From Acidobacteriales bacterium 59-55 (GTDB lineage Bacteria; Acidobacteriota; Terriglobia; Terriglobales; Acidobacteriaceae), in contig MKSV01000007.1 of NCBI GenBank assembly GCA_001897435.1, forward strand, positions 620,001 through 684,000: a stretch of DNA of 64,000 bases, read 5' to 3'. The position numbers and the translations under genes were made by a program. The notes below the pieces were generated by a model. It was not told the origin of the DNA, did not search any database, and worked only from the letters and a program-made list of their open reading frames with translations. Every line of letters begins with the position of its first letter. The stretch's first letter is position 1. This document shows, piece after piece, positions 1-64,000 of this stretch.

Positions 1-1
1 C

Positions 2-676
2 AGCCTCCGCATCGCCTTTCAGGAGATACGGGAGTTGATCGTACATGGAAAGCTGTCTCCCGGTACGTGGATCGTTGAAGGCGATCTGGCAAAGCACCTG
101 GGGATGAGCCGAACGCCGGTGCGTGGGGCGTTGCACTGGCTGCAGCGCGAAGGTTATGTTCACGAGCACAAGAATGTCAGCAAATCGCGGATGTTCGTGG
201 CTCCGCTGACCAAGGACGATGCCAGCGAACTCTATTCGATCATCGCCCGGGTGGAGGGAATGGCGGGGCGGCAGGTTGCCAGCCTGCCCAAGGCCGAGCG
301 GTTGGCGATTGCGGAAAAGCTTACGCTGTTTAACCGGCAGTTGGGCGATATCGTGAAGGCGGGTCCGGCAGCAGCGGGAGGCATCTTCGATCTCGACCAG
401 AGCTTTCACCGGACGATTGTGTCGGCGGGAGCGGGACCGAGGCTGACGGTGCTCCACGGGGCAATCGAACCGCAGGCCGAGCGCTACTGGCGGCTTTACT
501 CCAGTTCCATCATTAACGACCTGCATTACTCTCTTGAAGAGCACGAAAAGATTATTGCCGGGATCATCGAAGGCGATGGCAACCGGATCGAACGCGGCCT
601 CAAAGAGAATTGGGAGAACGGTTCGCAGCGGCTGGCACGCGTGATCGATATGTTCGGTGAGCGCGGTAGCTGGTAG
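2..676 (+). CDS. GntR-family transcriptional regulator (FCD type), 5' end cut off by window edge
   Basis: DNA-binding regulator of the FadR/FCD branch of the GntR family. The frame is open from base 2, and the residues before the first internal TTG (base 35) read like the usual first helix of a GntR winged helix, so the true start lies left of the window. The winged helix covers roughly the first 65 visible residues; the recognition-helix region contains HLGMSRTPVRGAL. The all-helical ligand-binding FCD domain follows to about residue 215. Such proteins usually sense a sugar acid, carboxylic acid or amino acid. The neighbouring SDR, KduD and oxidoreductase genes make a sugar-acid effector plausible, but that is inference. 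It converges on the SDR gene at 730-1506. Confidence 0.85.
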   Translation, partial: SLRIAFQEIRELIVHGKLSPGTWIVEGDLAKHLGMSRTPVRGALHWLQREGYVHEHKNVSKSRMFVAPLTKDDASELYSIIARVEGMAGRQVASLPKAERLAIAEKLTLFNRQLGDIVKAGPAAAGGIFDLDQSFHRTIVSAGAGPRLTVLHGAIEPQAERYWRLYSSSIINDLHYSLEEHEKIIAGIIEGDGNRIERGLKENWENGSQRLARVIDMFGERGSW

Positions 677-729
677 GCTGCCCGCGGGCGAAATCTATAC
701 AAAGACAATATGTGCGGCGGGCAATGCTG

Positions 730-1506
730 CTAAATCCGGCCGCCGTCGATGATGTGGCTCTGGTTGGTGATGGCGGAGCTGTCGTCCGCAGCCAGAAAGA
801 GCAGCAGCCGCGAGACTTCCTCGGGCAGGATGTAACGTTTGAGAGACTGCACCCGAAAGAGTTCCTGCTCGTGTGCCGGAGTCATATAGAGCCGCTGCTG
901 CTTCTCGGTGAGGATGGAGCCGGGAAGGACGCAGTTGACGCGGATGTTGTGGGGACCGAGATCGTGCGCCATGGAGCGCGTCATGCCGATGATGGCAGAC
1001 TTGGCGGCGATATAGACAGAAAGATTCGTGGTGGGAATCATCCACGAGATCGAGCTCATGTTGATGATGGAGCCGCCGCCGGCTGCTTTCATGGCTGGCG
1101 CGACTGCCTGCGCGGCGAAGAACTGGTGGCGAAGATTGACAGCCATTCCCATATCCCAGGAGGCCGGGGTGACGTCTTCGAAGCGGTGGCGTTCGTCGTT
1201 GGCGGCGTTGTTGATGAGGACGCGCGGCGCGCCTAACTGCGCGGCAATAGCTGCTATCGCGGATTGTAGGCCATCGATATCGGTGAGATCGCAGTGCAGG
1301 AAGAGAGGCTTGTGCGGGCAGCGCTGGGCGAGGTCGTCGATCAGCGTCAGGGCGGGAGCGTCGGAGACATCGAGGAAGGCTACCTGCGCGCCTTGCAATG
1401 CAAATTGTTCAACTGTGGCTGCGCCGATGCCGGTGGCTCCGCCGGTGACGAGGACGACCTGATCGATGAGGCTGGGGTAGGTGGCGTAGATGGAAGGCTG
1501 GCTCAT
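730..1506 (-). CDS. SDR-family NAD(P)-dependent oxidoreductase
   Basis: Classical short-chain dehydrogenase of 258 residues, the normal family length. Visible motifs are the cofactor-binding TGGATGIG at residues 21-28, the structural NNAA near 99-102, a serine pair at 151-152 and the catalytic Tyr165-x3-Lys169. A C-terminal IIDGG is typical of sugar and polyol dehydrogenases. It lies 11 bp downstream of the nickel-type permease gene on the same strand, so they may be cotranscribed, although no functional link is obvious. Substrate cannot be read from sequence. Other SDRs in this window, including KduD, act on sugar acids, so a sugar or sugar-acid substrate is the best guess. Confidence 0.85.
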   Translation of the reverse strand: MSQPSIYATYPSLIDQVVLVTGGATGIGAATVEQFALQGAQVAFLDVSDAPALTLIDDLAQRCPHKPLFLHCDLTDIDGLQSAIAAIAAQLGAPRVLINNAANDERHRFEDVTPASWDMGMAVNLRHQFFAAQAVAPAMKAAGGGSIINMSSISWMIPTTNLSVYIAAKSAIIGMTRSMAHDLGPHNIRVNCVLPGSILTEKQQRLYMTPAHEQELFRVQSLKRYILPEEVSRLLLFLAADDSSAITNQSHIIDGGRI

Positions 1507-1517
1507 GGATTTTGTAA

Positions 1518-2276
1518 TTAATGAAGCAGAGGTGGAAGTTTGTCGGAGACTCCGAAGAGGAAGATCGTTCCAAGGATAAGACTATAGGCGGCGGTCAGCG
1601 AGGTGACGACGGCCTGGACGCGGGGGCGGTTAGTGGTCGAGGCAAAGATGCCCGAAGCGGAGGCGGTCATCAGAGTATTCATTAGCAGCAGGCCTACGAT
1701 GAAGCTCAGTAACCCGATGAAGCCCCGGCTGGTGCCGCCGAGGTTGGCTGCAAGAAGGAAGAGGAGAAGTTGTGATGGGGTTTCGGCGCCGAGGCCATGA
1801 ATGATGCCGACTACAAAGACGGAACTTTGGTTGTATTGGAAGGCGAAGGGCTCAGGCTGTAGAGCGGCAGGGTCATAGAGGCGACGCACGCGCCAGCCGG
1901 TGTAGCGCGCTCCGGAGATAAGCAGGGCGATGCGGCTGCGGGGGATGTGGTGATGATGCGCTGTGCCGGGCTTGCGCCGAAGGAACATGACAAGGACGTA
2001 GATGGCGAGAACGATGAGGGTAGCGCCGACCAGGCGCTCGCTGATAGCGTCCATGTGCGGCGGGAGGGAGAGGTGAAGGAAGATGACGGCGGAGCCGAGG
2101 ATGGCGACGGTGAGGGCGTGGCCGAGAGCATAGAGCAGGCCAAGTCGCATGCCTTCGCGCCAGTTGCGCTGAACGCTGGTGATATCGGAGATCGCGGCCA
2201 GATGATCGTAGTCGAATCCGTGGCGCAGGCCAAGGAGAAGACAGGAGACGAGTGCAAGCTCAAGCGTGGTCGACAT
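1518..2276 (-). CDS. NiCoT/NicO-like nickel/cobalt-type permease
   Basis: Integral membrane protein of 252 residues with about six to seven hydrophobic segments. The first helix contains HGFDYDH at residues 19-25, an exact HX4DH, the signature of nickel/cobalt transporters of the HoxN/NixA type. A His-rich loop (four consecutive His after a hydrophobic helix near residue 115) and a second motif HGLGAETPSQ also fit metal permeases. The frame extends upstream to 2450, but that extension is not hydrophobic and would overlap the divergent gene, so I start at ATG 2276. No nickel enzyme or cobalamin gene lies nearby, so the metal is uncertain. The divergent promoter region with the Gfo/Idh gene is about 110 bp. 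Confidence 0.7.
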   Translation of the reverse strand: MSTTLELALVSCLLLGLRHGFDYDHLAAISDITSVQRNWREGMRLGLLYALGHALTVAILGSAVIFLHLSLPPHMDAISERLVGATLIVLAIYVLVMFLRRKPGTAHHHHIPRSRIALLISGARYTGWRVRRLYDPAALQPEPFAFQYNQSSVFVVGIIHGLGAETPSQLLLFLLAANLGGTSRGFIGLLSFIVGLLLMNTLMTASASGIFASTTNRPRVQAVVTSLTAAYSLILGTIFLFGVSDKLPPLLH

Positions 2277-2385
2277 GCTGGTTCCAAGGTACGGTTCCGC
2301 GCCGCCGCTTGCAAGGGCGTGATGGATCGAGATGCTTGTTAACAATAGAATGGGTTTTGTAGCGAACGGAGAATCGGGAGAATCG

Positions 2386-3468
2386 ATGGATCTGCGGAAG
2401 GCGATGCGGGAAGCGGTTGCGCCGAGGCCGAAGACAGCGCGGCCGATCATATTGGTGGGTGCGGGAGGGATTGCTCATGACGCTCATCTTCCGGCCTACA
2501 GGAAGGCGGGATTTCCAGTTGTCGCGATTGTGGATAAAGACCGTGGGAGAGCCGAGGCGCTGGCGAAGGAGTTTGCAATACCTTTCGTCGCGGGAACGAT
2601 CGCCGAGGCGATCGCCTATGCTCCTAAAGATGCGGTGTTCGATTGCGCGGTTCCTGCACCGTCGCTGACTACGGTGCTACCGCAGTTGCCGGATGGAGCT
2701 GCGGTGCTGATACAGAAGCCGATGGGAGAGACGCTGGCCGAGGCCACGGAGATTCTGAAGATCTGCCGCAATAAAGGGCTGACGGCGGCGGTGAACTTCC
2801 AGCTGCGCTGGGCTCCGAATATGCTGGCAGCGCGCGCCCTCTATGAAACTGGTGCGCTGGGTGAGTTGCACGACATGGAGGTTTCTCTAAGCTGCCACAT
2901 GCCATGGGAGCTGTGGAGTTTTTTGAAGACTGCTCCGCGGCTGGAGATTCTCTATCACTCGATTCATTATGTCGATCTGATGCGAAGCTGGTTCGGGAAT
3001 CCGTTGGGAGTCTATGCAAAGACGATCAAGAGCCCGCGCACGGCCGACCTGGCGGCGACCAAGAGCGTGATTACATTCGACTATGGCGAGGACAAGCGTG
3101 TGTTCATCGCGACTACCCATAGCCATGATTTCGACCCGAAGATGCAGCGCAGCTTTGTGCAATGGGAAGGGATGGAGGGAGCGATGCGCGCGCAGATGGG
3201 GGTCAATCTGAACTATCCCGTAGGACTGCCCGACAACCTGGAGTACATCGTTCGCGGTAATGCGGGATGGAGCGAGGAGCCCGTGAGCGGGAACTGGTTT
3301 CCCGACGCCTTCATGGGGTCGATGGGCTCGCTTCAGGCTTATGTACAGGGAGAGGCGGAGACGCTTCCGACTGGTGTGGAAGATGCCATCGATACGATGC
3401 GCACGGTCGAGGCTGCCTATATCTCGAGCAGACGGGGTGGGGTAGAGCTGCCGGAGCTTGATCTGTAA
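2386..3468 (+). CDS. Gfo/Idh/MocA-family oxidoreductase
   Basis: Predicted NAD(P)-dependent sugar or polyol dehydrogenase of 360 residues. The N-terminal Rossmann fold has GAGGIA at residues 25-30. The family EKP motif appears as QKP at 110-112, a conservative departure. The catalytic region reads HSIHYVDL at 191-198, with the His and Asp expected of the family. I chose ATG 2386 because GGGAG lies five bases upstream; the upstream ATGs at 2332 and 2350 lack this. A hairpin just past the stop may end transcription facing the convergent kduD. Substrate unknown; sugar or inositol derivatives are usual for the family. Confidence 0.85.
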   Translation: MDLRKAMREAVAPRPKTARPIILVGAGGIAHDAHLPAYRKAGFPVVAIVDKDRGRAEALAKEFAIPFVAGTIAEAIAYAPKDAVFDCAVPAPSLTTVLPQLPDGAAVLIQKPMGETLAEATEILKICRNKGLTAAVNFQLRWAPNMLAARALYETGALGELHDMEVSLSCHMPWELWSFLKTAPRLEILYHSIHYVDLMRSWFGNPLGVYAKTIKSPRTADLAATKSVITFDYGEDKRVFIATTHSHDFDPKMQRSFVQWEGMEGAMRAQMGVNLNYPVGLPDNLEYIVRGNAGWSEEPVSGNWFPDAFMGSMGSLQAYVQGEAETLPTGVEDAIDTMRTVEAAYISSRRGGVELPELDL

Positions 3469-3477
3469 ACAAGCAAA

Positions 3478-3517
3478 GTCCACCTCGGCAGGGATTGAAA
3501 GTCTGCCCGAGATGGAC
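3478..3517. terminator. Imperfect hairpin between converging genes
   Basis: An imperfect stem (GTCCA.CTCGG.CAG pairing with CTG.CCGAG.TGGAC, small bulges) lies in the gap between the Gfo/Idh stop at 3468 and the kduD stop at 3533. There is no clear T run on either side, so termination strength is uncertain. Its place between two stop codons supports a bidirectional terminator. Confidence 0.4.
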
Positions 3518-3532
3518 CTGAGAACCGTAGAG

Positions 3533-4315
3533 CTAACGGCTCATCCAGCCTCCGTCCACGGTGATGACAGTTCCGGTGACGTAGTCGCTGGCGCTGGAAC
3601 TGAGGAAGAGAGCCGCGCCGGCGAGGTCATGAGGTTGTCCCCAGCGCGCGGCGGGGATACGTTCGAGGATCTGGCGGCTGCGGACTTCGTCGGCCCGCAG
3701 CGCTTCGGTGTTTACCGTGTCAAAGTAGCCGGGAGCGATGGCGTTAACCTGTATGCCTTTAGGCGCCCATTCATTGGCCAGAGCCTTGGTGAGCTGCGCC
3801 ACGCCGCCTTTGCTGGAGGCATAGGCGGGGACGCGGATGCCTCCCTGGAAGCTGAGCAACGAGGCGATATTGACGATTTTGCCGACGTTCTTTCCCGGCG
3901 CACTGCGCGAGATCATATCGCGGGCCGCGAACTGCGAAAGCTGGAAGACGCTGGTGAGGTTGACTTGCAGGACCTGCTGCCAGTCTTCGAGCAGCGTATC
4001 TTCAGCGGCGTTTCGGTGAATGGTTCCCGCGTTGTTGATGAGGATGTCGACGCGGCCGAACTTCTGCATGACCTGGGTAAACAGTGTTTCGGCTGCCGTA
4101 GTGCTGGAGAGGTCGGCTTGGAAGGCTTCGGCGCGGCCTCCGGCTGCGGTGATAGCGGCGGCGGTTTCATCGGCGGGACGGCGGTTGCCGTGTACGGCCA
4201 CAGCGGCTCCCGCTTGAGAGAGGGCGGTGGCGATGGCCGCGCCGAGGCCGCTGGCGGCTCCCGTAACGAGGGCTACTTTGTTGTCGAGACGAAAGAGGTC
4301 GAGGATATTTTGCAT
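3533..4315 (-). CDS. kduD: 2-dehydro-3-deoxy-D-gluconate 5-dehydrogenase (KduD)
   Basis: SDR enzyme that interconverts 2,5-diketo-3-deoxygluconate and 2-keto-3-deoxygluconate in the breakdown of unsaturated uronates from pectin. The 260 residues match known KduD closely along the length: TGAASGLG at 18-25, NNAGTIHRN near 94-102, NIASLLSFQGGIRVPAYASSKGG region with Tyr155 and Lys159, NAIAPGY, and a C-terminal TVDGGW. The ATG at 4315 is preferred over an upstream ATG at 4327. It stands alone on its strand, about 44 kb from the PL22-like lyase pair that would supply its pathway. KduI and KdgK are not seen in this window. Confidence 0.88.
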   Translation of the reverse strand: MQNILDLFRLDNKVALVTGAASGLGAAIATALSQAGAAVAVHGNRRPADETAAAITAAGGRAEAFQADLSSTTAAETLFTQVMQKFGRVDILINNAGTIHRNAAEDTLLEDWQQVLQVNLTSVFQLSQFAARDMISRSAPGKNVGKIVNIASLLSFQGGIRVPAYASSKGGVAQLTKALANEWAPKGIQVNAIAPGYFDTVNTEALRADEVRSRQILERIPAARWGQPHDLAGAALFLSSSASDYVTGTVITVDGGWMSR

Positions 4316-4427
4316 GATTAAGCCCAATGTACCGGTGGCCGGGGAGGCAGGGCAAATGAGAGCCTTCTGTTGCAGTCAGGGCGTTTGGGATAAGCCGGCT
4401 GGGAGCCCTCAGCGGGACTGTGTCGTT

Positions 4428-4460
4428 TTCCCTTGATTTCGCTTGCGAAATCTAAAGGAA
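4428..4460 (+). promoter_or_regulatory. Inverted repeat in the leader of the methyltransferase gene
   Basis: GATTTCG-CTTG-CGAAATC forms a perfect seven-base stem with a four-base loop at 4435-4452, extended imperfectly by flanking TTCC and GGAA. It lies about 35 bases before the ATG at 4494 and just upstream of a strong ribosome binding site. It could be an operator or an RNA hairpin; nothing in the sequence decides between them. Confidence 0.35.
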
Positions 4461-4493
4461 GAGGCCTAAGATGCTGATCCAAAGGAGGCTTCT

Positions 4494-5573
4494 ATGGGAT
4501 CCTTGGGCTTACCTGCTTCAATCGACGAATCCAAACTACATGCCTTCATGGGCAAAGCCGTGGGCGATATGGGAGCCGCCATGCACGCCGTTCTTGTGGT
4601 GCTCGGCGACAGGCTGGGCTTGTACAAAGCCATGGGCGATATGCAGCCGGTTACTCCCGCCGAACTGGCCGCCCGTACCGGGACCAGCGAGCGCTATGTG
4701 CGAGAGTGGTTGAACGCGAATGCGGCCAGCGGATATCTAACCTATGATGCGGCGACCGCGAGTTATACCCTTCCACCCGAGCAGGCGCTGGCGTTGGCGG
4801 TGGAGAACAGCCCGGCGTTTCTTCCCGGCGCATTTCAGATCATCTCTTCCTGCTTCAACGATGAAAGCAAGATCGAGGATGCATTTCGTACCGGCAAGGG
4901 GGTTGGGTGGCACGAGCACCATCACGACCTGTTCCATGGAACGGAGCGTTTCTTCCGCCCCGGCTATATCGCGAACCTGACATCGAGTTGGATTCCCGCG
5001 CTGGAGGGGGTCGAAAAGAAGCTCCGGGCTGGGGCGAAGGTTGCCGACATCGGCTGCGGCCTTGGTTCGTCGACCATCCTGATGGCGAAGGCGTATCCAA
5101 AGTCCGAGTTTTTTGGATTCGATTATCACGACGGCTCGATTGAACTTGCCCGCAGTGAAGCGAAGCGCGAAGGTGTGGAGGATCGGCTCCACTTCGAGGT
5201 GGCGTCTGCGAAGAATTATCCGGGGGACGGCTACGACTTTGTAGCCTGCTTCGACTGCCTGCACGACATGGGCGATCCGGTAGGTGCGGCTGCGCATGTT
5301 CACTCCTCGCTGAAGAGCGACGGTACCTGGATGATCGTCGAGCCGTTTGCGGAGGACTCGACGACGGCGAATTTCAATCCCGTGGGGCGGATGTTCTATT
5401 CGGCTTCGACGCTGCTTTGCGTGCCTGCCTCTATATCGCAGGAGGTGGGGTTGGCGCTGGGCGCGCAGGCCGGAGAGAAGCGGATCGGCGACGTGGTGAG
5501 CTCGGGCGGCTTCCGGCACTTCCGGCGAGCGACGCAGACGCCCTTTAATCTGGTCTTCGAAGCAAAGCCTTAG
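4494..5573 (+). CDS. Class I SAM-dependent methyltransferase with N-terminal winged helix
   Basis: Protein of 359 residues. The first 100 or so residues contain a helix-turn-helix-like segment (PAELAARTGTSERYVREWL), as in O-methyltransferases whose N-terminal winged helix serves dimerisation. The SAM-binding fold begins at VADIGCGLGSST near residue 182, followed by the acidic loop GFDYHDGSI and the motif II region FVACFDCLHDMGDP. An almost perfect AAAGGAGG precedes the ATG, so translation should be strong. The downstream cupin starts 72 bases later on the same strand. Substrate unknown; a small-molecule O- or C-methyltransferase is more likely than an RNA enzyme. Confidence 0.82.
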   Translation: MGSLGLPASIDESKLHAFMGKAVGDMGAAMHAVLVVLGDRLGLYKAMGDMQPVTPAELAARTGTSERYVREWLNANAASGYLTYDAATASYTLPPEQALALAVENSPAFLPGAFQIISSCFNDESKIEDAFRTGKGVGWHEHHHDLFHGTERFFRPGYIANLTSSWIPALEGVEKKLRAGAKVADIGCGLGSSTILMAKAYPKSEFFGFDYHDGSIELARSEAKREGVEDRLHFEVASAKNYPGDGYDFVACFDCLHDMGDPVGAAAHVHSSLKSDGTWMIVEPFAEDSTTANFNPVGRMFYSASTLLCVPASISQEVGLALGAQAGEKRIGDVVSSGGFRHFRRATQTPFNLVFEAKP

Positions 5574-5645
5574 GAACTTCGTCCGGCCGCAGTTGACGGT
5601 GCACTCTGCGTTTCGTATGGTGGGGATGCTCCACCGAGGATACGA

Positions 5646-6173
5646 ATGCGTCAACTGGTCTGGGTTGTTGGAATCGTTACATTAGCGGCGTGCTCGATTG
5701 TTCCGCCGATATCGGCGCAAGGGATGAAAGCTCAGGCCAGTGCCGCAGCCGATCTTTTGACGCCGGGCGATCTCGCTCGGCTTGGCGCAGAGCAGCTTGC
5801 CGCAGCCGCGAAGAGTCCAACCGGAACTGCCTCCGTAACACTGGCGACCTATCCCGGTCATAAGACGATGCTCATCGCGCGGACGAAAGACGGCATTGCC
5901 GAGGTTCATGCGAACTATGCGGACTTTCTGATCGTGCTCGAGGGCGAGGGAACGGAACTGGTGGGAGGAAAGGTTGTCGAACCCAAGGCGCAGGCGGATG
6001 GAGAGACGCGCGGACTGCGCGTGGAAGGAGCCACGTCGCATCCTCTGCGCAAGGGCGATGTGATTCATATTCCCGCAGGGATACCTCATCAGACGCTTCT
6101 GGCTCGGGGGCAGAGCATGACCGTCTATGCGATCAAGGTGGCGACGCCCGATGGCTTCGCGGCTGCAAAGTAG
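5646..6173 (+). CDS. Secreted cupin-domain protein
   Basis: Protein of 175 residues with an N-terminal export signal. The hydrophobic stretch ends in TLAAC (Cys16), which could be a lipobox, but a conventional cleavage site (SAQG) follows, so lipoprotein and soluble periplasmic forms are both possible. The rest is a single cupin: the strand FLIVLEGEGTELVGG and the second-motif region GDVIHIPAGIPHQTL, with His residues suited to metal binding. The first motif has only one His before Asp (VHANYADF), so the metal site may be partial. It is 15 bases upstream of the sugar kinase gene, suggesting cotranscription. Function unknown. Confidence 0.75.
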   Translation: MRQLVWVVGIVTLAACSIVPPISAQGMKAQASAAADLLTPGDLARLGAEQLAAAAKSPTGTASVTLATYPGHKTMLIARTKDGIAEVHANYADFLIVLEGEGTELVGGKVVEPKAQADGETRGLRVEGATSHPLRKGDVIHIPAGIPHQTLLARGQSMTVYAIKVATPDGFAAAK

Positions 6174-6188
6174 CGGGGTTACGCGGCG

Positions 6189-7133
6189 ATGAAATACTTT
6201 CTTGGCCTGGACATTGGCGGCACCAAGACTGCCTGCGCGCTGGCGGACGAGCAAAAGATCCTCGCCCGCGCCCGGGCGGGCAGCGCAAAGGTGCTTCGCG
6301 TAGACAAGGACGAAGCTGCCGGAAATCTGCGGCAGGTTTTAGATACGGTGTCCGCGGAGAGCGGCGTGGCGCTTGGCGATATCGCGGCGTCCTGCATCGG
6401 GACCGCGGGTATTGCGGTTGCCGACGTGACGAATTGGCTGCGCGAGCAGATGGCGAGCCGCGTGGGGGGTACGCTGACGCTGGTGGGAGACGAGATCATC
6501 ACGCTCGATGCGGCGTTTCCGGGCGAGCCGGGCGTGATCGTCATTGCCGGGACAGGTTCGAATGTCATTGGCCGGAGTCGCAGCGGATGGACGACCAGCG
6601 CCGGCGGATGGGGTCCGGCGATCAGCGATGAAGGCTCGGGAAGCAACCTCGGCCAACGGGCGCTGCGAGGCGTTTTTTCTGCGATCGATGCGGGAGAAGA
6701 ACCCCTGTTGCTTCGCCGCGTGCTTGATCATCTCGGCTTGCAAGCCAGGGAAGATCTGGTCGGTGTTGCAAATGCGCTCGACTTCTCCTTCGCATCTCTG
6801 ATGCCCGTTATCGTGCGGGCGGCGCAGGACGGCGACCGCGTAGCGCGGGAGACACTGCAGCGCGGCGGAGAGGTACTGGCAAGGCTTGTAATGCACGTCA
6901 TCGGCAGACTTGCCAAGGCGGAGCCCGGCATCGAGAAGGGGCTGAAGATTGCTTCGACCGGCTCCATTCTGGCGCACGTCGAGGAGGTCTCCGGCGCGAT
7001 GCGGCGAAAGTTGCTGGAGGTTTATCCTCAACTGGAGTTCGTGCCGGGAACGGTCGATCCGCTCGATGGCGCAATCTATCGCGCGCGTCGTTTTTACGCG
7101 GAGAAAGCAGAGCCGCAATCCGCGCCGAGATAA
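6189..7133 (+). CDS. BadF/BadG/BcrA/BcrD-type ATPase, probable N-acetylglucosamine kinase
   Basis: Kinase of the actin-like ATPase superfamily, 314 residues. Visible motifs are phosphate 1 (LGLDIGGTKTACALAD, residues 5-20), phosphate 2 (VIAGTGSNVIGRS) and the NagK-like AGGWGPAISDEGSGSNLG. This combination fits eukaryote-like N-acetylglucosamine kinases more than benzoyl-CoA reductase subunits, which have a Cys ligand for iron-sulfur that I do not see. The position beside a beta-N-acetylhexosaminidase (GH20), GH29 and GH92 supports a role in phosphorylating GlcNAc released from glycans. It is convergent with the GH92 gene, 37 bp apart. Confidence 0.8.
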   Translation: MKYFLGLDIGGTKTACALADEQKILARARAGSAKVLRVDKDEAAGNLRQVLDTVSAESGVALGDIAASCIGTAGIAVADVTNWLREQMASRVGGTLTLVGDEIITLDAAFPGEPGVIVIAGTGSNVIGRSRSGWTTSAGGWGPAISDEGSGSNLGQRALRGVFSAIDAGEEPLLLRRVLDHLGLQAREDLVGVANALDFSFASLMPVIVRAAQDGDRVARETLQRGGEVLARLVMHVIGRLAKAEPGIEKGLKIASTGSILAHVEEVSGAMRRKLLEVYPQLEFVPGTVDPLDGAIYRARRFYAEKAEPQSAPR

Positions 7134-7170
7134 GACTCGTGCAGAATGCGGCTCGGGGGGCTAAGTGCGC

Positions 7171-9525
7171 TTACGCGCTTTCGAGCTTCAGCGACGGCGG
7201 AATATCAGCGGGATTCGTGCCGAATTCGAGGTTAGGCTGGCTGCCCAACGTGAATTCAATTTTGGCTCCTTTGACGATATCGCGATGATTGAACCATGAC
7301 CGTGTGTACGGCTTGCCGTTAAAGGTGACGGACTGGATGTACTGGTCCGACGGTGCGGCGCGATGGGCGACGATCTCAAGCCGCTTGCCCTTGCCGAGCT
7401 GGAGCGTGACATTGTCGAACAGCGGCGTGCCGAAGATGTAGTTGCCGCTGACCGGATCGACAGGATAGAAGCCCATGGCACTCATGATGTACCAGGCCGA
7501 CATCTGGCCGACGTCTTCATTGCCCTGAAGACCGTCGGGCAGAGGCTTATACATGGTCTCCATCAGCATACGGATGCGCTGCTGTGTCTTGTGCGGCTCC
7601 CCGGCGTAGACGTAAAGGTAGGCGATGTGGTGCGATGGTTCGTTGCCCTGCGCATACTGTCCGACGAGGCCTGCGATGTCGGGCGGGGCATCGGGCGGCA
7701 ACACGGTTGGCTGATCGAATAGCTCGTCGAGCTTGGCGAGGAACGGTTTCTGCCCGCCCATCAGTTCAATCAGCCCGGCGGCATCATGCTGAACGCCGAA
7801 GGTTGTCTGCCAGGAGTTGGACTCGGTAAAGTCGCGCCACTTCTTGGTGGTGCCCATCTCGATGGGGCTGAAGTTCGGCGCCCATTCTCCGTTGTCCAGT
7901 TTGGGCCGCGCGAAGTTGATCTTCGTATCGTAGTAGTTGCGATAGTTGAGCGAGCGCTCGGACAGCATCTTCGCGTCGTCGGCATGGCCCAGCTTCTTTG
8001 CTACATGCGCGATCGACCAGTCGTCGTAGCAGTACTCGAAGCCCTTGCTGACGGACTCCTCTTCGAGATCGCAAGGGATGTAGTGCTTCGAGCGGTAGTA
8101 ACCGAGGCCGCGATAGTCGTCGACCATGGCGCGCTTCATCATGCATTGGTAGCCGCGTGCGTAGTCGATGCCGGTGAAGCCCTTATTGCAGGCTTCGGCG
8201 ATAACGGCGGCCGAGTGATAGCCGGTCATCGTCCCGGTCTCGGTGCCTTGCAGCGGCCATACCGGCATTCCCGCGGGGCTCTGCTCGGCCATGCGGATCA
8301 ACGCGTTGCCGAAGTCCGGCACACGCTCGGGAATCATCAGCGTGTATAGAGGATGCGCCGCCCGGAAGGTGTCCCAGAGCGAGAAGGTCGTGTAGTTGCG
8401 CTGACCGGGCTCGAGCTTATGGTTCTGCTTGTCCATGCCGCGATAGCTGCCGTCGACGTCGTCGAAGAGCACCGGACCCAGCGACGCATGGTAGAGCGCT
8501 GCGTAGAAGACGCGCTGATGATCCTCGTTGTCGGTTGTGATGTGGATGCGCGAGAGTTGCTGATTCCATTTCTCGCGGGCATTGCGGCGAACCTGCTCGA
8601 AGTTCCATTCCGGCAGTTCGACTTTCAGGTTATTTCCGGCGGACTTCGCGCTGACACCGGAGATGCCCGTCTTCACGCAGATGATCGGGTTATGCGTCAG
8701 ATCGAAGAAAAGAACGCATTTGAGCGACTTGCCCGTAAGCGGCTGCGAACCGGCCTGAACCTCGGCGTCATCCTTGTAAAAAGCGATGCGCGTCGGCCTC
8801 TGCGAGAACTGCATGGTGAAGTAAGCCTCGCGCCCGTCTCCCCAAGCCTTGGTGGTGCGCCCTCCAGCGAGGGTGTCGGGAGCGATGCGTTCGAGCGATG
8901 CGGAGACGACAGTCGGCTTGGCGTTCGCCTGGTAGCCGTGCTCGAGATCGACGAGGATGTGCCCGCTCTTCGTGCCGGAGGGGAAGGTGTAGCGGTGCAG
9001 GCCGGTGCGCTCGGTAGCGGTCAACTCGGCGCGAATACCGTAGTCCTTGAGCAGGACAGAGTAGTATCCCGGTTCGGCGTGCTCGTCCTTGTGGTCGAAG
9101 CGCGAGCGATAGCCTTCATCGGGATTGCTTCGCGGGCCGGGGACAAGCTTCGATTCGCCGGTTCCTGGCATCACGAGAAAGTCGAGCAGGTCACCGCAGC
9201 CGGTTCCACTCAGGTGCGTGTGGCTGAAGCCCATGATGGAGGTGTCGGAGGCGTGGTATCCGGAGCACCAGTCCCAGCCGTCGTTGTAGGTGTCCGGGCT
9301 AAGCTGGACTGCGCCGAACGGTACGACCGCGCCGGGGAAGCAATGGCCGTGACCGCCGGTCCCGATGGTGACATCGACCAGAGAGGCGGGATCTCCGGCT
9401 ACTCCGGAAGGCCCGGAGTGGGGAATCAGCTTGCCGAATGCAGTGGTTCCGGTAGCGCTAACGGCACAAGCGGCAGAGACGCCACCGAGGAAAGTTCTTC
9501 TTGAAATCACGGGAACTCCGTCCAT
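7171..9525 (-). CDS. GH92-family alpha-mannosidase, Tat-exported
   Basis: Exo-acting alpha-mannosidase of glycoside hydrolase family 92, 784 residues, the usual size. The N terminus has a twin-arginine signal (SRRTFLGG, Arg9-Arg10) followed by a hydrophobic segment, so the folded enzyme is exported. Family signatures are plain: PGAVVPFGAVQLSPDT and GFSHTHLSGTGCGDL in the N-terminal beta domain, and GNEDVGQMSAWYIMSAMGFYP in the (alpha/alpha)6 domain, where the acidic pair expected to act as catalytic base lies. GH92 enzymes are calcium-dependent and trim mannose from N-glycans and yeast mannan. It is last in a minus-strand run GH20-GH29-GH92, 136 bp after GH29. Confidence 0.9.
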   Translation of the reverse strand: MDGVPVISRRTFLGGVSAACAVSATGTTAFGKLIPHSGPSGVAGDPASLVDVTIGTGGHGHCFPGAVVPFGAVQLSPDTYNDGWDWCSGYHASDTSIMGFSHTHLSGTGCGDLLDFLVMPGTGESKLVPGPRSNPDEGYRSRFDHKDEHAEPGYYSVLLKDYGIRAELTATERTGLHRYTFPSGTKSGHILVDLEHGYQANAKPTVVSASLERIAPDTLAGGRTTKAWGDGREAYFTMQFSQRPTRIAFYKDDAEVQAGSQPLTGKSLKCVLFFDLTHNPIICVKTGISGVSAKSAGNNLKVELPEWNFEQVRRNAREKWNQQLSRIHITTDNEDHQRVFYAALYHASLGPVLFDDVDGSYRGMDKQNHKLEPGQRNYTTFSLWDTFRAAHPLYTLMIPERVPDFGNALIRMAEQSPAGMPVWPLQGTETGTMTGYHSAAVIAEACNKGFTGIDYARGYQCMMKRAMVDDYRGLGYYRSKHYIPCDLEEESVSKGFEYCYDDWSIAHVAKKLGHADDAKMLSERSLNYRNYYDTKINFARPKLDNGEWAPNFSPIEMGTTKKWRDFTESNSWQTTFGVQHDAAGLIELMGGQKPFLAKLDELFDQPTVLPPDAPPDIAGLVGQYAQGNEPSHHIAYLYVYAGEPHKTQQRIRMLMETMYKPLPDGLQGNEDVGQMSAWYIMSAMGFYPVDPVSGNYIFGTPLFDNVTLQLGKGKRLEIVAHRAAPSDQYIQSVTFNGKPYTRSWFNHRDIVKGAKIEFTLGSQPNLEFGTNPADIPPSLKLESA

Positions 9526-9661
9526 TGAGATTGAGCATTGCCACTGTAGGGTATGACGAAACGGCGAGGGAATGGATGCTCGCGGCAGAACTCTTTGCCG
9601 GTTCCGAGTCTACACCGCCGAAGCAGGATCTGGCATTTTGGGGAGAAGCGATCTGATAGCG

Positions 9662-11047
9662 CTACCTGCCGGAGGTTGAGCTGCCGTTGAAGATCTGAAA
9701 CTCGCGGATCGCCGCAGTTCCAGAGGTCGATATCAAATTGAGGCGAACGCGCTGCGTGGTGCAGGCAGGGAAGATATCGATCTTCTTGTGCCCGATGGCG
9801 TGAGCGCGGACGAGCGGCTTCCATCGGCCATTCTGCCAGGCTTCGATGGCATAGTCTTCCACGTGCTGGCCCTCGTTGAGCCTCTCCATGGTGACGGCGC
9901 GGTCGAAGGTGACGGGCTTGTCGAAGCGGACCTCAAGGATGCCGTGCAGCGGAGGAGCTACCCAGAAGGTGTCAGGGTCGTTGTCGACGGCGTCGTGTTC
10001 GGAGAGGGTGCTGTGGCCGTGCTCGGCGACCAGATTGTAGCCATAGATGCGGTGGAGGGCTTCGCCGAATTCGTGCAGCCGCTTGACGTCCGCGGCGGGG
10101 AGTTGCCCGGTATCGTCCGGGGCGAGTCCCAGCATAAGCTGCGCGCCGCGTCCGACCGTTTTTGTATAGATATCCAGCAACTCGTCTACCGAGCGCAGTG
10201 TGGACTCATCGTTCGGGTGCCAGAACCAATGGCCGCGATGCAGCGGCGTATCGGCCTCGACCGGACGCCAGCGCAGAAATCCGGATCGGTCGACGACGTT
10301 CCAGTTCTCGAAGGTGACTTCACCGCGCTCGTTGCCGACCCAGCGCAGGTCGGCGTTTTTATAGAGCGCGACGTCGGCAAAGACCATTGTGTTCGGCTGA
10401 TAGGTGCGCAACTCGTTGATGATGGCGTCGAAGTCGTAGGTGCGCCCTGCGCTGCCCGCGCCATCGATCCAGAACTCGGTCAGCGGACCGTAATGGGTGG
10501 CGAGTTCATCAAGTTGGGCGAGGTAGTACTTGTCGTAGGCTTTGGGGTCCGGGTAGCGCTTGTCGTGCCGGTCCCACGGAGAGAGATAGACGCCGAAGCC
10601 CAGTCCCGCCTTGTGCGCGGAGTCGGAGGCCATGCGGACGAGGTCGCCTTTACCATCGAGCCACGGACTGTTTTTGACGCTGTAGTCGGTCTGCTTTGTG
10701 GGCCACAGCGCGAAGCCGTCGTGATGTTTTGCCACCAGTACGGCGTATCGCGCTCCCCCGGCCTTGGCGGCTTCCATCCATTGGTCGGTATCGACGTGAG
10801 TTGGACGAAAGACCGATGGCGAGGCGGTGCCGTCACCCCATTCGCGATTCAAAAAGGTATTGGTGCCGAAGTGGAAGATGACGCCGATCTCAAGGTCCTG
10901 CCACTCGACCTGGGCAGGGCTGGGCTTGATGTCGACAAAGTTCTGCGCGACGGCGGGGGAGAGCAATGCCAGACAAGCCAGCGCCACAACCGCGTGACAG
11001 AGGAGGGATTGCCGGGTTGGCCTTATGGATAGAGCTTGATTGCACAT
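9662..11047 (-). CDS. GH29-family alpha-L-fucosidase, secreted
   Basis: Retaining alpha-L-fucosidase of 461 residues. A Sec signal peptide ends near SPAVAQ at residue 35. The GH29 barrel shows GVIFHFGTNTF, the active-site KHHDGFALW (residues 107-115) and TEFWIDG, in which Asp195 is the expected nucleophile. The last 120 residues resemble a discoidin-like carbohydrate-binding module (DNDPDTFW, VEDYAIEAW). The acid/base residue varies in this family and I cannot place it. It starts 14 bases after the GH20 stop, so the two genes are almost certainly one transcript. The expected job is removal of terminal fucose from glycans before the hexosaminidase and mannosidase act. Confidence 0.9.
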   Translation of the reverse strand: MCNQALSIRPTRQSLLCHAVVALACLALLSPAVAQNFVDIKPSPAQVEWQDLEIGVIFHFGTNTFLNREWGDGTASPSVFRPTHVDTDQWMEAAKAGGARYAVLVAKHHDGFALWPTKQTDYSVKNSPWLDGKGDLVRMASDSAHKAGLGFGVYLSPWDRHDKRYPDPKAYDKYYLAQLDELATHYGPLTEFWIDGAGSAGRTYDFDAIINELRTYQPNTMVFADVALYKNADLRWVGNERGEVTFENWNVVDRSGFLRWRPVEADTPLHRGHWFWHPNDESTLRSVDELLDIYTKTVGRGAQLMLGLAPDDTGQLPAADVKRLHEFGEALHRIYGYNLVAEHGHSTLSEHDAVDNDPDTFWVAPPLHGILEVRFDKPVTFDRAVTMERLNEGQHVEDYAIEAWQNGRWKPLVRAHAIGHKKIDIFPACTTQRVRLNLISTSGTAAIREFQIFNGSSTSGR

Positions 11048-11061
11048 ATTAGGCCTGCCTA

Positions 11062-13143
11062 CTATTCCTGTACCGCGTTTACCAATGAAGTGAGCGGGTC
11101 GATGAAGGTGAAGCGCACGACAGCGGACGGCTTTTTAGCGGTTTCGATCTCCGACAGCTTGCCGGCCTTCCATCCGGCAGGAGCCTTCGCTCCCGTCGAG
11201 AGGAGATGGATGGCTTCGGCTGCGGTCTTCGCCAGCCCCGGAAGCTGCTCAGCCCGTGTTTGCGCTTCGGCCAGCAGTGGCGAGTGCTTCATCTGCTGTT
11301 CGACGGCAGGCACGGAGTTGGAGACGCCCTCGAACCACTGATTCAGGGCAGCCTGATCTGCTGTGTCGGACTGTGGGGCTTTAAGGAAGCTCTGGGTAAG
11401 CTTTGCGATCCTGTAACGCGAAGGCGGATCGGGACGCACCGCATCGACGAAGCGATTGAGGACGGTAAGTTGCGAGGTCCGCTGCTCCTGATAACGATCG
11501 TGAAAGCTGACCGGTTCAAAGGCAGAGGCGAAGGTCCGAAGCTGGTCGATATTCTGCGTTCCGGCAAGGGAGCGTAGGGCGGCATCCTCATGGCTCAGAT
11601 GGCGCAGGCCGAGGCCTTCGAGCTGGATGGAGACCACGTTGAGACGACGATACATGTCGTCCACGTCGGTCACGTTCTCCGGAGACCAGAAGCGCTCGGC
11701 AATAGCAGCCGTTCGCGGCCAGATTCGAGAGTCGATGGTGTGCTCGTCGAGTTGTTCGGCCCACATGCAGACCTCGCCGCCGAGGACGCGCTTTCGCTGT
11801 TCCGGTGTCAGGGGGGAACTGGACGGCAGAGGATCAGCAAGGTAATGCGTTGCCGCCGGCTTCATCGCATCGAGGTAGTAAGGCGCGGAGAGAATACCCT
11901 GGTATCCCTGCTCCGCCCCCTTCGCCAGCGAGGCCTCGCCGCGCCAGGACTGGATGACGATGTCCTTGGGCAGCGCGGGATTAAGGATCTCATCCCAGCC
12001 AACCATGTGCTTGTGCAGGCCGGTGAGAATCTTCAGTACTCGGGTGTTGAAGTAAGCCTGGAGCGCGGGGGAGTCCTTGAGATGGTGCGCCTTCATGAAG
12101 GCCAGGATGCGCGGATTCGTCTTCCAATCGGGGGCTGGAGTTTCGTCGCCGCCGATGTGCATATAGGCGTCGGGAAAGAGAGTAGCCATCTCGCCGAGGA
12201 AGCGCGCGATGAACTGGTAGGTCTCCTCACGTGTCGGGTCGAGGGCAAAGGGAGCGATGCCGAACTGGGTGCGGACGGCGGGTGGAGGTGTGCCGCTGGC
12301 GAGTTTGGGATAGGCTACCTGCCATGCCGTGCTGTGGCCGGGCATCTCAAACTCCGGGACGACGCGAATGCCGCGTGCGCGGGCGTAAGCGACCAGGTCC
12401 TTGGCGTCTTGCTGCGTGTAGAAAAGGCCGTTCGAGCCAATGCCGGTGAGCCGCGGGTAGAGCTTGCTCTCAATGCGGAAGCCCTGGTCTTCTGTCAGGT
12501 GCCAGTGGAAGACATTTAGCTTGACCGCGGCCATGCCGTCGATCGTGCGCTTGAGGACATCCATCGGCTCGAAGTGGCGTCCGCAGTCGACCATCAGGCC
12601 GCGCCATCGGAAGCGGGGCGAATCCTTGATCGATACCAGCGGCAGCACATAGTCACTCCCAGAAGGCTGCACCAGCTGCACGAGCGTTTCGAGTCCGTGC
12701 ATAGCTCCCACAACGGTCGCGGCCTCGATGCGCGCGCCCGAGGACGTCACGGCAAGGGAGTAAGACTCGTCTTCGTCGATGGACTGAATCTTCTCGCCCG
12801 CTCCCTGCACCGCCAACGTTAATTGAGCCTCGGTTCCGGCAGGCGCGGCCTTTGCCGGGAGAGGAACTCCTGTCCTTTGTCGTATCTGCAGCAGTGCACG
12901 ATGGATAGCGCCATCGAGCCGCGGATCGTCGAAATGCGTCGCGGCAGCACGAAACTCGGGCGTCAGCACAAAGCCGCCGTCGGTCGCCGTTAGGCTGGCC
13001 GGCCGCGGCATCAGGTTATTGGTGAAGGTAACGCTAGATGGACTCATTTGGCTGAAGGAAACGGAAGACGCCAGAATTACGGTTACGGCTGCGATGGACG
13101 ACAAAGACGATGACAGGGATGCAGGCCAGAAGCGAATCTTCAT
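11062..13143 (-). CDS. GH20-family beta-N-acetylhexosaminidase, secreted
   Basis: Enzyme of 693 residues releasing terminal GlcNAc or GalNAc by substrate-assisted catalysis. An N-terminal signal segment is followed by the GH20b alpha/beta domain (about 45-165) and the TIM barrel with FHWHLTEDQGFRIESK, PEFEMPGHS and HIGGDE. Asp333-Glu334 are the catalytic pair. The barrel ends near residue 520; the helical C-terminal part is less conserved. ATG 13143 is preferred because GAGGAAACG precedes it; an upstream ATG at 13176 has no such site. It leads the GH20-GH29-GH92 run on the minus strand. Confidence 0.92.
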   Translation of the reverse strand: MKIRFWPASLSSSLSSIAAVTVILASSVSFSQMSPSSVTFTNNLMPRPASLTATDGGFVLTPEFRAAATHFDDPRLDGAIHRALLQIRQRTGVPLPAKAAPAGTEAQLTLAVQGAGEKIQSIDEDESYSLAVTSSGARIEAATVVGAMHGLETLVQLVQPSGSDYVLPLVSIKDSPRFRWRGLMVDCGRHFEPMDVLKRTIDGMAAVKLNVFHWHLTEDQGFRIESKLYPRLTGIGSNGLFYTQQDAKDLVAYARARGIRVVPEFEMPGHSTAWQVAYPKLASGTPPPAVRTQFGIAPFALDPTREETYQFIARFLGEMATLFPDAYMHIGGDETPAPDWKTNPRILAFMKAHHLKDSPALQAYFNTRVLKILTGLHKHMVGWDEILNPALPKDIVIQSWRGEASLAKGAEQGYQGILSAPYYLDAMKPAATHYLADPLPSSSPLTPEQRKRVLGGEVCMWAEQLDEHTIDSRIWPRTAAIAERFWSPENVTDVDDMYRRLNVVSIQLEGLGLRHLSHEDAALRSLAGTQNIDQLRTFASAFEPVSFHDRYQEQRTSQLTVLNRFVDAVRPDPPSRYRIAKLTQSFLKAPQSDTADQAALNQWFEGVSNSVPAVEQQMKHSPLLAEAQTRAEQLPGLAKTAAEAIHLLSTGAKAPAGWKAGKLSEIETAKKPSAVVRFTFIDPLTSLVNAVQE

Positions 13144-13245
13144 GGGGTACGTTTCCTCGCCTCCAAGGTAACTCATCTCTCTATAGAAAGGTAGAAACGG
13201 GAAAGAAAGGCAGATAAAGAGAAGCGCCCCGGCAATCTACCGAGG

Positions 13246-13896
13246 TTATGTTTGCAGTTGCCAGAGCTCGGTGATGAGCATGCCTGAAAACGAAGGATGA
13301 CAGGCAGTGCGGACCAGCCCAGCCTCGCTCAAGGCCTCGGCATGGTTAGGCAGGCGGTTGGTACGAAGGCCAGTCAGAATGCGGAAGGCAAGGTAGAGCC
13401 CACGGACAAGGATGAGGGCGGGAAGGCGCATCGGACCGGACGGGATGCGGAAGTCGGAGACGACCCAAAGGGCTCCGGGAGCGAGTGATCGTCTGATGCG
13501 AATAACGAGCGCGTCGAGGCTGGGCTCATCGAGGCAATCGAGAAAAAAGTGAGTGACGATCAGATCATAGGGGCCAACCGGCCTGAAGGCGAGCGCGTCG
13601 ATGTGATGAGTTTCAAGACGGGCAGCGGCATCGAGCGTTCTGGACGCGCAACGCCGACGAAGCAGGCGAAGCATAGCCGAGCTGCTATCGATGGCGTCGG
13701 CATGAATATCGGGAGCGGCTGCCATCAGTTCGGCCAGAAATCGTCCGTCGCCGTCGCCGAGGACGAGGGCTTTCTTTTGATCCCGCAGATGGGGGAGAAA
13801 GTGGAGACGGCAGCGCTCAAGACGGCCGCCAAGAGTAAGGTATTCGAGCCAGCGATAGGGGCGGGCTATGAAGTTGAAGTTGGCATGAGGTTTCAT
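13246..13896 (-). CDS. Class I SAM-dependent methyltransferase
   Basis: Methyltransferase-like protein of 216 residues. The SAM site reads ALVLGDGDGRFLAELM, an LGxGDGR variant of motif I, followed by the acidic DAIDSSSAML and PYDLIVTHFFLDCL. The frame continues upstream inside the next gene, but ATG 13896 overlaps that gene's TGA by four bases (ATGA), which signals translational coupling. The partner upstream is a UbiA-like membrane protein, so a role in modifying a prenylated lipid or quinone is possible. That link is inference, and the substrate is unknown. Confidence 0.75.
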   Translation of the reverse strand: MKPHANFNFIARPYRWLEYLTLGGRLERCRLHFLPHLRDQKKALVLGDGDGRFLAELMAAAPDIHADAIDSSSAMLRLLRRRCASRTLDAAARLETHHIDALAFRPVGPYDLIVTHFFLDCLDEPSLDALVIRIRRSLAPGALWVVSDFRIPSGPMRLPALILVRGLYLAFRILTGLRTNRLPNHAEALSEAGLVRTACHPSFSGMLITELWQLQT

Positions 13897-14807
13897 CGGT
13901 AGAGAAAAGGGATAAGGAGGATGGGCGTCAGCAGCGCTAGATCCGCGGCAGCACGTAGAGTCAGAGCCGGGATGCGGTGACGGCGATGGTGCAGCAGCAT
14001 CAGGAAGATCGCGGAGAGGGTGGTAGCGAGGGCAATCGACCATGGAGCGTGGTGATCGAGAAGCGCAAGCAGAGTTCCAGTCACGGCGATGGCTTTTGCA
14101 AAGAAAGGAAGATGGCGGAGAGCGAACCGAGTAGTTGCATGGGCAGGGTGCTCACCGGAAGTAGAAACGTGCTGCGAGTCGTGTTCCCACGCATAGATGA
14201 AGAGGCAGTTAAGGCTACAGAGGGTGGCAAAGAGTATTGCCGGAAGCAGCAGGGCGAGGCGCAGTCCCGGCTGGCGGGCGACGGTTGGGATGAAGGTGGC
14301 GGCGGCGAAGAAGATGCCGACGGCGATCTCTTTGGGGAAGCGGTGGGCGCTGCGGGTAGCGTGGATCAGGATGAAGTATCCGAAGAGCAGGCCGCCAAGA
14401 ATGAGATAGAGGTGGACGGCTTCTGTGGTGAGGCGGAGCAGAAGTGGTGCGAGCGCCACCGAAGTCAGAAGAATGCCCGCGACGAACGCTGTGCGATGGC
14501 GATGGTGAAAGTAGTGACGCGCTTCGAGGTGCGGTTCACTCCGGCTCTGGCTGTCGAGCGAGCGAGTGTCCAGCAGACGGTCGGCGGCATAGAGCATCCA
14601 GACGGCGAAGAACATCGCGAGGGTAGAAGAAAGAGGCAGCCGGATGTGGTTGGCGGCGGCGATGAACCAGATCCAGAGCGATGCTACCGTCGGGGCATCG
14701 AGCGAGAGGAGATGCCATAGCTCGAAGAGCGATCGCCGGCTTGTGGCGCGAGCTTTTTGGGCTGTAACCGGCCTGGGAGACGTCGAGGTTGGCGATGCAA
14801 GTGCCAC
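13893..14807 (-). CDS. UbiA-like integral membrane protein
   Basis: Membrane protein of 304 residues with eight to nine hydrophobic helices, starting at GTG 14807. The layout resembles UbiA-superfamily prenyltransferases: the stretch LYAADRLLDTRS sits where the first aspartate-rich NDxxD motif is expected, and RFPKEIAVGIFF sits near the second, where an acidic motif is weak. The departures mean it may not be a working prenyltransferase. The stop overlaps the start of the methyltransferase gene by four bases. I do not recognise a specific substrate. Confidence 0.55.
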   Translation of the reverse strand: MALASPTSTSPRPVTAQKARATSRRSLFELWHLLSLDAPTVASLWIWFIAAANHIRLPLSSTLAMFFAVWMLYAADRLLDTRSLDSQSRSEPHLEARHYFHHRHRTAFVAGILLTSVALAPLLLRLTTEAVHLYLILGGLLFGYFILIHATRSAHRFPKEIAVGIFFAAATFIPTVARQPGLRLALLLPAILFATLCSLNCLFIYAWEHDSQHVSTSGEHPAHATTRFALRHLPFFAKAIAVTGTLLALLDHHAPWSIALATTLSAIFLMLLHHRRHRIPALTLRAAADLALLTPILLIPFLYR

Positions 14808-14886
14808 ACTTCTATTTTAGGCGCGAAGAGTGCATGCAGGCCTGGAGGCTCATTGCCTGCGAACGGTCTCGCCATAAAATAAACAG

Positions 14887-16683
14887 CTATGCGGTGGCGG
14901 TGTTGGGACCGCGAGCTTCCGTCGCCTCAGCAGGAATTTTAGCGGGGCGGGATTCGCGAGATTCATGCGCTCCGGCTATCCACAGGCCGGGATCGATGTC
15001 GGGGAAGACGCTGTCGCGGTGTTCGATCTCGGCCAGGCGGGATTCCTGGGCTGTGGTGATGGACCCGTTGGATTCGAACGCCTGCCAGATGGCTTTGACT
15101 TCATTGAACTGATCGTTGTGGGTGAGGAAGCGAATCTCCGCGTAGTCACGCGCCGCTCCGGTGGTGATGAGGAACTGCCAGTCGGACGATTCGAGCAGTA
15201 GAAGTTCGCGGCAGAGCTGCTGCATGATGCGTTTGCCGAGAGCGCTGTCACGCCAGCTTCCGGCGGTGCAGACCTCCCGGGTGTAGAGTTCGGCGGGATA
15301 GATGTGCGTGTAGGTCCACGAAGTCTCGGGGTTCATCCAGACGTGGTTGTTGCCCTCGGCTCCCCAGGAGCCTTCGTGCATGGCGATGAAGCCCGCGCGA
15401 GGGTAGCGGTCGAGATATTCCGCGCAACTGATGAGCTGGATGCGGGTGTCGTAGTCGTGCAGGGTGCGGGCCACGGCTTCGAGCCAAAGGACGCCTTCAA
15501 ACCACCAGTGGCCAAAGAGCTCGGCGTCGAAGGGCGAGCAGAGAATCGGCGGGATAGAGTCGTTGAAGCCCGATTGCAGTGCTTCCCATACCAGGTGAAC
15601 GTAGTTCGCTGCGTGAGACTTGACGCGCTCGGCGGCTTCCTTGGGATAGTAGGGCTGCTTGTCCCCCATATCCACCTTGGAGCCAGTGACGCGCCAGTAG
15701 CGATGGCCGCCGGGCCAGCGCTTCTTGTGAAAGTCGAGATAGGTGCCGTCGCCGGGGTAGCCGGAGTCGCCCGACCATACCTGGACGCCGGTACGGGGGT
15801 CGCGAGGGAAGATCGTCGTAGCGTAACGCTTGTCGTACGGGCCATCCACGTAATAGGGCTGGTAGAGGCGACGGTAGTCGTGATGCGTCATCTCCTCGGA
15901 GATCTCGTCGATGGGCACACCGCCGTTGAGCAGTTCATACGGCGAGGGGACACGGTGCGATTCCTCGACGAGATGGGTATCGACGAAGAAGAACTCGATG
16001 CCCGACTCGGAGAGCGCCTGCTCCACGCCGATGCGATCGAAGCCTGGAGGCGTGGGCGAACCGTCGGCGTTGGCAACGGGATAGTTCCAGAAACCTGCCG
16101 GGCGGTAGCCGCATTCAGGAGCCCAGATGCCCTTCGGCGCCGAGCCGATGTGACGGGTATGGGTGGCAACCGCGGTGCGAACCTGGGCGCGGACGCTCTC
16201 ATCAGTTCCCAGCAGCGGCATGTAGCCATGGGTAGCGCCGCAGGTGATGATGTCGATCAGGCCGATGTCGTTGAAGTGGCGAAAGCCTTTGATGATGCTC
16301 TGGTCAAAATCGTTGAAGTCTTCGAGCGCCTGCGAGAAGAAGCGATGCCAGAAGCGCGCCGTCTCGGCATAGTGAGCCTCGCCTGTCTGGGTGAAGAAGG
16401 CCTCGTCCTCCTGGGCGGCGACGATCTTGCGGCCCAGATATTTAGGAAACTCCGCGATGAAGACGGGGTGCGAGAGCTGTTCGAGCAGAATGGGGGAGAG
16501 ATTGAGATTGCAGTTAAAGCGGACGTTATCGCGCTCGAGGTTCTTGAGCATGCGCAGCAGCGGCAGGTAAGTCTCGGCGGCAGCCTCGTGGAGCCACTCC
16601 ATGCCATGCGGCCACGTGCCGTGATTGACGACGTAAGGCAAATGGGCGTGCAGGGTGAAGGTGAGGAAACCTGCTGGACCCAT
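14887..16683 (-). CDS. GH57-family 1,4-alpha-glucan branching enzyme
   Basis: Glycogen branching enzyme of the GH57/DUF1957 type, about 598 residues. Near the N terminus LHAHLPYV gives the conserved His pair. WAPECGYRP holds the presumed nucleophile Glu190. FDAELFGHWWFEG carries the second catalytic acid and the family's characteristic signature. The C-terminal part is helical, as in known members. The start is uncertain: ATG 16683 gives the expected N terminus, but a TTG at 16722 has a GAGGT eight bases ahead and would add 13 residues. It likely builds alpha-1,6 branches in storage glycogen. No glgA or glgC is nearby. Confidence 0.85.
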   Translation of the reverse strand: MGPAGFLTFTLHAHLPYVVNHGTWPHGMEWLHEAAAETYLPLLRMLKNLERDNVRFNCNLNLSPILLEQLSHPVFIAEFPKYLGRKIVAAQEDEAFFTQTGEAHYAETARFWHRFFSQALEDFNDFDQSIIKGFRHFNDIGLIDIITCGATHGYMPLLGTDESVRAQVRTAVATHTRHIGSAPKGIWAPECGYRPAGFWNYPVANADGSPTPPGFDRIGVEQALSESGIEFFFVDTHLVEESHRVPSPYELLNGGVPIDEISEEMTHHDYRRLYQPYYVDGPYDKRYATTIFPRDPRTGVQVWSGDSGYPGDGTYLDFHKKRWPGGHRYWRVTGSKVDMGDKQPYYPKEAAERVKSHAANYVHLVWEALQSGFNDSIPPILCSPFDAELFGHWWFEGVLWLEAVARTLHDYDTRIQLISCAEYLDRYPRAGFIAMHEGSWGAEGNNHVWMNPETSWTYTHIYPAELYTREVCTAGSWRDSALGKRIMQQLCRELLLLESSDWQFLITTGAARDYAEIRFLTHNDQFNEVKAIWQAFESNGSITTAQESRLAEIEHRDSVFPDIDPGLWIAGAHESRESRPAKIPAEATEARGPNTATA

Positions 16684-16892
16684 ATTGTTGCTGGACGGTG
16701 CTTTGGGCGTTGCCTTCGTCAAGACGGTGTACCTCGAAAGAAGCCTATTTCTTTGGGTAAAAACAGCATCCTGCGCATTTTTCTGGCCGCTGATACCGAG
16801 TTTACACGATGGATGAGAGCCAAAATCTCCATTCTGAGGCGGCGGCAATCCCAAAAGCCCTTGTCGAATCTCTTGCCGATGGGGGCCGTCGA

Positions 16893-18002
16893 CTATTGGT
16901 GATACCCCTCCCGCTGGTTCAGAGTTGGGTTGGCCGGTGCATTTCGGTTGTTGCCGGTGGAGACGCGGAGCGCGATGGCGTTGGTGAGACGGAAGCGGAT
17001 CAGGCTCTCCGAGGGAATCTGAACCTGCTCTCCCTTGGTGACGGCGTTGGCTCCGGCTCCGAGACCGCCGCCTGCCGCTGCTCCAATGGCGGCGCCCTTG
17101 CCACCGCCGAAGATGCCTCCGAGGATGGCTCCGACCGCTGCGCCGCCACCCACCTTCTCAGCCGTATTCTTGCCACGTCCCTTTCCCTGCACGCTGTAGG
17201 GCTCGGTGGCCAGGGAGACGTTCCCGCTGCGATTCCTCAGGCTTGTCAGCTCGATGCTGAGCAAAGAGTTGCCTTTGAAGTGAGCCGCCTCTTGCACGGT
17301 ATCGACGCGGCCGGAGACTGCGGCTCCCTGGGGGATGGCGACAGCGCCATCGATGATGATGTCGGTTGCGACCGTGCCGCTGAAGCTGTCGCCCTGCTGG
17401 GTGGTAGCGCTGTCCAGTGTTTGGGTTATGCGAATCGGGAGGGTTGTTCCCGCCGGCACGGTGACGTCGCGAAAGGCCGGAACCGGCGGTGGCGGAGGAG
17501 CCGCAGGCGCTGGCGGAGGGGTGGCCTGGGCGCGCTCAATGGGAGCGGGAGGAGGCACGCGCTCGATCGGAGCAGGCGAATGTTTAACCTGCTCTATACG
17601 CGGCTTGGGAGCGGGCTTCTTTCTCTCTGCCGTGCGCACCGGCTCCGGTGCGGGTGCAGGTGCGGTCGCAACGGGTGTTGGAGCGGGCTGCTGGACGACC
17701 AGATTGTTGACGACCGTTCTGAGGCCAGCCACCTGGGCGGCGTCCGAGGCCGCGAGCGAGCGGGCTGCCTCATTACTGACCGTGCCGTTGAGGGTTGCTA
17801 CACCGTTTTCAACCGACGTCTGGATCGATTCCGGCTTGAGGGCGCTGTCGGCGGCGATGCGGCTTTGCAGCGCAGAACTCAGGGCCGCATCGTCAGGCGC
17901 CGGTGCCGCGGCTTTTTTGCAGCCGCCGATACCGAAGGCCAGGGTAAGAAGGGCAGCGAACGTGATGGCGCGCGATGAAGAGAGGATACGGTAGGCGTAC
18001 AT
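16893..18002 (-). CDS. BON-domain lipoprotein with Pro-rich linker and glycine-zipper C terminus
   Basis: Envelope lipoprotein of 369 residues. The signal ends in GIGGC with lipid-accepting Cys28. A BON-like domain follows (about 38-110: TSVENGVATLNGTVSNEAARSLA), a fold associated with membrane or periplasmic attachment. Residues about 105-185 are a Pro/Ala-rich linker with repeated PAPIERV-type units. The C-terminal part starts with VPAGTTLPIRITQTLDS and includes a Gly-rich segment (AVGAILGGIFGGGKGAAIG) typical of glycine-zipper envelope proteins. Function unknown; an envelope-integrity or stress role is the usual guess for such proteins. Confidence 0.7.
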   Translation of the reverse strand: MYAYRILSSSRAITFAALLTLAFGIGGCKKAAAPAPDDAALSSALQSRIAADSALKPESIQTSVENGVATLNGTVSNEAARSLAASDAAQVAGLRTVVNNLVVQQPAPTPVATAPAPAPEPVRTAERKKPAPKPRIEQVKHSPAPIERVPPPAPIERAQATPPPAPAAPPPPPVPAFRDVTVPAGTTLPIRITQTLDSATTQQGDSFSGTVATDIIIDGAVAIPQGAAVSGRVDTVQEAAHFKGNSLLSIELTSLRNRSGNVSLATEPYSVQGKGRGKNTAEKVGGGAAVGAILGGIFGGGKGAAIGAAAGGGLGAGANAVTKGEQVQIPSESLIRFRLTNAIALRVSTGNNRNAPANPTLNQREGYHQ

Positions 18003-18405
18003 GTGACCTCGGTGTGCGGTAGAACTGCTTCAAATACTGTAACTGACCTTATAGCTATCAGATGCTTCGGCCGGCTCGGAGGCTGTACGAATCAGAATGC
18101 TTTGACTGACCCACGGAGATGCCGGCTTCGCTGAGTATGACGAATGCTATCGCAAAAGGAAAACCGCGGCGAAGCGGGAGTGGCTGCAGTACGGGCGCGC
18201 AACCTATTCCACCGGGAGGGCATCTTCCCTAAAATGATACCGAGCATGCGCGCAGGGCTGTGTGCAAGGATAGTCTGGAGTTTTCGACAACCATCGCAGG
18301 TTCGGCCTGGGGTGTAGCTTAGGGTATAAAAGCTGAGAGCTATTTCCGTTGATTTTGAGTGACTTTGTATTGACCCATGGATTCATGGGAGAGGAGAGAG
18401 AAGAT
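18003..18405. other. Intergenic region, divergent, about 400 bp
   Basis: Lies between the BON lipoprotein and the YtxH gene, which are transcribed apart. I found no convincing small gene or RNA. A GCTTCGC/GCGAAGC inverted pair (about 18124-18130 and 18172-18178) and a TATAAA-like hexamer near 18329 without a matching -35 box are the only features. The YtxH ribosome binding site is the purine-rich run just before 18406. Confidence 0.5.
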
Positions 18406-18798
18406 ATGTCTGACAACGACAACAGCGTAGGCGGATTGGGATGGTTTCTGGCAGGTCTGGGCGTAGGCGCCCTTGTCGGAGTGCTGTACGCGCCGAAGGC
18501 CGGTAAAGAGACCCGGGAAGACATCATGGCCAGTGCGCTGGATGCAAAGGAGAAGGCAGCGGTCCTGGCCCAGCAGGGCAAGGAACATGCCGCCGATCTG
18601 GCGCAGCAGGGCAAGCAGCAGGTGGGTGAGTATGTCGATCGCGGCAAGGAGTACTATGATCGCGGTCGTACCCAATGGGCTGAGTATGTCGAAAAGGGCA
18701 AGGGGCTGATACAGGAGCAGCAAGGCAAGGTTTCCGCCGCGATCGATGCCGGCAAAGATGCCTATGCGACGACCACGCATGAGCCGGCCAAGTCGTAG
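18406..18798 (+). CDS. YtxH-domain small membrane protein
   Basis: Protein of 130 residues. One N-terminal hydrophobic helix (GWFLAGLGVGALVGVLYAPKAGKETRE) carries the YtxH hallmark APKxGKxTRE at its cytoplasmic end. The remainder is an amphipathic helical tail with repeated LAQQGKE-like and YVDRGKEYYDRG-like units, resembling LEA or apolipoprotein-type repeats. ATG 18406 follows GGAGAGAG; an upstream frame extension is not needed. YtxH proteins are general-stress proteins in Firmicutes and their molecular role is poorly known. It is followed after 69 bp by a second single-helix coiled-coil protein, probably in one transcript. Confidence 0.8.
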   Translation: MSDNDNSVGGLGWFLAGLGVGALVGVLYAPKAGKETREDIMASALDAKEKAAVLAQQGKEHAADLAQQGKQQVGEYVDRGKEYYDRGRTQWAEYVEKGKGLIQEQQGKVSAAIDAGKDAYATTTHEPAKS

Positions 18799-18867
18799 TC
18801 CTTCAGAGACCTGATGTTTCCTCCAAGGCCAGGTTTCAAATTCTGTGGTGATTGAAAGAGAGGCTGC

Positions 18868-19470
18868 ATGGTAGCGGCACAAATTGTTATGTCAGGCATG
18901 TGGCTGCAGGATGTGGACTCGATCTCATCGGGTAACTCCAGGCTGCTCATGATCTTTGTGGGTATGGTTGCCTTGGCGATGGTGGTTCAGGCTATCGCAC
19001 TCATCATGCTGGCCGTGGGCGCGGCCAAGGCGCGCAAACGGACGATGGCGATGGTCGAGGAGATTCGGGCGAAGGCGATGCCCGCCATCGACAGCACGCA
19101 GGAGTTCGTGAAGAACTACGCGCCGAAGCTGATGACGCTCGCCGAGAACCTTGCCGAGACCAGCAACGTCGTTCGCGGCAGCGCAGAGGACTTCAATACG
19201 ACGCTGGCCGACCTGAACAACAAGACGCGCGTGCAGGCAGCGCGGTTGGACGATATTGTAAGTTCAGTCCTTGCCAGCACAGCATCGGCGGTCAGTGCGG
19301 TGGATCGCGGTATCCGCAGCCCGGTGCGCAAGTTTAACGGCTTTTTGAATGGGCTGCGCGCCGGATGCGATGTGCTGGCCGGCCGTGTGAAGGACTTCGG
19401 CAGTCCCAGCCGGACAAGCCGGGCCTACCGGGAACGGGGCTATCCGGAAGATGATGTCGACCTGGAGTAA
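18868..19470 (+). CDS. Membrane-anchored helical protein, DUF948-like
   Basis: Protein of 200 residues with one membrane helix at about 26-50 (LLMIFVGMVALAMVVQAIALIML) followed by a long helical region (about 55-165: AKAMPAIDSTQEFVKNYAPKL and similar) that should form a coiled coil. GAGAGG precedes the ATG. The layout matches DUF948-type partners often found beside YtxH genes, and the preceding gene is YtxH. The charged C-terminal tail (RAYRERGYPEDDVDLE) is unremarkable. A possible envelope-stress or scaffold pair; no enzymatic motif. Confidence 0.6.
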   Translation: MVAAQIVMSGMWLQDVDSISSGNSRLLMIFVGMVALAMVVQAIALIMLAVGAAKARKRTMAMVEEIRAKAMPAIDSTQEFVKNYAPKLMTLAENLAETSNVVRGSAEDFNTTLADLNNKTRVQAARLDDIVSSVLASTASAVSAVDRGIRSPVRKFNGFLNGLRAGCDVLAGRVKDFGSPSRTSRAYRERGYPEDDVDLE

Positions 19471-19484
19471 GTAAAAACCTGCGG

Positions 19485-20597
19485 CTAATAGATCCAGCCA
19501 CCCCCGACCACCTCGTCTTCCTGATAGAAGACGGCGGCCTGGCCGGGGGTGATTGCACGTTGGGGATCGTCGAAGACGGCTGTGACGGTGTTGTCTGGCG
19601 CAGGGCTGAGGGTTGCCGGCGCAGGCATGTGGCGGTGGCGAACCTTAATGGTGACCCGGATGTCCTCGGTCAAACCGGGGATAGAGATCCAGTTGAGGCG
19701 GTTGGCGCGAAGCTCGCGGGACATGAGTTGATCGTTCGAGCCGACGGTGACCTGATGGCTGTCCGGATGGATAGCGAGCACGTAGAGCGGATCGGGCGAG
19801 GTAAGGCCCAGCCCCTTGCGCTGGCCGACGGTAAAGCTCTGAATGCCTTCGTGATGGCCGATGACCTCGCCCGATGAGGAGACGAGTTCTCCTGAAGAGT
19901 CGGGGAGATCTTCGCCCTGCTCGTCGAGGTAGGCCCGGAGGAAGGCGTTGTAGTCGCCGCCGGGGATGAAGCAGATCTCCTGCGAGTCGGGCTTGGCGGC
20001 TACATCGAGGCCGGCGTCGGACGCCATCTCGCGGACCGCGGGCTTCTTCATCTCGCCGAGAGGGAAGAGGGTGCGGGAGAGTTGCTCCTGCGTGAGACCG
20101 AAGAGGAAGTAGGTCTGGTCCTTGGTGTAGTCGGCGGGGCGGGAGAGAATCCAGCGGCCTCGGGCCTCGTCGAAGCGATTGCGGGCGTAGTGGCCGGTGG
20201 CGATGCGGTCGGCGCCGATCTGGCGGGCGGTGATCAGAAGCTGGTCGAACTTCAGATGGTTGTTGCAGAGGGTGCAGGGAATCGGGGTGCGCCCGGCCAG
20301 GTACTCGGCGACAAAGGGCTTGACTACATCGGCCTCGAAGCGGTCCTGCTGGTTGATGAGGTAGTAGGGAATGCCTAATTGCTCGGCGACGTGGCGGGCG
20401 TCGTACACGTCGTCGATAGAGCAGCAACGTCCGCGGACCGCCTCGGGCATGCCCTCGTGGCCGGCAAGGCGGCGCTGGTTCCAGAGCTGGAGGGTAAGGC
20501 CGACGAGCGTGTACCCCTGCGAGCGCAGCAGCGCGGCGACGGCGGAGGAGTCGACTCCTCCGGACATGGCAACGGCAATGGTCTCCTGTGCGGGCAT
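19485..20597 (-). CDS. mnmA: tRNA-specific 2-thiouridylase MnmA
   Basis: Transfers sulfur to C2 of the wobble uridine in tRNAs for Lys, Glu and Gln, activating the uridine with ATP. The PP-loop SGGVDSS is at residues 12-18. The catalytic cysteine pair is visible as Cys108 in PCTLCN and Cys209 in QEICFIPGG. The C terminus carries the expected beta-barrel region (GQAAVFYQEDEVVGGGWI). At 370 residues it is full length. Its stop is 14 bp from the stop of the convergent DUF948-like gene. The sulfur would come from a cysteine desulfurase such as that at 28736-29953. Confidence 0.95.
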   Translation of the reverse strand: MPAQETIAVAMSGGVDSSAVAALLRSQGYTLVGLTLQLWNQRRLAGHEGMPEAVRGRCCSIDDVYDARHVAEQLGIPYYLINQQDRFEADVVKPFVAEYLAGRTPIPCTLCNNHLKFDQLLITARQIGADRIATGHYARNRFDEARGRWILSRPADYTKDQTYFLFGLTQEQLSRTLFPLGEMKKPAVREMASDAGLDVAAKPDSQEICFIPGGDYNAFLRAYLDEQGEDLPDSSGELVSSSGEVIGHHEGIQSFTVGQRKGLGLTSPDPLYVLAIHPDSHQVTVGSNDQLMSRELRANRLNWISIPGLTEDIRVTIKVRHRHMPAPATLSPAPDNTVTAVFDDPQRAITPGQAAVFYQEDEVVGGGWIY

Positions 20598-20636
20598 TCT
20601 GCTTCTATTTTCGCAGATATCGAGCGGAGAGGCCGG

Positions 20637-21482
20637 TCAGGAGCGTTGTGCGAGGTCTTTGCGGAAGAATCCGTTGAGTTCTGCGAAGGGGGTGGCATCG
20701 TCCAGCCCGGACAAGTTGTTCTCCGCGGCGATCTCGCGTGCAGCGTGGATGAACCCGGTCCATGCGGCGCGCGCCAGCGCCGAACCGACGCTGATGCGCC
20801 GGACTCCGATCTCGGCCAGCTCGGGAATCTTCAGTCCTTTGCCGGAGGAGAGAAGGACGTTGATCGGCCTGGGGTGAACCGCCTTGACGATGGCTTCGAT
20901 GTCGGTACGTGTGGCCGCGCCGGGGGCGTAAAGCACGTCTGCCCCGGCTTCAGCGAAGGCTTCAAGACGGCGGATGGATTCTCGTAGCGGATCAGGATGG
21001 CCGACGAGATAGCACTCGGCCCTGGCAACTAGCAGAACGCCGCTGCCGGAGGTCTCGATTGCAGCCTTCGCCGCCTTGATTCGCTCGATCGCGAGGGGCA
21101 GATCGTAGAGCGGCTCCTCGTGATCGCCGGTTGAGTCTTCGATAGAGAGGCCGGCGACGCCGGTCTCGACGCAGAGGCGAACATTTTCGGCGACAGCCTC
21201 CGGTTTGTGGGCGTAGCCGGATTCAAAGTCGGCGTTGACGGGGAGATCGACCGACGCGACGATGTCGGCGATGTGCTCGAGAACCGCATCGCGAGAAACG
21301 GCCCAGGCCGCGTCAGGCAGGCCGCGCGAAAATGCAAAACCGGCGCTGGTTGTCGCCAGTGCATTGAAGCCGAGGCCACGAAGATATCGTGCGGAACCGA
21401 CGTCCCAGGGATTGGGGATGACGAAACAACCGCTCTGGTGGAGCTTATGGAATTCGGCCCTGCGTGCGGTGAAATCGGTCAT
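20637..21482 (-). CDS. Isocitrate lyase/PEP mutase-superfamily protein
   Basis: TIM-barrel protein of 281 residues. It shows PNPWDVGSARYL and ATTSAGFAFSRG at the N terminus, DFESGYA in place of the metal-binding DADxG motif, and EDSTGDHEEPLYD for the acidic metal-site region. This arrangement fits the subgroup with oxaloacetate decarboxylase or methylisocitrate-lyase-like activity; the KKCGH signature of true isocitrate lyases is absent. ATG 21482 is chosen over one at 21503. Upstream of mnmA by 39 bp on the same strand, so possibly cotranscribed. Substrate uncertain. Confidence 0.78.
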   Translation of the reverse strand: MTDFTARRAEFHKLHQSGCFVIPNPWDVGSARYLRGLGFNALATTSAGFAFSRGLPDAAWAVSRDAVLEHIADIVASVDLPVNADFESGYAHKPEAVAENVRLCVETGVAGLSIEDSTGDHEEPLYDLPLAIERIKAAKAAIETSGSGVLLVARAECYLVGHPDPLRESIRRLEAFAEAGADVLYAPGAATRTDIEAIVKAVHPRPINVLLSSGKGLKIPELAEIGVRRISVGSALARAAWTGFIHAAREIAAENNLSGLDDATPFAELNGFFRKDLAQRS

Positions 21483-21719
21483 CGTTACTCCTTTGGAGGG
21501 CATTCTCTGTAACTGAAAGCATACGAAGTCTCGATGAGAAAGACCAACGGGAGGTCAGCTTCCAGCAATATCCGGATTTGAGAGGCTTCCGGCAACAGTT
21601 TGAACGACAGAGAGTCAGGTCGAGCTTAGAGGGCAGGTCTTCCTCCTTCGCCTGTTTCTATTTATGGGGAGTTGGAGGAGACTGATTTACAGGAAAGATG
21701 CGGTCGAAGAGAGGTTGGC

Positions 21720-22595
21720 GTGAAGTCTGGAAGACAGATTCCGGATTGGCTGAGACCGCAGCTTTGTCGCGAGTGGGCCTGTCTGCTGCTGCTTTTGTCA
21801 GGAGCGCTTACGGCGCTCGCAGGGCCGCCATTTCAAACCGATGATCCAGAGCCGGTTGATTTCCATCACTTCGAGATGTATGCCTTTGCGCTCTCAGACA
21901 GCTCCCACGGAGGGACTTCGTTGTCGGTTCCGGCGTATGAAGTGAACTGGGGTGCGGCGCCGAATCTGCAACTGCATCTGGTGGTGCCGCTGACGGCGAA
22001 CATTCCATCGGATGGCAGTGGGACGAACTACGGGATCGGCGATACGGAAGTGGGCGCGAAGTATCGCTTTGTGAAAGAGACGAAGCGAGTGCCGCAGATC
22101 GGGATCTTTCCCTTTGTGGAACTGCCCACCGGCAGCGCCGACCGGGGATTGGGAGTCGGTACGACCTGGTATCGATTGCCAGTGTGGATACAGAAGAGCT
22201 GGGGACCCGGGGAGGTATGGACGAGTTACGGTGGTGGAGGAGCGGTCGTCGTGCCTGAGTCGGGATACAAAAACTATCCGTTCGCCGGATGGCTTGTGCA
22301 GCGACAGTTAAACAAAAAACTTATGTTGGGGATGGAAGTGTTTGGGCATGGGGCTCTGGGCGAGTCGGCGGCCAGCACGCGTTATTCGACGATGGCTGAT
22401 CTGGGAGGATCGTATGAGTTCAAGCCGGGGTTCGACCTTCTGTTTGCCGCGGGAAGGACGATCGCCGGCCAACCGGAGACTTACAGTTATCTGGCGCTTT
22501 ACTGGACGTGGGGCAAAGATGCCAAGGGCGGCGCTCCGGCGGGAATGCTCGGAAGTATCCATCTGCGTCCGGTTGTCTCCGGCAAGCCCTTCTAA
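21720..22595 (+). CDS. Putative outer-membrane beta-barrel protein
   Basis: Protein of 291 residues from GTG 21720, which follows GAGAGG by five bases. A signal peptide ends near TALAG. The mature protein alternates short amphipathic strands with turns (NLQLHLVVPLT, GIGDTEVGAKYRFV, QIGIFPFVELPTG, KLMLGMEVFGHG, FDLLFAAGRTI), as in 10-12 strand barrels of the phenol-degradation MetA/transporter type. The last strand ends YLALYWTWG, before a short tail. Function unknown; transport or surface porin is likely. It precedes an unknown secreted protein on the same strand, 169 bp apart. Confidence 0.6.
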   Translation: MKSGRQIPDWLRPQLCREWACLLLLLSGALTALAGPPFQTDDPEPVDFHHFEMYAFALSDSSHGGTSLSVPAYEVNWGAAPNLQLHLVVPLTANIPSDGSGTNYGIGDTEVGAKYRFVKETKRVPQIGIFPFVELPTGSADRGLGVGTTWYRLPVWIQKSWGPGEVWTSYGGGGAVVVPESGYKNYPFAGWLVQRQLNKKLMLGMEVFGHGALGESAASTRYSTMADLGGSYEFKPGFDLLFAAGRTIAGQPETYSYLALYWTWGKDAKGGAPAGMLGSIHLRPVVSGKPF

Positions 22596-22764
22596 AGCGC
22601 TTGCAGACACAATGTACCTAGGAAAAATCAATTCTTCGTCTGCGGCGAAGGATAACAATATTTGGGTATCGTTTTCTCTATTTCATAGGTTTAGCTGCTT
22701 TGGGTCCACGCTGGCTTGAGATCAGGCGTCTGGAGTGAAATTCTATATACCGGAGGAATAACTT

Positions 22765-23946
22765 GTGCTTCGTCCACCTCTTCCAGAGTTATTTGCGGTT
22801 GCGCTGATCCTTCTTTCTCCTGCTGTATTTGCCCAAAAGGAAGCCGCTCCAACCCGTCAGGCCAAGGTGGCTATCGAGCAACAGGTGCCAAATCGAAGTC
22901 TCGATCTAACTCAAATAGAGTCTTTACCCGGCCTGCCCGCGGCGACGGTGATGGGAGATGCGGTTTGTTCGAGCGATGGCAGTATCTTCGAGCAAGTCTA
23001 TGGTGTTGCAGATAAGCCGGAGGTAGCCTTTTTCCCTGTAATCTATTCGGTCTCGGAGCAGCGGGAGGTAAAGAAGATTAGCCTGCCGATGCCGAAAGGT
23101 TATAAGCAGTTAGTTCTGGGAAGCTTCTTTCCGGCAGAGAGCCGGGTTGTGGGTTTGATCGAGGCCTCCCAGCCGACCGATTCAGCGACGCCTCTGCGCA
23201 ATGGAGAACTGGCGGTTTTTCTGGCGACTGCGGACCGCGATGGCGACCGGCAGAGGATTGTCAGGCTGGACCTCGCGTTTGAGCCGATGAAGGCGGCTCT
23301 CTTCGAGTCGGGAGAATTTCTGGTTTTAGGCAACGATCGCGCCAACATGAAGCCGGTACTGGCGATCGTCCACGAAGATGGTACGTTGGATCGAATTCTG
23401 GACCTCGACACCAGAACTTATGACGAATCTCACGATTTGGACCGGATCTACGAGCGCAGGACGGCCGATTCGAACACAAGCGCACTTCGGCGGCTTATGA
23501 TTGGCGCTCTCTCCGCGGCGGAATTTATTCCGTGGGGCAAGGAGGTTCTGCTGGTGCAGCGGGGCTCGAAGCTCCCGGTGTATCGTTTCGACGACTCCGG
23601 CGAACTGGGGGCTGTGACGATCAAGCCGCCGGATGGATTCCTGCTGGATGCGATCCTGGGTTCGAGCGAGAAGGATACATGGGTGGTCTCGACGAAGGGG
23701 GCCAATTCCTTCGAGAAGGTGGCGACGGGAGGAGTAGTTGAGAATGCGCCGCAGCATCTGTTCGAGGTGAACCCGCGCACCGGCGAGGTGATCGATCAAT
23801 TATCGGTCAAGGGGCCACAGCCGGGTCAGGTGTCTTGTGCCGCGGATGGCCGACTTGCCGCTATTTACTATGGGTTACCGCAGCAGGCGAATGTTCCCGT
23901 TCAACTGGGGTATGCCTCCGCGCCGCGTTACGGAAGGTCTGATTAA
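22765..23946 (+). CDS. Secreted protein of unknown function, propeller-like
   Basis: Protein of 393 residues starting at GTG 22765, eight bases after a strong GGAGG. A signal peptide ends at AVFAQ (residue 24). The rest lacks catalytic motifs I recognise. Repeated strand-loop units with Gly and Asp turns (VIYSVSEQREVKKISLP, GELAVFLATADRDGD, HLFEVNPRTGEVIDQLSVKG) suggest a beta-propeller. The last three residues (RSD) and the stop codon are supplied by a dispersed inverted-repeat element, so the ancestral C terminus may have differed. I do not recognise the family. Confidence 0.7.
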   Translation: MLRPPLPELFAVALILLSPAVFAQKEAAPTRQAKVAIEQQVPNRSLDLTQIESLPGLPAATVMGDAVCSSDGSIFEQVYGVADKPEVAFFPVIYSVSEQREVKKISLPMPKGYKQLVLGSFFPAESRVVGLIEASQPTDSATPLRNGELAVFLATADRDGDRQRIVRLDLAFEPMKAALFESGEFLVLGNDRANMKPVLAIVHEDGTLDRILDLDTRTYDESHDLDRIYERRTADSNTSALRRLMIGALSAAEFIPWGKEVLLVQRGSKLPVYRFDDSGELGAVTIKPPDGFLLDAILGSSEKDTWVVSTKGANSFEKVATGGVVENAPQHLFEVNPRTGEVIDQLSVKGPQPGQVSCAADGRLAAIYYGLPQQANVPVQLGYASAPRYGRSD

Positions 23947-24051
23947 GTCCTAAACATTCCCTCAGCGGCTAAAGCCGCATTGCAGACAAATAGCTTATGG
24001 CACGACTGAAGTCGTGCCCTTAACAAAACCGGACTTAATCAGAGGTTCCTT
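23934..24051. repeat. Dispersed inverted-repeat element, copy A
   Basis: An element of about 118 bp. Its ends carry the inverted pair TCTGATTAAGTCC (23938-23950) and GGACTTAATCAGA (24031-24043). Inside are two perfect hairpins, AGCGGCTAAAGCCGC-type and GGCACGACTGAAGTCGTGCC. A related copy lies at 25892-26050. The element overlaps the stop codon of the preceding gene. Layout resembles REP/BIME or MITE-type elements; no transposase is present in the window. Confidence 0.75.
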
Positions 24052-24090
24052 AGAGCAGATTTGCTGTTGGTGTGGAGGAAGGCAACCGCA

Positions 24091-24113
24091 GATTCCCTTC
24101 GGGAATGACAAAC
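24091..24113 (-). repeat. Short dispersed palindrome, copy 1
   Basis: This 23-base sequence is the exact reverse complement of 46894-46916. Its core TTCCCTTCGGGAA is a palindrome that can form a hairpin. It lies in noncoding DNA just after repeat copy A. Two identical intergenic copies 23 kb apart point to a dispersed repeat family. Confidence 0.65.
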
Positions 24114-24160
24114 AAAGGGCTCGGCAGACTCTATACCAACTGCTACTTTGCTCTAGTTGG

Positions 24161-24601
24161 TCATTTTTTGGCGAACGAACGGACCAGAATCACCATGTTC
24201 CAGATGCCGTCCGGCTTAAGGCGGTCACCTTCGCCGGTCATCTGGCCTTTGCCGTTCTTGATGATGTAGAAGAGTTCTCCGTCGGTCATATCTTTGAGTA
24301 CCGCCGGGTCGGTGTAGTCCTTGAGGGTGAGCTTGGAATCGACGGCGAGGTCGCCCTTGCCGTTGCCGTTCTCTCCGTGACACATGGCGCAGTCGTATCC
24401 GTACATCTTCTTTACCTGGGCCTGGGATTCGGGAGTCGGCTTCACGGGGTTGACCAGAGTTTTGGCGTCAGCGGGCATTGCCGGCTGGGCTGGAGTGGCC
24501 GGGGCTGGCTTCGCGGCCGGAGGGACGGGTGCGGTTGCCGGTTGTTGGGGCAGGAAAACGAAGAGCAGTAACGCAGAGAGCGTGAACAAAGGCTGCAACA
24601 T
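24161..24601 (-). CDS. Small secreted c-type cytochrome
   Basis: Monohaem cytochrome c of 146 residues. A hydrophobic N terminus (LSALLLFVFLP) serves as signal or anchor. A Pro/Ala-rich linker runs to about residue 55. The haem site is CAMCH at 71-75, and Met121 in KGQMTGEG is the probable axial ligand. The C terminus (IWNMVILVRSFAKK) is a typical cytochrome c helix. It should carry electrons in the periplasm, perhaps for a dehydrogenase encoded elsewhere. The alpha/beta hydrolase upstream on the same strand has no evident link. Both genes are bracketed by the two repeat copies. Confidence 0.85.
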   Translation of the reverse strand: MLQPLFTLSALLLFVFLPQQPATAPVPPAAKPAPATPAQPAMPADAKTLVNPVKPTPESQAQVKKMYGYDCAMCHGENGNGKGDLAVDSKLTLKDYTDPAVLKDMTDGELFYIIKNGKGQMTGEGDRLKPDGIWNMVILVRSFAKK

Positions 24602-24718
24602 ACGAGCCTCCTGTCTTGTCGCACGAATCCTATGCCTCGGCGAGGTCGATGGAAAGCCTTATTTTTCAAGCAAGGAGAACTTTATTCGCGGCAGGAAGCA
24701 CAGTGACCTCCCAGAACG

Positions 24719-25828
24719 TTACTTCGGCTCCGTCTGGTGGAGAAAGTCGACGAGGTAGTCCTTCCAGACAGCCGCCTGGGTGTGGGTGCCGTGGCCGCGG
24801 GTGGCGTCGGAGATGGGGATGAGGATGAACTTTGCGTGCGGCATGCGCTTGACCATCTGCTCGGCGATGCCAAGCTCGGGCGGGTTGATGTAGTCGTCGG
24901 CGGAGTTGATCCAGAGCACAGGCGCGGTGATGGTGCCGAGGCGGGCGCTGGGGTCGTAGTTGCGGGAGGCGTCCATGTAGTAGATGAAGTTGTTGGCGTC
25001 GGTGTTGGCGGTGGTGCGTGAGAGATAGCTGTCGGCGTATTTTTCGGCGGCGGCGCGGGTGGGCGCGGCTTTCTGCATCTGGAGAGGGCTGGAGCCCATG
25101 ACCAGCAGCATCTCGTTGGCGGCGCGGAGGCCTACTGTGGGTTCGGTGGCATATTCGCCGTTCTTCCACGCGGGATCGTTCTTGACGTTCTCGATGGCCA
25201 TGTAGCGCATCATGCGGTTGCGTCCGGCGATCTCGACAGGGAGGCAGGCCATGGGCATGAGCGCGTCGGCGAAGCCGGGGTAGGTCTCACCCCAGACGAA
25301 GGACTGCATGCAGCCCATGGAGGTGCCGAAGATGAGGCGGAGGTGATCGACATGGAGGCCCTCGGTGAGCATGGCGTGCTGGCTGGCGACCATGTCGTCG
25401 TAGTCGTAGTGAGGGAAGCGCATGTGCAGGCCGTCGCTGGGCTTGCTGGACTGGCCGTGGCCGATGTCGTCGGGCAGGATGAGGTAAAACTTCGTAATGT
25501 CGAGGGGCTGGCCGGGGCCGAAGAGGATGTTGGAAAACTGCGGCGCGAGCAGCGAGTGCGCGCTGCCTCCCGTGCCGTGGAGCAGAAGGACGGCGTTGTC
25601 GACGAAGCCGGCGGCGTTCCGGTGGGGCTGGCCGAGGGTGAGGTAGTGGAGGTGGAGAACGGGAATGCTCTCGCCGTCTTTGAAGCGGAAGTTGGGAATG
25701 TCGAAAGAGCCGTCCTGCGTGGGCCAGGCGACGGCGCTAGGAGGCGCCTGCGCGGCTGGCGTCGACATGGTCTGGGCGGAGGCGGCGATGGCGCAGGAAA
25801 GGAGGATGGCAGCAATTGCGAGGCGCAT
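24719..25828 (-). CDS. Secreted alpha/beta-fold hydrolase, MetX/homoserine acetyltransferase-like
   Basis: Protein of 369 residues with a signal peptide ending near AIAASAQ. The fold is that of the homoserine O-acetyltransferase branch: LLLHGTGGSAHSLL oxyanion region, DDIGHGQSSKPSDG, the nucleophile elbow GTSMG, Asp in WINSADDYINPPE and His in RGHGTHTQ. True MetX is cytoplasmic; the export signal and the IGHGQSSKPSD segment place this in the secreted sub-branch common in Acidobacteria, of unknown substrate. ATG 25828 is chosen because the hydrophobic signal follows directly; an ATG at 25864 would add 12 polar residues. Confidence 0.8.
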   Translation of the reverse strand: MRLAIAAILLSCAIAASAQTMSTPAAQAPPSAVAWPTQDGSFDIPNFRFKDGESIPVLHLHYLTLGQPHRNAAGFVDNAVLLLHGTGGSAHSLLAPQFSNILFGPGQPLDITKFYLILPDDIGHGQSSKPSDGLHMRFPHYDYDDMVASQHAMLTEGLHVDHLRLIFGTSMGCMQSFVWGETYPGFADALMPMACLPVEIAGRNRMMRYMAIENVKNDPAWKNGEYATEPTVGLRAANEMLLVMGSSPLQMQKAAPTRAAAEKYADSYLSRTTANTDANNFIYYMDASRNYDPSARLGTITAPVLWINSADDYINPPELGIAEQMVKRMPHAKFILIPISDATRGHGTHTQAAVWKDYLVDFLHQTEPK

Positions 25829-25891
25829 AGTGGTTCCTCGGATGTTGCTGCCATTTGAATTCAAAGATGGTGGAAGGGCAAGGGAATGCCC

Positions 25892-26050
25892 TCTTAGGGA
25901 AGGTCTGATTCAGTCTCCGAGCATTCCCTCAGCGGCTAAAGCCGTATTGCAGACAGGTCACTTGTCACTTATGGCATCCTTCGACTCTGCTCAGGACAGG
26001 CTCTGAAGCCGTGCCCTTATCAAAGCCGGACTTAATCAGAGGTTCCTTAG
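25892..26050. repeat. Dispersed inverted-repeat element, copy B
   Basis: Related to copy A: it shares GGTCTGATT at the left, CATTCCCTCAGCGGCTAAA in the middle and GGACTTAATCAGAGGTTCCT at the right. It is about 40 bp longer because the second hairpin is replaced by a different stretch containing TCCTTCGACTCTGCTCAGGA. Both copies have the same orientation and flank the cytochrome and hydrolase genes as direct repeats about 2 kb apart. Confidence 0.75.
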
Positions 26051-26098
26051 AAATTCCGGCTGGATGAAAGGTGACACATCCAGCCGGACGATTACCGG

Positions 26099-26668
26099 CT
26101 ACGATTTTGCCAGGGCGGACTCGATGGCGGAGACGATGGCGGGATCGTCGGGCACCATCTCGGGAGAGAAGCGGGCGATGACATTGCCCTGCCGGTCGGC
26201 GAGAAACTTCTCGAAGTTCCAGAGAATGCCCGGCTCGGGATTGGTGGTGGAATTGTGCTTGCTCTGGAGGAAGCCGTTGAGATTCTCGCGCAGGGCCGCG
26301 CGACCGTTGCCCGTGGCCTTGGGCTGGGCGGCAATGAGAGCCTTGTAGAGGGGGTGGGTCTCCGGGCCGGTGACGGCGATCTTCGAGAACATGGGAAAGT
26401 CGACTCCGAAGGTGCTGCGGCAGAAGGTCTGAATCTCGTCGTCGGTGCCCGGTTCCTGGCCGCCGAAGTCGTTGGCGGGGAATCCGGCGACGACGAGTCC
26501 CGCGTCTTTAAAGCGGGCATAGAGCTTTTCGAGAGCATCGTACTGAGGCGTTAGCCCGCACTTGGAGGCGACGTTGACGATGAGCAGAACCTTGCCGCGA
26601 TAGCCGGCGAGTGACGCTTCCGCGCCGGTAATGCGGTGGAGCGGGATGTCATAGAGGGATACGGACAT
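26099..26668 (-). CDS. Glutathione peroxidase (thioredoxin-type, Cys form)
   Basis: Peroxide-reducing enzyme of 189 residues. The peroxidatic residue is Cys37 in NVASKCGLT, so this is the cysteine form, not a selenoprotein. The rest of the catalytic tetrad is visible: Gln71 in FGGQEPG and Trp150-Asn151 in LWNFEKFL. Monomeric bacterial members normally use thioredoxin. ATG 26668 has GGAG seven bases ahead; the frame stays open to 26968 but that extension would overlap the divergent permease gene. A stress-protection enzyme, probably cytoplasmic. Confidence 0.9.
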   Translation of the reverse strand: MSVSLYDIPLHRITGAEASLAGYRGKVLLIVNVASKCGLTPQYDALEKLYARFKDAGLVVAGFPANDFGGQEPGTDDEIQTFCRSTFGVDFPMFSKIAVTGPETHPLYKALIAAQPKATGNGRAALRENLNGFLQSKHNSTTNPEPGILWNFEKFLADRQGNVIARFSPEMVPDDPAIVSAIESALAKS

Positions 26669-26811
26669 GAGGTCTCCTGATATCTGGATCTTAGCTTCAG
26701 TGTCGATTATAGAAGTTGAGTAGCCCGGCGACGGGCAGGCAGGCTCGCGCATTATACTTCGAGGCGAAAGATGCGAATTTCTCTTGACGGAGGCATTACT
26801 ATACAAAGGCG

Positions 26812-28692
26812 ATGTCCTTTGTAGACTCCCTTTTGGGGAAGCCGTTAGCAACCAGTGAAGAGCACTCCGAGCGTATCGGCGTCGCTGCTGGGGTTCCGAT
26901 CTTTGGCCTGGATGCGCTGACGAGCGCGGCGTATGGGCCAGAGGCGGCGATGACGCTGCTGATTCCACTGGGATTGGCGGGACTTGAGTATATTGTTCCG
27001 ATTGTCTCGGCGGTTTTGATCCTGCTGGGAATCGTGTTCTTCAGCTATCTGCAGACGATTGCCGCTTATCCCAACGGCGGCGGATCCTATACCGTCGCGA
27101 ATGAAAATCTGGGGATTGGCCCGGCTCTGCTGGCCGCCGCGGCGCTGATGATCGACTACATCCTGACGGCGGCGGTGGGCATCTCAGCCGGCGTCAATGC
27201 CTTGACCTCGGCCATCCCCAGCCTGCAGCCGGACACCGTGCTGATCTGTTTAGTGATTCTGGCGATTCTGACCATTGTGAATCTGCGAGGAGTGAAGGAA
27301 GCCGGAGCGGCATTCATTGTGCCGACCTTCATGTTTGTCGGAACGCTGCTGGTGGTGATCGGCTTCGGCGTTTATCACACTATTTTGTCCGGTGGCCATC
27401 CGATCCCGGTGGCTGCGCCTCCGCCGGCGTTGCCCTCGACGGTGAAGTATCTGGGAATCTGGCTGCTGCTCAAGTCGTTCTCGAATGGATGCGCTGCCAT
27501 GACCGGCGTTGAGGCTGTATCGAATGGCGTGAACGCATTCGCGGAGCCTCGGGCAAGAAAGGCCCAGACCTCCCTGGCCATCATTATTGTGATGCTCGCT
27601 GTGCTGCTGTTTGGAATTACGTATCTGGCCCGGGCCTATGGCATTACGGCGATGGAGCCGGATGCGCACCACTACCAGACGGTGGTGAGCATCCTGACGA
27701 CCGCGGTTTTTGGCCGCGGGTGGTTTTATTACCTGACCATGGGGTCGATCCTGGCGGCTTTATCCATCAGCGCCAACACGGCATTTGCCGGATTTCCGCG
27801 ACTGGCCCGGGCGATTGCCGCCAATGAGTACCTGCCGCATGTGTTTCTGTTGCGCGGCCGTCGCCTGCTGTTCTCGCATGGCATCTACGCGCTCACCGCA
27901 TTTACCGCGATTATTCTCTTCCTGTTCGATGGCGTTACGGACAAGCTGATCCCGCTTTATGCGATTGGCGCTTTCATCGCGTTCACCCTGTCGCAGGCCG
28001 GGATGGTTGTGCACTGGAAGAAGCAGGAGGGCGGTTATAAGAAACATTGGTGGCACATGTTCGTCAACGGCTTTGGGGCATTGGCAACGGGCCTGACCAC
28101 GCTGGTTGTGCTGGTCACGAAGTTTACCTCCGGTGCCTGGGTGACGGCGCTTCTGATACCGCTGCTGATCCTTATCATGATTGGGGTGAAGCGGCACTAT
28201 ACGCGTGTAAAGCGAGAGATGAAGGATATGACTCCGCTGAACCTGGTGAACCTGGAGCAGCCCATTGTGGTGATTCCGATGGCTCGGTGGGATCGGGTTA
28301 CGGAGAAGGCGATGCGGTTTGGCCTGTTGCTCTCCCCGGAGATCAAGGTCGTGCACATCCACTCCGATGACGAAATCGACGGAGATGAAGGCCTGGATGG
28401 AGTCTGGGCGGAGAAGGTGCTGGCTCCAATCAGAAAAGAAGGCTTGAAGGATCCGGAACTGGTGACGATACCGTCGAACTACAGGTTCGTTCTTTCCCCG
28501 CTGATGGAATATATTTTGCAATTGGAAGATGAGAATCCGGGACGGAAGGTCGCGGTTATCCTTCCGGAGATGGTGGTGGCGCACTGGTGGGAGAACGCGC
28601 TGCATGGGCAGCGAGTCCAGTTGCTGAAGTTCATGTTGCTGTTGAGGGGAAATCAGCGAATTGTCATCGTAAACATTCCCTGGTACCTCTGA
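26812..28692 (+). CDS. APC-superfamily permease
   Basis: Transporter of 626 residues with about 12 membrane helices in the first 460 residues, then a soluble tail of about 160 residues. The first helix region GLDALTSAAYGPEAAMT and the second AAYPNGGGSYTVA match the conserved substrate-binding loops of amino-acid/polyamine/cation permeases. The cytoplasmic tail (PIVVIPMARWDRVTEKAMRFG and following) resembles a universal-stress-like regulatory domain. Substrate, whether amino acid or potassium, cannot be told by eye. Ribosome binding is unclear: AAAGG is close to the ATG. Divergent from the peroxidase gene. Confidence 0.85.
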   Translation: MSFVDSLLGKPLATSEEHSERIGVAAGVPIFGLDALTSAAYGPEAAMTLLIPLGLAGLEYIVPIVSAVLILLGIVFFSYLQTIAAYPNGGGSYTVANENLGIGPALLAAAALMIDYILTAAVGISAGVNALTSAIPSLQPDTVLICLVILAILTIVNLRGVKEAGAAFIVPTFMFVGTLLVVIGFGVYHTILSGGHPIPVAAPPPALPSTVKYLGIWLLLKSFSNGCAAMTGVEAVSNGVNAFAEPRARKAQTSLAIIIVMLAVLLFGITYLARAYGITAMEPDAHHYQTVVSILTTAVFGRGWFYYLTMGSILAALSISANTAFAGFPRLARAIAANEYLPHVFLLRGRRLLFSHGIYALTAFTAIILFLFDGVTDKLIPLYAIGAFIAFTLSQAGMVVHWKKQEGGYKKHWWHMFVNGFGALATGLTTLVVLVTKFTSGAWVTALLIPLLILIMIGVKRHYTRVKREMKDMTPLNLVNLEQPIVVIPMARWDRVTEKAMRFGLLLSPEIKVVHIHSDDEIDGDEGLDGVWAEKVLAPIRKEGLKDPELVTIPSNYRFVLSPLMEYILQLEDENPGRKVAVILPEMVVAHWWENALHGQRVQLLKFMLLLRGNQRIVIVNIPWYL

Positions 28693-28735
28693 GGAAGAGC
28701 AGAGAATCGTTACGATCGACACATCGATCAGAGAC

Positions 28736-29953
28736 TCAACCGGCGAGAGCCGGTTCTGTCTTTTTGTACGTTGGGCTTAGATCACGGAGGCGGGCTACAG
28801 CGGTGGGGACCAGTGCGAGCGCCTGTTCGACTTCTTCTTCGGTCGTCAACTTGGAGAGAGAGAAGCGAATGCTGGCGCGCGCACGGGCCGGGGAGAGGCC
28901 CATGGAGGTGAGGACATGCGAAGGTTCGGTGGCTCCCGACTGGCAGGCGGAGCCTCCGCTGACGGAGAGGCCCTTCAGGTCGAGCGCGATGACGAGTGCC
29001 TCGGCCTCGACATGATCAAAGTAGAGGTTGCTGGTGTTTGAGACGCGGGGCGCGCCGTCGCCGTTGACGCCGCACTCTTCTACTTGAGAGAGAATGCCTT
29101 GCTCAAGGCGGTCGCGGAGGGCGGCGAGATGCGCAGGGCCGTTTGCCGAAGAGTCTTCGGCGAGCCACTGCCGCGCCAGTTCGGCGGCCTTGCCGAGACC
29201 GACAATGCCCGCCACGTTCTCCGTTCCGGCGCGGCGCTGGCGCTCATGGGGGCCGCCGTGCAGCATGGGAGCGAGCCGGACGTTGCGGCGGACGTAGAGA
29301 ACGCCGATACCCTTTGGGCCATGAATTTTGTGGCCGGACAAGGTGAGCAGGTCAATTTCCCTAAGCGGGCCGCGCGGGCTGAGATCGAGCGGCAGCTTGC
29401 CTGCGGCCTGGACGGCATCGGCATGGAAGAGCGCCCCGGCGGCGTGGGCGATGCGGGCGAGTTCGGCGATTGGCTGGATGACGCCGGTCTCGTTATTGGC
29501 AAAGATGATGCTGACCAGTTTTGTATTGGGGCGAATCGCCGCTTCGAGCGCCGCGGGTTCGATGAGCCCCTGCGGTGTGCAGGGAAGAAAGGTGACGTCG
29601 ATGTTCTGTGCCGAGAGCGATTGCGCGGCGTGAAGGACGGCGTCATGCTCGATGGACGAGGTGATGAGATGAGGCTTCTCGCCCGAGGCGGAAGATTCGG
29701 CGGAGAGGACGCCGAAGAGGGCGAGGTTGTCGCTTTCGGTGCCGCCGGAGGTGAAGACGACCTCGGAGGTACGGCAGTGTAAAAATCCGGCGACGGCGGC
29801 ACGGGCCTGGTCGACAGCCGCGCGAGCGTACTGACCCTGCTGATGGATGGAACTGGCATTGCCGAAGTGTTCGATCCAGAAGGGACGCATCGCCTCGAAG
29901 ACTTCGGGGAGAAGAGGCGTGGTAGCGTTCGCGTCCATGTAGATATGGCGCAT
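28736..29953 (-). CDS. Cysteine desulfurase (NifS/IscS family)
   Basis: PLP enzyme of 405 residues that takes sulfur from cysteine and passes it on as persulfide. It starts with the family's typical IYMDANATTPL. SGGTESDNLAL contacts the cofactor phosphate; the Schiff-base lysine is in LSGHKIHGPKG; the catalytic cysteine is in SGGSACQSG on a long loop, as in class I enzymes. No iscU, iscR or sufE is adjacent, so partner and pathway are open. It may serve tRNA thiolation with MnmA as well as Fe-S assembly. It lies 49 bp downstream of citrate synthase on the same strand. Confidence 0.92.
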   Translation of the reverse strand: MRHIYMDANATTPLLPEVFEAMRPFWIEHFGNASSIHQQGQYARAAVDQARAAVAGFLHCRTSEVVFTSGGTESDNLALFGVLSAESSASGEKPHLITSSIEHDAVLHAAQSLSAQNIDVTFLPCTPQGLIEPAALEAAIRPNTKLVSIIFANNETGVIQPIAELARIAHAAGALFHADAVQAAGKLPLDLSPRGPLREIDLLTLSGHKIHGPKGIGVLYVRRNVRLAPMLHGGPHERQRRAGTENVAGIVGLGKAAELARQWLAEDSSANGPAHLAALRDRLEQGILSQVEECGVNGDGAPRVSNTSNLYFDHVEAEALVIALDLKGLSVSGGSACQSGATEPSHVLTSMGLSPARARASIRFSLSKLTTEEEVEQALALVPTAVARLRDLSPTYKKTEPALAG

Positions 29954-30002
29954 GAAGCTATTTTACTGCGAATGGGGACGCTGTATGCAGTCCAGCCGGG
30001 TC

Positions 30003-31163
30003 CTACCGCTCGGCGATGGGAACGTAGGGCGAGGGGTAGGCAGGGCCGATGTAGTCGGCGCGCGGACGGATGAGGCGGTTGTCGTCATGCTGCTCGATGA
30101 CGTGGGCGGCCCACCCGGCGATGCGGCTGATGGCGAAGATCGGGGTGAAGAGGTCGATGTCGATGCCGAGGGTGGTGTAGGTCGAGGCGGAGTAGAAGTC
30201 GACGTTGGCGTTGAGCTTCTTCTGCTCCTTGACGAAGAGTTCGATCTTGCGCGACATGTCGAACCACTTGGTGTTGCCCGCGGCGCGGCCCAGCTCCTCA
30301 GACATCCGGCGGAGATGAGTGGCTCGCGGGTCTTCGGTGTGATAGACGCGGTGGCCGAAGCCGGAGATCTTCTTCTTCTCGGCAAACATCTGTTTGACGT
30401 GCTCGATGGGATCGACGCCAGCCTCGTCGATGGCATAGAGCAGGCGCATGGTGGCTTCGTTGGCTCCGCCGTGTAGAGGCCCTTTGAGCGCGCCGAGCGC
30501 ACCGGTGATGGCGGAGTGAATGTCGGCCAGGGTCGCGGCGATGACGCGTGCGGCGAAGGTGCTGGCGTTGAGTTCGTGATCGGCGTGAAGGATCAACGCA
30601 ATGTCAAGGGCGCGGGTGGCGGTCTCGGAGGGCTTTTCTCCGTTCAGCATCCAGAGGAAGTTTGCCGCGTGCGACAGCTTGTGGTCCGGCTCGATGACCG
30701 GCTTGCCCTTGCGAATGCGGTCGAAGGCGGCAACAATCATCGCAATCTGCGAGGTAAGGCGGAAGGATTTGCGAATGTTGGCGTCGTGGGTGTTCTCGGC
30801 CTCGTCGGCGTCGTAGATGCTGAGCAGGGAGACGGCGGTGCGCAGCACCTGCATGGGAGTCGCGCTGGCGGGGACGCTGTGCAGAAGCTCGAGGACCCTG
30901 GGGTTGAGCTGGCGTCCGGCGGTCAGTTGGGCGGCAAAGCCGGCAAGCTCGGAGGTGGTAGGAAGCTTGCCATTCCAAAGAAGATAGGCAGTCTCTTCAA
31001 AGGTAGAGCGCTGCGCGAGTTCGTGGATGTCGATACCGCGATAGGAAAGCACACCGGCGTCGCCGTCGATAAAGCAGATGGAAGAACTGGTGGCGACGAT
31101 GCCTTCCAGGCCTTTAGGAGCGACGGCAGGAGACGGGAGCGGCTTTTCCGAAGTGGTAAACAT
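30003..31163 (-). CDS. gltA: Citrate synthase
   Basis: Condenses oxaloacetate and acetyl-CoA, the first step of the TCA cycle. At 386 residues this is the shorter form found in Gram-positive bacteria, archaea and Acidobacteria. Motifs: YRGIDIHELA near the N terminus, HADHELNASTFAARV (active-site His), GALKGPLHGGANEATM (second His), GFGHRVYHTEDPRA (third His with Arg) and the late Asp in a helix ending NVDFYSA. A 2-methylcitrate synthase with similar sequence cannot be excluded, but no prpB or prpD lies nearby. The next gene upstream is glycine oxidase, 60 bp away. Confidence 0.92.
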   Translation of the reverse strand: MFTTSEKPLPSPAVAPKGLEGIVATSSSICFIDGDAGVLSYRGIDIHELAQRSTFEETAYLLWNGKLPTTSELAGFAAQLTAGRQLNPRVLELLHSVPASATPMQVLRTAVSLLSIYDADEAENTHDANIRKSFRLTSQIAMIVAAFDRIRKGKPVIEPDHKLSHAANFLWMLNGEKPSETATRALDIALILHADHELNASTFAARVIAATLADIHSAITGALGALKGPLHGGANEATMRLLYAIDEAGVDPIEHVKQMFAEKKKISGFGHRVYHTEDPRATHLRRMSEELGRAAGNTKWFDMSRKIELFVKEQKKLNANVDFYSASTYTTLGIDIDLFTPIFAISRIAGWAAHVIEQHDDNRLIRPRADYIGPAYPSPYVPIAER

Positions 31164-31223
31164 TACATCGTTTATAGCGCAGCGATGAAAGGGTTGTCAC
31201 GGCAGGATGCGCGAATATCGGCA

Positions 31224-32300
31224 TTATTGTGCGATGGGAGAGGAAGGGAGCGGGCGCGATGGCGAGTAGTCGGCCAAGTCGATGGAAGGGCTTTCGCCGG
31301 CGAGAAGTTGCGCCATAACGTGCGCGGTCGCCGGGGTGAGGAGAATGCCGTTGCGATAGTGTCCGGCGGCGACGAATTGGTTGCGGCTTTCGGGCATGGC
31401 GCCGAGGAAGGGCAGCCCATCGGGGCTGGAGGGACGGAGGCCGGCCCAGGCTTCCAGTTGTCGCGCTTCGGACAGAACGGGCAAGAAGGCGTTGGCCAGT
31501 GACCGAAGATGGGCTATGTCTTTGGAGTGGACAGTCTTGTCGAACCCGGCGTCTTCGATCGTCGCGCCGATGATGGCACGGCCTGCGTGGGGGCCGGTGG
31601 TTCGGGGAACGATGTACATGCCGTGAGTGCGGAGGACGAGATGGAGCGGGAGCGAAGGTGGAAGCGCGACTGCCAGCATCTGTCCCTTTCTGGGCGCAAT
31701 GGCAAGGCCGGGAGCGAGTGAAGACTGGGAGGCCCAGGCTCCGGTGCAGTTGATAAAGCGCGCTGCGTGGAAGGCGCCCGTGGAGGTCTGCACTTCCACG
31801 GAGTCTCCGACGGATTGCACGGAGAGAACGCGAGTGCCGGTACGGAGGTCGATCGAGGTGGCCCGGACCGCGGTGAGGACGGCTTCGGCGAGATGGCGGG
31901 GATCGAGGCTGCGTTCGTCAATGAGCGTGAAGTGCCGGTTGTTGGAAGTCAGTTGAGGCAGGGCATCGGCCAGCGCTTCAGTAGAAAGCTCGTTCGATGG
32001 AGGAGCAAGGTGCGCCTGGAGGGTGGCGCTGGTGTGGAAGGGAACGCGGATACCGGAGAGTTCGTCAAGGCGGTCGAGAAAGGCGGGGTAGAGCGAGAGG
32101 CTCAGGTCGGAGAGCTTGCGCAGTGCCGCCGGGTTGTCGGGATCGCTGGCGGCGAGCATTCCCGCGGCGGCGGTGGAAGCTTCCGAGAGAGGTTGTCCCT
32201 GTTCGAGGACCGTGACGCTGAGGCCCCGGCGATGGAGTTCAAGAGCGAGCGAGAGGCCGATGACGCCGCCTCCTGCAATGCAAATATCGAGGTCGTGCAT
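31224..32300 (-). CDS. thiO: Glycine oxidase ThiO-like FAD oxidoreductase
   Basis: Flavoprotein of 358 residues of the D-amino-acid-oxidase fold. GGGVIGLSLALEL binds the ADP part of FAD. ASTAAAGMLAA, the middle APRKGQMLAV and the end motif GHYRNGILLTPATA are typical of ThiO, which oxidises glycine to the imine used to build the thiazole of thiamine. No other thiamine gene is in the window, so a more general amine oxidase role cannot be ruled out. Divergent from the coiled-coil membrane protein gene. Confidence 0.8.
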   Translation of the reverse strand: MHDLDICIAGGGVIGLSLALELHRRGLSVTVLEQGQPLSEASTAAAGMLAASDPDNPAALRKLSDLSLSLYPAFLDRLDELSGIRVPFHTSATLQAHLAPPSNELSTEALADALPQLTSNNRHFTLIDERSLDPRHLAEAVLTAVRATSIDLRTGTRVLSVQSVGDSVEVQTSTGAFHAARFINCTGAWASQSSLAPGLAIAPRKGQMLAVALPPSLPLHLVLRTHGMYIVPRTTGPHAGRAIIGATIEDAGFDKTVHSKDIAHLRSLANAFLPVLSEARQLEAWAGLRPSSPDGLPFLGAMPESRNQFVAAGHYRNGILLTPATAHVMAQLLAGESPSIDLADYSPSRPLPSSPIAQ

Positions 32301-32439
32301 ACAACCAGTTTAGTGCGATTCGGAAAGTGGCGCGGCGAAAGGACTGGTCAGAGGGGGCCAAGTTTGAGAGACTGACGAGCAGCTTGTTTTGAATCAGCCG
32401 GTTGAAGTGAATCGAAGGGCAGCGTACGAGGAGAATGCG

Positions 32440-33267
32440 ATGAGCGAAGAAGGATACGTGGAACAACGATCAATGTCGGGAGCATTTATTGCTGTCGTCG
32501 CGGTGGCATTACTGGCCGCGCTTGGTTCGCTGGTGTGGTGCTACGGCCTGCAGAACCATCTCAAGGTCGCGGAGCAGAAGTTGGCAACAGCCGACAAGAA
32601 AAACGCTGACCTTGCGGAGGAGCTGGATGCGACGAACGCCCGGCTGCGGGCGACCAGCGAGACGCTGGGGCAGAGCGTCGGCATCGCGCAGAAGCAGATC
32701 GAGACGCGGGCACAGAGCATCCTCGCGGCGCAGGCGGCGGCGACGACGAGACTGGAGCAGGAGCAGGCGGCAAACAAGAAGCAGATCGGCGCGGTATCGA
32801 ACGATGTAGCCAGCGTGAAGACGGATGTCGGCGGCGTAAAGACGGACGTGGCGACGACCCGATCCGACCTGGAGGCGACCAAGTCGCAGCTAAACCGGGT
32901 GGTGGGCGATGCCGGCGTGATGAGCGGCCTGATCGCGACCAATCACAGCGAACTCGAAATTCTCAAGCACAAGGGTGATCGCAACTACTTCGAGTTCACC
33001 TTGAAGAAGGGCGAGAAGCCGTTGCTGTTGTCGACGATCAAGATTCAATTGAAGAAGGTGAACCAGAAGCACTCGCGGTATACGCTGAACGTGAGCGCGG
33101 ACGACCGCAACATCGAGAAGAAGGACAAGAATCTCGACGAGCCGGTGCAGTTCTATACAGGCAAGACGCCGGTGCTGTACGAACTGGTGGTCAACGACAT
33201 TCAGAAGAACAGCGTGTCCGGTTATCTCTCGACGCCGAAGGGGCCGGGGCAGCCTGCCGGGCAATAG
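32440..33267 (+). CDS. Single-pass membrane protein with coiled coil and C-terminal beta domain
   Basis: Protein of 275 residues. ATG 32440 follows GAGGAG. A short cytoplasmic tail and one membrane helix (AFIAVVAVALLAALGSLVWCY, about 15-35) are followed by a long coiled coil (about 40-170). Its later part shows clear seven-residue units, such as VKTDVGG, VKTDVAT, TRSDLEA and TKSQLNR. The last 100 residues are predicted beta-rich (YFEFTLKKGEKPLLL, TIKIQLKKVN). No catalytic motif is seen and I do not recognise a named family. It may be an envelope tether or surface protein. Confidence 0.75.
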   Translation: MSEEGYVEQRSMSGAFIAVVAVALLAALGSLVWCYGLQNHLKVAEQKLATADKKNADLAEELDATNARLRATSETLGQSVGIAQKQIETRAQSILAAQAAATTRLEQEQAANKKQIGAVSNDVASVKTDVGGVKTDVATTRSDLEATKSQLNRVVGDAGVMSGLIATNHSELEILKHKGDRNYFEFTLKKGEKPLLLSTIKIQLKKVNQKHSRYTLNVSADDRNIEKKDKNLDEPVQFYTGKTPVLYELVVNDIQKNSVSGYLSTPKGPGQPAGQ

Positions 33268-33286
33268 CGATTACATGCAAACGTAG

Positions 33287-33325
33287 AACGGGGGACGCTT
33301 CATAAGCGTCCCCCGTTTCTATTTG
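33287..33325. terminator. Strong bidirectional intrinsic terminator
   Basis: A perfect 13-bp stem (AACGGGGGACGCT at 33287-33299 with its complement at 33305-33317) has a five-base loop and is followed on the plus strand by TCTATTTG. It lies 19 bp after the coiled-coil gene and 11 bp from the end of the small peptide gene on the other strand, so it probably serves both. Confidence 0.85.
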
Positions 33326-33336
33326 CCTGTTGATTT

Positions 33337-33405
33337 CTACTTCTTTTTTGCGGCTTTCTTCGCCGGCTTCTTTGCTGCTTTTGTGGCTGCCTTTTTCGTT
33401 GCCAT
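33337..33405 (-). CDS. 22-residue Lys/Ala-rich peptide, histone H1-tail-like
   Basis: A tiny gene encoding MATKKAATKAAKKPAKKAAK plus two final Lys. Half of its residues are lysine; with alanine, one proline and threonines it looks like a single block of an H1-type tail. It is supported as a real gene by a GGGAG ribosome binding site nine bases before the ATG, a near-consensus promoter 17-spaced about 60 bp upstream (TTGACA and TATACC) and a terminator 11 bp beyond the stop. Such peptides may bind DNA or acidic polymers without sequence specificity. This function is inference. Similar short K/A-rich open frames occur in Acidobacteria, to my memory, but I cannot check it here. Confidence 0.75.
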   Translation of the reverse strand: MATKKAATKAAKKPAKKAAKKK

Positions 33406-33446
33406 TTGTCTATTCTCCCTATTGATTAGACATCGCTGCTGCAACA

Positions 33447-33461
33447 AGCTGCATTGCAGCT
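33447..33461 (-). promoter_or_regulatory. Palindrome at the transcription start of the small peptide gene
   Basis: AGCTGCATTGCAGCT is a perfect inverted repeat around a single central base. It starts about seven bases after the -10 box of the minus-strand promoter, which places it at the expected transcript start. It could be an operator or the first hairpin of the RNA. Confidence 0.45.
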
Positions 33462-33467
33462 AACGAA

Positions 33468-33496
33468 GGTATAGATTCACTGAAATTTACTGTCAA
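33468..33496 (-). promoter_or_regulatory. Sigma-70-type promoter for the 22-residue peptide gene
   Basis: On the minus strand TTGACA (33496-33491) is separated by exactly 17 bases from TATACC (33473-33468). The -35 box is a perfect match to consensus and the -10 box matches in four of six places. Transcription would begin near 33461, giving a leader of about 56 bases. Confidence 0.75.
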
Positions 33497-33609
33497 GAAA
33501 AATCGATGTGTTTGCGAAATTTTTTTTGCGCATGAGCCGTAACGGTTCGCGCGAAGAGGAGCGGAATCGGCGCTCGAAAAGTTCGAGATGGCTCGATTCG
33601 ATCTCGCGT

Positions 33610-35067
<1,458 letters not shown>

Positions 35068-35239
35068 GGTTTATCACCCTCCAAGTCATTCTAGTCGCGT
35101 ATTTATCTATAGAATGCGGTGAAGAGTATCGGGACATCCGCCGGAATATTGGCGTATCTGATGTTCCTTTGCTTGTACCGTCCCTACACTCTCGCAGAGC
35201 GTTTTGGGGATCGTTACATTTCAATGCAGGCGGGAATCT

Positions 35240-35965
35240 ATGAGTCTTTGGCAAAAAGTCGATGAGCGATTCAGAATCGCGAACTCTCTGATGTGGGCTG
35301 CGGACTCTACCCGGCCGGCGATGGAGATCGTTTATCGGGAGCTGTTTTTGAGGGACCTATCCCGGCTTGGGTTGGAGGATTTGTATTACCCGGTTGGATC
35401 GGCGGCGAACCACAGCTTGTTGTATTTGATTGCGAGGTGCTTTACAGAACTGCCGGTGAGCCGTGTCCTTGAGATGGGAGCGGGACAGTCCAGCATCCTG
35501 ATGAGCCAACTCAACGATCGCCTGAAGAAGGAAGCGGTCCTTACCACGGTGGAACATGATCCGCAGTGGGCCGCCAGAATTCAGGGTCAGGTGAAGCATC
35601 GGGTACAGACTGCGGCCCTTGTGCCGAAGACGATAGCCGGCCACAGCATCTCTCACTATGGCGGCGAATACTTTGATTCGTCGGCACTCTATGACTTTGT
35701 GCTCGTCGATGGTCCTCCTGCCCACGGCAGCAAGGATATGGCGCTGAATCGAATTGGCGCTGTCGAGCTTCTCGAAAAGAATCTGGCGGAGAGCTTTGTC
35801 CTCATTGTCGACGATGCGGAGCGGCGTGGTGAGGACGTGCTGGTCGAGCTGATCCGCCGGAAGCTCCGAAAGGATGGCCGCGATTTTAGGGAGACTGCTA
35901 TTATGGCTGCGAAGCAGCAGCATGTCTTTGCCGCAGGCCATTGTTCAGGCGCCGTATTTTTCTGA
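35240..35965 (+). CDS. Class I SAM-dependent methyltransferase-like protein
   Basis: Protein of 241 residues from ATG 35240, after GGCGGGAA. A Rossmann motif I VLEMGAGQSSILMS appears near residue 77, then VEHDPQW as the acidic end of strand 2, and YDFVLVDGPPAHGS for motif IV. This set is seen in methyltransferases next to polysaccharide or natural-product genes, though no such cluster exists here. Substrate unknown. The ComM-like ATPase follows after 117 bp. Confidence 0.7.
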   Translation: MSLWQKVDERFRIANSLMWAADSTRPAMEIVYRELFLRDLSRLGLEDLYYPVGSAANHSLLYLIARCFTELPVSRVLEMGAGQSSILMSQLNDRLKKEAVLTTVEHDPQWAARIQGQVKHRVQTAALVPKTIAGHSISHYGGEYFDSSALYDFVLVDGPPAHGSKDMALNRIGAVELLEKNLAESFVLIVDDAERRGEDVLVELIRRKLRKDGRDFRETAIMAAKQQHVFAAGHCSGAVFF

Positions 35966-36082
35966 TCGCTATCGAGCAACGCGAAATAGCGACGGGAGTT
36001 TGTCATCATTGTGTCCCGAAGGTACGGGGCAGGGTATCCATTGTTTTTTTAACTGCCTCATGGATCCATCAGGCTTAAGAGA

Positions 36083-37675
36083 ATGCTCTTTACGGCTCGC
36101 AGCGCAGCAGTCTATGGAATTGACGCACACATCATCGATGTAGAGGTCGATTTCTCCGGCGTCAAGCTGGACAAGGAACTGTTCAATACCGTAGGCCTGC
36201 CGGATGCGGCGGTGCGCGAGAGCCGCGACCGGGTACGATCGGCGATCAAGAACTCCGGGTTCGACATTCCGCCGACACGGATCACCATTAATCTCGCTCC
36301 GGCAGATCTGAAGAAAGAAGGCTCGGGGTTCGATCTTCCCATTGCGATCGGCATCCTGGGCGCCTATGGCGCGCTCCACATTAAAGACCTGAGCGATTTT
36401 CTGCTGGTGGGAGAACTGGGACTGGACGGAAGCCTGCGAGCGGTGCAGGGAATGCTCCCGATCGCGGTTGCGGCGCGAGCGAAGGGGATACCCAATCTCG
36501 TCATCCCGGCAAGCAACGCGCGTGAGGCAGCGGTGGTCGAGGGGGTGAACGTCTACCCGGTCAAGAGCCTGCTCGAAGTGCGCGAGCTGCTTAACGCTGC
36601 GGCCTTTGGCACGGTGACCGCAGTGCCGCTGAAGGTAGAGACGGCGAATCTGTTGAATGAGATGCAGCATTTCCCGTTCGACTTCAAGGATGTGCGCGGC
36701 CAGCATGTGGCGAAGCGGGCGCTGGAGGTAGCGGCCGCGGGCGGACACAATATCCTGATGATCGGTCCGCCGGGGTCGGGCAAGACGATGCTGGCCAAGC
36801 GGTTGCCTTCGATCCTCTCCCCGCTGCGGTTTGAGGAGGCGCTGGAGACGACGAAGATTCATTCCGTGGCCGGGGTGCTCGATGCGGAGCAGGGACTGGT
36901 GACGCACAGGCCGTTCCGGTCGCCGCACCATACCATCTCCGATGCGGGACTGATCGGCGGCGGGATGATGCCTCGGCCGGGCGAGGTTTCGCTGGCGCAC
37001 AATGGTCTGCTCTTTCTGGACGAGTTGCCGGAGTTCCCCCGGAACGTTCTGGAGGTGATGAGGCAGCCGCTTGAGGATGGGATGGTGACGATTGCGCGGG
37101 CAGCGATGAGTCTGAGCTTTCCCGCGCGATTCATGCTGGCCGCGGCGATGAACCCCTGTCCGTGCGGATACTTCAACGACAAGTCTCGGGAGTGCATGTG
37201 TACACCGCCGATGATTCAGCGATATGTCTCCAAGGTCTCCGGGCCGCTGCTGGATCGGATCGATATCCATATAGAGGTTCCGGCAGTGCAGTATAAGGAG
37301 TTGCGCGGTGGCGCGGCGGCGGAGGGGTCGGAGGAGATACGGAATCGGGTTCTTGCCGCCAGGGAGTTGCAGCATGAACGGTTCAGCGAGGCCGGTGAGC
37401 GGACGAACGGCTCGGCAAAGGTCGCCTCGCGGCAGATCTTCGCCAACTCGCAGATGAACACCCGGCAGATCCGTACCTATTGCGAGTTGTCGTCGGAGGC
37501 GGAGCGCCTGTTGGAACGCGCAATGCAGCAGCAGGGGTTAAGCGCGCGGGCTCATGATCGGATACTGAAGGTAGCGCGGACCATTGCGGACCTGGGCAGA
37601 GATCAGGATATCGGAGTCAAACATATTGCTGAAGCCATCCAATACCGCACTTTAGACAGAAGCTACTGGTCGTAG
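36083..37675 (+). CDS. comM: YifB/ComM-family Mg-chelatase-like AAA+ ATPase
   Basis: Full-length (530 residues) member of the ComM/YifB family, hexameric helicases that promote branch migration during natural transformation. The N-terminal Lon-substrate-like domain ([22 protein letters not shown]) is followed by Walker [16 protein letters not shown] near residue 231, Walker [11 protein letters not shown], a Cys cluster ([15 protein letters not shown]) and a C-terminal Mg-chelatase domain ([17 protein letters not shown]). ComM function in transformation is established in Vibrio and Haemophilus; here it is inference. Its presence alone does not show competence. Confidence 0.9.
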
Positions 37676-38179
37676 GAGCGATTAATGGAGCGGAGCTATA
37701 AGTCAAGCAGAAAATCCCATTTATGGGATATTGCAGGCCTCAGCTTCCCAAAAAAAGTATTGACCTGAGGCTCCAGACCATTTACTTTGCTATTGGGTCG
37801 AGTCGCTCCGGGCTGTCGAAAGAGGTTTCCCGGGAGAGCAGGGGTGGTCGCCGAGAGGTCAAGGTTTCCCAGAGATTCTGGTTGGTTTTCTGTTTCACGC
37901 CAAGGCGCAGACTGCGCTGAATCGCAAGGAAAGATTCTGGTTTGCTAGAGTTGCGGCTTTTAGGCCGGAGGGTAGAGGCTTCGTCTATAAGTGACTGTAG
38001 TACATTGCTTAATCGTTACATGTGGACATAAGAAGAGTCCTATTCGGGGTCTTTAGCGTCTAACTAAAACGAGAGTGCTTGAGTTGTGGTTTTGGGATTT
38101 GTGTAAGTAATTGGATAATTTCGGATTGGTGAGCACTATCAGGAAGCTTACGCCGATAGAAAAAATGAAGAGGAGAACT
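37676..38179. other. Noncoding region upstream of rpoZ with a promoter and inverted repeats
   Basis: About 500 bp without a credible gene. It holds a small hairpin ATCCCA-TTTA-TGGGAT just after the ComM stop, an inverted repeat GCCTCAG/CTGAGGC (37737-37743 and 37765-37771) overlapping a sigma-70 promoter, then several short hairpins (CCAGAgatTCTGG, GCGCAGACTGCGC) and a repeated GATTCTGGTT motif. CTCCGG near 37812 could pair with CCGGAG near 37968, which would close a structure of about 160-185 nt. It may be a long rpoZ leader or a small RNA gene; neither is proven. Confidence 0.45.
37760..37788 (+). promoter_or_regulatory. Sigma-70-type promoter upstream of rpoZ
   Basis: TTGACC (37760-37765) and TACTTT (37783-37788) are spaced by 17 bases; five and four of six positions match consensus. 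A start near 37795 would leave a leader of about 385 bases before rpoZ. A second, weaker pair (TTGCTT at 38005, ATAAGA at 38028) lies closer to the gene. Confidence 0.5.
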
Positions 38180-38401
38180 ATGCGCTCAGATCTTATATTT
38201 GGAGCACTCACACACGTGAACAACCGTTACGAGCTATGTCAACTGGCGTCGAAGGCGACGCGTAAGCTGCACAAGCCTAATACGCGGTTGCAGGACACGA
38301 CCAATGAGGTGCTGGATCGTTTCAAGGATACGATTCCGATGAACGAGTCAGATGATTCTGTTGTGAAGAAGGTAGAAGTGCAGGAACGCCGCGCTGCATA
38401 G
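38180..38401 (+). CDS. rpoZ: RNA polymerase omega subunit
   Basis: Small subunit (73 residues) that helps fold and stabilise the beta-prime chain of RNA polymerase. MRSDLIFGALTHVNNRYEL and the following ASKATRKLHK block are the acidobacterial version of the omega motif that includes the conserved NRYEL-x-ASKAxR. ATG 38180 follows AGAGGAG by five bases; earlier in-frame ATGs at 38111 and 38165 lack this. A 9-bp hairpin overlaps the stop codon. The gene rho lies 158 bp downstream on the same strand, an unusual neighbour pair that joins transcription elongation and termination factors. Confidence 0.88.
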   Translation: MRSDLIFGALTHVNNRYELCQLASKATRKLHKPNTRLQDTTNEVLDRFKDTIPMNESDDSVVKKVEVQERRAA

Positions 38402-38408
38402 CGCGGCG
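38387..38408 (+). terminator. GC-rich hairpin overlapping the rpoZ stop
   Basis: CGCCGCGCT-GCAT-AGCGCGGCG is a perfect nine-base stem with a four-base loop that includes the rpoZ stop codon. There is no T run after it, so it may protect the mRNA end or cause pausing rather than full intrinsic termination. Rho-dependent termination in the following C-rich segment is possible. Confidence 0.5.
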
Positions 38409-38410
38409 CG

Positions 38411-38559
38411 TCTTGCCAACATTTAACCGATTACCCGCCTTATAACCCCATCCGCAATATCGCTTTTATACCTCTGGCCTTCCGCACGACCCCCCGTCAG
38501 GCAGATCCCGCCTCCGTTTCAAACAATCCCTCCTTATTAAATCAAATTCCAGGTAAAAC
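38411..38559 (+). promoter_or_regulatory. C-rich, G-poor rho leader, candidate rut site
   Basis: In the 149 bases before the rho ATG I count 55 C and 17 G by eye, in a genome where the two are roughly balanced. Long CT/CA runs with few G residues give little structure, which is the known character of Rho loading (rut) sites. E. coli rho is autoregulated by Rho-dependent attenuation in its leader. Here the leader probably plays the same role; this is inference. Confidence 0.6.
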
Positions 38560-39810
<1,251 letters not shown>

Positions 39811-39834
39811 CAACGGCATCTACACCGAATAAAT

Positions 39835-39864
39835 AAAAGCGCAGCCTCCGGGCTGCGCTTTTTG
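39835..39864. terminator. Intrinsic terminator between rho and riboflavin synthase genes
   Basis: A 12-bp stem AAAAGCGCAGCC/GGCTGCGCTTTT with loop TCCG is followed on the plus strand by TTG and preceded by A-rich sequence, so it reads as a terminator in both directions. It lies 24 bp after rho and 18 bp after the stop of the convergent ribE. Confidence 0.9.
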
Positions 39865-39882
39865 TCTCGCATAAAGCCTTGG

Positions 39883-40542
39883 CTAGTAGCCGTTGGCGAG
39901 GAGATATTCTTCGGTCAGGATAAAGTGCTCCGGCTGTTGCTGCCGCTCGGCATACTTGGCGAGAACGTCAACCTCGATGTTGAGCGGAGCGCCAACGGCA
40001 AGCGTGTGCAGGCTGGTGGCGGCATAGGTATGAGGGATGATGGCTACCTCGACCTCGTTACCCTGGAGTGCGGCAACGGTGAGGCTGATGCCCTCGATGG
40101 TGATCGATCCCTTTTCGACGACGTAGGTCAGCAGCTCTTCGGGGATGGCGATGCGCAGACGCCAGTCGGTAGCGGGAGACTCGGGGTGGATAGGGTCGAG
40201 CGCGAGCAGGGTTCCGGTGCCGTCGACGTGACCCTGGACGACGTGGCCGCCGAGCGGCGATCCGGCAGGCGTGGGAAGCTCCAGATTGACGACGGAGTTG
40301 GGCTGGAGGCGGGAGAGTGTTGTGCGGGCGATGGTCTCGGCTGCGAGATCGGCGGAGAAGCGCGGCGGAAAAGCATGAGGCTCGATCGACAGCGCGGTGA
40401 GGCAGACGCCGCTGACCGAGATGCTGTCTCCGCTGTTGAGGCGCGAGGCGAGCATGGGAGCGGCGACGGTGATGCGTGTTGCCCCCGAGGTTGGCGTGAT
40501 GGCGAGGATGGTTCCGGTGGTCTCGATCAATCCGGTGAACAT
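39883..40542 (-). CDS. ribE: Riboflavin synthase alpha chain
   Basis: Dismutates two molecules of 6,7-dimethyl-8-ribityllumazine into riboflavin. The 219 residues contain two similar barrels: each has the lumazine-binding signature, MFTGLIETTG at the start of the first, with GDSISVSGVCLTA, and GGHVVQGHVDGTG opening the second with GSITIEGISLTV. Length is normal. No other rib gene is near. I saw no FMN riboswitch on the coding strand upstream. Confidence 0.95.
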   Translation of the reverse strand: MFTGLIETTGTILAITPTSGATRITVAAPMLASRLNSGDSISVSGVCLTALSIEPHAFPPRFSADLAAETIARTTLSRLQPNSVVNLELPTPAGSPLGGHVVQGHVDGTGTLLALDPIHPESPATDWRLRIAIPEELLTYVVEKGSITIEGISLTVAALQGNEVEVAIIPHTYAATSLHTLAVGAPLNIEVDVLAKYAERQQQPEHFILTEEYLLANGY

Positions 40543-40689
40543 GGATATAGGTTACAGCGGTTTATGGACCGGATTGGCGCAGAGTGAGTCGGAGGGAGGG
40601 CAGTCGGCCCGTATTTCCTCCCCCACCGGCGGCTTACCGCTTCGCGTTGATTTACAATCAGACCTTGAGCATGGCCAAACACCAGCATC

Positions 40690-42081
40690 ATGGCGGGAGC
40701 AGTTTTGCATTTAGCAAGAATTGAGTCAGAAGCAAACACACAGCCACACGGACCGTGCCCCTCGCGGCGTGTATCGCGGTCCGGCGCTCGGTCTACAGCC
40801 CGGTTCATCGTCCGATTCGCTCTGGCTGCCGTTACTTCGGCATCGCTGATCGGATGCGGCAACACCTATCGGCCTGTCGTCACCGCCATCAACCCGGTGG
40901 GGCCCGCGGGCCAGCCGCAGAAGTTTGCCGTCGCGATCTCAACGACGGGGCCGACGACACCGGGACTGGTGACCTTCGTCGATGTCTCGGGCGATACGGT
41001 TCTCATCACGGCGACGATTGGAGTGGACCCTTATTATCTGGTTCTCAATGGGGATAGCAGCACGACAGCCACTACCGGCTATACGCTGAACCGCGACACC
41101 ACGGTCAACAGCTTCGACATCTCCACCTCTTTGCTGAGCAGCCAGGTTCTTCAGACCACGCTGCTGGCGGGGGCGACCCCGGTCAGCATCTTTCCCCAGG
41201 GCGCGTATACCTATATCGCGGAGCCCGGCCGGAACCAGATTGCGACGCTCCAGGGAACTCCTCCCGTGCTGAAGCAGGAGTTTCCCGTCGAGAACCCTAT
41301 CTACGTCGTAGGCGTCTCCAAGGCTCCGCGCATCTACGCCACAGGTTCGGACAGCGCGGGAAACGGCCAGGTCTGGCCGTTCGACACGGTCAACAATCTT
41401 CCTGACGGCACCGTCATTCCGGTTGGCAAAGATCCGGTCTATGGCGTGATGACGGCTGACTACAAGCGCGCTTTTATTCTCAACAAGGGCGATGGCACGG
41501 TCAGCGTCATCAACTCGCAGACTAACCAGTTGGATGTGCTGCCGGCGGGCAAGACCAATCCCATCTCAGTCGGCACGGCTCCGCTGTGGGCTGACTTCGC
41601 GCCGAGCCGCAACGAGCTGGTCGTAGCCAATGCAGGGGATGGAACGACGCCGGGATCTGTGAGCATTATCAGCATTCCGCTCTGCTCGGCGACCTCGCTG
41701 CCCGGCAATCCAAACTGCGATGCCACCAATCCAGTGGATGCCAACGGCTTTGGCACGGTGCTCGCCACGGTTCCGGTGGGTGTCAATCCGCAGATGGTTG
41801 GCGTGTTGCAGGATGGCACGCGGGCCTATGTCGTGAATCAGGCTGACAGCACCGTCTCGGTCATCAACCTGAACACCAACACAGTAACCGCCGTGATTCC
41901 GGTGCCCGCCACCGTTCATCCAAACTACATTGCCGTTACCACCGGCACGCCGACGGGGAAGGTCTACGTTACGTCTCCGGAGTCGACCAATATGACAGTC
42001 ATTCGTACCGACACGGACTCCGTCGATACGGTTATTCCTCTCCAGGGTAAGGGCGTATCCGTCCGGGTTACGGTTCCATAA
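40690..42081 (+). CDS. Lipoprotein with YncE-like beta-propeller
   Basis: Protein of 463 residues. A long basic N-terminal stretch leads to a signal ending SLIGC with Cys56; no better in-frame start is seen downstream, so either the signal is unusually long or the start is a rare codon. The mature part consists of repeats like VYVTSPESTNMTVI, RAFILNKGDGTVSVIN and RAYVVNQADSTVSVINLN, the YVTN/YncE propeller signature, with TVPVGVNP-type turns. Such proteins are surface or periplasmic binding scaffolds of unknown ligand. It is followed by a strong hairpin terminator. Confidence 0.75.
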   Translation: MAGAVLHLARIESEANTQPHGPCPSRRVSRSGARSTARFIVRFALAAVTSASLIGCGNTYRPVVTAINPVGPAGQPQKFAVAISTTGPTTPGLVTFVDVSGDTVLITATIGVDPYYLVLNGDSSTTATTGYTLNRDTTVNSFDISTSLLSSQVLQTTLLAGATPVSIFPQGAYTYIAEPGRNQIATLQGTPPVLKQEFPVENPIYVVGVSKAPRIYATGSDSAGNGQVWPFDTVNNLPDGTVIPVGKDPVYGVMTADYKRAFILNKGDGTVSVINSQTNQLDVLPAGKTNPISVGTAPLWADFAPSRNELVVANAGDGTTPGSVSIISIPLCSATSLPGNPNCDATNPVDANGFGTVLATVPVGVNPQMVGVLQDGTRAYVVNQADSTVSVINLNTNTVTAVIPVPATVHPNYIAVTTGTPTGKVYVTSPESTNMTVIRTDTDSVDTVIPLQGKGVSVRVTVP

Positions 42082-42117
42082 CCGCCTTCCTGACCGCTTC
42101 ATTACCGATACAAATTG

Positions 42118-42165
42118 AGTGCCCCATGTCCTGAAGATTCGGGACATGGGGCACTTGATTGTTTG
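42118..42165. terminator. Hairpin terminator between converging genes
   Basis: A 14-bp perfect stem AGTGCCCCATGTCC (42118-42131) with its complement at 42142-42155 and a 10-base loop is followed by TGATTGTTTG. It lies between the stops of the propeller lipoprotein and the phosphodiesterase. Confidence 0.75.
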
Positions 42166-42190
42166 AGGCTTTCGGCAACGAGCGGAGGAG

Positions 42191-43531
42191 CTACTTCAGG
42201 ATCTGCGTCAGCGGCTTGCCCTGAATGTCGCCAAGGGAGAGGTGAAGGAGATGCGCGATGGTCGGAGCGATATCGACGTTCGGAAACGCCGGGATCTCGC
42301 CCGTTTGCCGGATGCCGGGGCCCGCTGCAATGAAGATGGCCTGCATCAGCGGCACGGTATTTGGATAGCCGTGCGATCCGATCTCTTTCGTATCGGTTAC
42401 AAAGCTGCCGGTATCGCCGCCGCTGAAGGCGTAGTCGTCGGCGGCATAGAGAAGCAGATCGGGGGCCTGATCGCTTTCAGACGGTGTTGGCCAGCCCTGC
42501 TTCGCCGCTTCGCTGGGAGTCAGCGCAGCGCGAATTCCGGGCTTGCCTGAGAAGAGAGACTTCAGCGCGGCTCTCGATGCGTCCGTGGCATGTTGTTGAA
42601 AGACGAGGGCAAAACCGCCGTCAGGCATGCAAAAGGCGGGGCTGACCTCTGTAGGCGATTGAAGTCCGGCCTGCTTGAGCAGGACGTTCGGGTGAATTTG
42701 CTGATGGACGCTTTGCTGGCCATGGTCGGAGACGATGAGGAACGTGGTGCGGTCGAAGTCGCCCGCTGCACGTACCGCGTCGACGATATCCTTCACGCGG
42801 TCGTCGAGGAAGGCGATGGTGTTGCGGCCGGAATCGTTGCCGAAGCCGGTCTTATGCTCAATGCCGTCGAGCGCGAGCAGGTGGAGGAGCAGCAGATCCG
42901 GATGATGCTTCTCAATGATATCGATGGCGGCGCGAGTGTAGATCCGGTCGCGCCATGCCTGCGATGGCTTGTTGAAGTGGGCTAACTCATCGGCGGTGAC
43001 GACTCCCTGCGCTTCGAGATCGTGCTCGATCAGGCCGTCGAGATGGGGACGCTCGGAGAAGCGCCAGGTGATGCTCTTGGCATCTCCAATGGCTACCCAG
43101 TCCACCTCGGCGGTCGTGAGGCCAGCCTCATGCGCGGCGTCATAGACGGTGGGTACGGCGACGAGGCGCGACTTAGGAGCCTCGGCGTCTACCTTGGGCG
43201 GAGTTGTGGTGCGCTGGTTGACGATGAGCCCGTTGACGAGGACGTGGTGCCGGCCGGCATCGACCCCGGTGATCATGGCGGTATGGTTCGGCCATGTGAC
43301 GGTGGGATTGATGGGCTGCATGGACGTCGCATAGGCGCCCTGCTTCATAAGCGCATGGAGCGTCGGGGCCGGTAGTTGCGGGTCGTGCAGGCTGGCTGCC
43401 CCGAAGGCGTCAAGACTGATGACGATAACTTTGGGGCCATGCTTTGAGGTTTGCTGCGCGCAGAGCGGGAGAAGACTCGTGAAGACAATTGCAGCGGCGG
43501 CACACCGAAGCAAGCCGGGAAATGAAGTCAT
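42191..43531 (-). CDS. Secreted alkaline-phosphatase-superfamily phosphodiesterase (NPP-like)
   Basis: Predicted nucleotide pyrophosphatase/phosphodiesterase of 446 residues with a signal ending near LPLCAQ. The metal-binding and nucleophile region reads ISLDAF and NPTVTWPNHTAMITG, where Thr is the nucleophile; LLALDGIEHKTG and IVSDHGQQSVH supply the further metal ligands (Asp and His), and SHGYPN the late His. The order of ligands fits the family. Substrate could be nucleotide, phosphodiester or phosphonate. Exported. Confidence 0.85.
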   Translation of the reverse strand: MTSFPGLLRCAAAAIVFTSLLPLCAQQTSKHGPKVIVISLDAFGAASLHDPQLPAPTLHALMKQGAYATSMQPINPTVTWPNHTAMITGVDAGRHHVLVNGLIVNQRTTTPPKVDAEAPKSRLVAVPTVYDAAHEAGLTTAEVDWVAIGDAKSITWRFSERPHLDGLIEHDLEAQGVVTADELAHFNKPSQAWRDRIYTRAAIDIIEKHHPDLLLLHLLALDGIEHKTGFGNDSGRNTIAFLDDRVKDIVDAVRAAGDFDRTTFLIVSDHGQQSVHQQIHPNVLLKQAGLQSPTEVSPAFCMPDGGFALVFQQHATDASRAALKSLFSGKPGIRAALTPSEAAKQGWPTPSESDQAPDLLLYAADDYAFSGGDTGSFVTDTKEIGSHGYPNTVPLMQAIFIAAGPGIRQTGEIPAFPNVDIAPTIAHLLHLSLGDIQGKPLTQILK

Positions 43532-43557
43532 CCGTGGGAATACTCCTTTGAAGATGT

Positions 43558-44415
43558 CTATGCGCCGACCATGATGATCGGCATGGTCGGCGTTTGCGAG
43601 CCTCCCTCGTTTTCGATGGTGACTCCGAACGCCTTGGCCTCGACTCCCTTGGGGATTGGCGGCATAATGACGCTGGCGTTGCCGCGCTCGTCGGGATGGA
43701 AGATGCCGGCGGGCATGGGATCGCTACCGCTGGCGGGAATCAGCCACAGCTCATAGACCTTGGCGGGCTGAAGCGGAGCCATATTATTCGCCTGGAAGAG
43801 CAGCGTGCCCTTCTCCGCGACATAGATCGCCCTGCCCTGGGGAACGGGCGCAGCCTTGGCCATGGTGAGCGTCACGCGCATGGCGTTGCGATCGGTCATG
43901 GCGTCCATGACCTGTTGAGCAGTCACGGCCTCGGTCGAAAGCTGGGCGATCTGGGTATTCTGCTCGTCGCTGGACCCGCGCAGCGTCTCGCGCTGGAGAT
44001 ACAGGTTGCCGGAGGTAACGGCTAGACCGGCGGCCAGCGCCCAGCCCACCCAGGGAAAGACCTTGCCCACAAAACTCCGCTTGGGGAGATCGTCCGCGGT
44101 GAGAGGTGACCGGTTGCCAGATCCGCGAATCGGAAGCTCGGGCTCCACTTCGGCCTGTGGCGCGGGGGCTGGGGGAAGGGTCTTTTTCTCGAGTGCCACC
44201 TGTTGCAGCAGACGCTCTCGCGCCTCTGCGGGCGGCGATTGCAGATCGACGGTGTGGGCGTAGATAGCGACGTCGCCCTGGACCTCCGCCAGTTCACGGC
44301 GGCAGTCCGGGCAATTCTCAAGATGAGCCGCGGCGGCGCGGGCGTCCTCCGGGGGGAGCAATTGCATGGCAAACAGCACCAGGTCGTCGCGCTCGATATG
44401 TCCGGCCATGTTCAT
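43558..44415 (-). CDS. Zinc-type anti-sigma factor (RskA-like)
   Basis: Membrane anti-sigma factor of 285 residues. The N-terminal zinc anti-sigma domain has the His31-x3-Cys35-x2-Cys38 motif (HLENCPDCRR). One membrane helix lies near 120-142 (VFPWVGWALAAGLAVTSGNLYL). The periplasmic domain (KVYELWLIPASGSDPMPAGIF) is the RskA C-terminal fold. Its ATG overlaps the TGA of the sigma gene by four bases (ATGA), so the pair is translated in coupling, as expected for a stoichiometric regulator. Confidence 0.9.
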   Translation of the reverse strand: MNMAGHIERDDLVLFAMQLLPPEDARAAAAHLENCPDCRRELAEVQGDVAIYAHTVDLQSPPAEARERLLQQVALEKKTLPPAPAPQAEVEPELPIRGSGNRSPLTADDLPKRSFVGKVFPWVGWALAAGLAVTSGNLYLQRETLRGSSDEQNTQIAQLSTEAVTAQQVMDAMTDRNAMRVTLTMAKAAPVPQGRAIYVAEKGTLLFQANNMAPLQPAKVYELWLIPASGSDPMPAGIFHPDERGNASVIMPPIPKGVEAKAFGVTIENEGGSQTPTMPIIMVGA

Positions 44416-44978
44416 GCTGTGAATGCCTTTCTCAACGTCGTCAGCGCGCTGCGTATTCTTGTCTTGACCGTGCCCAGAGGGTCACCTGTCATCTCGGCGA
44501 TCTCGGAGTGGGTAAGGCCGTCGAAGAAGGCCATCTCCAGGGTCTTGCGCTGCTCCGCGGGGAGTTGCTGGATCACGCCCCTCGCCTTCTCCATCATGTT
44601 GTTGCGCTCGGCCTCGTCGGCCAAATTGTAGTCCGAGGCCGGCGCGATGTCGTCAATGTCCTCTGTGGGCCGTTTTCGGCGCAGCGCGTCGATGGAGCGG
44701 TTGCGCGAGACGACGGCGAGCCAGCCGCCCAGGCTTCCCCGGCTTGCAACGAATCGATCGGGATTGCGCCAGACCTGCATGAAGATTTCCTGTAGAACGT
44801 CTTCGGCGGCAGCCGGATCGCGCAACACGCGCAGGGCAACGGAGTACACAATCTTCGAGTAGCGGTCGAACAACGACGCCATGGCATATTCGTCGCCGTT
44901 GCGCACCAGCGCAAGCAAGGCTGCATCATCGGGCACCGATGGCGGTGGCGGGTTGACGATCTGCGATTCTCTATACAT
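44412..44978 (-). CDS. ECF-type RNA polymerase sigma factor (SigK/RpoE-like)
   Basis: Extracytoplasmic-function sigma factor of 188 residues. Region 2 (ASLFDRYSKIVYSVALRVLRDPAAAEDVLQEIFMQVWRN type, with the -10 contact segment VSRNRSIDALRRKRP) and region 4 (LPAEQRKTLEMAFFDGLTHSEIAEMTGDPLGTVKTRIRSA) are both present. ATG 44978 follows AGGTG; an upstream GTG at 44987 is possible. It is coupled to its anti-sigma gene by the ATGA overlap. The regulon cannot be told from this window. SigK/RskA pairs elsewhere respond to redox or envelope signals. Confidence 0.93.
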   Translation of the reverse strand: MYRESQIVNPPPPSVPDDAALLALVRNGDEYAMASLFDRYSKIVYSVALRVLRDPAAAEDVLQEIFMQVWRNPDRFVASRGSLGGWLAVVSRNRSIDALRRKRPTEDIDDIAPASDYNLADEAERNNMMEKARGVIQQLPAEQRKTLEMAFFDGLTHSEIAEMTGDPLGTVKTRIRSALTTLRKAFTA

Positions 44979-45150
44979 GGAACGCACCTGACTCCGCAGC
45001 GGATTGCACGTCTGCGCAATATCCGCGGGCGGTTCGGGGGCCCGTCACTTGTACCGGGGTTGGCTTCATTACAGATGCAACTTTACCTGAAATTGCATCG
45101 AGGCGGTTATCCATCCGGGCTCCGTTCCAGCATGTAGGCTTATGAGGTAG

Positions 45151-45957
45151 ATGCAAAAGATGACGGAGATTAACAAGTCGAGGGCCGAGAAAGTTCGTTT
45201 GGACAAGCTGCTGGTCGATCGCGGCCATGCCGCCTCGCGGGAGCGGGCGCAGGCGCTGATCCTCGCGGGCCGGGTGCTGGTCGATGAGCAGCGCGTCGAC
45301 AAGCCGGGAACGGCGGTGCGCGGGGAGGTCTCAATTCGGCTGCTGGGCTCCGACCTGAAATACGTCAGCCGGGGCGGACTGAAGCTGGAGCAGGCCCTGG
45401 CGCACTGGCAGATTGTGCTGGAGGGAGCGGCCTGCGTCGATATCGGAGCGTCCACGGGTGGGTTTACGGACTGCATGTTGCAGAGTGGGGCCATCAGCGT
45501 GCTGGCCGTCGATACCGGCTATGGACAGATTGCACAGAAGCTGCGCGACGATCCGCGAGTGACGCTGCGAGAACGGACCAATGCCCGGCTTCTGGAGCGC
45601 GGAGAACTGCTCGGGGGCGATGCGGTGCCGACCTTCTTCGCGATGGACGTCTCTTTTATCTCGGTGACGCTTGTTCTTCCGGCGGTTCTGGGGGCGCTTT
45701 CGACGGTGCAGCAGCGATGGCAGGGCACCGGCGTGATCTTAGTCAAGCCACAGTTTGAGGCGGGCCGCGCGCATGTGGGCAAGGGAGGCATCGTTCGCGA
45801 CGACGGTGCGCGGCGTCTGGCGGTCGAGCGCGTTCGAGAGTGTGTGATCGAGCAGGGGGGCAGCGGGGTGGATGTCATCGATTCGCCCATTCTCGGGATG
45901 GAAGGGAACCACGAATACTTACTCCGTGCGAACTTTGGGGTGCGGGAAATCTCGTAG
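45151..45957 (+). CDS. tlyA: TlyA-family rRNA 2'-O-methyltransferase/hemolysin-like
   Basis: Protein of 268 residues. An S4 RNA-binding domain (VRLDKLLVDRGHAASRERAQALI) is followed by a methyltransferase domain (VDIGASTGGFTDCML, AVDTGYGQIA). TlyA methylates 16S and 23S rRNA at specific cytidines in Mycobacterium; the C-terminal VKPQFEAGR is characteristic. ATG 45160 three codons in is an alternative start. It is followed 33 bp later by NAD kinase on the same strand, a pairing common in bacteria. Confidence 0.9.
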   Translation: MQKMTEINKSRAEKVRLDKLLVDRGHAASRERAQALILAGRVLVDEQRVDKPGTAVRGEVSIRLLGSDLKYVSRGGLKLEQALAHWQIVLEGAACVDIGASTGGFTDCMLQSGAISVLAVDTGYGQIAQKLRDDPRVTLRERTNARLLERGELLGGDAVPTFFAMDVSFISVTLVLPAVLGALSTVQQRWQGTGVILVKPQFEAGRAHVGKGGIVRDDGARRLAVERVRECVIEQGGSGVDVIDSPILGMEGNHEYLLRANFGVREIS

Positions 45958-45990
45958 GTTCAATGGCGAACTGCCATTACACTAGACGAC

Positions 45991-46848
45991 ATGCCCCTTG
46001 CCGCGATTGTTTCCAAGCCGCAGAAGCCGGAGCTTGCCGGGATTCTGCACGAACTTGTCACCTGGCTTGATGGCCATGGCTATCGGTACATTCTGGACCC
46101 GGACAGCGCCGCCTATCTTGGCTCGGCGGAGGCGATTGAGCGGCCGGAGATGCCGGGACACAAGCCGAACCTGGTGATCGTGCTGGGTGGGGATGGGACT
46201 TTGCTTGCCGCGGCGCGAGCTTTTGCGCGAACGACGACACCGATCCTTTCGGTCAACCTGGGGTCGTTGGGATTCCTTACGGAGATTCCCCTGGGCGATC
46301 TCTATGCAACGCTTCAGGCTTGGTGCACAGGTTGCGCCGGCGTCGAGGTTCGGGCGATGATGCATGCGCAGCTCCACCGCGGCGGCAAACTGCTGCACGA
46401 GTGGGATGCGCTGAACGATGTGGTCGTGTCCAAGGGCACTATCGCCCGGATGGCAGACTTTACCATCGAGATCGATGAGCAGTTCGTCGCGAAGTTTCGC
46501 GCAGACGGGGTCATCGTGGCCACGCCTACGGGATCGACCGCCTACAACCTTGCCGCGAATGGGCCGATTGTCATGCCCAACGTCAACGCGATGCTGGTTA
46601 CCCCAATCTGCCCGCACCTGTTGACGCTAAGGCCTATCGTCGTGCCTGGGGATTCGTCTGTAAGCATTCATATTGAAGGGGTTCCGAATCAGACCTACCT
46701 GACGGTGGATGGACAGGAGGCTGTCGAACTGCTGCTCGGGGATACGGTTCATTGCTGCCGGTCTCAATACAGCGTGCGGCTGCTGCGGCAGCACCCGAAC
46801 GGTGTCTTCAATGTGCTGCGGTCGAAGTTGAAGTGGGGTGAGCGGTAG
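45991..46848 (+). CDS. nadK: NAD kinase
   Basis: Phosphorylates NAD to NADP. The 285-residue protein has the GGDG motif in VIVLGGDGTLLAAARAF, NDVVVSKGTIARM for NAD binding, and the GSTAYNLAANGPIV motif. The length is normal. It is in the same transcription unit as tlyA. After the stop comes a short noncoding segment with a dispersed palindrome. Confidence 0.95.
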   Translation: MPLAAIVSKPQKPELAGILHELVTWLDGHGYRYILDPDSAAYLGSAEAIERPEMPGHKPNLVIVLGGDGTLLAAARAFARTTTPILSVNLGSLGFLTEIPLGDLYATLQAWCTGCAGVEVRAMMHAQLHRGGKLLHEWDALNDVVVSKGTIARMADFTIEIDEQFVAKFRADGVIVATPTGSTAYNLAANGPIVMPNVNAMLVTPICPHLLTLRPIVVPGDSSVSIHIEGVPNQTYLTVDGQEAVELLLGDTVHCCRSQYSVRLLRQHPNGVFNVLRSKLKWGER

Positions 46849-46893
46849 AGGTTGTTGCGGCGAGAGCTATTTCCTCTCGGAGTAGCTTTCCTT

Positions 46894-46916
46894 GTTTGTC
46901 ATTCCCGAAGGGAATC
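46894..46916 (+). repeat. Short dispersed palindrome, copy 2
   Basis: A 23-base sequence with core TTCCCGAAGGGAA is the exact reverse complement of 24091-24113. It lies 46 bp after the NAD kinase stop and may act as a hairpin at the end of that transcript as well as being a repeat. Confidence 0.65.
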
Positions 46917-46962
46917 CGCGTTTTGCTCGAATCACCAAGGCTACATCCACAGGAAAAATGTT

Positions 46963-47709
46963 CTAGCGCTTCAGGGTGACGACCTGCGAGCCGATGGGAT
47001 GGCAGAAGACCTTGCCGTGGCTCAGAGCGATCTTGCGCTGGGCGAGCGCAGCCATCTCCGGGTCGTGAGTGACCATGACGATGGTGTGGCCGTTGCGATG
47101 GAGATCCTGCAGCAGCTCGGCGACGATGGTTTGGTTGGCGGCATCGAGGTTGCCGGTGGGTTCGTCGGCCAGGAGGATGGGCGGGTTGTTGATGAGGGCG
47201 CGGGCGATGCAGACGCGCTGCTGTTCACCGCCGGAGAGTTCACTGGGGAGATGTTCCGCGCGGGCGGCAAGACCGACATGAGCAAGCGCAGCGCGAGCTT
47301 CGGTCTCGTCCGTCATGGAGTGGAAGTATTGGGCCAGCATGACGTTTTCCAGAGCAGAGAGATAGGGAATGAGGTGGAACTGCTGAAAGATGAAGCCGAT
47401 CTTGTCGGCGCGGAAGCGGTCGAGCTCGGCGGCGGTCATGGTGGCGACGTCGATGCCGTCGATGCGAAGCACGCCGGAGGTTGGACGGTCGAGGCAGCCA
47501 ACGAGGTTGACGAGGGTGGACTTGCCCGATCCCGAGGGGCCGGTGATGGCGACCCATTCGCCGGCGACGATGCTGAAGGTAGCGTGATCGAGTGCGCGGA
47601 CGGCTCCAGCACGGCCCGCATACTCGCGCGTAACTCCGTTCAGGGAGATGACGGCACAGTCGGGACGGGTTTCAAGTTCGGACAGGGATGAAGCGGTGGG
47701 GTCGGTCAT
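46963..47709 (-). CDS. ABC transporter ATP-binding protein (MacB/LolD type), no adjacent permease
   Basis: ATPase of 248 residues. Walker A is GPSGSGKST, the Q loop is [10 protein letters not shown], the ABC signature LSGGEQQRV, Walker [13 protein letters not shown], and the H loop VTHD. The type is that of LolD/MacB exporters. No permease with the FtsX fold is adjacent on either side in this window, so its partner lies elsewhere. It faces the divergently placed PL22-like pair. Confidence 0.9.
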
Positions 47710-48006
47710 TGGGCTGCTTTCATTTTAGGGGATTCGAAGGGTGAAGCGAGCTGATGGAGGGATAGACGCTAGTGATTCCGAGACGTGGATGTTGGAAGAG
47801 GGAAGGGGGCTTACAAGCGGTCGGCTGATTTCCCCAAAGGAATAATTTCCCAGTAGCACCTCGATGGGTGTATAAAGTCTTTCGCGACCCGAGATGTCGT
47901 ACCAATTGTCTCGACGGCGCGTGTGCCATTCGACTGGGTCATCGTGCTGTGCCCATCGCCAATGGCGATTTCACGGCTCTCCGCCGTTCCAAGGAGCACC
48001 TTGCTG

Positions 48007-49413
48007 ATGTATCGCTTTTTTCGTCTCGCTCTATCCACGCTCGCTCTCTCTGCCGTTATAGCCCCGCTCGCGCTTGCCCAGAGCCTGCCGACCTCGTGGG
48101 TGGACAAGGACACCGGGCATCGGATATTCCGCGTTACCAATGAACCGGGCTCTTCCGGCTTCTACTTCAATGTCAATGCGTATACGCCTGATGGCAAGGA
48201 GATGGTCTACAACGCGCCGGATGGAATTCATGTCATGGACCTTGCCACGCGCAAGACCAAACTGCTGGTCCCGAATCCTCCGCATGGAACGAATGTGGCC
48301 GATGCGCGCACTTTTCGGACGGGAGTGCATGCAATCGTCGTGGGCGCCAAAACTCCGAGCGTCTTCTTCTCCAAGTTCGATGCCGCGACCAAGACGAGTT
48401 CGGTCTACTCCGCCAACGTGTATACGGGGGCGGTCAAAAAACTGGCGACTTTGCCCCCGCGCGCGAACGTCGTTACGATCAATGCCGATGAGACGCTGGC
48501 CGCCGGAACCTACATTGAAGGCAAGGGAGAGGACTACGGAGCGCGTCGCGTGAACCCTCCAGGAGTCAAGCCGGGCTTTCTGGTGCAGCCTCAGAACAAG
48601 GGACAGATGATGGAGCAGCGTCTCGCAGCGCGGCTTCCCCTGGTGCTGTTCACCATCAATCTACAGACGGGCAAGATGACCACGCTGCTGCACAGCACCG
48701 ATTGGATCAACCATTTGCTCTTCTCGCCGACCGATCCGACCTTGCTGATGTATTGCCACGAAGGACCGTGGCAGAAGGTCGACCGCATCTGGATGATCCA
48801 CACCGATGGGACCCACAACACGCTGATTCATAAGCGCACCATGGCGATGGAGATCGCCGGACACGAGTTCTGGGGGCTGGACGGTAAGACGATCTGGTAC
48901 GACTGGCAGTACCCCAAGGGCGAAGACTTCTTCCTTGCCGGCTACAACCTGGAGACGCATAAGCGAACTGCCTTCCACATGCAGCGGAACGAATGGTCGA
49001 TTCACTTCAACCTCACCAGGGACCTCGACATCTTCACCGGCGACGGCGGCGATCCCGGCCAGGTGGCGAAGGCGAAGGATGGCGAGTGGATTGAACTCTT
49101 CCATCCGGAGATGCTGAAGGTCACCGGTATCAACCAACCGGATTTCTGGCAGCCGGGAGTCTTCCACTCTGAACATCTGGTGAACATGTCTCACCACAAC
49201 TACCGGCTGGAGCCGAACGTCCGCTTCTCGCCGGATAAGAAGATGGTGTTCTTTACCAGCAATATGTTCGGTGACAGCTATGTCTTCGGTGTCGAAGTGG
49301 CCAAGGCAGTAAACCCGCCGGCATCGGAGGTTCATTCCACGCCTGAGTTGGCGAAGAAGTTCAATCCTGTCGATCCGACGCCGCTGCATACGCCTCCTCC
49401 CGCAGCTAAATAG
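48007..49413 (+). CDS. Oligogalacturonate lyase-family (PL22) protein, secreted, copy 1
   Basis: Protein of 468 residues with a signal peptide (LALSTLALSAVIAPLALAQ). It resembles pectin-degrading Ogl: TPDGKEMVYNAPDG, MYCHEGPW, the metal-site motif HEFWG, and the FTGDGGD motif, all in the family order on a seven-bladed propeller. Known Ogl from enterobacteria is cytoplasmic; this copy is exported. It should split unsaturated digalacturonate to 5-keto-4-deoxyuronate, though activity is inference. ATG 48007 has AAGGAG ten bases ahead. A close paralog follows 92 bp later. KduD is encoded at 3533-4315. Confidence 0.82.
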   Translation: MYRFFRLALSTLALSAVIAPLALAQSLPTSWVDKDTGHRIFRVTNEPGSSGFYFNVNAYTPDGKEMVYNAPDGIHVMDLATRKTKLLVPNPPHGTNVADARTFRTGVHAIVVGAKTPSVFFSKFDAATKTSSVYSANVYTGAVKKLATLPPRANVVTINADETLAAGTYIEGKGEDYGARRVNPPGVKPGFLVQPQNKGQMMEQRLAARLPLVLFTINLQTGKMTTLLHSTDWINHLLFSPTDPTLLMYCHEGPWQKVDRIWMIHTDGTHNTLIHKRTMAMEIAGHEFWGLDGKTIWYDWQYPKGEDFFLAGYNLETHKRTAFHMQRNEWSIHFNLTRDLDIFTGDGGDPGQVAKAKDGEWIELFHPEMLKVTGINQPDFWQPGVFHSEHLVNMSHHNYRLEPNVRFSPDKKMVFFTSNMFGDSYVFGVEVAKAVNPPASEVHSTPELAKKFNPVDPTPLHTPPPAAK

Positions 49414-49428
49414 GAATGTTTTTCCGAT

Positions 49429-49462
49429 CCGGGCGCGTCGAGGCATTTCCCGGCGCGCCCGG
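49429..49462 (+). terminator. Hairpin between the two PL22-like genes
   Basis: CCGGGCGCG (49429-49437) pairs with CGCGCCCGG (49454-49462) across a 16-base loop. CTATTTCC follows, so termination would be weak. It may tune the level of the downstream copy. Confidence 0.45.
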
Positions 49463-49505
49463 CTATTTCCGTCAGCAGACTCAATGTTTAGCCTCAGGGG
49501 TTTTT

Positions 49506-50930
49506 ATGCATCTTTCTGCCCGCTTTCTTGCCATTGCCTCCGCATGTTGTATGGCTATGCCGCTTGTGGCGCAATTCAATCTGCCTAAATCCTGGGTCGA
49601 CAAGGATACCGGCCATCGCATCTTCCGGCTCACGGATGAGGCTGGATCGTCCGGCTTCTATTTCAACGTCAATGCCTACTCTCCCGACGGCAAGCTGATG
49701 GCCTACAGCGCGCCCGACGGCATCCACGTGCTGGAGCTTGCCACGAGGAAGACGCGGCTGCTGGTGCCGAATCCGCCGCGCCCGGCCGATGCTCCGGCAG
49801 GCGGCAGAGGCTACTTTCGCGGCGGTGTTCACGCCATCGTCGTTGGGAGAAAGACCAACAGCGTCTTCTTCTCGAAGTTCGACGCGGCGAGCAATGCGAC
49901 GACGCTGTACAAGGCGGATATGTACACGGGCAAGGTGACGAAGCTGGTGACGCTGCCTCCGCGCGTCGGCGTTTCGACGATCAATGCCGACGAGACGCTG
50001 GGCGTGGGCAGCTACGCAGAGACAGCAGCCGGGGCGGCGCAGGAGTATGGGCGGCGCAATCGTGCTCCGGCCGCGAATGCGAAGCAGGCTCCGCGACAGG
50101 CCGGCAATCTTGTTCAGGCCGAGGACAAGCAACAGATGATGGAGCGCCGTCTCGCGGCGCACATTCCGGTGGTGCTCTTCAAAATCGACCTCCAGAGCGG
50201 CAAGATCACTCCGCTGCTCCACTCGACCGACTGGATCGGGCACATGCTCTTTTCGCCCACCGATCCCACATTGCTGATGTACTGCCACGAAGGGCCATGG
50301 CATAAGGTGGACCGCGTGTGGATGATTCATACCGACGGCACCCACAATACGCTGATCCACAAGCGCACCATGGCGATGGAGATTGCCGGGCACGAGTTCT
50401 GGGGACTGGACGGCCGAACGATCTGGTACGACTGGCAGTTTCCCAAGGGGCAGGACTTCTTTCTTGCGGGTTACAATCTCCAGACGCATAGACGCACCGC
50501 CTTTCACATGCAACGGAACGAATGGTCGATTCACTTCAATCTGACCCAGGATCTTGATCTATTTACGGGCGATGGCGGCGACTCCGGGCAGGTGGCGCGC
50601 TCGCACGATGGCACATGGATCGAGCTCTTCCATCCGGAGATGCTGAAGGTCACCGGGATCAATCAACCGGATTTCTGGCAGCCCGGCGTCTTTCACTCCG
50701 AGCATCTGGTGAACATGGCGCACCACAACTATCGTCTGGAGCCGAACGTGCGCTTTTCGCCGGACAAGAAGCTGGTGATCTTTACCAGCAACATGTTCGG
50801 GCCGAGTTATGTGTTTGGGGTTGAGGTGGAGAAGGCGACGAACGCTCCGGCCTCTGATGTACGCTCCACGCCTGAATTGGCGAAGGAGTTCAACCCGGTC
50901 GACCCGACGCCTACGCCCGACGATAAGTGA
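49506..50930 (+). CDS. Oligogalacturonate lyase-family (PL22) protein, secreted, copy 2
   Basis: Paralog of the preceding gene, 474 residues, with a shorter signal (FLAIASACCMAMPLVAQ). The second half is nearly identical: HEFWGLDGRTIWYDWQFPKG, FHMQRNEWSIHFNLT, DFWQPGVFHSEHLVNM and NVRFSPDKK. A region of about 25 residues around 170-200 (rich in Ala, Gln and Arg) is unique to this copy. The family's metal-site and CHEGPW motifs are kept. ATG 49506 follows AGGGG by five bases. A strong hairpin comes after the stop. Confidence 0.82.
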   Translation: MHLSARFLAIASACCMAMPLVAQFNLPKSWVDKDTGHRIFRLTDEAGSSGFYFNVNAYSPDGKLMAYSAPDGIHVLELATRKTRLLVPNPPRPADAPAGGRGYFRGGVHAIVVGRKTNSVFFSKFDAASNATTLYKADMYTGKVTKLVTLPPRVGVSTINADETLGVGSYAETAAGAAQEYGRRNRAPAANAKQAPRQAGNLVQAEDKQQMMERRLAAHIPVVLFKIDLQSGKITPLLHSTDWIGHMLFSPTDPTLLMYCHEGPWHKVDRVWMIHTDGTHNTLIHKRTMAMEIAGHEFWGLDGRTIWYDWQFPKGQDFFLAGYNLQTHRRTAFHMQRNEWSIHFNLTQDLDLFTGDGGDSGQVARSHDGTWIELFHPEMLKVTGINQPDFWQPGVFHSEHLVNMAHHNYRLEPNVRFSPDKKLVIFTSNMFGPSYVFGVEVEKATNAPASDVRSTPELAKEFNPVDPTPTPDDK

Positions 50931-50936
50931 TTGCAT

Positions 50937-50980
50937 CGAAGGCAGGCGTGCCGAATCATGGTGCGCCCGCCTTCGAGTTT
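50937..50980 (+). terminator. Hairpin at the end of the PL22-like gene pair
   Basis: CGAAGGC (50937-50943) and GCCTTCG (50969-50975) pair, with an inner GGCG/CGCC extension after a one-base mismatch. It is followed by AGTTTGG. It starts six bases after the stop of copy 2. Confidence 0.6.
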
Positions 50981-51173
50981 GGACCGCAAATCGCGCGAGG
51001 CCATTCAGGGCGGATCGATATTCGTGTAATCTGGGCGGACTGCCATTCCACACGATTGGACCGCCCCACTGACACCGGATACGACATCGAGAGAAGAGAT
51101 TCGCGTACAGCGCAGGCGCTGGCGCATCGCCTGGCTGCTGGGAATCGGAGTCCTGGTCAACTACTTTGACCGG

Positions 51174-52379
51174 GTGAACCTGTCGGTCTCGCACGAGGCG
51201 CTGATCGAGACCTTTGGCATCTCCGCGGTGACCTTCGGCTATCTTTCGGGTGCCTATAACTGGACCTATGCAATGTGCCAGTTGCCGATCGGCGTGCTGC
51301 TGGACAAGTGCGGCGTCAAACGCGTTGGACGCATCGGCATCTTTCTGTGGAGCGTTGCCTCGTTCGCTGCTGCGGTGACGCCGAACCTGGCTGGTTTTTT
51401 TGGGGCAAGGCTGCTGCTGGGAGTGGGAGAAGCACCGACGTTTCCGGCCAACGCCAAGGCTGTCGGCTATTGGTTTCCGGACAAGGAGCGGAGCTTTGCG
51501 ACGGCGATCTTCGACTCGGCAGCGAAGTTCTCTTCAGCGATTGGCGTACCGCTGATCGGCATCTTGCTGCTGAAGGTGGGCTGGCGCTGGAGCTTTGCCG
51601 TTACCGGCCTGATCAGCTTGATCTATTTCTTCTACTTCTGGAAGGTCTATCGCGATCCGCAGGACGATCCGGCATTGACCGAGGCCGAGCGAAGACACAT
51701 CGAGCAGGACGCCAAGCCCTTGACTGTGGACGATAGGCTGACGGGGAATGCATCGCTGGGCTATCTGATCAAGCAGCGGAAGGTGCTCGGGCTGGCGATT
51801 GGCTTCGGCTCGTACAACTACGTCTTCTATCTGCTGCTGACGTGGCTGCCAAGTTATCTCTCTTCGGCGCTGCATATCGACCTGCTGCACTCGTTCCTCT
51901 ATACCGGAGTGCCGTGGCTGGTGGCGACGGCAGGTGACCTGTTGGTTGGCGGGTGGTTGGTGGATACGCTGATTCACCGGGGATGGAACGCGAACACGGT
52001 GCGCAAGGTGATTCTGATCGGCGGCACGGCGATGGGGCTGGGAATTCTTGGAGCTGCGCACGCACATTCGGCCACGCGAGCGATTATCTGGATCAGCATC
52101 TCGATCGGAGGCTTGTCGGCAGCGGCTCCGGTGGGATGGTCGATTCCTTCGCTGATCGCACCCCGGCACAGCGTGGGCAAGGTCGGCGGCATCATGAACT
52201 TTTCCAACCAGATCTCAGGAATCGCCGCACCGATTATTACCGGCTACGTGGTGGCGGCGACGCAGTCGTTTGCCTGGGCATTCGGCGTGTCGGCGGTGTA
52301 CCTGTTGATCGGCATTGCGGCATACATCTTCATGCTGGGACGGATCGAGCCGGTGGCTCCGGAGCCGCAGCGGGGCTGA
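51174..52379 (+). CDS. MFS transporter, start codon unresolved
   Basis: Permease of the anion:cation-symporter/hexuronate type. 401 residues are read from GTG 51174, but the reading frame continues upstream without a stop to 51030, encoding TWLLGIGVLVNYFDRVNL-like sequence that is the conserved first helix and its Asp-Arg end. There is no in-frame ATG, GTG or TTG before 51174; only CTG (51069) or ATT (51099) are available. Hence the true N terminus is probably upstream with a non-AUG start. Motif GVLLDKCGVKRVGR is the usual loop 2-3 signature. Next to PL22-like genes, so uptake of an uronate or oligouronide is a reasonable guess. Confidence 0.8.
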   Translation: MNLSVSHEALIETFGISAVTFGYLSGAYNWTYAMCQLPIGVLLDKCGVKRVGRIGIFLWSVASFAAAVTPNLAGFFGARLLLGVGEAPTFPANAKAVGYWFPDKERSFATAIFDSAAKFSSAIGVPLIGILLLKVGWRWSFAVTGLISLIYFFYFWKVYRDPQDDPALTEAERRHIEQDAKPLTVDDRLTGNASLGYLIKQRKVLGLAIGFGSYNYVFYLLLTWLPSYLSSALHIDLLHSFLYTGVPWLVATAGDLLVGGWLVDTLIHRGWNANTVRKVILIGGTAMGLGILGAAHAHSATRAIIWISISIGGLSAAAPVGWSIPSLIAPRHSVGKVGGIMNFSNQISGIAAPIITGYVVAATQSFAWAFGVSAVYLLIGIAAYIFMLGRIEPVAPEPQRG

Positions 52380-52509
52380 TGGGATAGGGGATTGCCGGTG
52401 CGGCGGAAGGTGGAATACAGGGAGTCTTCCCACTGCGCCGTGCAATAAAGCTGCACGGCTTCGGTCGAGATGCCGTGTGCGTTGATGCGTAAGGGAATAG
52501 CGGTAACGG

Positions 52510-53307
52510 TTACAGGGTTGCGCGCATGGCTCCGGTGGAGATGCCCCCGTCGATCAGCAGTGTCTGCCCGGTCATGTAACGGCTCGACTCCGAGGCAAGG
52601 AAGACGACGGCTCCGTCGAGGTCCTGCGGCGCGCCGGGACGCTTTACGGGAATGCGGTCCTTGAGGTATTCGACCCACTTCTCATTTTCGTAGAGGACTG
52701 TGTTCTGCTTGGTATGGAACCAGCCGGGGGCGAGGCAGTTGACAGTGATGCCGTGCTTGCCCCAGTCGTCGGCGAGGCTCATGGTGAGCTGGCGAATGCC
52801 GCCACGGCTGGCGCCGTAGGGCGCGAGGCCGGCGTAGCCGAAGACGCTGGTGACCGAACCGATGTTGATGATGCGGCCGTAGCCGAAGGGGACCATGCGG
52901 CGCGCCATCTGCTGGGCGACGAAGAAGCTGCCGCGCAGGTTGGTGTCGAGGACAAGGTTCCAGTCGTCCCAGGTGACGTCGAGTGCGGGCTTGCGTACGT
53001 TGCAGCCGGCGTTGTTGACCAGAATGTGAATCTGGCTGCAGGCGGCTTCGGCGGCGGCGGCCATGCGCTCGATGCTGCCCTGGTCGCGGACGTCGAGCGC
53101 GAGCGGGATGGCTTTGCGGCCGAGGGCCTCGATCTCGGGAAGGAAGGGGGTAAGGTCTTCGACGCGGCGGCTGGTGAGGATGAGGTCGGCGCCGGCGGCG
53201 GCGAGGGCGCGGGCGAAGTACTGGCCGAGGCCGCGGCTGGCCCCGGTGATGAGAGCGGTCTGTCCGGTGAGGTCGAAGAGGTGATTGGGCATTTGGGGAT
53301 TAGCCAT
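52510..53307 (-). CDS. SDR-family oxidoreductase, gluconate 5-dehydrogenase-like
   Basis: Classical SDR of 265 residues: TGASRGLG in the N-terminal cofactor site, NNAGCNVRKP, IINIGSVTS, Tyr-x3-Arg in place of the usual Tyr-x3-Lys (APYGASRGG), and LLIDGG at the C terminus. The Lys-to-Arg change at the catalytic position is unusual and may alter activity. It overlaps the upstream dehydrogenase gene by one base (TAATG), so the two are coupled. Family members reduce keto-gluconates, so a uronate or aldonate substrate fits the area. Confidence 0.8.
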   Translation of the reverse strand: MANPQMPNHLFDLTGQTALITGASRGLGQYFARALAAAGADLILTSRRVEDLTPFLPEIEALGRKAIPLALDVRDQGSIERMAAAAEAACSQIHILVNNAGCNVRKPALDVTWDDWNLVLDTNLRGSFFVAQQMARRMVPFGYGRIINIGSVTSVFGYAGLAPYGASRGGIRQLTMSLADDWGKHGITVNCLAPGWFHTKQNTVLYENEKWVEYLKDRIPVKRPGAPQDLDGAVVFLASESSRYMTGQTLLIDGGISTGAMRATL

Positions 53308-54377
53308 TATTGAGCTGCGCTTTCGCTTGATTGGACCGCACCTTCACGTGGGTCGAGGACGATCTTCATCAGGTTGGGCTCATGGGAGTAGAGGCGCTCA
53401 AACCAACTGGGCCCGTCGGTCAAGGGAGCGACGGCGGTGATGAGTGGGCCGACCTTGATCTTGCCTTCGGCGATCAGTTGCATCGCCTGCGGATATTCGC
53501 CGTTGGAGGCGCAGGAGCCTTGCAGCCGGATCTGGCGGGAGACGACCTTTTGCAGGTGGATGGTGACTTCGGGCGTGATGTTGCCGACCAGCGTGACGGT
53601 GCCTCCCTTGCGCACGCAATCGATGGCCGAGGTAACGGTCTCGTTGCGGCCTACGGCTTCGAGGACGACATCGACGCCACGGCCTTCGGTGAGGCGAAGG
53701 ACTTCAGTTTGCAGGTCGGCTCCGGAGAGCAGCAGGGTCTGGTCGGCTCCGAGATCGGCGGCGAGTTTAAGGCGAGTGGCGTCGATGTCGGCGACGAAGA
53801 CGCGGGAGCAGCCGGCGGCGCGAGCGGACTGGAGCAGCAGAAGGCCAATCATGCCGGCGCCGATGACCAGAGCGGTTTCGCCACCCTTAACCTCGGAGAC
53901 GCCAACTCCGTGGAGGGCGACGGAGACGGCTTCGAGCATGGCGGCTTCGGCAAAAGAGAGGGCAGAGGGTAGCGAGTAGAGGATTCGTTCGGGAACGGTG
54001 ACGTACTCGGCGAAGGCGCCGTGGCGTCTGAATTCACCGCAGGAGACGCCGACGACCTGGCGGTTGTCGCAGAGGTTGAACTCGCCGCGGCGGCAGAAGC
54101 CGCAAGTGCCGCAGTAGACGGTGGAGTCGAAGGTGACGCGGTTGCCGGGGGCAAATCCCTTGACTGCCGAGCCAACGGCGGTGACGATGCCCGCAGCCTC
54201 ATGACCCATGACGATGGGAGGAATGCGTCGTCCGGTGGAGCCGTCGTATCCATGCACGTCGCTGCCGCAGATGCCGCATGCGGCGACCTGGACGAGGACC
54301 TCGTCGGGGCCGGGAACAGGCTGGGGAAGGTCCTGGAGTTCAAGGTGTTTGTATTCGGAGAGCAGCATTGCCTTCAT
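53307..54377 (-). CDS. Zinc-dependent medium-chain alcohol dehydrogenase (sorbitol/galactitol DH type)
   Basis: Protein of 356 residues. The catalytic zinc site shows CGICGSDVHGYDG and GHEAAG; the structural zinc Cys cluster is CGTCGFCRRGEFNLC; the NAD site is VIGAGMIGLLLLQ. This is the polyol/threonine dehydrogenase subfamily. A polyol or sugar-acid 5-dehydrogenase role suits the neighbours. It is the upstream gene of a tightly coupled pair with the SDR, and stops by overlapping its start codon. Confidence 0.87.
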   Translation of the reverse strand: MKAMLLSEYKHLELQDLPQPVPGPDEVLVQVAACGICGSDVHGYDGSTGRRIPPIVMGHEAAGIVTAVGSAVKGFAPGNRVTFDSTVYCGTCGFCRRGEFNLCDNRQVVGVSCGEFRRHGAFAEYVTVPERILYSLPSALSFAEAAMLEAVSVALHGVGVSEVKGGETALVIGAGMIGLLLLQSARAAGCSRVFVADIDATRLKLAADLGADQTLLLSGADLQTEVLRLTEGRGVDVVLEAVGRNETVTSAIDCVRKGGTVTLVGNITPEVTIHLQKVVSRQIRLQGSCASNGEYPQAMQLIAEGKIKVGPLITAVAPLTDGPSWFERLYSHEPNLMKIVLDPREGAVQSSESAAQ

Positions 54378-54456
54378 GTTGACGGAGACCTTTCAGGTAA
54401 AACTTTAGGCTTATTCGATGGTAACTCCATCTCCATGGTTTAGGTTGTTGTTCAGG

Positions 54457-57093
54457 TTATGCACCGGATGGAATCGGAATGGAGAACGACGATTTGCCTT
54501 GAGCGTAGTACAGTTCAAAGGCGCTGATCGTGAATGGCTTTCCTTTGGGGAGATAGAGCCGGACGTAGCGTGCGCGAAAGGCGGGTACATCCCGGGTGAT
54601 CCGTACAAGCGGAATCGCATAATAGTGCTCCAGCGCGAACTCTGCGTTCGTTACCGAATCCACTTCTGTCCAGGCAAAGCCGTTGTCGCTCTTCAGCAGC
54701 TTGAAGCTGGAAGGCCGGTATGCGGAGTCCGCGGTCTGAGCGACGAACACATAACGATCCAGCATGTAGCTGTTTTCCAGGTCCAGCTGAAGCCAGTCGT
54801 CTCCGGAAGAGAAGACGTCGTCGGCGGGCATGGTGAATGCAGTGTTCAGGTTCCCGTCGACGGCATCGAAGGGACGATAGTGAGACACGAGCACTTTGGA
54901 CCGTGCGTACTTGTGCAACGCGAGGTTTCGGTTGCCGGGCTGATTGGGTTGCCATACTGGGGGGACGCTCTCGGTGAAGGTGATGACCGGGTCCCAGGTG
55001 ACTTTGCCGGAGTTTGCGGGGGCAGTGCTCGCGGCGAGACCCTTTTTGCCGGCCATAAAGATCACAGCGTCTCCCTGGATGACAGTGCGCCGCAAGTCGT
55101 GGGAGAGTTTCTGTCCGGCGATCAGGGGCTTGTCCGGCCAGATCGTTTCTCCGTTTACGGAGATGCCGGCGACAAAGTTGTTATCGCTTTGCGGATCGGC
55201 CACGACTACGCCTTCTATGCGGACGGTTCCACCGTGGGGAGCTATCCATTTGCGAACAGCGTGCGAGTTGCCGGGAACCAGGTAGTTGCCGCCGACGGCG
55301 CAATCTCCGCTGCCGGACCAGTACAGGCGGGGATGGGCTTCATCTGTGAGGAAGGTGAGATCGCTGTACTCGGTCCCGTTCCATTGCTGGTAGTGCCAGT
55401 TGTTCTTTCCCATGAGACCGCTGAATCCTGCTGAAGCTTTGTAGCTTTCGGCGGAGTATTCAAACGCGATGTGATTGACTGTGGCTGCGGTGGCTTTGGG
55501 ATTCTTCTGGCCTGTGACCACGATTTTGATGGTGTGCTTTGCAGTGGGAGAGAGGCCTGTTCGGATGTAGACGAATTGCTCATAGCTGGTACTTTGCGGG
55601 CTGTAACAATCGACGGTCTTGCGCAAGGCTCCATCGAGGTAGATTTCAGCCTTGCCGCTGTGCGGGGAGCAGAGGGCTCGCCAGTAAACTGCGTCTCCCT
55701 GAAAAGAGAACTCGACGCTGCTGTTGCGTGTGGCGCTCTGACTGCTCTGGCCTTCGTAAGAGGCAGGGTTGGCTTGATCGATCCAGGATCCCGTGTACTT
55801 CATCTCGGGGCTTTGCGAGCCTACGATCTTCGTGACCCGCCCCAGCATCGGGTCCGACGACTCGGGATGAGGTTCGAACATGTAGCGGGGTTGCAGATTC
55901 ATCGTGGTGGTCTTGCCGGGAGACAGCTTGATATCCATGCGGTCGAAACTATTGTTCGCAAAGTATGAATAGAAGCGGAAGGAATCGCTGGAGACATCAG
56001 CAACGCCGGTGCCGTCTGAATTGATGAGATTCATGAACCCGAACGGGGCCTCGGGGCAGTACCCCCACACCCAATCCTGCTTGCCCAGATCGGTACAGGA
56101 GCCGATAAAGATGCCGTCGATATTGTCGTGGGTAGGTGGGTCCTGGTTAGCAAGGAACATACATATATAGCGATTGAGAGGGGTGGAGTAGGTGATGCCC
56201 CAAAGGTGGCTGGGAGCTACGGTTGAGGATTTGCCGCCCAGCGCGGGCTCGTCCCACGTGCCATTGTAGAAATACTTCCATTTCCCCGGGGCCATCTTGT
56301 CGGTGATGGAGCAGCGGGCTGCACGTGAGTTCCATCGCCGGATATTGCTCTCTCGCGACGTCCAGGCATCGTCGGGGAAGACGTAAAAATAGCCGTCGCG
56401 CTTGTCTACATAAAATCCGAAATCGGCTACGCCGATGCCATAGCCGGATCCGGAGAATTTAAAGAAATCGGGCGCGTAGTAGTAGTTCTCCGAGGTAATA
56501 ATGTCGCCCTCGTAGTGCCAGGTCTTTCCCTGGTCCGTGCTGGTTCCGAGGGCGATTTTGCGGGAACCCGGAAAGGTGCGCCGAATGCCATCCTGTTCGA
56601 CGTGCATGGGAGCATATAACTTTTGCTCCGACTCGTCGTACCACATACCGCCTAGAAACCAACAGGCCGTCATGCCGTCGGGATAGGTGCCGTCCTCGAC
56701 TCGCGTCATGTGGTCGATATCGGGACCTTTGAAACGCGCGACGGTACCCAGGTTGATGATCCATTGGCTGCGGAACTCCCATAGCTCGTTGCCCATGCGG
56801 ACAAAGACCTGACAGTTATCGGGATTGAGTTGATGTGAGAAGTCGAGACCTTCGGGCCTTGGCGCGGAAGAGCGGGCGATCGAATAAGAAAAAGGGAGCG
56901 TAACCTCTCCGGCGGCGTATTCGTAGGCACCGTCCGTGGCGGCAGTGCGGTGAGCGGGAATGGCCATAGCACTTGCTCCGGCAGGAAGAATGGCGCTCGC
57001 CAGCCCTAGCTGGCCGGAGATGCGGAGGAACTCGCGGCGAGACCACTCCGTTGCCTGCGGATGGAATTCGGATTCGTTATCTTGATTAATCAT
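54457..57093 (-). CDS. Tat-exported multidomain protein: sialidase-like propeller plus carbohydrate-binding modules
   Basis: Protein of 878 residues. A twin-arginine signal (SRREFL, Arg19-Arg20) is followed by a beta-propeller-like part (about 60-420). It has one Asp-box, STDQGKTW at 185-192, and repeated Trp/Tyr-rich blade units such as DAWTSRESNIRRW and GKWKYFYNGTWDEPALG. Then comes a segment resembling galactose-binding beta-sandwiches (about 430-560), a second carbohydrate-binding-like segment (560-720) and a C-terminal F5/8-type discoidin module (about 730-870: DGNLNTAFT, YMLDRYVFV, FKLLKSDNGFAWTEV, ISAFELYY). I do not recognise the catalytic type; GH43/GH117/DUF4185-like propellers are the nearest guess. 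Located with uronate genes, it may be a new carbohydrate enzyme. Confidence 0.7.
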   Translation of the reverse strand: MINQDNESEFHPQATEWSRREFLRISGQLGLASAILPAGASAMAIPAHRTAATDGAYEYAAGEVTLPFSYSIARSSAPRPEGLDFSHQLNPDNCQVFVRMGNELWEFRSQWIINLGTVARFKGPDIDHMTRVEDGTYPDGMTACWFLGGMWYDESEQKLYAPMHVEQDGIRRTFPGSRKIALGTSTDQGKTWHYEGDIITSENYYYAPDFFKFSGSGYGIGVADFGFYVDKRDGYFYVFPDDAWTSRESNIRRWNSRAARCSITDKMAPGKWKYFYNGTWDEPALGGKSSTVAPSHLWGITYSTPLNRYICMFLANQDPPTHDNIDGIFIGSCTDLGKQDWVWGYCPEAPFGFMNLINSDGTGVADVSSDSFRFYSYFANNSFDRMDIKLSPGKTTTMNLQPRYMFEPHPESSDPMLGRVTKIVGSQSPEMKYTGSWIDQANPASYEGQSSQSATRNSSVEFSFQGDAVYWRALCSPHSGKAEIYLDGALRKTVDCYSPQSTSYEQFVYIRTGLSPTAKHTIKIVVTGQKNPKATAATVNHIAFEYSAESYKASAGFSGLMGKNNWHYQQWNGTEYSDLTFLTDEAHPRLYWSGSGDCAVGGNYLVPGNSHAVRKWIAPHGGTVRIEGVVVADPQSDNNFVAGISVNGETIWPDKPLIAGQKLSHDLRRTVIQGDAVIFMAGKKGLAASTAPANSGKVTWDPVITFTESVPPVWQPNQPGNRNLALHKYARSKVLVSHYRPFDAVDGNLNTAFTMPADDVFSSGDDWLQLDLENSYMLDRYVFVAQTADSAYRPSSFKLLKSDNGFAWTEVDSVTNAEFALEHYYAIPLVRITRDVPAFRARYVRLYLPKGKPFTISAFELYYAQGKSSFSIPIPSGA

Positions 57094-57195
57094 TGCGTGT
57101 GCTCACCTTCTTAAATTGTCGGCGCATGGCTATAACCGGAGAGATCCGCTTAGCTATGGCGATAGGGAATGGAGTTAGCTTCGAGGCGGTTTAGG

Positions 57196-57226
57196 CAGGA
57201 CATTCAGATGGATGTCCTGAGTTTTT
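57196..57226 (+). terminator. Plus-strand-oriented hairpin with T run, orphan
   Basis: CAGGACAT (57196-57203) and ATGTCCTG (57212-57219) form an 8-bp stem with an 8-base loop, followed by AGTTTTT. No plus-strand gene ends here, so its use is unclear. It may be a remnant or end a short antisense RNA. Confidence 0.5.
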
Positions 57227-57342
57227 CGCAAGGAGAATAGATTCGCCGCCCGCTCAATTCAGATAACTTGTAGAGCCAGCTATTGCCAGTGTCAACGAAG
57301 TTCAAGGAATTGAACTGGATTGATGAGCGCGAACGAAGCGGA

Positions 57343-58680
57343 TTATTTGCGCTTGGCTGCTTTGATGCGGGTGATCTCGTCCATGCGTTGGGCGAGGAGT
57401 TTTTCGCGGCCCTCGTTGGTGGGCTGGTAGTAGCGGCGTCCGGCGAGCGAGGAGGGCAGGCACTCCATATCGGCGACACGGCCTTCGACATCGTGGGCGT
57501 ACTGGTAGTCCTTGCCGTAGTCGAGGCTCTTCATCAGCTTGGTGGGAGCGTTGCGCAGATGGAGAGGAACGGGTTCTGCCGCCGTGGCCTCGATGTCGGC
57601 CTTGACCGCGCTGTAGGCGGTGTAGACAGCGTTCGATTTGGGGGCGAGTGCGAGATATACGACGGCCTGCGCCAGAGCCAGGCCGCCTTCGGGCTGGCCG
57701 AGGAAGTGCATGGCGTCCTTGGCGGAGAGGCAGAGATTGAGGGCCTCGGGTGAGGCGAGGCCGATGTCTTCGACCGCCATGCGCACGATGCGGCGGGCGC
57801 AGTACATGGGGTCTTCGCCGGCTTCGAGCATGCGGCCCAGCCAATAGAGCGCGGCGTCGGGGTCGGAGTTGCGCACGCTCTTGTGCAGGGCGGAGATGAT
57901 GTCGTAGTGCTGCTCGCCCTTCTTGTCGTAGAGCAGGACGCGGCGCTGCATGGCTTCGGAGGCGAGAGCTTTGGTGATGACGCGCTCTTTGCGGCCTTCA
58001 ACCAGCTTGGCGGCTACGTCGAGAGCATTAAGAGCGTTGCGGGCGTCGCCGCTGGAGTAGGAGGCGATGGTGGAGAGGGCATCTTCGTTGGCGGTTAGTC
58101 CTGAGGCTCCGAGGCCGCGCTTGTCGTCGGTCAGGGCGCGTTGGAGGAGGGCGACGATCTGGTCTTCGGTGAGCGCGAGCAGGGTGTAGACGCGGCAGCG
58201 CGAGAGCAGGGCGGCGATGATCTCGAAGGAGGGATTTTCCGTGGTCGCGCCGATCAGGCGGATGGTGCCGCGTTCGACATAAGGGAGAAAAGCATCCTGC
58301 TGGGCCTTGTTGAAGCGGTGAATCTCGTCGACGAAGAGAATGGTTCGCGAACCGAAGCCGGCAGCCTTTTCAGCCTCGGCCATAACCTGCTTGATCTCCT
58401 TGATGCCGGAGAGGACGGCGGAGAACTCGATGAAACTGGCCTGGGTCATGCGCGCGATGATCTTGGCCAGCGTGGTCTTGCCGGTGCCGGGAGGACCCCA
58501 GAAGATCATCGATGTGGCGTCGTCGGCCTCGATGGCCAGACGAAGCGGCTTGCCTGGACCGAGGAGCTGGTTCTGCCCGACATACTCGTCGAGCGTCTGG
58601 GGGCGCATGCGCTCGGCGAGTGGAGACTGGCGATTGTGCGTCGATGCGGTGGCAAGTGGCGAGGCGTCGAAGAGGCTCAT
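57343..58680 (-). CDS. rarA: Replication-associated recombination protein A (RarA/MgsA)
   Basis: AAA+ ATPase of 445 residues acting at stalled replication forks. Walker A GPPGTGKTTLAK near residue 60, Walker B ILFVDEIHRF, sensor region GATTENPSFEI and the helical C-terminal half with DPDAALYWLGRMLEAGEDP are typical. The start overlaps the TGA of the TrmH-type methyltransferase gene by four bases (ATGA), so the two are cotranslated. The length is normal. Confidence 0.93.
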   Translation of the reverse strand: MSLFDASPLATASTHNRQSPLAERMRPQTLDEYVGQNQLLGPGKPLRLAIEADDATSMIFWGPPGTGKTTLAKIIARMTQASFIEFSAVLSGIKEIKQVMAEAEKAAGFGSRTILFVDEIHRFNKAQQDAFLPYVERGTIRLIGATTENPSFEIIAALLSRCRVYTLLALTEDQIVALLQRALTDDKRGLGASGLTANEDALSTIASYSSGDARNALNALDVAAKLVEGRKERVITKALASEAMQRRVLLYDKKGEQHYDIISALHKSVRNSDPDAALYWLGRMLEAGEDPMYCARRIVRMAVEDIGLASPEALNLCLSAKDAMHFLGQPEGGLALAQAVVYLALAPKSNAVYTAYSAVKADIEATAAEPVPLHLRNAPTKLMKSLDYGKDYQYAHDVEGRVADMECLPSSLAGRRYYQPTNEGREKLLAQRMDEITRIKAAKRK

Positions 58681-59525
58681 GGCTGACTCCTGCGTCGACT
58701 TCTTTGACGTGAGGCTTCGTAGAGCAGAAGCGATCCGGCGATCGCAGCGTTGAGGCTTTCAACCGGGCCGGGGCAGGGAATGGTGACGTGCTTGTCAGCC
58801 ATCTCCATCCACTCCGCTGTCAATCCCGCGCCTTCGTTGCCGATGAGCAGGGCAGTTGGTCCGGAGAGGTCGATCTTTTGCGCATCGGTGGGGTTGAAAT
58901 CGTCGGAACCGACGGCGGCGAGCAGCCTGATGCCGTGCGGCTTCAAAGCGGCGACTTCGGCAGCGATAGCGGCTACGACCGGCATACGAAAGATGCTGCC
59001 GACGCTGGCGCGGATGGCCTTCTGGTTCCAGGCACTCACGGTTCCGGGCGTGGTGAGGACGCCGGTTGCACCGAAGGCTTCGGCGGAGCGCACGAGGGTT
59101 CCGAGATTTCCGGGATCCTGCAGGCCGGCGGCGACGAGAATGAGTGGCGTGCCATGGAGAACGGCTTCAATGTTTGGAATAACTGGGGCGAGGAGAGCAG
59201 CGATACCCTGAGGCGACTGAGTCTCGACGGCGCCGGCAAAGACTTCGTCGGTGAGGGTAAGCACCTCGACGCCGCGGGGAACGATGGAGGGAACGGAGCG
59301 GCGCTCACTGACAAATACGGTCTTGAGCACCATGCCGCTGCGCAGTGCTTCGGTGAGGAGATGATCGCCTTCGATCGCGACCAAGCCGCCGCTGAGACGC
59401 GCCTGACCGGCAAAGGCAGCACGCAACTGCTTGACGCGGCTGTTGGACCGGCTGGTAACGATCAAGGAGGTCGCGTTCTTTCCAGAGAGGGGCATCAAGG
59501 CAAATCTTACGCTGTCGGCGGGCAT
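58677..59525 (-). CDS. TrmH-family RNA 2'-O-methyltransferase
   Basis: SPOUT-class methyltransferase of about 282 residues. The N-terminal RNA-binding part is short. Motif 1 LQDPGNLGTLVRSAEAFG, motif 2 LLIGNEGAGL and motif 3 IPCPGPVESLNAAIAGSLLLYE form the knot. ATG 59525 is used, but GGAG lies immediately before it, and ATG 59495 is an alternative; the frame to 59960 is not credible because it overlaps the Sua5 gene. Target, rRNA or tRNA, is unknown. The stop overlaps the rarA start. Confidence 0.82.
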   Translation of the reverse strand: MPADSVRFALMPLSGKNATSLIVTSRSNSRVKQLRAAFAGQARLSGGLVAIEGDHLLTEALRSGMVLKTVFVSERRSVPSIVPRGVEVLTLTDEVFAGAVETQSPQGIAALLAPVIPNIEAVLHGTPLILVAAGLQDPGNLGTLVRSAEAFGATGVLTTPGTVSAWNQKAIRASVGSIFRMPVVAAIAAEVAALKPHGIRLLAAVGSDDFNPTDAQKIDLSGPTALLIGNEGAGLTAEWMEMADKHVTIPCPGPVESLNAAIAGSLLLYEASRQRSRRRSQP

Positions 59526-59665
59526 CTCCGGGAGGCGAAGGCGCGTCAATGCGAAATGGTCGGTGCTGATATCCTGATGCAGGCTTGCGGCTTTCGCGCC
59601 GTATCCAACGTATCCCCAACGTAATTCGGCCAGACGGCTGAACACCAGGCATAGGAGCCTAGATT

Positions 59666-60310
59666 TTGACGGCTGAAACGCTCCGCATCCATCCCGATGA
59701 ACCTGAACCAGAACTGATTCGCCAGGTTGTCGGCAGCTTGAACTGCGGCCATGTCGTCGCATTGCCGACGGATACCTTTTATGGCCTTGCTGTCGATCCG
59801 GTGAATCTGAAGGCTGTGGACCGCATCTACGATCTGAAGACGCGCGCGCGGCACAAACCGCTTTCTCTGCTGATCGCCGAGGTCTCCCAGGCGTATGAGA
59901 TTGCGCGGCAGCTCGACTCGGCGTTTGACCGGCTGGCAGAGAAGTTCTGGCCGGGGCCACTGACGATCATTGTCCGGGCAGGATCCAAACTGCCGCTTCG
60001 GGTGACGGCCAACACGGGCAACGTGGCGCTTCGCGTGCCGGAGGCGGCGATCTCCCGTGCGGTGGTAGCCGCACTGGGGCTGCCGATTACCGCGACCTCG
60101 GCGAACCTGCAGGGGCATCCCGAATGCACCTACGCCAACTGCGTGCGCCAGCAACTGGGCGAAAAGATACCACTGATCGTCGATGGCGGCCCGACGGCTC
60201 GCTCGACGCCGACGACTATCGTCGATCTGTCGGGCGGGGGCAGTTCCTGGATGATCCTTCGCGAGGGCGCTATACCGACGCATGAGATCGCGCTTACGCT
60301 GCAACGGTGA
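59666..60310 (+). CDS. tsaC: L-threonylcarbamoyladenylate synthase (Sua5/TsaC)
   Basis: Makes the threonylcarbamoyl-AMP used for the t6A modification of ANN-decoding tRNAs. The 214 residues are the YrdC domain only, so the short form. Motifs: LPTDTFYGLAVD near residue 36, RARHKPLSLL, and PITATSANLQG. The start is TTG 59666, nine bases after GGAG. The divergent TrmH gene is also an RNA-modification enzyme. Confidence 0.9.
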   Translation: MTAETLRIHPDEPEPELIRQVVGSLNCGHVVALPTDTFYGLAVDPVNLKAVDRIYDLKTRARHKPLSLLIAEVSQAYEIARQLDSAFDRLAEKFWPGPLTIIVRAGSKLPLRVTANTGNVALRVPEAAISRAVVAALGLPITATSANLQGHPECTYANCVRQQLGEKIPLIVDGGPTARSTPTTIVDLSGGGSSWMILREGAIPTHEIALTLQR

Positions 60311-60383
60311 GATTCGCCGATGGCGACGAGCAGAGATTCTCCCGCTTGACGGCCGCTTGCCGTAAACTCATCTTTCACTGCCG

Positions 60384-61049
60384 ATGATCGTTTCCTCGTC
60401 CAATCTGAGCCATGGTCGCCGCTCCTCTGCCGGCCGTACGTTCTGGCGCGTGCTGCTCACGTTCGTCCTGCTGGGCACGCTGGGGTGGTTTGCCTGGGTA
60501 GCACAGCAGATCGCCGAGGTCGCCAGCCTGGACCAGGCGCAGCCCGCTGACGCGATCGCGGTCTTTGGCGCGGCGGAGTATCGTGGACATCCTTCCCCGG
60601 TGTTTCATGCGCGACTCGATCATGCTGTGGACCTCTACCGCAAGCAGATCGCGCCCCGGGTAATCACGCTTGGCGGCGGTGGCGACAAGGATTCGGGCCA
60701 TACCGAGGGAGGAGTGGGACGCGACTATCTGCTGGCCAATGGCATTCCCTTCGGCAACATCATCGCGGAGACTCGTTCGACCGATACCGAACAGCAGGTG
60801 CAGCGGCTTGCCGCGATTGCGCGGGAGAACAACCTGCAATCGATCGTGGTGGTCAGCGATGGGACACACCTGTTCCGCATCCGCGAGCTTTGCCGAAATG
60901 CGGGATTGCGCGTCTATACTTCACCGCGCCCGGCGCTGGGAAACATCAGCGACTACGACCTGGCAAAACGGTATCTTCACGAGATATTGGGATACACGGC
61001 GATGCGGCTGCACCTGGATGAAGGGTGGCTGCGGGACTGGCAGGATTAA
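60384..61049 (+). CDS. YdcF/DUF218-family membrane-associated protein
   Basis: Protein of 221 residues with one N-terminal membrane helix (VLLTFVLLGTLGWFAWVAQQI). The DUF218 fold shows ADAIAVFGAAEYRG, VITLGGGG, and IIAETRSTDTEQQ, with the HLFRI segment. Related proteins (SanA, ElyC, YdcF) act in envelope or peptidoglycan stress; their biochemical reaction is unsettled. Its stop codon TAA overlaps that of the convergent mqnC by four bases. Confidence 0.82.
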   Translation: MIVSSSNLSHGRRSSAGRTFWRVLLTFVLLGTLGWFAWVAQQIAEVASLDQAQPADAIAVFGAAEYRGHPSPVFHARLDHAVDLYRKQIAPRVITLGGGGDKDSGHTEGGVGRDYLLANGIPFGNIIAETRSTDTEQQVQRLAAIARENNLQSIVVVSDGTHLFRIRELCRNAGLRVYTSPRPALGNISDYDLAKRYLHEILGYTAMRLHLDEGWLRDWQD

Positions 61050-62131
61050 ACCTTATTGCCGACGGAGACGTGCCTGTACTGGGGCGAATAGCCGAGTTGC
61101 CGGGCGTAGTTGAGTATGCGCTCGAAGTCGAGGCTAATCGTCGCTCCGGCCTTCTGCGTGACCTCGTCCTCGATGGGCAGGTCGAAGTCGTCTGCGCCGT
61201 ACCGGAGTCCGTCGAGGGCACGCTCGTTCTGGGTGAGAACGGAGGTGCGAATGCGCGGGATGTTGTCCAGATAGATCCGGCTGAGAGCGAGATGGCGCAG
61301 ATACTCGGCGGTGGTGATCTCGATGCCGCCGATCTGGGTGAAGTAGGGCTTGAATGTCCAGCAGAGAAAGCTGGCCAGGCCGCCGGTCTCGTCCTGGAAG
61401 CGGCGGGTGCGCTCAAGGTGCTCGATGCGTTCGTCGAGCGTCTCGTCGAAGCCGATCACCATAGTGGCCGTAGTCTTGAGCCCGGCATCGAGGATCGCTT
61501 TTTGTGCGAGGAAGTACTCGGCGACCGTGTACTTGAACTTGGAGTGGCGGGCGCGGAAGTCTTCAGTGAGGATCTCCGAGCCTCCGCCGGTAATCCAGCG
61601 CACGCCGGCTTCTTTCAGGCGGGCTGCCGCGTCGGCGTAGGAGAGTTTGGCGTGGTCGGCGAGGTAGAGGAACTCGGCGATGGTGAGAGCGTAGAACTCG
61701 ATGGAGTCGCCGTAGCGGGCGCGGATTGCGGCGAAGAGATCGCAGTAGTAGCTCAGGGGAAGCTGGGGATTAAAGCCGCCGTTGAAGGCTGCAAGGTCGC
61801 CACCGAGAACGAGCAGTTCATCGAGCTTAGCGAAGACCTGTTCCTGACTGAGCACGTAGCCGCCGGAGACGCCGGGAAGTTTGTAGAAGGCGCAGTAGTC
61901 GCACTGGGCGACACAGACGTTGGTGTAGTTGATAATACGCATCACCATGTAGGTGCAGGCGTCTGCCGCATGGAAGCGGCTGCGAACGACAGCGGCGAGC
62001 GAGCATAGCTCGGCATCGGTGGCGTTCTTCCATAGCCAGCGGGCGTCGGCGGCGTCGATGCGCAGGCCCTGGCTGACCTTTGCAGTAATTTCTGCGAGTT
62101 GGCCGACAGGAAGAGCGATGCCGTTGCCCAT
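61046..62131 (-). CDS. mqnC: Cyclic dehypoxanthinyl futalosine synthase (MqnC)
   Basis: Radical SAM enzyme of the futalosine route to menaquinone. Of 361 residues, the cluster motif is Cys73-x3-Cys77-x2-Cys80 in NVCVAQCDYC, with the typical YCAFYK that follows. GGFNPQLPLSYY, ITGGGSEIL and TFKPYFTQ are shared with known MqnC. The start at ATG 62131 has no evident ribosome binding site, but the next upstream in-frame region is not conserved. MqnA, MqnB, MqnD and MqnE are not in the window. Confidence 0.92.
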   Translation of the reverse strand: MGNGIALPVGQLAEITAKVSQGLRIDAADARWLWKNATDAELCSLAAVVRSRFHAADACTYMVMRIINYTNVCVAQCDYCAFYKLPGVSGGYVLSQEQVFAKLDELLVLGGDLAAFNGGFNPQLPLSYYCDLFAAIRARYGDSIEFYALTIAEFLYLADHAKLSYADAAARLKEAGVRWITGGGSEILTEDFRARHSKFKYTVAEYFLAQKAILDAGLKTTATMVIGFDETLDERIEHLERTRRFQDETGGLASFLCWTFKPYFTQIGGIEITTAEYLRHLALSRIYLDNIPRIRTSVLTQNERALDGLRYGADDFDLPIEDEVTQKAGATISLDFERILNYARQLGYSPQYRHVSVGNKV

Positions 62132-62223
62132 AGCTTTTATTGTATTGCCATGCTCGGATGGGGACGAATTCAGTATTGCAGAATAGGGAGGACAGCGAGC
62201 AGCGAGGCGGGTAAGATGGCGGC

Positions 62224-62694
62224 ATGAAGAGATTGAGCAGTTGTGTTCTTGGCGTTGCAGGCGTCGTGCTTGCGGCGATGACAACGATGGCGGCTGTGGC
62301 TCAGGGAACGCAGGCTCCGGCGCAACCGGAAGGCGCTGCGCTCTCGTCCTCGCGGGCGTTTCCACTGGAGCAGATGGCGGTGAGGAAGACGGCAAATGGC
62401 GGGGAGAGCCGCAATATCGTTCGCGGCGTGCTGAAGACCGGAGAAGGGGTGGCGCTGCACGAGTCGGTACTGCCGGTTGGATTGTCGCCGAATGCGGGCC
62501 ATGCGATCCAGCACTCGGAGTTCATCGTGGTGAGCGAGGGGACGCTGGAGTTCGAGCATGACGGCAAGTCAGAGACGGTGGGTCCGGGTGGAGTGATCTA
62601 CGTCGCCTATGGAACATTCCACAAAGTGAAGAATGTGGGCAAGGTGCCGGCGAAGTATGTCGTGGTTGCGATTGGCGGGGACACAAAGAAGTAA
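62224..62694 (+). CDS. Secreted cupin-domain protein with altered metal site, copy 1
   Basis: Protein of 156 residues with a signal peptide ending near AAVAQ. A cupin follows. Motif 1 reads GHAIQHSEFIVVSEG where the other copy (63536) has [15 protein letters not shown]; the second His of the HxH pair is replaced by Ile. Motif 2 keeps the late His (GTFHKVKN). The leader before the ATG (GTAAGATGGCGGC) closely matches that of the other copy, so the genes probably arose by duplication. Confidence 0.75.
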   Translation: MKRLSSCVLGVAGVVLAAMTTMAAVAQGTQAPAQPEGAALSSSRAFPLEQMAVRKTANGGESRNIVRGVLKTGEGVALHESVLPVGLSPNAGHAIQHSEFIVVSEGTLEFEHDGKSETVGPGGVIYVAYGTFHKVKNVGKVPAKYVVVAIGGDTKK

Positions 62695-62870
62695 CGAAAG
62701 ACTGGGCAGGACGAGGTGCACGGCCCCCCTTGCGATTGGGAGCCGTCGGCATGATCTTCGCGTAAACAGCGGTGATGCGCCACCAAAGTTGTAGAAAATT
62801 TCGCTAATGATTCTTGCTCCTCCTGCTACCGTCTACATGAGCAAATCTGCTCGTAAAGAGGAATTTCGCC

Positions 62871-63464
62871 ATGTACCGCAGTCTCGTTCTTCTCGTCTCC
62901 TTCGTTCTCTTCGGTTCCGGGTACGCCATCCAGGCCAGTACGATTACGGCGGGCGTCTACAATCTCAACAGCGCTTACGTCAACGGCTCGGCCATCACCG
63001 GCACGGTCACCCTGAACAGCGCGGGCAAGGCGACGGCTGCCGACCTCACCTACAACAATCCGAGCTTCAGCAATCCTGGCCTTCCGCGCTTCAATCTGGT
63101 CTCGATATCGAATGTCTATAACGGATTGAGCCAGAATTACCTGACATCGGCGAGCAATGCCGGCCAGATTGCGTTCTATTTCAATACGCTTGCCGACTCC
63201 AATGGGTATCTCAATCTCTGCATTGGCAATGCGCAGTGCGGAACGTCCGCGGGAACAGTCGACCCTTCGTCGCTCCAGCTTTATGGCTTTTACAATAGCT
63301 CGACCGGAAGCAATCTTGGCCTCCCAGCTACCAACCTCAGCGGTGGATACCTGTCTCAAGTGAAGGATTCCGCAACGGCGGTGACGCCGGAGCCCAGGTC
63401 GCTGTGGCTGCTGGGCACGGGCATGATCGGGTTTGCAGTGGTGTTCCGCTTCGTCAAGTCATAA
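62871..63464 (+). CDS. PEP-CTERM-anchored secreted protein
   Basis: Protein of 197 residues with a signal ending near AIQAST, a body rich in Asn, Ser, Thr and Gly (NLNSAYVNGSAITGTVTL, FYNSSTGSNLGL), and a C-terminal PEP-CTERM signal: TPEPRSLWLLGTGMIGFAVVF and a short basic tail. Such proteins are processed by an exosortase, which is not in this window. The body matches no catalytic family that I know. AGAGGAA precedes the ATG. It separates the two cupin paralogs. Confidence 0.82.
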   Translation: MYRSLVLLVSFVLFGSGYAIQASTITAGVYNLNSAYVNGSAITGTVTLNSAGKATAADLTYNNPSFSNPGLPRFNLVSISNVYNGLSQNYLTSASNAGQIAFYFNTLADSNGYLNLCIGNAQCGTSAGTVDPSSLQLYGFYNSSTGSNLGLPATNLSGGYLSQVKDSATAVTPEPRSLWLLGTGMIGFAVVFRFVKS

Positions 63465-63535
63465 CAGGTCTTGGCGTTCGATCGCGGCATGCACTGTGAT
63501 TGGCGAAGGGTGTATTCGTCGCGTAAGATGTCGGC

Positions 63536-64000
63536 ATGAAAAATTTGAATCGTCGTGATCTTTGTGTTGCCCTCTCGGCCTTTGCGGCGATGGGCAGCGT
63601 GGCAGCCGGAGCGCAGACAGGCAGCGCGGAGGGCGCGACGCTGTCGCACTCCGAGATCTTTCCGTTCGACAAGCTTCCCGTGAAGCACTCGGCCAACGGC
63701 GGCGAGAGCCGCGCCGTGATCCATGGGACACTGCCGACAGGAGAGTATGTCGAGTCGCACGAGACCACCCTGCCGGCAGGGAAGATGCCGCACAAGCCGC
63801 ACCGGCACAGCCACTCGGAGTTTCTGCTGATCCGCGAGGGGACGCTGGAGGTCGATTCCGACGGGAAGAAGGGGCAGATCGGGCCAGGGGCGGTGGTCTT
63901 TACCGCGTCAAACGTGATGCACAGCCTGAAAAACGTCGGCACCACTCCGGCGCGGTACTTTGTCGTCGCTGTCGGCAAGCAGACCCCACCGAAGTTTACC
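63536..64000 (+). CDS. Secreted cupin-domain protein, copy 2, 3' end cut off by window edge
   Basis: At least 155 residues; the frame is still open at the right edge. The N terminus is [16 protein letters not shown], with an Arg-Arg before a hydrophobic stretch, which may be a Tat-like signal, ending near AAGAQ. Cupin motif 1 is intact (PHRHSHSEF), and motif 2 has VMHSLKN. It is a paralog of the gene at 62224, with matching leader GTAAGATGTCGGC. Function unknown. Confidence 0.78.

Follow-up and report, generated by a model that had tools for sequence, protein, structure and literature searches.

The window, a stretch of 64,000 nucleotides from an Acidobacteriales genome, carries on its minus strand a small gene that falls below the length limit of gene callers: it is predicted to make a small RNA encoding a Lys-rich peptide of about 22 residues. 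Reading of the sequence located every element that a preliminary description of this DNA had reported, namely a TTGACA-17-TATACC promoter, a palindrome at the start, GGGAG, and a 22-codon frame, all on the minus strand. The reported strong terminator is likewise present as a strong stem, although it spans 14 rather than 13 bp and lies beyond the interval (33337-33496) that the earlier text covered. The features are as follows, in window coordinates.

33468-33496, minus strand: sigma-70-type promoter with TTGACA (33496-33491), a 17-base spacer, and TATACC (33473-33468); read from the sequence; in an alignment of 79 relatives, no column of TTGAC or TATA varies.
33438-33460, minus strand: 5' hairpin or palindrome GCTGCAA..TTGCAGC just behind the inferred transcription start; covariation in 79 relatives and RNAalifold.
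33407-33432, minus strand: TGTCTA..TAGACA arms, which place GGGAG in a loop in the window's genus; read from the sequence by eye.
33415-33419, minus strand: GGGAG, Shine-Dalgarno-like, within the invariant stretch AGGGAGAA; invariant in 79 relatives.
33337-33405, minus strand: 22-codon frame MATKKAATKAAKKPAKKAAKKK (P0001), from the ATG at 33405 to the TAG at 33337; ATG and a GCA second codon in 103/103 loci, with 691 synonymous against 107 nonsynonymous changes.
33323-33328, minus strand: AGGCAA motif in the 3' untranslated region; present in 83/103 relatives.
33287-33317, minus strand: terminator stem of 14 bp with the loop ATG, common to the convergent gene at 32389-33267 (plus strand); read from the sequence, with a stable hairpin in 103/103 relatives.

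Judging by the positions of promoter and terminator, the transcript would be about 175 bases long. The predicted transcript is more stable than its shuffles (z = -6.63; 0/200 shuffles equal), with the terminator as the main contributor to its fold stability. Few T residues follow the terminator stem (33317-33287) in the minus-strand direction. A consensus scan of the window listed neither the promoter, whose TATACC lacks a T at position 6, nor the terminator; despite that absence, the comparative data support both as predicted signals. Upstream on the same strand lies 33610-35067 (minus), which we take from a reading of its protein, without a search, to be an L-serine ammonia-lyase-like gene. 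The downstream neighbor, 32389-33267 (plus), is convergent and has its terminator in common with the small gene.

The gene is widespread among relatives of its host. DNA covering promoter and frame gave matches in 339/398 genomes of the family (E <= 0.01), some of them falling within other genes. Parsing of 110 loci yielded 103 copies of the small gene, one copy truncated at a contig end, and six hits elsewhere, mostly to longer K/A-rich frames. A covariance model, R1, was built from 79 leaders and comprises the promoter, the leader, and the first five codons. It found a single copy in the gene's own genome and matched 350/397 genomes and 73/80 genera of the order (E <= 0.1), nearly always with a single match in each genome; across the phylum, 44/396 genomes matched (E <= 0.01), and all 44 belong to the window's family. 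At E <= 0.1, R1 had no match in 47/397 genomes of the order, one of which was later found with R2, a sequence-only model run on 80 chosen genomes. The nine matches of R2 (E <= 0.1) comprised four from the sister and f2 families, which had been detected before, one in G219, a family member missed by R1, and four that were partial and weak. Nine genomes of genus g44 retried with R1, eight of them also with R2, stayed negative. Scanning named genome contigs with a pattern recovered at least 117 stretches; all 80 of the matches listed are titled Acidobacteria or members thereof, including Edaphobacter lichenicola, Granulicella, Terracidiphilus, and Occallatibacter.

Judged from these sequence comparisons, the occurrence of the gene is not due to chance. 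The preliminary description had proposed a stand-alone Lys/Ala-rich peptide gene with its own promoter and terminator in Acidobacteria, a view that a lack of conserved start, frame, and promoter in relatives would have weakened; each of these elements, the terminator included, proved to be conserved. The neighborhood varies. Among the 103 loci, the convergent gene occurs beside 42, the ammonia-lyase gene beside 25, and none of the six tested proteins beside 40, as counted within mostly 1.2-1.5 kb fetched per side. Carriage by phages or plasmids was considered and rejected, with no match (E <= 0.001) in phage or plasmid collections. A few genomes hold two copies on different contigs (L046/L104 and L051/L102, in G167 and G085); these are draft assemblies, in which mixed strains are possible.

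The ATG start and GCA second codon recur in all 103 loci read, the peptides range from 18 to 37 residues, and taken together they contain 48% Lys, 35% Ala, 7% Thr, and 4% Pro. Base differences fall overwhelmingly on third codon positions (734, against 78 at first and 38 at second positions), and codon changes number 691 synonymous versus 107 nonsynonymous; these counts come from 162 overlapping pairs of 96 distinct frames, each pair having the same length and differing at <=8 bases, and involve no formal test. With start and frame conserved and most codon changes silent, the comparisons indicate that the frame encodes a selected peptide. The synonymous excess rules out a chance frame. The earlier alternative, in which the open frame is incidental to an RNA, is wrong in that form, given the clear selection on the frame in 103 loci.

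Peptides of other genera in the family have 13-32 residues (e.g., MATKKKKAKKKKH, MAAKKKAKKKAKKKK, and MATKKGGSKKGGSKKGSKKH) and retain the charge while the spacer residue is swapped. Since Gly/Ser or Lys replaces Ala in some genera, it seems to be the Lys charge that matters most. In two loci of genus g61 (L326 and L347), Gly/Ser stands instead of Ala (MATKKGGSKKGGSKKGSKKH) with the Lys pairs retained; in L347, an insertion separates the first hairpin from GGGAG. Beyond the family, a sister family encodes MATKKPAKKAAKKPAAKKTSKKK with a CTTGACA..TATACA promoter and a GC-rich hairpin. A family related only at the level of class, in another order, has MKYATKKKAAAKKKAAPKKKK or MKNATKKKAVAKKKAPAKKKAAAKKKK together with CTTGAC..TTATAAA, a GCGC hairpin, and TTAAGGGAGAAT; its R1 score is weak (E about 0.7), and its assignment is based on architecture. 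Searches of Pfam with three peptides returned no family. NCBIfam returned none for two peptides; a relative of 37 residues drew three families with E values of 0.4-0.7, all well short of their cut-offs. Membership in the histone-H1-like, Hc1, or AlgP families was set aside, as no curated profile matched.

Signals in the RNA are conserved alongside the frame. In the first hairpin, 96% of cells across the 79 relatives are paired, and 5/7 pairs are changed on both sides. Both helices together contain 52 cells with both sides changed, a value that 0/500 shuffles reached, and sliding the partners abolishes the covariation signal. RNAalifold, unaided, recovered the same first hairpin with six pairs, five of them with double changes. 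The second hairpin, as seen in other genera, is less certain than the first (77% of cells paired); by eye, most other genera have TCGATG..CATCGA where the window's genus has TGTCTA..TAGACA. The 5' palindrome could in principle be a DNA operator, but its stem bases covary, which fits an RNA better. Leaders of the coding loci were more stable than dinucleotide shuffles in 95/103 cases (mean z -3.1).

At the other end of the transcript, a stable hairpin lies <=90 bases from the stop in 103/103 loci. A control on 26/103 loci gave a median of -32.6 kcal/mol versus -14.3 kcal/mol for shuffled sequence, with 0/130 shuffles reaching the weakest real hairpin. AGGCAA in the 3' untranslated region is found in 83/103 relatives, against 2.2 expected from mononucleotide shuffles; in some of them it pairs in part with the terminator base. 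Rfam had no family at gathering score in the window or in the loci of eight relatives; matches up to E = 5 were weak, and Acido-1 was not among them.

Loss of the frame in some lineages offers a separate view of the RNA. We picked 60 genomes, mainly for weak scores or from weakly scoring genera, and 59 matched. Five of these weak-score loci encode the peptide, and 54 are without the start codon and K-rich frame: 26 in genus g64, 17 in g32, four in g44, six in the window's own genus (g1), and one in g43. An ATG stands at the expected start in 0/54, with ACG there in several, and the spacing between GGGAG and the terminator differs by single bases. All 54 keep the promoter and GGGAG, as the search method itself required; because R1 favors a conserved leader and first codons, this retention is partly selected by the search. 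A terminator stem of >=7 bp is present in 50/54, and 52/54 leaders are more stable than dinucleotide shuffles (mean z -2.4). The stem formed from the TGC arm gains only modestly in length over controls in which the remaining sequence is shuffled (mean 5.9 vs 4.8 bp). Across the 26 genomes of g64, hardly any change occurs between GGGAG and the GGCAA motifs. Outside the modeled part of the ORF-less loci, GGCAA occurs 68 times versus 23.1 in dinucleotide shuffles, a count that supersedes an earlier one (142 vs 11.9) made with mononucleotide shuffles and with the modeled part included; in g44 the motif is not enriched (1 vs 1.8). Bases of GGCAA are unpaired in predicted folds at 0.61, versus 0.40 for the average base.

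Flanking genes tie several of these loci to the coding gene. In the flanks fetched, the ammonia-lyase gene stands beside 17/17 ORF-less loci of g32, 6/26 of g64, and 2/4 of g44, and the convergent gene beside 5/6 in g1. By these neighbors, the ORF-less locus is indicated to be the same as the coding gene's in g32 and g1, the two genera that this identification covers; in g64 the neighbor was found in 6/26 only. Well-supported branches of the ammonia-lyase tree force at least two changes of state, and the convergent-gene tree needs two, with a single change still possible. Changes of state are read as frame losses because the outgroups carry the peptide. In seven of the g32 loci (L264, L267, L372, L374, L378, L380, and L382), a later ATG opens a basic MRSGGKGRNATRQS-like frame, which runs into the terminator. 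The frame covers a GCGGTGGCAAAGGCCGC stretch, which is likewise present in g32 loci lacking that ATG. A replacement peptide may thus exist in 7/17 g32 loci. A start-site pattern found no moved peptide in nine ORF-less genomes, a weak result, as the same pattern also missed coding genomes such as G008 and G310.

Comparison thus establishes a sigma-70-type promoter, a 5' hairpin, AGGGAGAATAG, a Lys-rich peptide of 13-37 residues at most loci read, and a GC-rich terminator. These would make up a usually single-copy gene that yields a small transcript and has persisted across much of a single order of Acidobacteriota. The conservation data indicate that two layers, the frame and the RNA, are under selection. 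Because the RNA is kept after frame loss, it appears to have a function of its own, and its job is probably independent of the peptide; as the RNA outlives the frame in several genera, RNA and peptide probably both matter. We therefore favor, with moderate confidence and by analogy, a dual-function small RNA of the SgrS/SgrT kind, in which the RNA would act by itself and also encode a free polycation. The peptide would be made in quantity and stay inside the cell, resembling a detached histone-H1 or HU tail, and its composition suggests that it could neutralize DNA, RNA, or polyphosphate. The RNA would work by base-pairing or by binding a protein, probably using the single-stranded central region that holds GGGAG and GGCAA.

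That the peptide is the only product that counts is possible, although we doubt it. The leader, hairpin, and terminator would then serve strong and stable expression, and ORF-less copies would be relics or carry a switched peptide. The clear coding signal agrees with this, the 5' hairpin and strong GGGAG suit a stable, well-translated mRNA, and a different basic frame is present in 7/17 g32 loci. However, structured leaders (52/54), GGGAG, and terminators persist in the ORF-less copies of five genera, and g64 is nearly unchanged from GGGAG to the GGCAA motifs in 26 genomes. We regard as unlikely a self-contained riboregulator whose repeated, single-stranded GGCAA motifs would pair with UUGCC sites or titrate an RNA-binding protein, with its own peptide as a helper. 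Here, the polycationic peptide would coat or anneal RNA, and peptide-less lineages would use another helper; if true, the RNA chaperone would be encoded by the dual-function RNA itself.

As a special case of the peptide-only reading, a small basic ribosome-associated or RNA-chaperone peptide, comparable to the tiny basic ribosomal proteins, would match the size, charge, usual single copy, and strong expression signals. It is more doubtful still, since the sequence is nearly all Lys with an exchangeable small spacer and lacks any arrangement of residues that could define a site, and the frame is dispensable in several genera. Half of the codons specify Lys and a terminator follows directly, as would suit the leader peptide of a transcription attenuator in which the position of the ribosome on Lys codons sets terminator folding; this is highly improbable, as no same-strand gene lies behind the terminator in the window, where the next gene is convergent, as it also is in 42/103 relatives. 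That the RNA is purely noncoding and its open frame fortuitous, a view for which the persistence of the RNA without the frame could be cited, is the least credible reading of all in view of the synonymous excess, the ATG and GCA fixed in 103/103 coding loci, and the presence of the frame in the sister family and another order.

Known systems provide partial parallels to the favored dual-function RNA. In enteric bacteria, SgrS/SgrT likewise combines a small RNA, its own promoter and terminator, and a small protein, and some species lack a functional SgrT frame, having lost it or its start codon, while the RNA stays (PMC4021124; also PMC8672173). Unlike SgrT, a protein of about 40 residues whose target is a transporter, the product here is a short polycation, with no sequence relation known. 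In VcdRP of Vibrio cholerae, a single transcript encodes a small protein of 29 residues and contains a conserved stretch for base-pairing; there the frame is conserved in all species that the authors tested (PMC8672173), whereas here the frame is lost in several genera. The peptide resembles the histone-H1-like Lys/Ala/Pro repeat tails of AlgP and PhaF in Pseudomonas. KPAA-repeat peptides bind DNA, and the AlgP tail is required for the spacing of polyphosphate granules (PMC9239181). Those tails span about 150 residues on larger proteins, whereas the present peptide is free, has 22 residues, and has no other domain. Acido-1 (RF01686), a noncoding RNA candidate of Acidobacteria (PMC2864571), differs in that Rfam returned no match between it and the small gene. 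Judged by titles and the starts of abstracts, the gene is unreported in the one open paper library searched.

The gene is too short for annotation yet occurs in most of the genomes examined from a common soil family, so the gene content of these bacteria is being under-read. Lineages that have naturally lost the frame but kept the RNA supply a ready comparison for separating RNA from peptide function. If real, a selected, free H1-like tail of 13-37 residues would, in our judgment, be a very small nucleic-acid-binding protein.

Longer proteins with similar Lys/Ala-rich stretches also occur. The gene's own genome has three HU genes, of which two were read and neither has a long K/A tail; the peptide might act as an HU tail in trans. 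The sole other match to the KKAAKKxA codon pattern in that genome (L275; contig C3, 189756-189778) is a long frame with an acidic first part and a long, histone-H1-like Lys/Ala/Pro repeat tail. Three loci of g1 (L280, L286, and L290) encode proteins of 87-128 residues with the same MATKKAA-like head, which in L290 leads by eye into an HU-like domain. Elsewhere in the phylum, in family f83, L304 and L305 (G689 and G682) encode MATKKAAKKPAKKAAKKAAKKKK and a near copy. This peptide lies directly behind a gene whose product ends in CGSTSGCS, presumably as in B12-type ribonucleotide reductases, and is without a promoter of the small-gene type.
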